DNA of 24,580 nucleotides from a virus, in the IMG/VR virus record IMGVR_UViG_3300021142_000172, positions 1 through 24,580 of that record. The stretch is one strand, 5' to 3'. The position numbers and the translations under genes were made by a program. Shown in pieces: positions 1 to 24,580 of the stretch. Numbering within the stretch: position 1 is the stretch's first letter; every line of letters starts with the position of its first letter. The notes beneath the pieces are model-generated. The model searched no databases. It saw nothing but the letters and a program-made list of their open reading frames with translations, and was not told the DNA's origin.

Positions 1-12
1 AGTATTAGCCAT
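1..12 (-). CDS. possible start of next late gene (partial)
   Basis: An ATG reading minus-strand Met-Ala-Asn-Thr begins one base after the stop codon of the collar-domain gene and runs off the window edge. The tight spacing matches the rest of this operon, so it is probably the first four codons of the next virion gene. Only 12 bases are visible, so nothing can be said about function. Confidence 0.35.
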
Positions 13-13
13 A

Positions 14-1201
14 TTATGATATTCTTTGTATATACACTACTCCTGTAGAAGGTTGTATATTATTGTGACTTAATCCTTTACCACCAGTATTACCTTGAAT
101 AGTGCCTGAACCACCACCAAAAGAAATAGGTATATCTACTGAAGCATAATTAGAATAGAAACTACCAGATTGGTTAGCTGGTGCATGAGGTGTTCCAGGT
201 TGAACCTGTGGACATAAAGTAGAGTTATCTCCTGGTCTACTAGAAGATATGTTACAAGTAACTACACCAATTAAAGTAGATAATATTATTGTACCATATA
301 TAGGAACAGAAGGAATTTCATTTATAGTCAATGTATGAGTAGGTTCTCCTATTTGCTGTCCAATAGTAGTTACAGACATTCCTGTAGCATTAGAAGGTAA
401 TGTGCCTCCCATATTAGTTAGTCCTACACCTATTTGACCCATCATATTAGTAGTGCCATTATTACCATTCATAATAGCCCATCCACACATATCTGTACCT
501 GCTAATCCTAAACCAGTAGAATCAAACTTACCTGCTGTAACACCTACATAACCTACAAAACCCCCTATAGGAGTGAATCCTTTAAAGGCTATAGAAGCAG
601 TAGCTCCACTTCCTGTTTTGATAACACTATCTGTACCAGTACAAGAAGTAATAGCATTAAGTAAGAAATTACCTATATTTGTGTTTAGATTATTATTAAT
701 GTTTGTAATACTGGTTGTTAAAGTAGATATATCACTTTCTGCTGTACATAATTCAAGAATCATTTCCTGAATTATAGCATTTAAAGGAGAACTTGAAGTT
801 ACCCCTGTTAAACAAGCTGTATTATAAGGACCACTAAGTAAAGCAGTTACTTCTGTTTGTAAAGTGGTAACATCTGTATATAGAGTACAAATTGCAGTAT
901 GATAGCAATTTAAAAGACAAGGTAAATCAGTGCAACTTCCACAACAAGATATACATCCTGCAAAAAGTGGGGCACAGCTTCCTGTAGTTAAATTAATATT
1001 AGGCATACTAATGCCTACTCCTGTAGAAAAATTAGTTAATACTTGAAGAACAGCAGCCTCTACATTATTTAAACTGTCCCCATAACAAATATTAAAAGCA
1101 GGAACACTTGTTCCTGTATATACTACACTTTGATCAGTAACACCTCCTGCACCAAAGTTAAGACAGTTTGCTGATGTACAACAATTATTCATAATTAACA
1201 A
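14..1201 (-). CDS. Cys-rich tail protein with C-terminal collar-like domain
   Basis: A 395-aa protein, probably a virion tail or fibre component. The C-terminal third (about residues 210-395) reads like a phage tail-collar or microcystin-dependent-protein domain: GWAIMNGNNGTTNMMGQIG near the domain start and a closing HNNIQPSTGVVYIQRIS, the place where collar domains have an 'N-x-QPY' segment followed by a Tyr-Ile strand. The N-terminal half is unusual, with about 18 cysteines in the protein, many in CC, CxxC and CxxCC arrangements at residues 75-105, followed by a Thr/Leu-rich heptad-like stretch (105-180) that may form a trimeric coiled coil. It ends the visible operon, 6 nt overlapping the gene upstream. 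The collar assignment is by motif reading; the Cys-rich part resembles its neighbours and not a known enzyme. Confidence 0.7.
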   Translation of the reverse strand: MLIMNNCCTSANCLNFGAGGVTDQSVVYTGTSVPAFNICYGDSLNNVEAAVLQVLTNFSTGVGISMPNINLTTGSCAPLFAGCISCCGSCTDLPCLLNCYHTAICTLYTDVTTLQTEVTALLSGPYNTACLTGVTSSSPLNAIIQEMILELCTAESDISTLTTSITNINNNLNTNIGNFLLNAITSCTGTDSVIKTGSGATASIAFKGFTPIGGFVGYVGVTAGKFDSTGLGLAGTDMCGWAIMNGNNGTTNMMGQIGVGLTNMGGTLPSNATGMSVTTIGQQIGEPTHTLTINEIPSVPIYGTIILSTLIGVVTCNISSSRPGDNSTLCPQVQPGTPHAPANQSGSFYSNYASVDIPISFGGGSGTIQGNTGGKGLSHNNIQPSTGVVYIQRIS

Positions 1202-1488
1202 AAATTATTAGTTAACTTCTGTATATTAGAAGTTATGTATATTAAAAAAGTTTCATTACTACAATCCTCTAAACAATTACAACCTAATAGTTTATCCAAA
1301 AGTATTTCTTTATACTCACATAATGTTTCATAAACATCCATGTTCATACTTTCTGTAAAACCATAAGCCTTATTATTATATTGTCTAATAGCCATCTGTA
1401 AGATTTTATTATCTATATCAGATAGGATATTATTCAATCCATCATTATTAAGATTATTGTTTGTTAATCTTGGTTTGATTAGGAACAT
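1195..1488 (-). CDS. small Cys-containing virion-operon protein
   Basis: A 97-aa protein of unknown function. The sequence is predicted mostly helical, rich in Asn and Leu, and carries a compact cysteine cluster, LLGCNCLEDC, at about residues 67-76 plus a terminal Cys. It overlaps the end of the 52-aa Cys-rich ORF by 35 nt and its stop overlaps the start of the collar protein by 7 nt, so it is translated as part of the late operon. The shared cysteine theme with the flanking genes suggests a role in the same tail substructure, but that is inference. Confidence 0.6.
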   Translation of the reverse strand: MFLIKPRLTNNNLNNDGLNNILSDIDNKILQMAIRQYNNKAYGFTESMNMDVYETLCEYKEILLDKLLGCNCLEDCSNETFLIYITSNIQKLTNNFC

Positions 1489-1612
1489 TAGTAGTAGTTT
1501 TTATTTCATTTTGTTTAGCTTGGTAACAAGCAGGACACATACCTTGTATCATTTGACAAGTTTGCAAATGAGTATTACAGGAACTATTTCCGCATTTTCT
1601 AGTTGCGCACAT
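1454..1612 (-). CDS. 52-aa Cys-rich small protein
   Basis: A short reading frame starting at the ATG at 1612 and ending in TAA at 1454. It encodes 52 residues with six cysteines (positions 2, 7, 12, 19, 26 and 29), including a CPAC pair that looks like half of a zinc knuckle, followed by a polar Thr/Asn/Lys tail. It fills the otherwise unexplained gap between the 208-aa and 97-aa genes and overlaps the latter by 35 nt, as is usual in this operon. A small zinc-binding or disulfide-rich structural protein is plausible. No homologue is recognised, and the shortness keeps confidence moderate. Confidence 0.55.
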   Translation of the reverse strand: MCATRKCGNSSCNTHLQTCQMIQGMCPACYQAKQNEIKTTTNVPNQTKINKQ

Positions 1613-1655
1613 ATGATTTATTTTTATTATATTATTAATTAATTAATAGTAACTT

Positions 1656-2282
1656 TTAGCAACCACATCCTATAAGACCTCCTATAGAACCATAACCATA
1701 TCCTGCTCCTGAATTACAATTACTTTTCCAGTTTATGCTTTTAAATTTGCAACATAGGTTATTTAATATATAAAGAGCTTTATTATATAAATCATTAGAT
1801 AATACATAGTTATTATTATTACAAGCTACTACACTACCGTCAATATATAATTTAGCTCTTTTTAGTTCCTCTAAAAACTTATGACCTGTAGTATCATGAC
1901 ATGAATACTCCACATTAAGTTTAAGGAACATATGTTCATATTTACATTTGATTGTATCTATCTTTATAAATTTCTGGTTTATACTAGCAGTTACATTATT
2001 AGTAGTAACTACAGAATAAATAACATCATATATACCATCAGGCAAAGCAGTACAACCTGTATCACTACAAGTTATTCCTAGGTCTACACATTTATAAACA
2101 TTCACCATAAGAGGACTAAATGGTACATTAATAGTATCATATCCTGGAGGAGTAATCTGCATAGCAAGGGTAGTAGAATCTGGTAATACAGCATATGTAC
2201 TACTATCTGCTATTGCTATACAAGAACTATCTCTTTGATCTTGTAATTGTAAAGATAAAATTGGTAAAGTTTCAGTTAACAT
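1656..2282 (-). CDS. Cys-rich virion-type protein, GCGC C-terminus
   Basis: A 208-aa protein. Residues 1-110 look like a beta-sandwich domain with Pro/Thr/Val-rich strands (LPDGIYDVIYSVVTTNN). Residues 115-180 look helical, with a CC pair, and the C-terminus is a Gly-rich tail ending GGLIGCGC. Twelve cysteines are present. Such a layout fits a phage neck or tail appendage protein but I do not recognise a named family. The start codon overlaps the end of the upstream GIY-YIG gene by 7 nt, suggesting the nuclease gene was inserted between lysozyme and this gene without breaking translation coupling. Confidence 0.65.
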   Translation of the reverse strand: MLTETLPILSLQLQDQRDSSCIAIADSSTYAVLPDSTTLAMQITPPGYDTINVPFSPLMVNVYKCVDLGITCSDTGCTALPDGIYDVIYSVVTTNNVTASINQKFIKIDTIKCKYEHMFLKLNVEYSCHDTTGHKFLEELKRAKLYIDGSVVACNNNNYVLSNDLYNKALYILNNLCCKFKSINWKSNCNSGAGYGYGSIGGLIGCGC

Positions 2283-2860
2283 AATTCTTTATTTTTAATT
2301 TTTCTCTTTAATGAAGTTAAAGGAATATTTAATTTTATAGAGGCTTCTAGATAAGAATTATAATTAATTTTATTAATTACTACTTGTATAGCATTATAAG
2401 CTTTACTACCTTTCCTACTAGGAGGAATAATACCATTCTTTTTATGGGAAATACTTAGGTTAGTACAATGTTCTTTTGTTAATTTTTTTCCTAATCTAGA
2501 TTCAATTACTTTTATTTTTGAAGTATTAATATGCATTGGATTTATGGTTCTCCACTTTTCATTACAAGTATCACCCCCATCTGTACTATTAACTAAACTA
2601 AAACCCCAAGATTTATATAATGCAATATAATATATTTCCCAAAATTTCCATTCTTCATAAACTACTTCATCTTCTATTACTAGAATAGGATATTTATTTA
2701 TTTTTAATAAAGAATTAATCCAAGCTTTTTTATGAGTAGTTGTATTATTTTTAGATTCTCCAATATGTTTTTTTAACCTTATTATAGGATTATTTGATTT
2801 ACCAATATATCTAACTTCATTAGTTATTGGGTCTATTAAACTATAAATAAAAGTTGTCAT
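2276..2860 (-). CDS. GIY-YIG homing endonuclease, free-standing
   Basis: A 194-aa DNA endonuclease of the GIY-YIG superfamily. The N-terminal catalytic module shows IYSLIDP at residues 5-11 (in place of GIY), RYIGKS at 17-22 and the catalytic Arg28 in the following helix. A candidate catalytic Glu lies in the EEWKFWE segment near residue 70. The C-terminal part carries DNA-binding repeats typical of homing enzymes: a NUMOD3-like GKKLTKEHCTNLSISHKK and a NUMOD1/IENR1-like helix-turn-helix (YNSYLEASIKLNIPLTSLKR). It shares ATGA with the end of the lysozyme gene and overlaps the next gene by 7 nt, so it looks like a mobile insertion that uses the operon's translation. Family call is firm; target site unknown. 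Confidence 0.88.
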   Translation of the reverse strand: MTTFIYSLIDPITNEVRYIGKSNNPIIRLKKHIGESKNNTTTHKKAWINSLLKINKYPILVIEDEVVYEEWKFWEIYYIALYKSWGFSLVNSTDGGDTCNEKWRTINPMHINTSKIKVIESRLGKKLTKEHCTNLSISHKKNGIIPPSRKGSKAYNAIQVVINKINYNSYLEASIKLNIPLTSLKRKIKNKELC

Positions 2861-3336
2861 ATAAGTTTGCCAGTTTCAAAGTAAGTATACTCTTTAATAC
2901 GTCTATTTAATAATCCTTGATTAACTTCTTGATTTGCCCTATCCCAAGCTAACCATCTTGTTTTTAAATCTCCACTTAATATATTTTGATTTATATCTAT
3001 AAGAACATGAGAATTATCAAATCCAGAATCTCCTATATTATAAACTAATGAAGCTAGTGCATCTATTTCATATTGTGTTAAATTAACAGTAATATGTTTC
3101 TGAAAATCAGGAAGTATTACATTATTTAAATGACACACTAACATTTGTAAACCTTGCTCTTTTGTCACAGGAGCATCTTTCATTGTTACTTTAGTACCAT
3201 CACAATAATGAGTACTTCCATAAGCTATTGTTATAGGTTCTGCATGTGTAGCAGGGTCTACATAGGGTTTACTTTCAAAGCCCTCAAAGTTACTAATTAA
3301 ATTGGCTGCTTGTATAGAAAATTGTATATTATTCAT
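2857..3336 (-). CDS. GH24 phage lysozyme (endolysin)
   Basis: A 159-aa muramidase that cleaves the glycan strand of peptidoglycan, probably for host lysis. The T4-lysozyme-type catalytic triad is visible: Glu18 in NFEGFE, Asp27 in PYVDP and Thr36 in ITIAYGST. The spacing between Asp and Thr is longer than in T4 lysozyme. Downstream, ALASLVYNIGDSGF corresponds to the conserved 'aLvsf.fN.G' helix of GH24 enzymes, and the C-terminal helix has NRRIKEYTYF, the usual 'RR..E...y' segment. There is no signal peptide or transmembrane segment, so a separate holin outside this window would be needed. A terminator hairpin lies just upstream of the start. Confidence 0.88.
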   Translation of the reverse strand: MNNIQFSIQAANLISNFEGFESKPYVDPATHAEPITIAYGSTHYCDGTKVTMKDAPVTKEQGLQMLVCHLNNVILPDFQKHITVNLTQYEIDALASLVYNIGDSGFDNSHVLIDINQNILSGDLKTRWLAWDRANQEVNQGLLNRRIKEYTYFETGKLI

Positions 3337-3345
3337 GTATTATAA

Positions 3346-3387
3346 TGAAAAAGCAGAGTATAGGGTTAGTTTCCCCATACCCTGCTT
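3346..3387 (-). terminator. intrinsic terminator after the 373-aa virion gene
   Basis: On the minus strand a 15-bp stem with two G-U wobbles (3373-3387 pairing with 3351-3365, 7-nt loop) is followed by a run of five T (3346-3350). It sits between the 373-aa virion gene and lysozyme and would limit read-through into lysis and tail genes. Confidence 0.75.
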
Positions 3388-3419
3388 AGGTTTTAAATAT
3401 TATTTAATATTAACTCTTA

Positions 3420-4541
3420 TTATGGAGTTACATTAGTAGTTGTAGTAGTTGTAGTAGATGATGTAGTATAAGTAGTTGTAGTACTTGGTGTTGCTATATC
3501 ATTGTCAGCAGGTCCAAACATTGCTGTAAGAATTGCTACCATATTAGTCTCACCACTATCTCCTTGAGGAAAAGCTAGTATAACAGTTTCATCTATTTGT
3601 ACTGCTGCATTCCATCCTTCGTTTCCTGGTCTATAAAATTTAAGATAGTAACAATCATATGCAAGAGCAGAGTCTACATAAGAAAGAAACTCACCATTAT
3701 AGTTAGGATTACTAAAGATTGACTTGTAATCAGCCTGATTATACCAATTATCTTTTTCCATTTGCTGAATTTCAGCAGGAGTAAGTTGTGGATAAGAAGC
3801 TTTCTGTATAATACTAATAGTAGATACAGTATTACAATAATCATCTACTTCGTAATCTGTAGTCAATTCTGGACCAGTTCTCATGAATGTTCTAAACCAC
3901 ATCCTATCAAATTGATAAGGGAAGTTAGTAAGATCACAAGAAGAACCATACTGTTGCAAAGTCAAACCCTGTATATAAATAACAGTAGAAGCACCAGTAC
4001 CATCTACACCTGCCGTAACAAAGTTAGACAAAATCTCATCATTGTTTATTGCTTCTGCAAGAAGTTCCATAGTCAACTGAAGATCAGAAGCCTGTAAAGT
4101 ATCACAAGGATTGCTACCACAGTTGCAACATGGAGTTGTAACCAAGACTGATCTAGTAAGACCGTTAAAATAAGCAGTATCAATATAGAAAGAGTGAAGC
4201 CTCAAAGTTATTGTAACATCCTCATTACAACCTACATTCAAGTTAGAAATAGTTGTAACCTGAGTATTCTGCTCCAATGAACCTGTTACCTTATACCAGC
4301 TAATCAAATTCTTTGGGAGAATATGATCTGATTTCTTTGTACCTTCTATAGGAGAGTAGATGTTCCTACCCTGGGCAAAGTAGATATACTTAGCTGTACC
4401 TACATTAGCAACAGTAGCAGCAGTATTATCTGGAAGAAATACACCAACCTGACCTGAAGTAAGGGAAGCAGAAGTATTAGAACCTGTAGGCAAAGTGTTC
4501 CCTGTGGGAACAACATACATTGTGGTTAATGAAAAATCCAT
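3420..4541 (-). CDS. putative virion protein with Thr-rich C-terminal tail
   Basis: A 373-aa protein in the head-neck part of the late block, probably structural. The first 330 residues look like beta-rich domains with Asn/Thr/Val strands. A tight cysteine cluster (TTPCCNCGSNPCDTL, about residues 135-150) resembles those in the genes downstream. The last about 20 residues are almost all threonine with a few Tyr, Ser, Val and Asn, encoded by repeating ACT/ACA triplets. A likely role is an abundant capsid-auxiliary or neck protein; the family is not named here. It is followed by a strong terminator, so it ends a transcription unit that may start upstream of its own gene. Confidence 0.65.
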   Translation of the reverse strand: MDFSLTTMYVVPTGNTLPTGSNTSASLTSGQVGVFLPDNTAATVANVGTAKYIYFAQGRNIYSPIEGTKKSDHILPKNLISWYKVTGSLEQNTQVTTISNLNVGCNEDVTITLRLHSFYIDTAYFNGLTRSVLVTTPCCNCGSNPCDTLQASDLQLTMELLAEAINNDEILSNFVTAGVDGTGASTVIYIQGLTLQQYGSSCDLTNFPYQFDRMWFRTFMRTGPELTTDYEVDDYCNTVSTISIIQKASYPQLTPAEIQQMEKDNWYNQADYKSIFSNPNYNGEFLSYVDSALAYDCYYLKFYRPGNEGWNAAVQIDETVILAFPQGDSGETNMVAILTAMFGPADNDIATPSTTTTYTTSSTTTTTTTNVTP

Positions 4542-4591
4542 GTTATTTTATTTATTGTTTTTAATAATTTATTAGAAAAATTTTAATTTAC

Positions 4592-5320
4592 TTATTCACT
4601 TTCTTTTTCTCCATTTTCAGAGTTCTGAACATTTGCCTGATCTCCTATAGATCTAGAAATTTCTTTTATAGTCATTTCTAGTAATTCATTTTTTAGATAA
4701 CCATCTAATTCACAATCCACATCTGTAGAAGCTTCTCCATTTAAATGTTGATAACCTGCTATATCCATTTCTTTAGGGTATCTTAAATAAGATAAATATA
4801 AAGAATTGATTTCAAATGTTTTTTTTAAATCAGGGTAAACATAAAACTTATTGTTAGATATTGTACCTAAACTTTCTTGATGTTCAAAAGAAGGTGTCCA
4901 GTGTGGAGATTTTAATTTAGTTTGTATATCACCATGTTTGACTAACTCTATTACATCTAATGTTCTATTTTTACAATTATTTCTAGTTCCTAAAATATAA
5001 GCATCTAATGGTAAAAAATAAGGTTGTGAAGTAGTAGTTAAATCTGCATTAGAACTATTAAATAAATCTCCTACTGTAGTAGTAACTTCTAATTGTTCAA
5101 ATGGTACTACCAGTACTTCTAGGTCTTGGTATCTTTTTTTAAAAGAATCTAAACCCATTTGGTAGTTATTGTTTAGTCCTATTTTTTTAAGAACTAATTT
5201 TATTTGATTCCTATTTAAATAAAGTATCTTATCTTCATCAGGAATAAATTGTCCCTGTAGATTTGCTACTTTATTTAACTTTTGATCAATTTCGTAAAGT
5301 AAATCAATTATTGGAATCAT
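4592..5320 (-). CDS. putative head-tail connector/ring protein
   Basis: A 242-aa soluble protein. It starts with a helical segment (MIPIIDLLYEIDQKLNKVAN), continues with a mixed alpha/beta core and ends with a helix (CELDGYLKNELLEMTIKEIS) and a short acidic tail. Conserved late position after the capsid gene and the pattern 'D..LYLNRNQIKLVLKK' with a C-terminal helix packed on a beta core are reminiscent of small connector or ring proteins of podovirus necks. This is inference from context and architecture; I cannot see a diagnostic motif. It is 11 nt downstream of the 337-aa gene. Confidence 0.5.
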   Translation of the reverse strand: MIPIIDLLYEIDQKLNKVANLQGQFIPDEDKILYLNRNQIKLVLKKIGLNNNYQMGLDSFKKRYQDLEVLVVPFEQLEVTTTVGDLFNSSNADLTTTSQPYFLPLDAYILGTRNNCKNRTLDVIELVKHGDIQTKLKSPHWTPSFEHQESLGTISNNKFYVYPDLKKTFEINSLYLSYLRYPKEMDIAGYQHLNGEASTDVDCELDGYLKNELLEMTIKEISRSIGDQANVQNSENGEKESE

Positions 5321-5331
5321 TTTATACTATT

Positions 5332-6345
5332 TTAGCTTATAGACTCTCTAAGCTTCTTTTTATCATTCACTTTAATTTCAAGAGCCATATACTTGCTTTG
5401 ACTTTCTGCTTTTGTAGAAGACAATTCTTTTAACAAAAGATCTTCTGAAGAAGAAACCATAGCCTGACCTTCATATATAATTCCTGAATTATCCTTACGA
5501 TATACTCTCAATCTAAGAGCATCTTTTATCAGTGCCTTTGTAGTTATAAGAGAATCACTCAAACCAGCTATGTTATTAAACAAAGTTACTGATCTCTGAC
5601 CCTTAAACTCACCATTCTTTATTTCTCCACTATTTATAAAAGTATAGAGCTGATTAAATACTATTTCTTCCTTATCTCTATCTGATACTGGCAATCCTAG
5701 CAAGGTGGCTACCTTAAATCTCCTTTCAATACTCATATTATCCAATTCCTTCTGAGCTGTAACCTTAGCCTTATTTTCATTGTATATTGCTGAAGCTTCT
5801 TCTTCAGGATTAGAAACATAAAACTGTACAGTAGATTTACACAAACTTTTCTTATATCTATCTAAAGAAGATGCTATAAGATCTGTATTCTGTACTACCC
5901 ACCAGAATTCTATTTCTTTCAGGGGATTTGCAAAGTTAAATACATTTTCACCATCGAAAAGTCTAACTCTATTAGCTACTTCATGTGTACCATATTTAGG
6001 TCCATAAATACCTGCATAGTATTCTGATTTAGGTCCTAGACCTGTTGTATCAGGATGTGCTGGATCATGTATCATACCAGTAGCTTCTTCAAGTCTTTGT
6101 CTCCTAGATCTAATCTTTTCTTTCTCAGCTTCTCTATCTTCTTTCAAAGGTATCAAACTAATGTAAGTAGCATTTTCATCTAGTCCCGTCAAAAACTTAC
6201 CACTAGAAACATCTTTTAGTGGAGGGAAACCAACTCCTGTTCCAGGATGCCTATTCCAACCTTTTTCTGCTAAAGCATTTCTTGTACTCATTTCTCCATT
6301 TTTTACCTCAACTGGTAATGGAAGTATCTTTGCTATTTTTGCCAT
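5332..6345 (-). CDS. conserved late protein downstream of MCP, unknown
   Basis: A 337-aa protein, largely soluble and charged. Residues 15-60 are Gly/Pro-rich (RHPGTGVGFPPLKDV). Residues 70-90 form a Lys/Arg/Glu helix. There is an aromatic patch (EIEFWWVVQNTDL) near 145-157, then long helical stretches with KxxE patterns to the C-terminus. No catalytic motif stands out. The position directly after the capsid gene and its terminator suggests a virion or assembly protein in crAss-like phages. Its longer intergenic region upstream contains only the MCP terminator, with no clear promoter. Confidence 0.6.
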   Translation of the reverse strand: MAKIAKILPLPVEVKNGEMSTRNALAEKGWNRHPGTGVGFPPLKDVSSGKFLTGLDENATYISLIPLKEDREAEKEKIRSRRQRLEEATGMIHDPAHPDTTGLGPKSEYYAGIYGPKYGTHEVANRVRLFDGENVFNFANPLKEIEFWWVVQNTDLIASSLDRYKKSLCKSTVQFYVSNPEEEASAIYNENKAKVTAQKELDNMSIERRFKVATLLGLPVSDRDKEEIVFNQLYTFINSGEIKNGEFKGQRSVTLFNNIAGLSDSLITTKALIKDALRLRVYRKDNSGIIYEGQAMVSSSEDLLLKELSSTKAESQSKYMALEIKVNDKKKLRESIS

Positions 6346-6387
6346 AATGTAGTTAAATTTTAAATATTTTTGTGTATCTTCTCTTTT

Positions 6388-6440
6388 AAAAAATAATGGT
6401 GGGGAAAGAATAAAGGAAAGAAGTAGAAACTTTCCCCACC
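6388..6440 (-). terminator. intrinsic terminator after major capsid gene
   Basis: A perfect 11-bp inverted repeat (GGTGGGGAAAG at 6398-6408 with its complement at 6430-6440) with a 21-nt loop is followed on the minus strand by ATTATTTTTT. It lies 12 nt after the MCP stop codon. It is unusually G+C-rich for this genome and would set a high level of MCP message relative to downstream genes. Confidence 0.8.
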
Positions 6441-6451
6441 GAATTTTATTA

Positions 6452-8023
6452 TTAGAACTGTGGAACCTGTTCTATCAGTGCTGTTCTTGTTGGATCTTCC
6501 ATGAACACGTCATATCTATCCTTCATCCAGATTGTATAACCTGGGAACATATTTGCGGATTGCATACCCTTAGATGCGTAGTGACCTAAGTGAGAATAAG
6601 TACCATCTACATAACCCCAAGTCATTGAAGGAGAACCTTGATGCCTTACTTCTCTTACGTTGTCTGACAATGATGTACCATCCTTCATTGGGGATACGTC
6701 AAACACCATAAAGATAGGAGTTGATTTCTTATTTCTACCAAACTCTGAGTTTGTCTGTGGAAGATCAAGCTCCATCAAGTGAGATAGTGTTATTTCACCA
6801 GTATCTGATGTAACCATGCTATCAAAAGCCCAGTTAATTACCATATGCTGACCAGAACCCTGTATAAACTTATCGTTTACACCCGCTACTATCGTAAGAC
6901 CTGCTTTTAACAAATCATCCTTAGCTGCTGTTCTGAATACTTCCATACCAGCTTCATTTGTAAACATATGTACTTTTCTGGACTTCATATCCACTCTCCT
7001 ATAGAAGAGATCACCAAATACGTTTCTTATAATATTTATAGAGAACTGACCATCATTATATTGTTCGAGATTACCATATTTCCTCATTCTAGGATATACA
7101 CCCATAGAAAGTTTCTTAAGATCTTGAAGTCCTGATCCTGAATAACTTGAACCACCTTGTGCCCAAATCATTTTTTCAGCCTTCATCTCCAACATCTCTT
7201 TTCTCATCATTGCTTCAATGAATGGTTCCCAAGCTGCAAGAGCATAGTGAGTACCAGTTTCATTTCTCATTCTCTTATGATAAGTGATTATATCCAGAGG
7301 ACCATGAGAATCCATTTCCAGAGAAACCCCTTTCAAAGATCTTGTATCAGCCCAATCAGTTACAGTATGTTGTTTACCATTACCTGAACCAAGAGATTCA
7401 TACAAAGTGATTTCATCACCCAAAGAACCAAGACCAGAGAACTTATCATCAAACTCGCCTATTGCATTATAAAGAATATGATATTCCTTACCTTCCTGTA
7501 ACCACTGAGTATCTACTGAAGTAGTAGTAGGATTCAGTGTTACCAACTGTAACGTATAAAGCCAAGCTCTACCATAAGGCTGAGGATCTTCTTTAACAAT
7601 AAATTGCTGACCGTACATCTTGTGTGCAGTAATTATATCATTGATATAGAATTCCTTCTTATCAAATACTACTGTAAATGTTTGCTGATCTATACCTATA
7701 CTAGTACTAGTCAAAGTAGCATCAGGAACCTCTACTATTACAGGGAACTGATAAGGTACGTGTACTTTCCATTTCCAATAATCAGAGTTCTTATCAATGT
7801 AATAAGGCTTAGACTTATTAACCATCTGCAAAAAGTCATTTGCATAAAGTGAAGTCTGCGTATAAAGAGATATAATCTTTTTATCATAGTCAGCAGGTTC
7901 ACTCATATGTAACTGCGAAATATGGTTTGCATCTGTTAATTTGCCTATAGTCCTCTTATTCATTGAGGAATATCTAGATGCGATAAAACCACTGGAATAT
8001 CCAGGTATTTGATTCAATGCCAT
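6452..8023 (-). CDS. major capsid protein (crAss-like, HK97-fold type)
   Basis: A 523-aa protein taken as the major capsid protein, which forms the icosahedral shell. Evidence is its length, its place after portal and the scaffold-like gene, and a sequence reading like crAss-like MCPs: an early YWKWKVHVPYQFPV strand near residues 81-95, an acidic/aromatic central domain, a long central helix (WEPFIEAMMRKEMLEMKAEK) about residue 265 matching the HK97 spine helix, and a C-terminal Gly/aromatic part. The codons are noticeably richer in C- and G-ending choices than those of most neighbours, which fits very high expression. No protease gene or cleavage site is evident. The start has no Shine-Dalgarno but an A-rich leader, as usual for Bacteroidota. 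Confidence 0.85.
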   Translation of the reverse strand: MALNQIPGYSSGFIASRYSSMNKRTIGKLTDANHISQLHMSEPADYDKKIISLYTQTSLYANDFLQMVNKSKPYYIDKNSDYWKWKVHVPYQFPVIVEVPDATLTSTSIGIDQQTFTVVFDKKEFYINDIITAHKMYGQQFIVKEDPQPYGRAWLYTLQLVTLNPTTTSVDTQWLQEGKEYHILYNAIGEFDDKFSGLGSLGDEITLYESLGSGNGKQHTVTDWADTRSLKGVSLEMDSHGPLDIITYHKRMRNETGTHYALAAWEPFIEAMMRKEMLEMKAEKMIWAQGGSSYSGSGLQDLKKLSMGVYPRMRKYGNLEQYNDGQFSINIIRNVFGDLFYRRVDMKSRKVHMFTNEAGMEVFRTAAKDDLLKAGLTIVAGVNDKFIQGSGQHMVINWAFDSMVTSDTGEITLSHLMELDLPQTNSEFGRNKKSTPIFMVFDVSPMKDGTSLSDNVREVRHQGSPSMTWGYVDGTYSHLGHYASKGMQSANMFPGYTIWMKDRYDVFMEDPTRTALIEQVPQF

Positions 8024-8069
8024 TGTTTATATGTTTTTTATTAAAATTATTATAATACTTATTTAAATA

Positions 8070-9293
8070 TTAAAGCTCACTGAAAAAATTACTTTCTTTA
8101 TTTGGAGATTTCTTAGAAGTTTCAGTTAATTGTCCCTTAGTACTATATTTAAAGTACTCTTGTTTTGCTTTAGATTCTGTAGATTTAACCACATTACCTA
8201 AATTTAACTTAACAGGCTGCCCAGGTTTAAAATCTATAAGAAGACCAAGCATAGCCTTTACTTCATGATTAGCTGGTTTATTTAATTCCAACATTGCATA
8301 ATCCCAATCAGTGATCAGTTGTCCATCAGGCAACTTCCAATTCTTATCTTCCAGCATATGAAGTGCCCTTGTAGCACTTTCTTTAGTAACAGGTATACCA
8401 TTAAAATCTTTAGCTTTAACCTTTGAAGTAAAGATTGATCTAAGATTAGTTTTATACTGTTCTTCAGCAGCTTGCTTTTGTTCTAGTTTTACCTTAGCAT
8501 CAGAAGCCATTTTCTGAGCTTCTTGTTCTTCAGTCCTTACTAATGCCTTATGGTATCTAATAGAATCACTTTCTAATTCACTATTTAATTTTAGTGATTT
8601 AACTTTATCATCTATATCTTTTTCTTCCCATCCTTGTTTTCTTAAAGCAGTTTTAACTACTTTAACCTGATTATCTTCATCTGTAAGATCCATATCTTTA
8701 AAAGATTGAATCTGTTCAAACTTAGCTAAATATTCTCTAGGAGAAGCACCATCTACAAAGATTGCATCAAAAGCTTCAGCATATTCATCACCATACTTAT
8801 TTACAAAATTAGCAAGCAATTCTTCTGCACCTTTTTCTTTTTCAGCTTGCCACTTAGCTACAAACTCTTCTTGAGTTTTAGGAAGAGGCTCATCTTCTGA
8901 TTCTCTGGAAAATATATTTAAATCTACTAGGTCCTTTGAAAGTTCCTCTAAATAAGATAAATCCTTATCTTCATTAGTATTTTCTTTCTTTGCAGAAGTT
9001 TTGTCTTTACTAGGATTAGGATTATCTAAATCATTTTCAGGATCTAAAAAATCATTATCTATTTGTTTCCTAGCTTCTTCTTCCTCTTTCTTTGTTTTTT
9101 CAGCCAAAGCTTTAGCAGCTTTTTCTTGTTCTGTATCAGCTTTACCAGCCTCAGCAGCTTTTTGCTTATCTTCTAAAGAAGCAGGAGTAAGATCATTAGA
9201 TGATGTATTTGGTCCGAAAGTATTATCTATTTCCAGTTGTTCAATATTATCATCTATAGTACTAAATATATTATCCGTATCTTGATTGTTCAT
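8070..9293 (-). CDS. acidic coiled-coil protein, probable capsid scaffold
   Basis: A 407-aa, highly charged protein lying between portal and MCP. Residues 40-135 are low complexity, rich in Asp/Glu/Lys/Ala (AEKTKKEEEEARKQID) and likely disordered. Residues 135-300 are mostly helical with many Glu, Lys and Gln, and the C-terminus is Lys/Ser-rich. This composition and position are those of phage scaffolding proteins, which direct shell assembly and leave before or during packaging. A minor virion role or a scaffold-protease cannot be excluded, but no protease triad is visible. A -7-like promoter element lies 36-43 nt upstream. Confidence 0.65.
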   Translation of the reverse strand: MNNQDTDNIFSTIDDNIEQLEIDNTFGPNTSSNDLTPASLEDKQKAAEAGKADTEQEKAAKALAEKTKKEEEEARKQIDNDFLDPENDLDNPNPSKDKTSAKKENTNEDKDLSYLEELSKDLVDLNIFSRESEDEPLPKTQEEFVAKWQAEKEKGAEELLANFVNKYGDEYAEAFDAIFVDGASPREYLAKFEQIQSFKDMDLTDEDNQVKVVKTALRKQGWEEKDIDDKVKSLKLNSELESDSIRYHKALVRTEEQEAQKMASDAKVKLEQKQAAEEQYKTNLRSIFTSKVKAKDFNGIPVTKESATRALHMLEDKNWKLPDGQLITDWDYAMLELNKPANHEVKAMLGLLIDFKPGQPVKLNLGNVVKSTESKAKQEYFKYSTKGQLTETSKKSPNKESNFFSEL

Positions 9294-9328
9294 ATGTAGT
9301 TATTATTAGTTTTTCCTTTAATGTTACA

Positions 9329-9336
9329 CAAATGTA
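9329..9336 (-). promoter_or_regulatory. candidate -7 promoter element for scaffold/MCP genes
   Basis: The minus strand carries TACATTTG, matching the Bacteroidota -7 consensus TAnnTTTG, in a 100-nt gap between the 78-aa gene and the scaffold-like gene. No TTTG is found at the usual -33 distance, so it may be a weak or phage-activated promoter that boosts capsid gene expression. Confidence 0.4.
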
Positions 9337-9393
9337 ATAACTATATTTGATATAATCATCACAGTCTAAATGTTTATTGTTTTTTCTATGTCA

Positions 9394-9630
9394 TTAACCT
9401 AATTCTAAGTCTTCATTATCTGTATACTCCTCCTCACAAGCTAGTTTATAAAATCTTTCATAAAAAGAATCAAAATTTTCATTTATAGTAAGATCATCTA
9501 TATCCATATAAAAACAAATAGTAGTTTCAGCATCATTCAAAGGACTTTCATGAGCTTTTCTAATATCTTCAGTTCTTATTACTGAAGAAACATATTTAAA
9601 ATTTTTATGTGCTTCTACTTTTAATAACAT
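9394..9630 (-). CDS. small acidic late protein, unknown
   Basis: A 78-aa acidic protein (ending EEEYTDNEDLELG) that starts one base after the portal gene ends. It contains a short beta/alpha pattern (TTICFYMDIDDLTINENF) and no cysteines or membrane segments. Function is unknown. The position after portal and before the scaffold-like gene suggests an assembly or packaging accessory, which is inference only. Confidence 0.6.
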   Translation of the reverse strand: MLLKVEAHKNFKYVSSVIRTEDIRKAHESPLNDAETTICFYMDIDDLTINENFDSFYERFYKLACEEEYTDNEDLELG

Positions 9631-9631
9631 A

Positions 9632-12355
9632 TTAATTTTTATTATTAGGTTTAGATTTAGCTATTTTAAGTTTCTCTTTCTCTATTTGATTCCTAGATTC
9701 AATATTTTTTTCCTCTAAGTTTAATTTTCTTTCTTTTTGTTGTCTTTCAAAATTATCCTTATTATCTTGTTGTTCTAGTTTCTTTTTTTGTATTTCTAAA
9801 TTTATACTATCTAAATCTCTTTTTCTAATAGCCTCTTGTTCTTTCAAATTATGACCTAGTATATCTAGCATATCAGGAGCAGAGGAAGAAAGATTTTCTT
9901 TAGAAATTTGTATAGCTTCTTTTATTCTTTCTATAGTCATAGCAACATTAGCTTTTGTATCTATTTCATACATTTTAAGCTGTACATTATCTTGATGTTC
10001 TTTTTCTCTGAAAGCTACATCAGCTTGATCTTTTTGTTGTTGTGCTTGAGCAGCTTGCTGTTCTCCTTGTTGTTTCTGTTGTACTAACTTTTCATTTTCT
10101 TCTTTAATTTTCTTAAGACCATCCAGTTTTTGTCTAATAGAGTTTTGAAGATAAAGAGAAGCTACATCATAGCTAGAAGTACCATTCTGTAACATACCCT
10201 GAGTAAGTTCGTCAAGTTTATTATAGAATCTTTGATCCTCTGCTCTAGAAGTAATAAATAATTTAATATCTCTATTTTTAAGTTGTTCCTGAGTTTGTAT
10301 CTGACAAAACATATTACCGCCAGTACTATCAATATAACTAATGGTACTTTCAGGTTTTTTACATTCTAAATATTGAGCTACATCTATAATAGCTTGAAGT
10401 GCTTGATTTTCAACATATTCCTGCTGAACAAAATAAGGTTCTGTTTGTGCATAAGATTGTGTCATGGCTGTATTAGTACCAGTAGCTGTTTCACTAGCTT
10501 GTACTTGTCCTAATCTTTGTTCTGATAATCCTACAAGTTTCCAGCACTCTGCTCTACACATTAATGCTAAATTCATTCTAGCACTAATTACATCACTCAT
10601 ACTCATATCCTGAACAGTAAACTGATTGAAAGAAGAACCACCATTAGTGTTTTCAGGAGAATCATCTATAAAACAAATGCCCTCTTCTTCCATCTTTCTC
10701 AACCATACTGCTTCAGAATCTTTATAATCTATACCTTTAAGTAAAGGAATAAATCTCTTATTAAATACAAGTACCTTACCTTTTTCCTTCTCAAGATACC
10801 TATAAACCTGATTCATACAAACATTATAAATTGTTTGCCAAGGTTTCATAAGATCTACAAGAGATACAGATATTGTATTCTTTATTTCATGTAACACACC
10901 AATGATAGGACAATAATCTAATATTTCTAAAGGAGATACATGATAAATATCATCTCCTATTTTTACTCCCTTATACCATTGATTTACCCAACCCCATTCA
11001 ATACTTATTTCCCTAGGATGTGTTCCTGGTTTATAATTATCATCAACTATATCAGATTGTTCTATACCATTTTTATCTATATAAGTAAGTAAGCCTTGTT
11101 TTCTTTTTGATTTCCAATAAGAAGTTGTTACTACAAACCTATTACCAAAAGTACCTACAGAAGGAGCAGCATTACCTAAGAACCCATCTAATGACTGTTG
11201 GTTTTCAGATTGTATCATTGCTTCCATCTTTGTTCTCTCTTCAAGAATAAGAGGATCATAAGCATTATACTTAATACTGTCTATACCCTTACCACCATTA
11301 TTAGGACTAAATAAATTAGATTCTCTTGAATAAGGGAAAAATGCCATCATAGCATATTTTCTTAAATGATCTATTTCATTTTCAGGTAAATCAAACTTGT
11401 CTAATATTTCAGACAACTCCATGATTTCTATTATACCTGCTGCATAAGCATCTCTAGTATATTTTTTATCAGGGGTTGTTAACCACCAAGTATACTTAGG
11501 ATTTAAACAGTCAACAGTAAAACCTGTTTTAGTTTTATTTTCATAGATATGATAAAATTGCCTATTACAAATAAGCATATCTCTAAAACCTTCTTCAAAA
11601 ATCTCTTTAAGATTGAATTCAGTTTTAAGAGCAGTTAACATATTAGCAGCCCATTTTTCTGCTTCTGAAGAATAAGAACTCATAGCTTCTTTGATATAAT
11701 CCTGAGTAAGTTCTTCAGCTTGTTTATTAAATTCTTCTACGTTAGAAGTATCAACTCCCTGAGCTAATAGTTTCTTTTTTATAATAGAACTAGCTTGTTG
11801 ATATACTAACCTATTTTTAACATCTGTATAATACTTTTCTTCTTCAGATTGTGATAAAGAATCTACACACTTAGGTCTAGATATATCAGGTCTTTTAGAT
11901 TTTTCACCAACTAAGTCATTAATAGGAGGAGTCATTATCTGGTAACACTGGACATAAGCAGGTAGATCAGCATCCTGTATTAACTGATCCATCATAGACA
12001 TTACAGGACCTTCCTGATAGAAGTCTTCTGATGTTAATATGTTTTTAAGTAATTCGTAATTTCTTACTATTCTTTTTCTTTGATAATTATATTGAGCTAG
12101 TCCTACAGTATAGAAATAATCCATATTAATCTTTTGCCAAACAGGAGAAGATTTTGTATCTTCTTTTACATTCTGTTTAGGCATAGGAATTACATTACCA
12201 TAATCATCTTGTATTTGTCTATGATCATTGAGAACTATATTCTTTTGTAAAGCTTCAGAATAGTATTTACCCTCATCAATAAATTGATCAGGATATAAAT
12301 TAAGCATCACTTCATAAGGTGCTTTGTATTCTGGTATGTTACGAATTATTGCCAT
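9632..12355 (-). CDS. portal protein (crAss-like)
   Basis: A 907-aa protein taken as the portal, the dodecameric ring through which TerL packages DNA. It lies right after TerL, is of the large size expected for crAss-like portals, and has a portal-like layout. The N-terminal alpha/beta clip/wing region includes QIMTPPINDLVGEKSKRP near residue 140. The core includes a tyrosine/tryptophan-rich strand region (IEWGWVNQWYKGVKIGDDIY) and a stem-like helical segment at about 540-640 with SEQRLGQVQASETATG. The last about 150 residues are a continuous Gln/Glu/Lys coiled coil, resembling the barrel of P22-type portals but very polar. It begins 4 nt downstream of TerL. Confidence 0.85.
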   Translation of the reverse strand: MAIIRNIPEYKAPYEVMLNLYPDQFIDEGKYYSEALQKNIVLNDHRQIQDDYGNVIPMPKQNVKEDTKSSPVWQKINMDYFYTVGLAQYNYQRKRIVRNYELLKNILTSEDFYQEGPVMSMMDQLIQDADLPAYVQCYQIMTPPINDLVGEKSKRPDISRPKCVDSLSQSEEEKYYTDVKNRLVYQQASSIIKKKLLAQGVDTSNVEEFNKQAEELTQDYIKEAMSSYSSEAEKWAANMLTALKTEFNLKEIFEEGFRDMLICNRQFYHIYENKTKTGFTVDCLNPKYTWWLTTPDKKYTRDAYAAGIIEIMELSEILDKFDLPENEIDHLRKYAMMAFFPYSRESNLFSPNNGGKGIDSIKYNAYDPLILEERTKMEAMIQSENQQSLDGFLGNAAPSVGTFGNRFVVTTSYWKSKRKQGLLTYIDKNGIEQSDIVDDNYKPGTHPREISIEWGWVNQWYKGVKIGDDIYHVSPLEILDYCPIIGVLHEIKNTISVSLVDLMKPWQTIYNVCMNQVYRYLEKEKGKVLVFNKRFIPLLKGIDYKDSEAVWLRKMEEEGICFIDDSPENTNGGSSFNQFTVQDMSMSDVISARMNLALMCRAECWKLVGLSEQRLGQVQASETATGTNTAMTQSYAQTEPYFVQQEYVENQALQAIIDVAQYLECKKPESTISYIDSTGGNMFCQIQTQEQLKNRDIKLFITSRAEDQRFYNKLDELTQGMLQNGTSSYDVASLYLQNSIRQKLDGLKKIKEENEKLVQQKQQGEQQAAQAQQQKDQADVAFREKEHQDNVQLKMYEIDTKANVAMTIERIKEAIQISKENLSSSAPDMLDILGHNLKEQEAIRKRDLDSINLEIQKKKLEQQDNKDNFERQQKERKLNLEEKNIESRNQIEKEKLKIAKSKPNNKN

Positions 12356-12359
12356 ATTA

Positions 12360-15300
12360 TTATTTGAATAATTTTTTCATTCTTATTTCAGAACCCATTC
12401 TATTTATAGGTTTAAAAGTCTGTCTCCTTATACTTAATTTTTTACCATAATCTTTAGGAGCAGCAAATCTAGGATCTTCGTTTTCTACGGATATTTTTAA
12501 CTTTTGTGCATCTAGTTTTCTAGCAGCAGTGATTGCTAAACTAGCTGCTATTTCTCTATCAAAGTTACCATCCTTATTCCACTTTATAATTTCTTCTAAT
12601 AAAGTAGGATCATTTATTTTACTAACTCCTAATACTTTTCTAGTTTCTGTTAAACCAGGAACAGGAATAGAAGTAAAAACTTCTTCCATGTATTGTTTAA
12701 GATTAGTTCTTAGTAATTCTTTTATTTTAGGAGCTGCACTACTTACTCCTTTACTTCTTGATAAAGTACTGGAATTAGGCACTTCTATTCTAACCCATTC
12801 AGGAGTGTCCATTAAATAATGTCCTTCTCCTTTAGCTATCATATAATCAATAAAAGACATTTCATCATTTTCACATAATGTTATTGCATTATAATATTTG
12901 ATAAGAAGTCTTGCATTATTATTCCAACTTTCTTTACTATCAGGTCTACCAACATACCAAGCTACAAGCATATCCTGAAATGAATCATTCAATACATCAT
13001 AAGCTCTTTTAAAGATATACACTGCTCCTAAAGAATCTGAATTAGCTGCTTTTTCAAATCTATATGGGTCAACTCCTGCTACATACAAACCCCAAGGAGT
13101 TATAGTAGGATGTTCTATAATTACTATAGGAGTATTTTTATTTTCAGTTTGTATACATGGGTAAGAAGATATAGGACATTTGCTACTAGGCTTGTGAATA
13201 ATTTTAACATCTTCTACTTGTATAGAAGAATTACTATTATGAGTAACTTGTGCTTCTTCTAGTTCTACCCACATACCTATTTTTAATCCTGGAAATTTTC
13301 TTTCTAACTCATCTTTTTGTTTCTGAGCTATATCACCATTATAAAAATTCTCTGAAGAAGAAAGAAAGCATTCTTTAGGAGTTAAAGGAAAATACATAAT
13401 CAGTTTTAAATATTCTGTCTGATCAGGGTCTCCTGCCTTTAATCTTCTTTCTTCTTTTATTTTTGCTAATGCCTTTTCTTTATCAGATACTAAAATAGGT
13501 ATTTGACTTAATTCTGGATAATATCCTTCTGGAAGTTTTCCTTCTCCTATTAAGTATTCAGCTAAATTAGTTTGGTATTTACAATCTGTTCTAAATAGAC
13601 CAGACATAAATAAACCAGTTCTTTCACCAGTTTCTTGATTTACAAAAGGTAAAAAGTTATTTGCTTCAGGGTGATAAAATAACCTTTCAGCATCATCTCC
13701 TTTTTCAAATGCACCACCTGTACCAACAAGTATAGGAATAGCTCTCCAACCATATTTAGACATAAAGGCTGGTTTTGCAGCCTCTAATGCTTGAGAGAAA
13801 GGAGCCTTTCCTATTTCATCCATTATGAATGATTTAGCAGAAAGACCTGCTGGACCTTCTGTGTTCTGACCTTCTGCTATATTTCTTATTATTATGTGAG
13901 ACCATATAATATCTTCACCATCAGTAGCTTTGTAACCTAAACTTATAGATTTAGCCCTCTTGTCTTTAGTAAGTCTAGGTATTCTCATACCATCCCATAC
14001 TTTACTAAGACCATAATTAAGCCTTAATTTCAAATTATCCAAATCATCTTCACTACCACTTACAACTGCATTTTGACTCTTCTTAAAAAGAGTAGCATTA
14101 TAAGCAATAAAAGAAGATTCGATTGTTGAATTATGGGTAATAGTATAATTATCTGTTAAGAATAAATGAGAACTATTGTCTACCATTATACAAGTAGCCT
14201 CACCATCAAATACATATTCAATATTAGTTATTGCTGTATTTTCTAAATATTTAGGATTTCTTTTTATATTATTTAATTTCCTACTTAATTTAAAAATAGG
14301 TTTACTAGTATATAAAATAAATCTAGTTGTATCTTTACAATCTATTTTTATTCCGTTTTTTTTATATGAAGTTTTTTTATTTTTTTTAGATAAGTTAATA
14401 CCCAAACTTCTACAAAGTTTATAGAAACCATCAGCTAATGCAGGTATAGAAGAACTAAATTCAATCTTTCCTTCTTTAGAACATGATCCATCAGAGTCCA
14501 TTAATCCCCTAAGTAATTCCATTCTTTGTTCAATAGAACAATATTGGTATATATCTGGAATTTTTTTATTATTGTATAATCCAGATTCTTTTAAATAATT
14601 ATGAAATATGTTTCTTCTATAATCATGTCCTCCTACTATACCAGAAGTAATACCATAAGTAATACTACCCTCTGTATTTGATACCTGTAACCCAATACTA
14701 TATGCATAAGACTTAATACTATCTATTATCTCATCATCTATATTAGTAATTCTTACATCCGAACTACTACCATCTCCTAACCATAGTCCTAAGATATAAG
14801 GATCAATAGGAAGAAGTTTTTCATCATATTGAATTGCTTTATTATTAGGGATAGAGTATTTAAATTCATATGGATTTTTTCTAGTTTTAGTCCAGTCTAA
14901 TCTTATTTTTTTATAATCGTCTAAAAGTTCTTTAGTATTTTTTACTATATTTTTTTTAGTAATTCTGTTATAAACAAACCAATTATGTTCTAAACCACAA
15001 AAAATTTCTCTACCATCAAGTAAAGTTAACTTATATATAGGTTTCTTACCTTGAGGATACTTCCCAATGATAGTAGTAAGTTTACCAGAGTCGTCATATA
15101 TCTGTTGTCCTACTTTACAGTCTCCTATAGTTATTTCTTTATTGGCTGTGTAAAGTAAAGAAGAGTTTAATAATTCCTTCCCCCCCTGTCTTAAACCTAC
15201 CTCTATATAACCTTTTAAACCATCAGGATGATTTCTACAAGCTTCTAAGGCTTCTGCTCTTATCCACTCATTATCTCTCAAAGAAGTAACAGTTTCAAAA

Positions 15301-15515
15301 GGAACAATATTACCAAACTCATCCTTAATATCATCAGTTATCCACCAATGATTAATATGCCAATATAACCATCCAGATATAAATATTCCATCTACATATA
15401 CCCCACCAGTACATCTATCCTTTTCTTGCTTTATTAAAGCTTTTCTGGCTTCTGTACCTTTAGCAGGTATACTTTTTAAGTTCTTAAAAAATTCTGAATA
15501 TTTTATATTTTCCAT
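12360..15515 (-). CDS. terL: terminase large subunit, interrupted by an intein
   Basis: A 1051-aa precursor encoding the DNA-packaging motor. Residues 114-462 are an in-frame intein; joining 1-113 to 463-1051 gives a 702-aa TerL. The join rebuilds a perfect Walker A, GLRQGGK + ST, split exactly between Lys and Ser. Walker B is FIMDE (residues 563-567), the coupling segment is VGTGG about 597-601, and LTPKECFL about 711-718 precedes the nuclease. The RNase H-like nuclease acidic residues are Asp816 (GVDPYR), Glu882 or Glu885 (CENDE) and Asp986 (NFDREIA). Its ATG overlaps the stop of the 104-aa gene (TAATG), and portal follows 4 nt later. ATP binding requires splicing, since the unspliced Walker A is GGKE. 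Confidence 0.92.
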   Translation of the reverse strand: MENIKYSEFFKNLKSIPAKGTEARKALIKQEKDRCTGGVYVDGIFISGWLYWHINHWWITDDIKDEFGNIVPFETVTSLRDNEWIRAEALEACRNHPDGLKGYIEVGLRQGGKELLNSSLLYTANKEITIGDCKVGQQIYDDSGKLTTIIGKYPQGKKPIYKLTLLDGREIFCGLEHNWFVYNRITKKNIVKNTKELLDDYKKIRLDWTKTRKNPYEFKYSIPNNKAIQYDEKLLPIDPYILGLWLGDGSSSDVRITNIDDEIIDSIKSYAYSIGLQVSNTEGSITYGITSGIVGGHDYRRNIFHNYLKESGLYNNKKIPDIYQYCSIEQRMELLRGLMDSDGSCSKEGKIEFSSSIPALADGFYKLCRSLGINLSKKNKKTSYKKNGIKIDCKDTTRFILYTSKPIFKLSRKLNNIKRNPKYLENTAITNIEYVFDGEATCIMVDNSSHLFLTDNYTITHNSTIESSFIAYNATLFKKSQNAVVSGSEDDLDNLKLRLNYGLSKVWDGMRIPRLTKDKRAKSISLGYKATDGEDIIWSHIIIRNIAEGQNTEGPAGLSAKSFIMDEIGKAPFSQALEAAKPAFMSKYGWRAIPILVGTGGAFEKGDDAERLFYHPEANNFLPFVNQETGERTGLFMSGLFRTDCKYQTNLAEYLIGEGKLPEGYYPELSQIPILVSDKEKALAKIKEERRLKAGDPDQTEYLKLIMYFPLTPKECFLSSSENFYNGDIAQKQKDELERKFPGLKIGMWVELEEAQVTHNSNSSIQVEDVKIIHKPSSKCPISSYPCIQTENKNTPIVIIEHPTITPWGLYVAGVDPYRFEKAANSDSLGAVYIFKRAYDVLNDSFQDMLVAWYVGRPDSKESWNNNARLLIKYYNAITLCENDEMSFIDYMIAKGEGHYLMDTPEWVRIEVPNSSTLSRSKGVSSAAPKIKELLRTNLKQYMEEVFTSIPVPGLTETRKVLGVSKINDPTLLEEIIKWNKDGNFDREIAASLAITAARKLDAQKLKISVENEDPRFAAPKDYGKKLSIRRQTFKPINRMGSEIRMKKLFK
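14130..15176 (-). mobile_element. class 3-type intein with LAGLIDADG endonuclease in TerL
   Basis: A 349-aa protein-splicing element between Lys113 and Ser463 of the TerL precursor. Block A aligns with IGDCKVGQQIYDDSG. Block B is GREIFCGLEHNW (168-179). The C-terminal blocks are TCIMVDNSSHLFL and ITHN|S. It shows the class 3 signature: Trp179 at B:12, Cys442 at F:4 and Thr460 at G:5, with His461-Asn462 and +1 Ser. Position 1 is Glu, not Cys/Ser/Ala, as allowed when Cys at F:4 is the first nucleophile. The middle carries two LAGLIDADG helices, ILGLWLGDG (Asp248) and LLRGLMDSDG (Asp342), so homing activity is likely retained. Boundaries rest on the rebuilt Walker A and on block A spacing. Confidence 0.88.
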
Positions 15516-15829
15516 TATTCTTGCATTGATTCAGGGATGTCGTCTCCTCCTCTTGCTTCTTTTTTCTTATTTTCTTCAGCTACTTCTAGCCTTTTAATAT
15601 TTTCTAACATAGCAGTAATATCTTTAGCTGTATCTCTTAAAGCTTTTTGTATTACTTCTTTAGTTTGAACTACTGCATAATAAGCTCCTCCTGTTTTAGT
15701 TTTCATAAGTTCTTTACGATCTTCAACTAAATGGTAAGGATTATCTTCTATATATTTTTTCCAGCTATCTACTTGTAGTCTACAAAACTCAAGATCATCA
15801 CTTAGAAAATTATTTTTCTTTACTGCCAT
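15515..15829 (-). CDS. small helical protein before TerL, possible small terminase
   Basis: A 104-aa, mostly helical, charged protein (DITAMLENIKRLEVAEENKK near residues 70-90, then an acidic tail). It sits directly upstream of TerL with a one-base overlap, the usual place of a small terminase subunit, and its helical hairpin plus C-terminal coiled coil would fit a ring-forming TerS. There is no clear N-terminal helix-turn-helix, so the role is a guess from position and size. Confidence 0.5.
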   Translation of the reverse strand: MAVKKNNFLSDDLEFCRLQVDSWKKYIEDNPYHLVEDRKELMKTKTGGAYYAVVQTKEVIQKALRDTAKDITAMLENIKRLEVAEENKKKEARGGDDIPESMQE

Positions 15830-16125
15830 ATATCTTCTTCGTCTTCTAGATTAACTTCAAAATCATCTTTCTTTTTTAATCCAAGTTTCTTACCGTCTTC
15901 AATTATTTTTTCTATCTCAGTATCTTCTGGTATATACATATTAGCTTTATATTTTTGCAAAGCTAATAAAAATTCTTTATTTTCAATACCCCAAATATTT
16001 CCATATTCTTCAGTAGCATCGGCTACATGCCTGAGTATATTTTGATTTGGAAAATCATGGTGTAGATCTTTAAAAATCTGTATAATATTATTAAATGTTT
16101 CCGCCTGTGCCTTGCTGTGTGCCAT
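15820..16125 (-). CDS. small late protein, unknown
   Basis: A 101-aa helical protein with an acidic C-terminus (FEVNLEDEEDIWQ). It contains HDFPNQNILRHVADATEEYG near residues 18-37. It overlaps the upstream zinc-ribbon gene by 35 nt and the downstream 104-aa gene by 10 nt, so it is part of the pre-terminase operon. Not recognised. Confidence 0.6.
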   Translation of the reverse strand: MAHSKAQAETFNNIIQIFKDLHHDFPNQNILRHVADATEEYGNIWGIENKEFLLALQKYKANMYIPEDTEIEKIIEDGKKLGLKKKDDFEVNLEDEEDIWQ

Positions 16126-16510
16126 TTTCTATTATTTTATTCTGCATTAGGTTTATTTTATAATCTATAAGATCTTTATTAAGCTCTTCTGTTTCCATTA
16201 ATTTTTGTGCTGTATCATCATCTGTTATAGATAACCATTTAGGTTCTTCATCTGGATAATGCGAAGAAGGATCTCCTAAAGGACAATGTGCTGATAATGC
16301 TCTGGTCTTAAGATACATATTACAACCACAATCTATACAGAAAGCATCAGGTCTTTTTGTAGTTATTAAACCTGAAGCTATAGCATTAGGAGAATAATAA
16401 GGACATTGTTTACAAATGTTAATTCTTTCTTCTGCTACTTTTTCTACTTCATCTTTAACAAATATAGAATTATTTATTCCTTCTAGTAAACCTTTAAGAT
16501 CTATTTTCAT
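16091..16510 (-). CDS. zinc-ribbon protein
   Basis: A 139-aa protein with a clear zinc-binding core: Cys33-x2-Cys36 (CKQCPYY), then Cys58-x2-Cys61-x-Cys63 (CIDCGC) and Cys76 (HCPLG). The paired CxxC knuckles look like a zinc ribbon, here probably binding one or two Zn ions. The N-terminal 30 residues and the C-terminal 40 are helical. In the pre-terminase operon this may bind DNA or protein during packaging or transcription; the family name is not known to me. It shares ATGA with the upstream gene. Confidence 0.7.
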   Translation of the reverse strand: MKIDLKGLLEGINNSIFVKDEVEKVAEERINICKQCPYYSPNAIASGLITTKRPDAFCIDCGCNMYLKTRALSAHCPLGDPSSHYPDEEPKWLSITDDDTAQKLMETEELNKDLIDYKINLMQNKIIENGTQQGTGGNI

Positions 16511-16968
16511 AATTTAGAAGCATCTTTAAAACTATCAATGCTTTTAAAAGTATTATCATTTATAATATCTGTTCCTATTTCTTCTTCAGGAACTATAATT
16601 TCTTCTGATATTCTATGACCTTGTTTTTTTAACATAGCTTCTATGTCTGGAGTTAATTCTTGATAACCCTCCCAACATTTACCAATACTATTTTTATATT
16701 TCAACAAAGTATTATAACTATCTATAAAATTATTAAAAATAAAATCTATGTGTTCAGCGTTGCTGTCAAAATAAATAGTATAGTTTTTACCGAATACACT
16801 TAAAAGTTTATTTTGTTCTATTTCTATAGTAATTCTAATTTCATCATGTAATTGATTTCTTTCAATTACTTCCAAACTAGCTATGTGACTATCTTTTATA
16901 ATCTTATTTATATTATTTATCATAGAATTTAATCCTTTATAGATAGCTCTTTTATTATAACAATTCAT
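16507..16968 (-). CDS. late operon protein, unknown
   Basis: A 153-aa protein with alternating helix and strand. It has a beta segment (NKLLSVFGKNYTIYFDSN, about residues 53-70) and a Glu/Ile-rich C-terminal part (EEIIVPEEEIGTDI). No metal-binding or catalytic pattern is evident. It lies 1 nt after the HU/IHF-like gene and overlaps the zinc-ribbon gene by 4 nt. Function unknown. Confidence 0.6.
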   Translation of the reverse strand: MNCYNKRAIYKGLNSMINNINKIIKDSHIASLEVIERNQLHDEIRITIEIEQNKLLSVFGKNYTIYFDSNAEHIDFIFNNFIDSYNTLLKYKNSIGKCWEGYQELTPDIEAMLKKQGHRISEEIIVPEEEIGTDIINDNTFKSIDSFKDASKL

Positions 16969-16969
16969 T

Positions 16970-17284
16970 TTATTTCTTTTTACTATTTAAATAATCTATA
17001 TCTTGTTGAAGAGAGTTTATATATTTATCATTCTTTACAGAAGTTTCCTTAGCTTTAAAAAATTCTAATAATTGTTTTTTCTTTTCAAGATTCTTGTCAA
17101 CTATATTAGGCTTAATTATTAATCTAAAGAGATCTGTTACTTCTATAGAAGTGCCTATTTTAAGGGCTTTATAAGTAGACTCCCATTGATATTGGTGTAC
17201 TTTATTTACCAATTCTAAGGGTAAGCCTAGTTCATCAGCTACTTGTTTTACAACTCTGCTTCCAATGGTTTCTGATACAAACAT
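16970..17284 (-). CDS. HU/IHF-like DNA-binding protein
   Basis: A 104-aa protein whose residues about 9-60 read like the body of the bacterial HU/IHF fold: VVKQVADELGLPLELVNKV as the N-terminal helix-turn-helix-like pair, a second long helix (WESTYKALKIG), then TSIEVTDLFRLIIKPN in place of the usual 'VELRGFGTFxVR'. The long DNA-embracing beta arms seem short or replaced by a Lys-rich helical tail (KKKQLLEFFKAK). crAss-like phages are known to carry IHF-like genes in the virion block. Likely role: DNA bending or genome compaction. It overlaps the winged-helix gene by 37 nt. Confidence 0.65.
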   Translation of the reverse strand: MFVSETIGSRVVKQVADELGLPLELVNKVHQYQWESTYKALKIGTSIEVTDLFRLIIKPNIVDKNLEKKKQLLEFFKAKETSVKNDKYINSLQQDIDYLNSKKK

Positions 17285-17628
17285 TTAATACCAAATATAA
17301 ATTTATCATTATTTATAAAATCCAAAGCTATTTGAGGATTTATTTTTATCTTACCATCAGTCTTAACTAGTAAACCCATTTTAGTAAGTTTACTAATCAT
17401 ATTATAAAGAGTTGCTTTACAACTATTAAATTTATCTATAAAGTCTTTTCTCGAATTCACAGAAGATATATTACCTACAATTGATATATGGGCTAACAAC
17501 TCCAATTCCAATTTAGATACTTTTATATTATGAGAAACTGTTATAATAGAGAAATATAGATAAGCTATATCTCTTTTGTCTTTGTATTCCCTTTTAAAGG
17601 ATCTATTATTTCTACCCATTTTTTCCAT
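17248..17628 (-). CDS. winged-helix DNA-binding protein
   Basis: A 126-aa basic protein. Residues about 35-100 look like a winged helix: KLELELLAHISIV, then a recognition-helix region FNSCKATLYNMISKLTKMGL and the wing KTDGKIKINPQ. This resembles MarR/RepL-like regulators. The N-terminus is very basic (GRNNRSFKREYKDKRD). It is the first gene after a candidate promoter and lies before the HU/IHF-like gene, so it may regulate the late operon or help at the packaging site. Start chosen at Met1; Met4 is also possible. Confidence 0.65.
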   Translation of the reverse strand: MEKMGRNNRSFKREYKDKRDIAYLYFSIITVSHNIKVSKLELELLAHISIVGNISSVNSRKDFIDKFNSCKATLYNMISKLTKMGLLVKTDGKIKINPQIALDFINNDKFIFGIKCLYQKPLEAEL

Positions 17629-17647
17629 TATGTATTTATTAATTCAG

Positions 17648-17655
17648 CAAAGTTA
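17648..17655 (-). promoter_or_regulatory. candidate -7 promoter element for packaging genes
   Basis: TAACTTTG on the minus strand matches TAnnTTTG, 20 nt before the winged-helix start codon and in the only sizeable gap between the glycosyltransferase and packaging genes. No TTTG is seen about 20 nt upstream, so it may need a phage factor. Confidence 0.4.
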
Positions 17656-17695
17656 TGTCTTTTTAATTATAAAAAGAATAAAACTAATATTTAAT

Positions 17696-18499
17696 TTAAT
17701 TTTTTAAATTAGATTTATACCAGTCTATTTCTTTATAATACATTGAATTATCTTTTGCTGGTCTTAAAATACCAGTACCCATATCCAATGATTTTCTTAA
17801 ATAAGCGTCTAGGTTATTCCTATTATCTGTAGCTGATCCAGACATTTTATATATACCAGGATCTCCCCAATTGTATACTAATGTACTTTCTCCATAAGGA
17901 TTTACATATATTTTATGTTCAGATACTAAGGGATCTAACCATTGCTGATGATATTTTATAGAAACAGGGGCATATCCTTTCTCTACTAACCAAGAAGAAT
18001 TAACAAATATAGAAGGTTCATATGTGTTTTCATTCCTTATAATCTTCATATTATCATTACTGTCTCTATATCTATAATAAGATAATTCTGGTTTATAAGC
18101 TAATTTAGGACCCCCATATAAACTTGGTAAAGTATAACCATCATAATATCCCTCTACTCCTTTAGATAGGTGGGTAGGTAAGAATATATCATCATCATCC
18201 CATGAAGTAACTACTTCTATATCAGGAAACTGGCCCATAGCTCTTTCCAAAGCTATACTATACTTTTCTCCCACAGAAGAATAAGAATCTTTATCTATAT
18301 TTAAAATTTGAATAAACTTATTATCAACTTTTAAATACTTAGAATAATCTGGAAAAGATAAAGGTAAACCAGAATTACAAATAAACATTACAGCAGGACC
18401 ATCATAATCTTGATCAAGGAAGCACCTTACAGACCTTTCCAGAGCCTTTACTCTTCCATGTGTACAACATAAAGCTAACACCTTTATTTTCTCCTGCAT
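17696..18499 (-). CDS. glycosyltransferase, GT2-like (GT-A fold)
   Basis: A 267-aa enzyme that would transfer a sugar from a nucleotide donor. The N-terminal beta strand and helix (KIKVLALCCTHGRVKALERS) match the start of GT-A family 2 enzymes. The metal and nucleotide binding motif SWDDDDIFLP (Asp101-Asp104) provides the DxD. The C-terminal part is Trp/Tyr/Asp-rich with WLDPLVSE near residue 185, in the usual acceptor region. No membrane segment is seen, so it acts in the cytoplasm, perhaps on virion proteins or phage DNA. It lies in the late operon directly after a 65-aa gene. The acceptor is unknown. Confidence 0.78.
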   Translation of the reverse strand: MQEKIKVLALCCTHGRVKALERSVRCFLDQDYDGPAVMFICNSGLPLSFPDYSKYLKVDNKFIQILNIDKDSYSSVGEKYSIALERAMGQFPDIEVVTSWDDDDIFLPTHLSKGVEGYYDGYTLPSLYGGPKLAYKPELSYYRYRDSNDNMKIIRNENTYEPSIFVNSSWLVEKGYAPVSIKYHQQWLDPLVSEHKIYVNPYGESTLVYNWGDPGIYKMSGSATDNRNNLDAYLRKSLDMGTGILRPAKDNSMYYKEIDWYKSNLKN

Positions 18500-18500
18500 A

Positions 18501-18698
18501 CTACCTTAATTGTCTTACGTAAAAATCCTTCATATCTTCTTGCTTCAAATTAAAATCCTTCTCTATCTTTTTTAATATCTGTTCAGATACTTTCTTCTTC
18601 CTACTACTTTCTGTAACAAACATTCTATTAATAAATTCTGGATCTGTATTTTCTTCTGTTGCTTTTGCCTTAACTAAAAATTCCCAAATATGCTGCAT
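18501..18698 (-). CDS. small basic protein, unknown
   Basis: A 65-aa, Lys/Glu-rich helical protein (SRKKKVSEQILKKIEKDFNL). It ends in TAG one base before the ATG of the glycosyltransferase, which shows that TAG acts as a stop here. No family recognised. Confidence 0.55.
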   Translation of the reverse strand: MQHIWEFLVKAKATEENTDPEFINRMFVTESSRKKKVSEQILKKIEKDFNLKQEDMKDFYVRQLR

Positions 18699-18715
18699 AA
18701 TTATTTTTTATATAT

Positions 18716-18907
18716 TCAAACACTATTTCTAAAAAAATATAACCCTATATATACTTTAGTTATATTATATCTTTCTCCAAATGCATTAGGAGTAGATAAA
18801 CTCTCTTGTGAATGAAAACCTAGTGTAACATTATTATACTGCTTACCTAATAGTTGACAATAACACTTTGATAGTTTTCCTACTCCTAATATACTAAGCA
18901 TTGGCAA
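18716..18907 (-). CDS. small ORF, uncertain
   Basis: A 63-aa frame (MPMLSILGVGKLSKCYCQLL...) overlapping the upstream gene by 14 nt. It fills a region otherwise empty of genes but has no recognisable family and no strong codon signal. Internal start at Met3 is possible. It may be a real short late gene or chance. Confidence 0.4.
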   Translation of the reverse strand: MPMLSILGVGKLSKCYCQLLGKQYNNVTLGFHSQESLSTPNAFGERYNITKVYIGLYFFRNSV

Positions 18908-19124
18908 TCAAGTATTCATCTTGTAAATATTCTATAGAAGAATAGAACTCTTTGATGGTCATTATGGATAATGACCATACCTGAGCTATGGGACCATCTT
19001 TAGTTTCAACCTGCATCCATAATCTAGAGTCATTACTAAAATCTACAAAACCAAAGGTTAATCCTTCTTTACCAAACCCACAATCCTCTAATATAGAAGT
19101 TATTATTTCTTTAATATTATACAT
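18894..19124 (-). CDS. small late protein, unknown
   Basis: A 76-aa protein with an N-terminal helix (YNIKEIITSILEDCGFG), a beta pair (LTFGFVDFSNDSRLWMQVET) and a C-terminal helix. The alpha-beta-beta-alpha pattern is compact and looks like a folded domain. It starts 5 nt after the GroES-like gene. Function unknown. Confidence 0.55.
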   Translation of the reverse strand: MYNIKEIITSILEDCGFGKEGLTFGFVDFSNDSRLWMQVETKDGPIAQVWSLSIMTIKEFYSSIEYLQDEYLIANA

Positions 19125-19129
19125 CTTAA

Positions 19130-19732
19130 TTAATTTAAAGTTTCTTGAACCTTAGTTTCTCCTACTGGTTTTGTTTCCTTAATAACTATATTAAGTTCTT
19201 TAAACACCAGATACAAAACATTGTCCACTGTAATATCAGCTTCAAAAGTATTAGGAAAAGTATATACTACATCCCCAGGCTCAAAAGGAACTTTCTTACC
19301 ATCCTTACCAGGACCTACCTTAACTATAATACACTTTGATAACTTAACTGATTCTATCTCTTGTTTACTTTTCTTATCAAGACTAATAAGTTTTTCATAC
19401 TCGTCATTAATAGGTTCTACCAAAACTCTATCTAAAGTAACCTCAAGATTAAGAGCTTTTCTAGGACCAGAAGCCTCTCTCTTTACGGTTTTGGATGCTT
19501 CTATTATTTTATAAATAACAAAGTTCCTATTATCCAGAGGATTAATATCACTATCTCCTTTAAGAGTAAGGGTATATTTATTACCCTTCTGATTTGACAC
19601 AATCCAATGTTTAGTGAAAGGAGCATCTTCTGCTACAGTATCTCCATCTACAAATAATTGATTTTCAAATTCAACATCCATAGTTTTCTTATCGTACCTG
19701 TAAACCTGTATTAATTTACTTTTTATATTCAT
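19130..19732 (-). CDS. GroES-like co-chaperonin domain protein
   Basis: A 200-aa protein whose C-terminal part (about residues 96-185) reads like the Cpn10/GroES fold: LEVTLDRVLVEPIND for the first strand ('plhDRVvVk'), a polar segment at about 111-130 where GroES has its mobile loop, then CIIVKVGPGKDG (like 'GevlavGnG'), FEPGDVVYTFP ('vkvGDiVlf') and DNVLYLVFKELNIV ('eyLilresDIlai'). The first about 90 residues form an extra beta-rich domain not found in host GroES. T4 gp31 is a known phage GroES substitute for capsid folding, and this would be an analogue. First gene of the late operon, behind a candidate promoter. The GroEL-contact Ile-Val-Leu is not obvious. Confidence 0.65.
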   Translation of the reverse strand: MNIKSKLIQVYRYDKKTMDVEFENQLFVDGDTVAEDAPFTKHWIVSNQKGNKYTLTLKGDSDINPLDNRNFVIYKIIEASKTVKREASGPRKALNLEVTLDRVLVEPINDEYEKLISLDKKSKQEIESVKLSKCIIVKVGPGKDGKKVPFEPGDVVYTFPNTFEADITVDNVLYLVFKELNIVIKETKPVGETKVQETLN

Positions 19733-19751
19733 ATTGTTTTTGTTTAGAAAG

Positions 19752-19759
19752 CAAAGATA
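19752..19759 (-). promoter_or_regulatory. candidate -7 promoter element for the late operon
   Basis: TATCTTTG on the minus strand, 20 nt before the start of the GroES-like gene, matches TAnnTTTG. At the -33 distance the sequence is TTAG, a partial match to TTTG. It is the first promoter-like site upstream of the late protein genes. Confidence 0.45.
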
Positions 19760-19974
19760 GTTATATATGCAGCTCTTTCCTAATTTATTTTGTTAAATAA
19801 TTTATAATAAACTTTTAAGTTTTTTGCCTTATTATATTCTTATACTAATACCTTACTTCTTTAGAATAATAATAATTAATTAAAAATAACTTCCCGTACT
19901 TAACAGTACAAAAATACGAAAAAAGTTTTAGACTAACAAATATTTGATTTTGCAAAGTTTAAAACTTTAACACA
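19760..19974. other. AT-rich intergenic region between tRNAs and late genes
   Basis: No gene is evident. It holds several small inverted repeats: GTACT-TAAC-AGTAC near 19894-19910, and AAAGTTT-A-AAACTTT around 19955-19969, whose outer copy AAAGTTTTA near 19923-19931 can pair alternatively. These could be regulatory sites or RNA hairpins of the late leader. Low certainty. Confidence 0.3.
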
Positions 19975-20036
19975 TAAAAGAAATCCTAACAGATATATCC
20001 TCTCCTATAGAAGAAGAAAACTATATCTGTTAGGAT
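19975..20036 (-). terminator. terminator closing the tRNA array
   Basis: A perfect 15-bp inverted repeat, ATCCTAACAGATATA at 19983-19997 against 20022-20036, with a 24-nt loop. On the minus strand it is followed by TTTCTTTTA. It lies 9 nt after tRNA-His, so it would end or protect the 3' end of the tRNA transcript. Confidence 0.7.
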
Positions 20037-20045
20037 AATAAATTG

Positions 20046-20118
20046 GGTATCTAACTAGAATCGAACTAGCATCAAGGGATTCACAGTCCCCTACTCTGAC
20101 CATTGAGCTATAGACACC
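20046..20118 (-). tRNA. tRNA-His (GUG)
   Basis: Minus-strand cloverleaf. The acceptor stem GTGTCTA pairs with TAGATAC, the loop is CTGTGAA with anticodon GTG, and the T arm is GCTAG-TTCGATT-CTAGT. An extra encoded 5' G opposite C73 is the hallmark of tRNA-His. No CCA end is encoded. Confidence 0.9.
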
Positions 20119-20128
20119 ATATAAAGAG

Positions 20129-20199
20129 TAGTCCTACCTGGATTTGAACCAAGACTAGCAGGGTCAAAGTCTGCTGTGCTACCATTATACTATAGGACT
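20129..20199 (-). tRNA. tRNA-Gln (UUG)
   Basis: The acceptor stem AGTCCTA/TAGGACT is perfect. Loop CTTTGAC gives anticodon TTG, and A73 follows. The T arm is canonical (GGTTCAAATCC). The closing pair of the anticodon stem looks like an A-C mismatch. CCA is not encoded. Confidence 0.85.
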
Positions 20200-20207
20200 A
20201 ATTGTTG

Positions 20208-20279
20208 CGGGAATACAGGTGTCTGAACCCTGATCTAACGATTAACAGTCGTTTGCTTAACCACTAAAGCTTTATTCCC
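20208..20279 (-). tRNA. tRNA-Asn (GUU)
   Basis: Acceptor GGGAATA/TATTCCC, anticodon arm AACGA-CTGTTAA-TCGTT with anticodon GTT, and G73. The T arm has a G-A mismatch next to the loop. CCA is not encoded. Confidence 0.88.
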
Positions 20280-20284
20280 AAATG

Positions 20285-20356
20285 CGGGCTATACGGGACT
20301 CAAACCCGTTCCTCTGTATAGACAGTACAGAAGCTTAATCCATCGCCTAATAGCCC
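20285..20356 (-). tRNA. tRNA-Asp (GUC)
   Basis: Acceptor GGGCTAT/ATAGCCC, anticodon arm CTGTA-CTGTCTA-TACAG with anticodon GTC, T arm ACGGG-TTTGAGT-CCCGT, and G73 as expected for Asp. CCA is not encoded. Confidence 0.9.
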
Positions 20357-20420
20357 ATAACACCTTTCTACGCTGTCCTTTTTTATCAGGACCCTATGTA
20401 AGATAAACAGTCTCTCTTCG
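20357..20420 (-). other. 64-nt spacer with hairpin inside the tRNA array
   Basis: No tRNA can be folded here. A 5-bp hairpin (GTCCT/AGGAC, 20375-20379 with 20388-20392, 8-nt loop) is the only structure seen. The spacer is much longer than the others in the array, so it may be a decayed tRNA or a processing signal. Confidence 0.3.
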
Positions 20421-20494
20421 TCTAAGTGGTGGGAATCGAGCCCACGAACACTCCCTTCCAGGGGGAGCAAGTATAGCCTCTGCATAACACCTAG
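20421..20494 (-). tRNA. unusual tRNA, Pro (UGG) or Ser (GGA)
   Basis: Acceptor CTAGGTG/CACTTAG with A73 and a perfect T arm (GTGGG-CTCGATT-CCCAC) mark a tRNA. The anticodon stem CTCCC/GGGAG encloses loop CCTGGAA. Read as a 7-nt loop the anticodon is TGG (Pro), but position 33 is then C instead of the near-universal U. Placing U33 at the T gives GGA (Ser), yet the variable loop is short, unlike tRNA-Ser. C1-G72 and A73 favour Pro. The D arm is weakly paired. Confidence 0.65.
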
Positions 20495-20504
20495 ATATTT
20501 AATG

Positions 20505-20562
20505 TGCCCTAGATAGGAGTCAAACCTACAAGCCTCTGATTCTAAGTTCCCGTCACTGGGGC
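20505..20562 (-). tRNA. shortened tRNA-like element (no normal D arm)
   Basis: Acceptor-like strands GCCCCAG and CTAGGGC (one mismatch) and a T arm GTAGG-TTTGACT-CCTAT are present and correctly spaced, with A73. Only about 26 nt separate acceptor and T arm, too few for both a D arm and an anticodon arm, and no clean anticodon stem is found. It is either a tRNA with an internal deletion or a mimic. Confidence 0.45.
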
Positions 20563-20568
20563 ATTTTG

Positions 20569-20639
20569 CACAGGCTTTAGGACTCGAACCTAAATGAACG
20601 GTTTTGGAGACCGTCATACTACCATTGTATGAAACCTGT
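20569..20639 (-). tRNA. tRNA-Trp (CCA)
   Basis: Acceptor ACAGGTT/AGCCTGT, D arm ATAC-AATGGTA-GTAT, anticodon arm ACGGT-CTCCAAA-ACCGT with anticodon CCA, T arm TTAGG-TTCGAGT-CCTAA, and G73 typical of Trp. CCA is not encoded at the 3' end. Confidence 0.92.
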
Positions 20640-20646
20640 ATATAAC

Positions 20647-20672
20647 AAAAAACCCTTACAAAATTGTAAGGG
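20647..20672 (-). terminator. intrinsic terminator after the fMet unit
   Basis: A perfect 9-bp stem CCCTTACAA/TTGTAAGGG (20653-20661 with 20664-20672) is followed on the minus strand by six T. It lies between tRNA-fMet and tRNA-Trp, so it separates the initiator tRNA from the rest of the array unless read through. Confidence 0.82.
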
Positions 20673-20790
20673 CTATTATCTTTCATATTATTATATGACA
20701 TATAATCAACCCTTATCATCAGTATTTTGATGATTCCAGCTAGGTTGATTATTAAGTATCATTGTTATCTTTTTCATATAATAAATTTTG
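20673..20790 (-). ncRNA. structured trailer RNA downstream of tRNA-fMet
   Basis: Between tRNA-fMet and the terminator lies a nested hairpin. Outer arms ATAATCAACC (20702-20711) and 20743-20752 pair over 10 bp. Inside them ATCATCA (20715-20721) pairs with 20728-20734 over 7 bp. A further CATAT/ATATG hairpin spans 20684-20697. With the promoter at 20877 and terminator at 20647 this would form a short tRNA-plus-RNA transcript. No protein frame explains the pairing. A sequence-specific binding site is an alternative. Confidence 0.5.
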
Positions 20791-20865
<75 letters not shown>

Positions 20866-20876
20866 ATATTGTAATG

Positions 20877-20908
20877 CAAATGTACAACGTCATTTTCAAC
20901 TTTCCAAA
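20877..20908 (-). promoter_or_regulatory. promoter for tRNA-fMet unit
   Basis: Minus-strand TTTG (20905-20908), a 20-nt spacer and TACATTTG (20877-20884) exactly fit the Bacteroidota -33/-7 pattern, 11 nt upstream of the tRNA 5' end. Confidence 0.75.
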
Positions 20909-20945
20909 TGTTTTAATATATATTTGTTTGTTTAATTTGGTAATA

Positions 20946-21146
20946 TTATTTTACTATACTTAAATCTTCTTTTGTAGATTGCCTTATTTCTACTAAATAA
21001 TACCCCATACTATTACACTTAACAGGACATTTCTTTATTTGTTCCATTTTAGAAATCATTTTTGAAGAACCTTCTAAAGGATGAGACATTACTAATATGT
21101 TTTCTTTAGTATCTAAAAGATCTTTTTTAAAAACTGCTGTGATCAT
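20946..21146 (-). CDS. small basic protein, unknown
   Basis: A 66-aa Lys-rich protein (KMISKMEQIKKCPVKCNS) with a CPVKC pair and a final strand-like YYLVEIRQS. Not recognised. It lies downstream of a group of small genes and just upstream of the tRNA promoter. Confidence 0.5.
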   Translation of the reverse strand: MITAVFKKDLLDTKENILVMSHPLEGSSKMISKMEQIKKCPVKCNSMGYYLVEIRQSTKEDLSIVK

Positions 21147-21170
21147 TATTATATTTTAATTATTTTTAAC

Positions 21171-21359
21171 TTATCCATTATTACTATTTTTACTCCATAA
21201 CAACTTCACTAAAATAGGTTCATACATATCTCTAGCACTTTTCTTTTCCATCTCATAAACTTCAATAGAAGGATACCAGATGTTATATGCGCTATCCTTA
21301 AGTTTATAAATATCCTGTTCAGGTATATAAACAAGATCAGGATGTTCTTTATTGTCCAT
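21171..21359 (-). CDS. small protein, unknown
   Basis: A 62-aa protein with a DLVYIPEQDIYKLKDSAYNI start and a Lys/Glu-rich middle. It overlaps the end of the 91-aa gene upstream by 11 nt. A longer alternative frame at 21209-21409 covers the same bases; this one is favoured because its overlap with the neighbour is of the usual size. Confidence 0.5.
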   Translation of the reverse strand: MDNKEHPDLVYIPEQDIYKLKDSAYNIWYPSIEVYEMEKKSARDMYEPILVKLLWSKNSNNG

Positions 21360-21624
21360 TTCCTATATTTATTATTGTTGGGTAATTTACTCCTTCTGGT
21401 AAATACCATGTATATCTACCATTTTCATTTGGTCCCATAGTTTCTACTTTCTCCCCTAGAGACTTGAGATAAGGCATACCTTCTAATCTACTTATATTTA
21501 CTGATCCTGGAATAGGCATTTTACTAAAGAGATCCTCAAATACTTTTCTGATTGATTTGCTAGAAAACCTTTTCTTTTTTCCAAAATAAACTTTACTTCT
21601 ATTTGTCATATTGCAAATATACAC
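21349..21624 (-). CDS. small basic protein, unknown
   Basis: A frame of up to 91 aa opening with GTG at 21624; an internal ATG at 21609 (starting MTNRSK) is the better start because the promoter-like TATATTTG at 21614-21621 overlaps the first codons. The protein is basic at the N-terminus (KVYFGKKKRFSSKSIRKVF) with a Gly/Pro-rich C-terminus. It follows the GIY-YIG gene closely. Function unknown. Confidence 0.55.
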   Translation of the reverse strand: MYICNMTNRSKVYFGKKKRFSSKSIRKVFEDLFSKMPIPGSVNISRLEGMPYLKSLGEKVETMGPNENGRYTWYLPEGVNYPTIINIGNGQ

Positions 21625-21647
21625 TATTATATGTTAAGACAAAGTTA
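21614..21647 (-). promoter_or_regulatory. candidate -7 element(s) for small-gene cluster
   Basis: Two TAnnTTTG matches lie on the minus strand, TAACTTTG at 21640-21647 (overlapping the GIY-YIG stop) and TATATTTG at 21614-21621. The latter has TTTG 18 nt upstream and would yield a nearly leaderless message from the ATG at 21609. Which is used cannot be told. Confidence 0.4.
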
Positions 21648-22302
21648 TAGTTCTTTTTCTTCTTTTTGGTTTATAACCAATATAATCAAACAAAGGGTTA
21701 TATTGTTCTTGTCTCATAAAGAGATAACCTTTAATACTTCTCATCCTATTATATTCTTTTATAGCTTCCCCTTTAACCCATTTCCAATAATTGAAACATT
21801 TATATATTTGTTTCTCTTTTATATCAAGATCCTTGATTGCTTGTGGTACATTATCGTATCTACCAATATGACCATTATTTGTATTAATACAGATAATGGG
21901 GTAATTCTTTTTGATCCTTTCTTTCTTTATAATAGGTTCTTTAGTTTTGTTTCTTTCCTTTATTGGTTGTAGCCACTTTTCTTTTTCATCTGGTATATTT
22001 ATATTAAAACCTTTCTCAGGATTTATTGAATCATAAAATCTTATCCAGTAAGATTCCCTTTCTTCAAACTGCTCTACAATACACTCCTCTAGAATAGCAT
22101 GAGAGAAGCATTCCTTTCCATACAGATCCCAAGCAGCCTGTATATGAGGATTAATTCCTTTACCCTGTTTCATATGAGACCAATGGTCCCATACCCTATG
22201 TATTATATTCTTTGAGGAACCTATATAAACCTTATTGTTTTTACCACAGTGGATGATATATATTCCACATTTTTTCTCCATTTTATTATAATAATCTTTC
22301 AT
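21634..22302 (-). CDS. GIY-YIG endonuclease, Seg-like
   Basis: A 222-aa nuclease. It shows GIYIIHCG at residues 13-20, VYIGSS at 25-30, catalytic Arg36 in IIHRVWDH, the HIQAAWDLYGKECFSHAILE segment typical of Seg/intron GIY-YIG enzymes, and a candidate catalytic Glu in EERESYW (80-86). The C-terminal half is basic with a helix-turn-helix-like repeat (VPQAIKDLDIKEKQIYKCF), probably for DNA binding. Met8 is an alternative start. A full promoter lies 31 nt upstream, so it is a free-standing gene at the boundary between the two transcription halves. Confidence 0.88.
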   Translation of the reverse strand: MKDYYNKMEKKCGIYIIHCGKNNKVYIGSSKNIIHRVWDHWSHMKQGKGINPHIQAAWDLYGKECFSHAILEECIVEQFEERESYWIRFYDSINPEKGFNINIPDEKEKWLQPIKERNKTKEPIIKKERIKKNYPIICINTNNGHIGRYDNVPQAIKDLDIKEKQIYKCFNYWKWVKGEAIKEYNRMRSIKGYLFMRQEQYNPLFDYIGYKPKRRKRTITLS

Positions 22303-22333
22303 AAAAATTTTTATTTTTAAATTTTTTCTAAGA

Positions 22334-22365
22334 CAAAGATACTATAAAATTTTTTATTTTCCAAA
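22334..22365 (-). promoter_or_regulatory. promoter for GIY-YIG gene
   Basis: Minus-strand TTTG (22362-22365), 20-nt spacer and TATCTTTG (22334-22341) match the Bacteroidota -33/-7 pattern upstream of the nuclease start codon at 22302. Confidence 0.75.
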
Positions 22366-22523
22366 TAAAGATAGAGAGTATTTAATTCTAAAAATTAATT
22401 TATGTCAGTTAAACACCAAAGGAGTCCCCTCTCTCACTCCCTACCTTGAATGGAGAGTGTGGGTACCCCTGTGGGTTGCCTATATGAATGTATATTTATT
22501 TTTAACAATTAAAATTTCATTTT
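22366..22523 (+). promoter_or_regulatory. divergent region and structured leader of the plus-strand gene
   Basis: No gene is seen. Bases 22405-22480 are much richer in G+C than the flanks and contain competing hairpins: GGAGT (22421-22425) with ACTCC (22436-22440), or CACTC (22435-22439) with GAGTG (22455-22459). A separate ACCC-CTGT-GGGT lies at 22465-22476. This may be a regulated 5' leader. No TAnnTTTG is found on the plus strand here. Confidence 0.45.
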
Positions 22524-22862
22524 ATGATTTTATTGAACAAAGTTAACAAGGCTGACAGCAGCATGGCATGGACTGGTGCTAACTTCTCAATCACTAAGAA
22601 AGACGAACAGCTCTTCATTGAGGCTGGTGTACTGCGTGTGGCTGGTAACAGAGCGAGCATCGTAGGCAATCCTATGACTACACCTAACTTCTCCAAGGAC
22701 GAGAAGGGTGAGTACACCATACCTGCTGGTAACAGGCTGATAGGTGTTGACGGTGTTGTTGCAGACAAGATTGCAATGATCCAGGCTGAGAGTGCTGCTA
22801 AGTCTGCACAGATCAAGGACATGGCTAACAACCCTGAACTTGCCAAGTTGTTTCTTGCTTAA
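22524..22862 (+). CDS. small, highly codon-biased plus-strand protein
   Basis: A 112-aa protein of unknown function, first gene of the rightward half. It has a beta-rich middle (LFIEAGVLRVAGNRASIVG), a Lys/Glu/Tyr segment, then IPAGNRLIGVDGVVADKI and an Ala/Lys helix at the C-terminus. Base composition is unlike the rest of the window, near half G+C by eye, with AAC, AAG, ATC, TTC and GAC preferred. That pattern suggests very high expression or recent transfer from a G+C-richer source. The reverse strand is also open for 109 codons, but this strand has the better start, leader and terminator. It may be an abundant early or virion-associated protein; no family recognised. Confidence 0.75.
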   Translation: MILLNKVNKADSSMAWTGANFSITKKDEQLFIEAGVLRVAGNRASIVGNPMTTPNFSKDEKGEYTIPAGNRLIGVDGVVADKIAMIQAESAAKSAQIKDMANNPELAKLFLA

Positions 22863-22864
22863 TT

Positions 22865-22883
22865 AAAGGGGTTAATCCCCTTT
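22865..22883 (+). terminator. hairpin after the codon-biased gene
   Basis: AAAGGGG (22865-22871) pairs with CCCCTTT (22877-22883) over a 5-nt loop, two bases after the stop codon. The T run is only the stem's own TTT, so it may terminate weakly or protect the 3' end. Confidence 0.6.
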
Positions 22884-22910
22884 ATACTAAAGTAATAACA
22901 ATCAGCCAAA

Positions 22911-22918
22911 TATATTTG
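22911..22918 (+). promoter_or_regulatory. candidate plus-strand -7 element
   Basis: TATATTTG matches TAnnTTTG on the plus strand just upstream of the branched RNA-like element at 22940. It is part of a 12-nt sequence ATATATTTGTTT found in three intergenic places. No -33 TTTG at the usual spacing. Confidence 0.35.
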
Positions 22919-22939
22919 TTTACTTAATTAATACCTTTA

Positions 22940-23012
22940 ATCTATGGGAGGTTGGTAGTCAAGCCTCAAGATCTGTTGATCTTACTCATGTAAGTAGTCT
23001 CCTCCTATAGAT
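22940..23012 (+). ncRNA. branched RNA-like element
   Basis: A 12-bp closing stem (ATCTATGGGAGG at 22940-22951 with 23001-23012, one G-U) encloses a hairpin AAGATC-TGTT-GATCTT (22968-22983) and a smaller TACT/AGTA hairpin (22983-22996), with room for a weak third arm. The outline resembles a cloverleaf, but the loops lack tRNA features. It lies in a 270-nt gap without genes, 22 nt after a promoter-like site. Confidence 0.5.
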
Positions 23013-23023
23013 AAAGTTATGAT

Positions 23024-23139
23024 TGAGAGTTAGTAGAACTAACGACCTTATTGAGAAGTAATTTGTTATGTATGCTAACATTGATTACCAATAGTTTATG
23101 TATTATTCATTTAATACTATCTATAGTAATCAGTGTTAG
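23024..23139. repeat. inverted repeats before the HNH gene end
   Basis: GTTAGT-AGA-ACTAAC (about 23029-23043) is a perfect small hairpin. CTAACATTGATTAC (23075-23088) pairs with 23126-23139 over 14 bp with one G-U, overlapping the stop of the HNH gene. The second may act as a 3'-end structure for the leftward HNH message. Confidence 0.5.
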
Positions 23140-23633
23140 TTATACATATAATGGTATATTCTTTCTACTTGTTTCTTAAAATCTTTAACAGAGTAAGACC
23201 ATTTCATTGTGTTACAATGACAACAACAAGGTGTACAATTTTCTATAGTATAGCCTTGTTTACTATCTATTCTATCAATAGTTGAGGCTTCAGAACCACA
23301 GTAAGAACAAGTTCCTGATATTAATTTAAAGAACTCTTCTATAGATAGTTTAAATTCTAAGCCTTTCTTATTAGCTCTTGCTATATAAGCTTTATACTTA
23401 GGAGGAAGATTTTGTTTATATTTAAGTCTATGCTTACCTTTATCCTTTCTTTCTTCTTTATCTTTTAATATTTGTTTCTTATTATCTTCCCTTATCTTAT
23501 TTATAAAAGATTTCTCTGCTTTTATTTCTTTAGATCTAGTATATAATCTATAATACTTCTTATATTCTTCATCAGTAAGAGATAAGAAATCTACATCTGG
23601 ATTATTAATCTCTATATATTCTTTTATATTCAT
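23136..23633 (-). CDS. HNH homing endonuclease, free-standing
   Basis: A 165-aa nuclease. The HNH core lies at residues 109-145: CSYCG (Cys109, Cys112), STIDRIDSKQGYTIENC as the beta hairpin with the conserved Asp/Arg/Asp pattern of phage HNH enzymes, then CCCHCNTMK with the second zinc pair and the conserved Asn. The first 75 residues are a highly charged helix that probably binds DNA. It is on the opposite strand to its neighbours and has its own promoter, typical for a mobile gene. No intron sequence is evident around it. Confidence 0.88.
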   Translation of the reverse strand: MNIKEYIEINNPDVDFLSLTDEEYKKYYRLYTRSKEIKAEKSFINKIREDNKKQILKDKEERKDKGKHRLKYKQNLPPKYKAYIARANKKGLEFKLSIEEFFKLISGTCSYCGSEASTIDRIDSKQGYTIENCTPCCCHCNTMKWSYSVKDFKKQVERIYHYMYN

Positions 23634-23638
23634 ATAAA

Positions 23639-23670
23639 CAAAAGTAATTAATTTAGTTCAAACAACCAAA
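23639..23670 (-). promoter_or_regulatory. promoter for HNH gene
   Basis: Minus-strand TTTG (23667-23670), 20-nt spacer and TACTTTTG (23639-23646) fit the same promoter pattern. The -7 element ends 5 nt before the ATG, so the message would be almost leaderless. Confidence 0.7.
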
Positions 23671-23962
23671 TTATTATACATATATTTGTTTATATAATAT
23701 TCAATCATGATTATTCAACTACTCATGTAGTTTTTAATATATTATTCTTTAATACCTAATTAATGTATGACATTTTGTCATGACATAATAACATAAGACT
23801 GCCATTATGTCTTAATAACTGACAAGTTGTCATGTTTTTTATTTAAAATGGTGTAAATGAGAGGGTGATGTTAGAAAAGCTAACGGTGTTAGTTTTGTTT
23901 CACACTGTTTTTAATACTAATACTGTCACTTTTTATATCATTACTAACTTAAATACATAAAT
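23671..23962 (+). promoter_or_regulatory. regulatory region with palindrome cluster
   Basis: No gene is seen in 290 nt. From left to right it has a TATATTTG -7-like site (23681-23688), and a cluster of TGACA/TGTCA boxes at 23767-23832 including ATGACA-TTT-TGTCAT, the palindrome TGTCATGACA and TGACAA-G-TTGTCA. It also has two mutually exclusive hairpins from GTTAG/CTAAC/GTTAG at 23870-23892 and a TAGTTTTG -7-like site at 23890-23897. It may be an operator or replication-origin region for the rightward genes. Confidence 0.5.
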
Positions 23963-24175
23963 ATGACACAAAAAGAATATAAAAGACTTTTTGATAAACA
24001 TAGGATAGTTACTATATCTAGTGGTACTGCTAAGACAAGAAGAAATGATACATCTCTTCCTATATTTAGTGAATACATACTATTGTTTAATAGTAGAGAA
24101 TTTGATAATTATGTTAAATTCTTTGGTAATTCTTGTGATCGTTATGTACGAAATATAATATTTACATTTAATTAA
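23963..24175 (+). CDS. small protein of the rightward half, unknown
   Basis: A 70-aa protein, basic at the N-terminus (TQKEYKRLFDKHRIV) with aromatic and Asn residues in the second half (FDNYVKFFGNSCDRYV). No motif is recognised. Length and position behind the palindrome-rich region suggest an early phage gene of the kind that often acts on the host. Confidence 0.55.
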   Translation: MTQKEYKRLFDKHRIVTISSGTAKTRRNDTSLPIFSEYILLFNSREFDNYVKFFGNSCDRYVRNIIFTFN

Positions 24176-24210
24176 ATTATTATACTATGAATATTATATT
24201 ATTGTTCATC

Positions 24211-24384
24211 AGCCATTAGGGCTATAATCAGGAAGTTGCCAGTTAGATCCTTAAACTGGAATGTTTTATCTCTTATAGTTTGCGGCATTCCTTTAATGGT
24301 TTTAGGATGTGAGACCCAAAAGTAAATCTCTAACCAAAAGGGTTTAATAGAGAGCAGCACCTAGAAAGACTGCTCTCATTTTTT
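24211..24384 (+). ncRNA. candidate structured non-coding RNA with terminator
   Basis: No protein frame fits here. An 8-bp long-range stem (24211-24218 with 24294-24301, one G-U) encloses a hairpin CCAGTT/AACTGG (24239-24259) and an alternative pairing GAATG/CATTC (24259-24290). Next comes AACC-AAAAG-GGTT (24332-24344). It ends in a strong terminator, GAGAGCAG (24350-24357) with CTGCTCTC (24370-24377), followed by ATTTTTT. No known RNA family is recognised. A leader of the next gene is the alternative, but the terminator separates them. Confidence 0.55.
24350..24384 (+). terminator. intrinsic terminator of the candidate RNA
   Basis: A perfect 8-bp G+C-containing stem with a 12-nt loop followed by six T on the plus strand. 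It is the clearest rightward terminator in the window and lies about 120 nt before the next start codon. Confidence 0.8.
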
Positions 24385-24503
24385 ATTATCATTTATTGAG
24401 TGCATGTACATGGTTATATACCAGGTATAGGTCAATAGTTATATACTATTGGTTCAGGTCAGCCTTTATGGTTAGATGCTAAAACTCATTAAAATTATTT
24501 TTT
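24385..24503 (+). promoter_or_regulatory. repeat-containing region before the last gene
   Basis: A short region with CATGTACATG (perfect palindrome), two copies of TTATATAC, and the hairpin CAATAGT-TATAT-ACTATTG at about 24433-24451. It may hold the promoter and operator of the gene that starts at 24504. Confidence 0.35.
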
Positions 24504-24580
24504 ATGTATATACTAATTGATATAGATAGTAATTTAGAGTTACGTCTTAGTTATTGTTTAACTGAAGAAGAATATAATCT
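24504..24580 (+). CDS. partial gene at the right edge
   Basis: An open frame from ATG at 24504 to the window end, starting MYILIDIDSNLELRLSYCL and rich in acidic residues. The first strand-like stretch and the A/T-rich leader without Shine-Dalgarno look like a real phage gene. Too short to name. Confidence 0.5.
   Translation, partial: MYILIDIDSNLELRLSYCLTEEEYN

Follow-up and report, generated by a model that had tools for sequence, protein, structure and literature searches.

The terminase gene and its insertion

The window, by which we mean the whole 24,580-base stretch that was analysed, is a single metagenomic fragment from a virus. Its TerL gene is an open reading frame of 1051 amino acids at 12360-15515 (minus strand, as are all features placed on the window below) that matches the PHROG terminase phrog_6681 (E 2.4e-73) and, at E 1e-37, PHROG terminase models that include an intein. 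Portal and major head protein models from PHROG match the neighbouring genes, and among the crAss-like phages that the TerL itself matches are Cellulophaga phi17:2 and csAssE-Sib; on these grounds crAss-like is a fair name for the virus, with no family rank attached. TerL relatives that have no intein reach 64% identity to the window TerL, the nearest of them being L014. Elsewhere in the window are a homing-type gene with a weak GIY-YIG match (2276-2860), a cluster of seven tRNAs (20045-20865; His, Gln, Asn, Asp, Pro, Trp and Met), a clear homing endonuclease gene of the GIY-YIG kind (21634-22302) and an HNH endonuclease gene (23136-23633).

The precursor begins with an N-extein of 113 amino acids (15177-15515), whose last residues, GLRQGGK (15177-15197), form the beginning of Walker A, and finishes with a C-extein of 589 amino acids (12363-14129), which opens with the remainder of that motif, Ser+1 and Thr+2 (14124-14129), and holds the remaining ATPase and the nuclease domain. 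Between the two lies a segment of 349 amino acids (E1 to N349, precursor residues 114-462; 14130-15176) with the features of a class 3 intein carrying a LAGLIDADG homing endonuclease. With the splice junctions marked by a slash, its N side reads IEVGLRQGGK/ELLNSSLLYT and its C side LTDNYTITHN/STIESS, and its removal in silico leaves a TerL of 702 amino acids with an unbroken Walker A, GLRQGGKST. Position 1 is Glu1 (GAA, 15174-15176), which is not a nucleophile and which, in the structural model described below, lines up with the first residue of solved inteins. Further along are His64 at B:10 (14985-14987) and Trp66 at B:12 (14979-14981), followed by the first LAGLIDADG motif, GLWLGDG with Asp135 (14769-14789), the second, LLRGLMDSDG with Asp229 (14487-14516), the predicted first nucleophile Cys329 at F:4 (14190-14192) and the C-terminal end, Thr347-His348-Asn349 (G:5 to G:7; 14130-14138). 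His64 and Cys329 are invariant in alignment A4; Trp66, Cys329 and Thr347 are the members of the WCT triplet. An earlier note on this DNA had given coordinates, lengths and residues for the intein, and these proved to be exact. Its further observations also stand: the class 3 triplet and both LAGLIDADG aspartates are present, the split between Lys and Ser rebuilds Walker A exactly, and position 1 is without a classic nucleophile. The rebuilt GLRQGGK/ST has the layout seen in intein-free relatives, and the alignment, the structure and the alleles that have no intein all fix the boundary at position 1.

Relatives in IMG/VR had to be found with alignments as queries, a single protein query giving few, and the searches with the C-extein used two small alignments. 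Among 118 related TerL loci readable at the site, 100 have an uninterrupted P-loop, with S or T immediately after K, and 18, some of them duplicate records, contain an intein there. The earlier note had named intein-free homologues with a different junction as a ground for refutation, and none of the 100 has one. The occupied and empty states can be compared directly in L035 (on the same contig as L200) and L336, whose exteins are 98% identical in amino acids and whose flanking DNA is 90% and 97% identical; where L336 reads AAG/TCT, L035 has an exact insertion of 1047 bp at the K/S point used in the window, AAA/GCT...AAC/TCA. L035/L200 and L336 form a natural pair that is well suited to a test of homing.

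Class, fold and first residue

Class 3 inteins are defined by the WCT triplet, by initiation at the Cys of F:4 and by Ser or Thr at +1 (PMC5222942, PMC3196547, PMC7891396). The window intein has no nucleophile at position 1, and it has the complete WCT, H64, H348 and N349, and Ser+1; where a class 1 intein would begin with Cys, Ser or Thr, this one has Glu1. Two LAGLIDADG motifs, each with its catalytic Asp, lie between blocks B and F, and Pfam homing-endonuclease models match the intein at E 3e-12, with PF05204 and PF14528 above cut-off. Against cultured phages, tblastn gave full-length matches down to E 2e-49; the records of such phages hold 774 homologues of the intein, 519 of which cover at least 80% of its length. 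Taken with the PHROG and Pfam scores, these matches lie far outside what chance would give. The insert is very probably a class 3 intein of the bifunctional, homing type, a mobile element that sits in the Walker A P-loop of a terminase from a crAss-like phage.

When the PDB was searched with the single sequence, the best match to the splicing domain was 6riz, which is gp41-1 with engineered class 3 residues and which came above natural gp41-1. A profile search, which the earlier note had proposed as a check, was led by class 3 DnaB inteins (E 6e-33) and not by class 1, although this result is partly circular as the rows of the profile had been chosen for WCT. An AlphaFold2 model of the intein with 10 extein residues on each side (pLDDT 93.2, pTM 0.91) matches PI-SceI, the VMA1 intein, as a whole (Z 29.0, 2.8 Å, 321 residues); the two share an overall two-domain architecture, but PI-SceI is a larger, class 1 intein with Cys1 from a yeast V-ATPase. 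The splicing domain of the model superposes upon that of class 3 MsmDnaB1 (6bs8) with a Z of 20.6 and an rmsd of 1.5 Å over 123 of 125 residues; E1 falls on the first residue of MsmDnaB1, and N349 on its residue 139. The class 3 mini-inteins MsmDnaB1 and MchDnaB1 (6bs8, 6rix, 6riy) agree with the window intein in the fold of the splicing domain and in how WCT and His are arranged, but have Ala1 and a DnaB helicase extein and lack an endonuclease. The fold comparison is blind to class, since class 1 gp41-1 gives a Z of 19.5, about 1 under the class 3 structures (Foldseek/VIA). The intein trees described below contain only inteins with Cys at F:4 and no class 1 rows.

Two other identities for the insert were considered and rejected. 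The first, a class 1 intein that begins elsewhere, fails on the alignment, the superposition of the model and the empty sites. The second is a group I or group II intron; against it, the open reading frame is continuous, the intein blocks are complete and Rfam shows only tRNAs in the window.

The earlier note had also called a glutamate at position 1 unusual, and this did not hold up. Position 1 was read in 187 distinct WCT inteins, a sample that does not give population frequencies since the searches behind it relied on conserved motifs, for the most part those of the endonuclease. In this sample Ala leads (126 cases) and Glu comes second (11), ahead of Asp (7), Ser and Met (6 each), Pro and Cys (5 each), Gly, Gln and Leu (4 each), Val (3), Arg and Phe (2 each) and Thr and Asn (1 each). 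The +1 residue is S or T in all 187, while WCT and HN are constant among them by selection. A tree of 100 rows, built without residue 1, needs no fewer than 9 gains or losses of Glu to account for its 11 Glu tips; a tree of 47 rows needs 8 for 12 such tips. Glu1 with the full WCT is found in L300, from the same TerL group (GGRQGGK/ELADYE...THN/SEMEAS), and in inteins of two cultured phages, the TerL of Bacteroides phage B124-14 (VPPQTGK/ELSDST...THN/SEG) and Vibrio phage USC-1 (RQQGK/ELSVDA...THN/TV). These last two share with the window intein the P-loop arrangement GK/E...THN followed by S or T, but are only about 28% identical to it, and the USC-1 intein is shorter (293 amino acids) and without the endonuclease Asp. 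Glu1 as a unique feature is ruled out by this recurrence.

As far as the evidence shows, Glu1 is a tolerated residue that has arisen repeatedly, without a role of its own on present evidence. Residue 1 need not be a nucleophile because in class 3 the Cys of F:4 makes the first attack, and on the simplest reading it would merely be part of the leaving group and free to drift. Glu1 can be regarded as settled, a natural and repeatedly acquired class 3 state, which agrees with an internal Cys attacking first. The TerL group of the window has 9 distinct inteins in Walker A (DAC15 left out), and 6 of these begin with Asp or Glu.

Related inteins and mobility

The kind of element is already known, as published class 3 TerL P-loop inteins splice and home. 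In mycobacteriophages, TerL inteins interrupt the P-loop just after its invariant Lys, ahead of the hydroxyl residue, or else one residue away; a reporter showed fast splicing for several of them, and the P-loop intein in the TerL of BAKA both splices and cut the intein-free TerL of a partner phage (PMC5050341). The mycobacteriophage TerL1-b inteins (BAKA gp6; Zelink gp10) resemble the window intein in gene function, in their place in the P-loop and in a full-length match of about 32% (31.8% identity to the BAKA record by tblastn). Zelink (L010), a close relative of BAKA, also has WCT and both LAGLIDADG Asp residues, but has Gly1 where the window has Glu1, and the mycobacteriophage TerL inteins belong to another terminase family and another phage group.

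Nearer to the window, TerLs of Delta-group crAss-like phages are reported typically to have an intein, to which the accessible part of the paper assigns no splicing class (PMC7886860). The crAss-like TerL inteins (Delta group, DAC15 and csAssE-Sib) share the K/S or K/T point in Walker A and WCT (L008, L274), but have Ala1; the DAC15 intein is 33% identical to that of the window. The csAssE-Sib intein (L274, OR575929.1, 1720-2442) is also unlike that of the window in being a class 3 mini-intein of 241 amino acids without the endonuclease domain; it belongs to an epsilon crAss-like phage, is annotated only as terminase, and no splicing terms were found in the accessible text of the genome paper (PMC11054128). 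The IMG/VR TerL inteins L036, L196, L198, L201, L035, L197 and L300 lie at the same site, have WCT and are 39-48% identical to the window intein; position 1 is Asp in L036, L196, L198 and L201, Ala in L035 and L197, and Glu in L300.

The distribution of the intein is sporadic. Its presence on a TerL tree of 56 exteins changes 7 times, and all of these changes are forced by supported branches. The similarity of inteins and that of exteins are uncoupled: between the window and L036 identity is 48% for the inteins against 30% for the exteins, and between the window and L300 it is 40% against 48%. The TerLs of the window and L300 fall in one supported clade, and an AU test rejects their inteins as sisters with a p of 0.02, which is generous as the pair was picked after the trees had been seen. 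The branch that gives the window intein its sister has weak support (80/22), and both the TerL and the intein trees have long branches. At the Walker A site, the window, L035, L036, L196, L198 and L300 keep their endonuclease Asp residues; in L197 one motif is changed from DSDG to DSAG, in L201 both LAGLIDADG Asp residues are lost and a Pfam scan of that intein gave no endonuclease match, and in csAssE-Sib the whole domain is missing. Such a range from intact to absent endonucleases, together with the sporadic presence, is what one would expect if the element is acquired through homing and decays afterwards. The distribution thus supports mobility, and the window intein is predicted to have an active endonuclease.

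Predicted splicing and other inteins among the relatives

The precursor is made with its P-loop broken between Lys-1 and Ser+1, a break that is evident in the sequence and would be expected to cost the protein its ATPase. Following class 3 biochemistry, Cys329, aided by His64 and placed by Trp66 and Thr347, would attack the Lys113-Glu1 bond to give a branched thioester at block F; Ser+1 would take the N-extein over, and Asn349, assisted by His348, would cyclise, which would release the intein and link GGK to ST in an active TerL of 702 amino acids. The LAGLIDADG endonuclease of the freed intein may then cut intein-free TerL alleles, into which the intein would be copied. Since the P-loop is interrupted in the precursor, we infer that the unspliced protein would be without a working P-loop and that packaging would depend upon splicing.

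It could be argued that the window intein is a decayed relic that no longer splices, for instance with Glu1, beside the scissile bond, spoiling the first step, and that TerL function comes from another copy. One inactive class 3 pseudo-intein, Arth_1007, is known (PMC3196547), and the same-site relative L201 is without its endonuclease Asp residues. However, Arth_1007 lacks both the F:4 Cys and the B:10 His, which the window intein retains in an open frame with all catalytic positions intact. Further, no fewer than 13 other WCT inteins begin with Glu, almost all of them in ATPase P-loops and the one in the TerL of cultured B124-14 among them; an essential gene would not allow a dead intein in such recurrent cases, and a relic is therefore very unlikely. 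Neither class 2 nor class 3 requires a nucleophile at position 1 (PMC5222942), so that Ser+1 might attack the Lys-Glu bond directly, a class 2-like start beneath a class 3 signature. This route seems highly improbable, given that W66 and C329 are present, that the change C(F:4)A ended splicing in three tested class 3 inteins (PMC5222942) and that class 2 has been reported from KlbA genes only (PMC3196547).

Insertion in a catalytic loop ties activity to splicing, and the intein might on that account act as a packaging switch, with conditional P-loop splicing (redox at Cys329, or metal) delaying the ATPase until late infection. M. smegmatis DnaB inteins are described as stress-responsive and zinc as an inhibitor of DnaB splicing in mycobacteria (PMC6195587, PMC7360933). 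Yet the intein is absent from most close TerL relatives, so that such control is not needed for packaging; the mycobacteriophage TerL inteins splice fast (PMC5050341), and no regulatory feature was seen. We regard a switch as unlikely. An acidic residue 1 beside the P-loop Lys could also slow or gate the attack of Cys329 and make TerL activation conditional rather than constitutive, although this is a decidedly improbable role for Glu1. It is hardly conceivable that the insertion is an assembly chimera: the virus is represented by one metagenomic contig only, and no other copy of the very same virus turned up to confirm the Glu codon, but the insertion is in frame and exactly at K/S, all conserved blocks are kept and nine further crAss-like TerL inteins, each distinct, lie at the same point. 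The preferred reading, a class 3 intein in the TerL P-loop, takes the window intein to be real and probably active, with splicing predicted from its sequence.

Several other inteins were met among the relatives. The TerL of L308 (IMGVR_UViG_3300017791_000207) has a class 3 LAGLIDADG intein (WCT, Ala1) in Walker B, FILDE/ALEENELLY...THN/CGKFPF, which is 42% identical to that of the window. Its +1 residue is Cys, said to be known from one class 3 intein only (PMC5222942); 101 relatives read DEIGK (87) or DEVGK (14) at this point, and none DECGK. With endonucleases intact, decayed or missing at one site, the pair with 98% identical exteins and this Walker B relative, the crAss-like TerL set offers a natural series for studies of homing.

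The TerL of L024 (open reading frame from 4001) has an uninterrupted Walker A and, elsewhere, an intein of the class 1 type with Cys1 and no WCT (LLFG/C...THN/TGG). In crAssphages cr131_1 and cr118_1 (L275 and L276) the TerL inteins lie downstream, in the nuclease half (GLYIAG/C...HN/CDP), and the cr131_1 TerL has in-frame stop codons under table 11. P-loop inteins of Lactococcus phage AM5 (L013) and Staphylococcus phage CF5 (L367) have the F:4 Cys and THN, with Ile for Trp at B:12 and with Cys1 in AM5 and Ala1 in CF5; it is possible that these two are intermediates between classes. Two class 3 inteins occur in one locus in L266, and L240, L246 and L248 each combine in one locus a class 3 intein with one of the class 1 type (Cys1, Cys+1).
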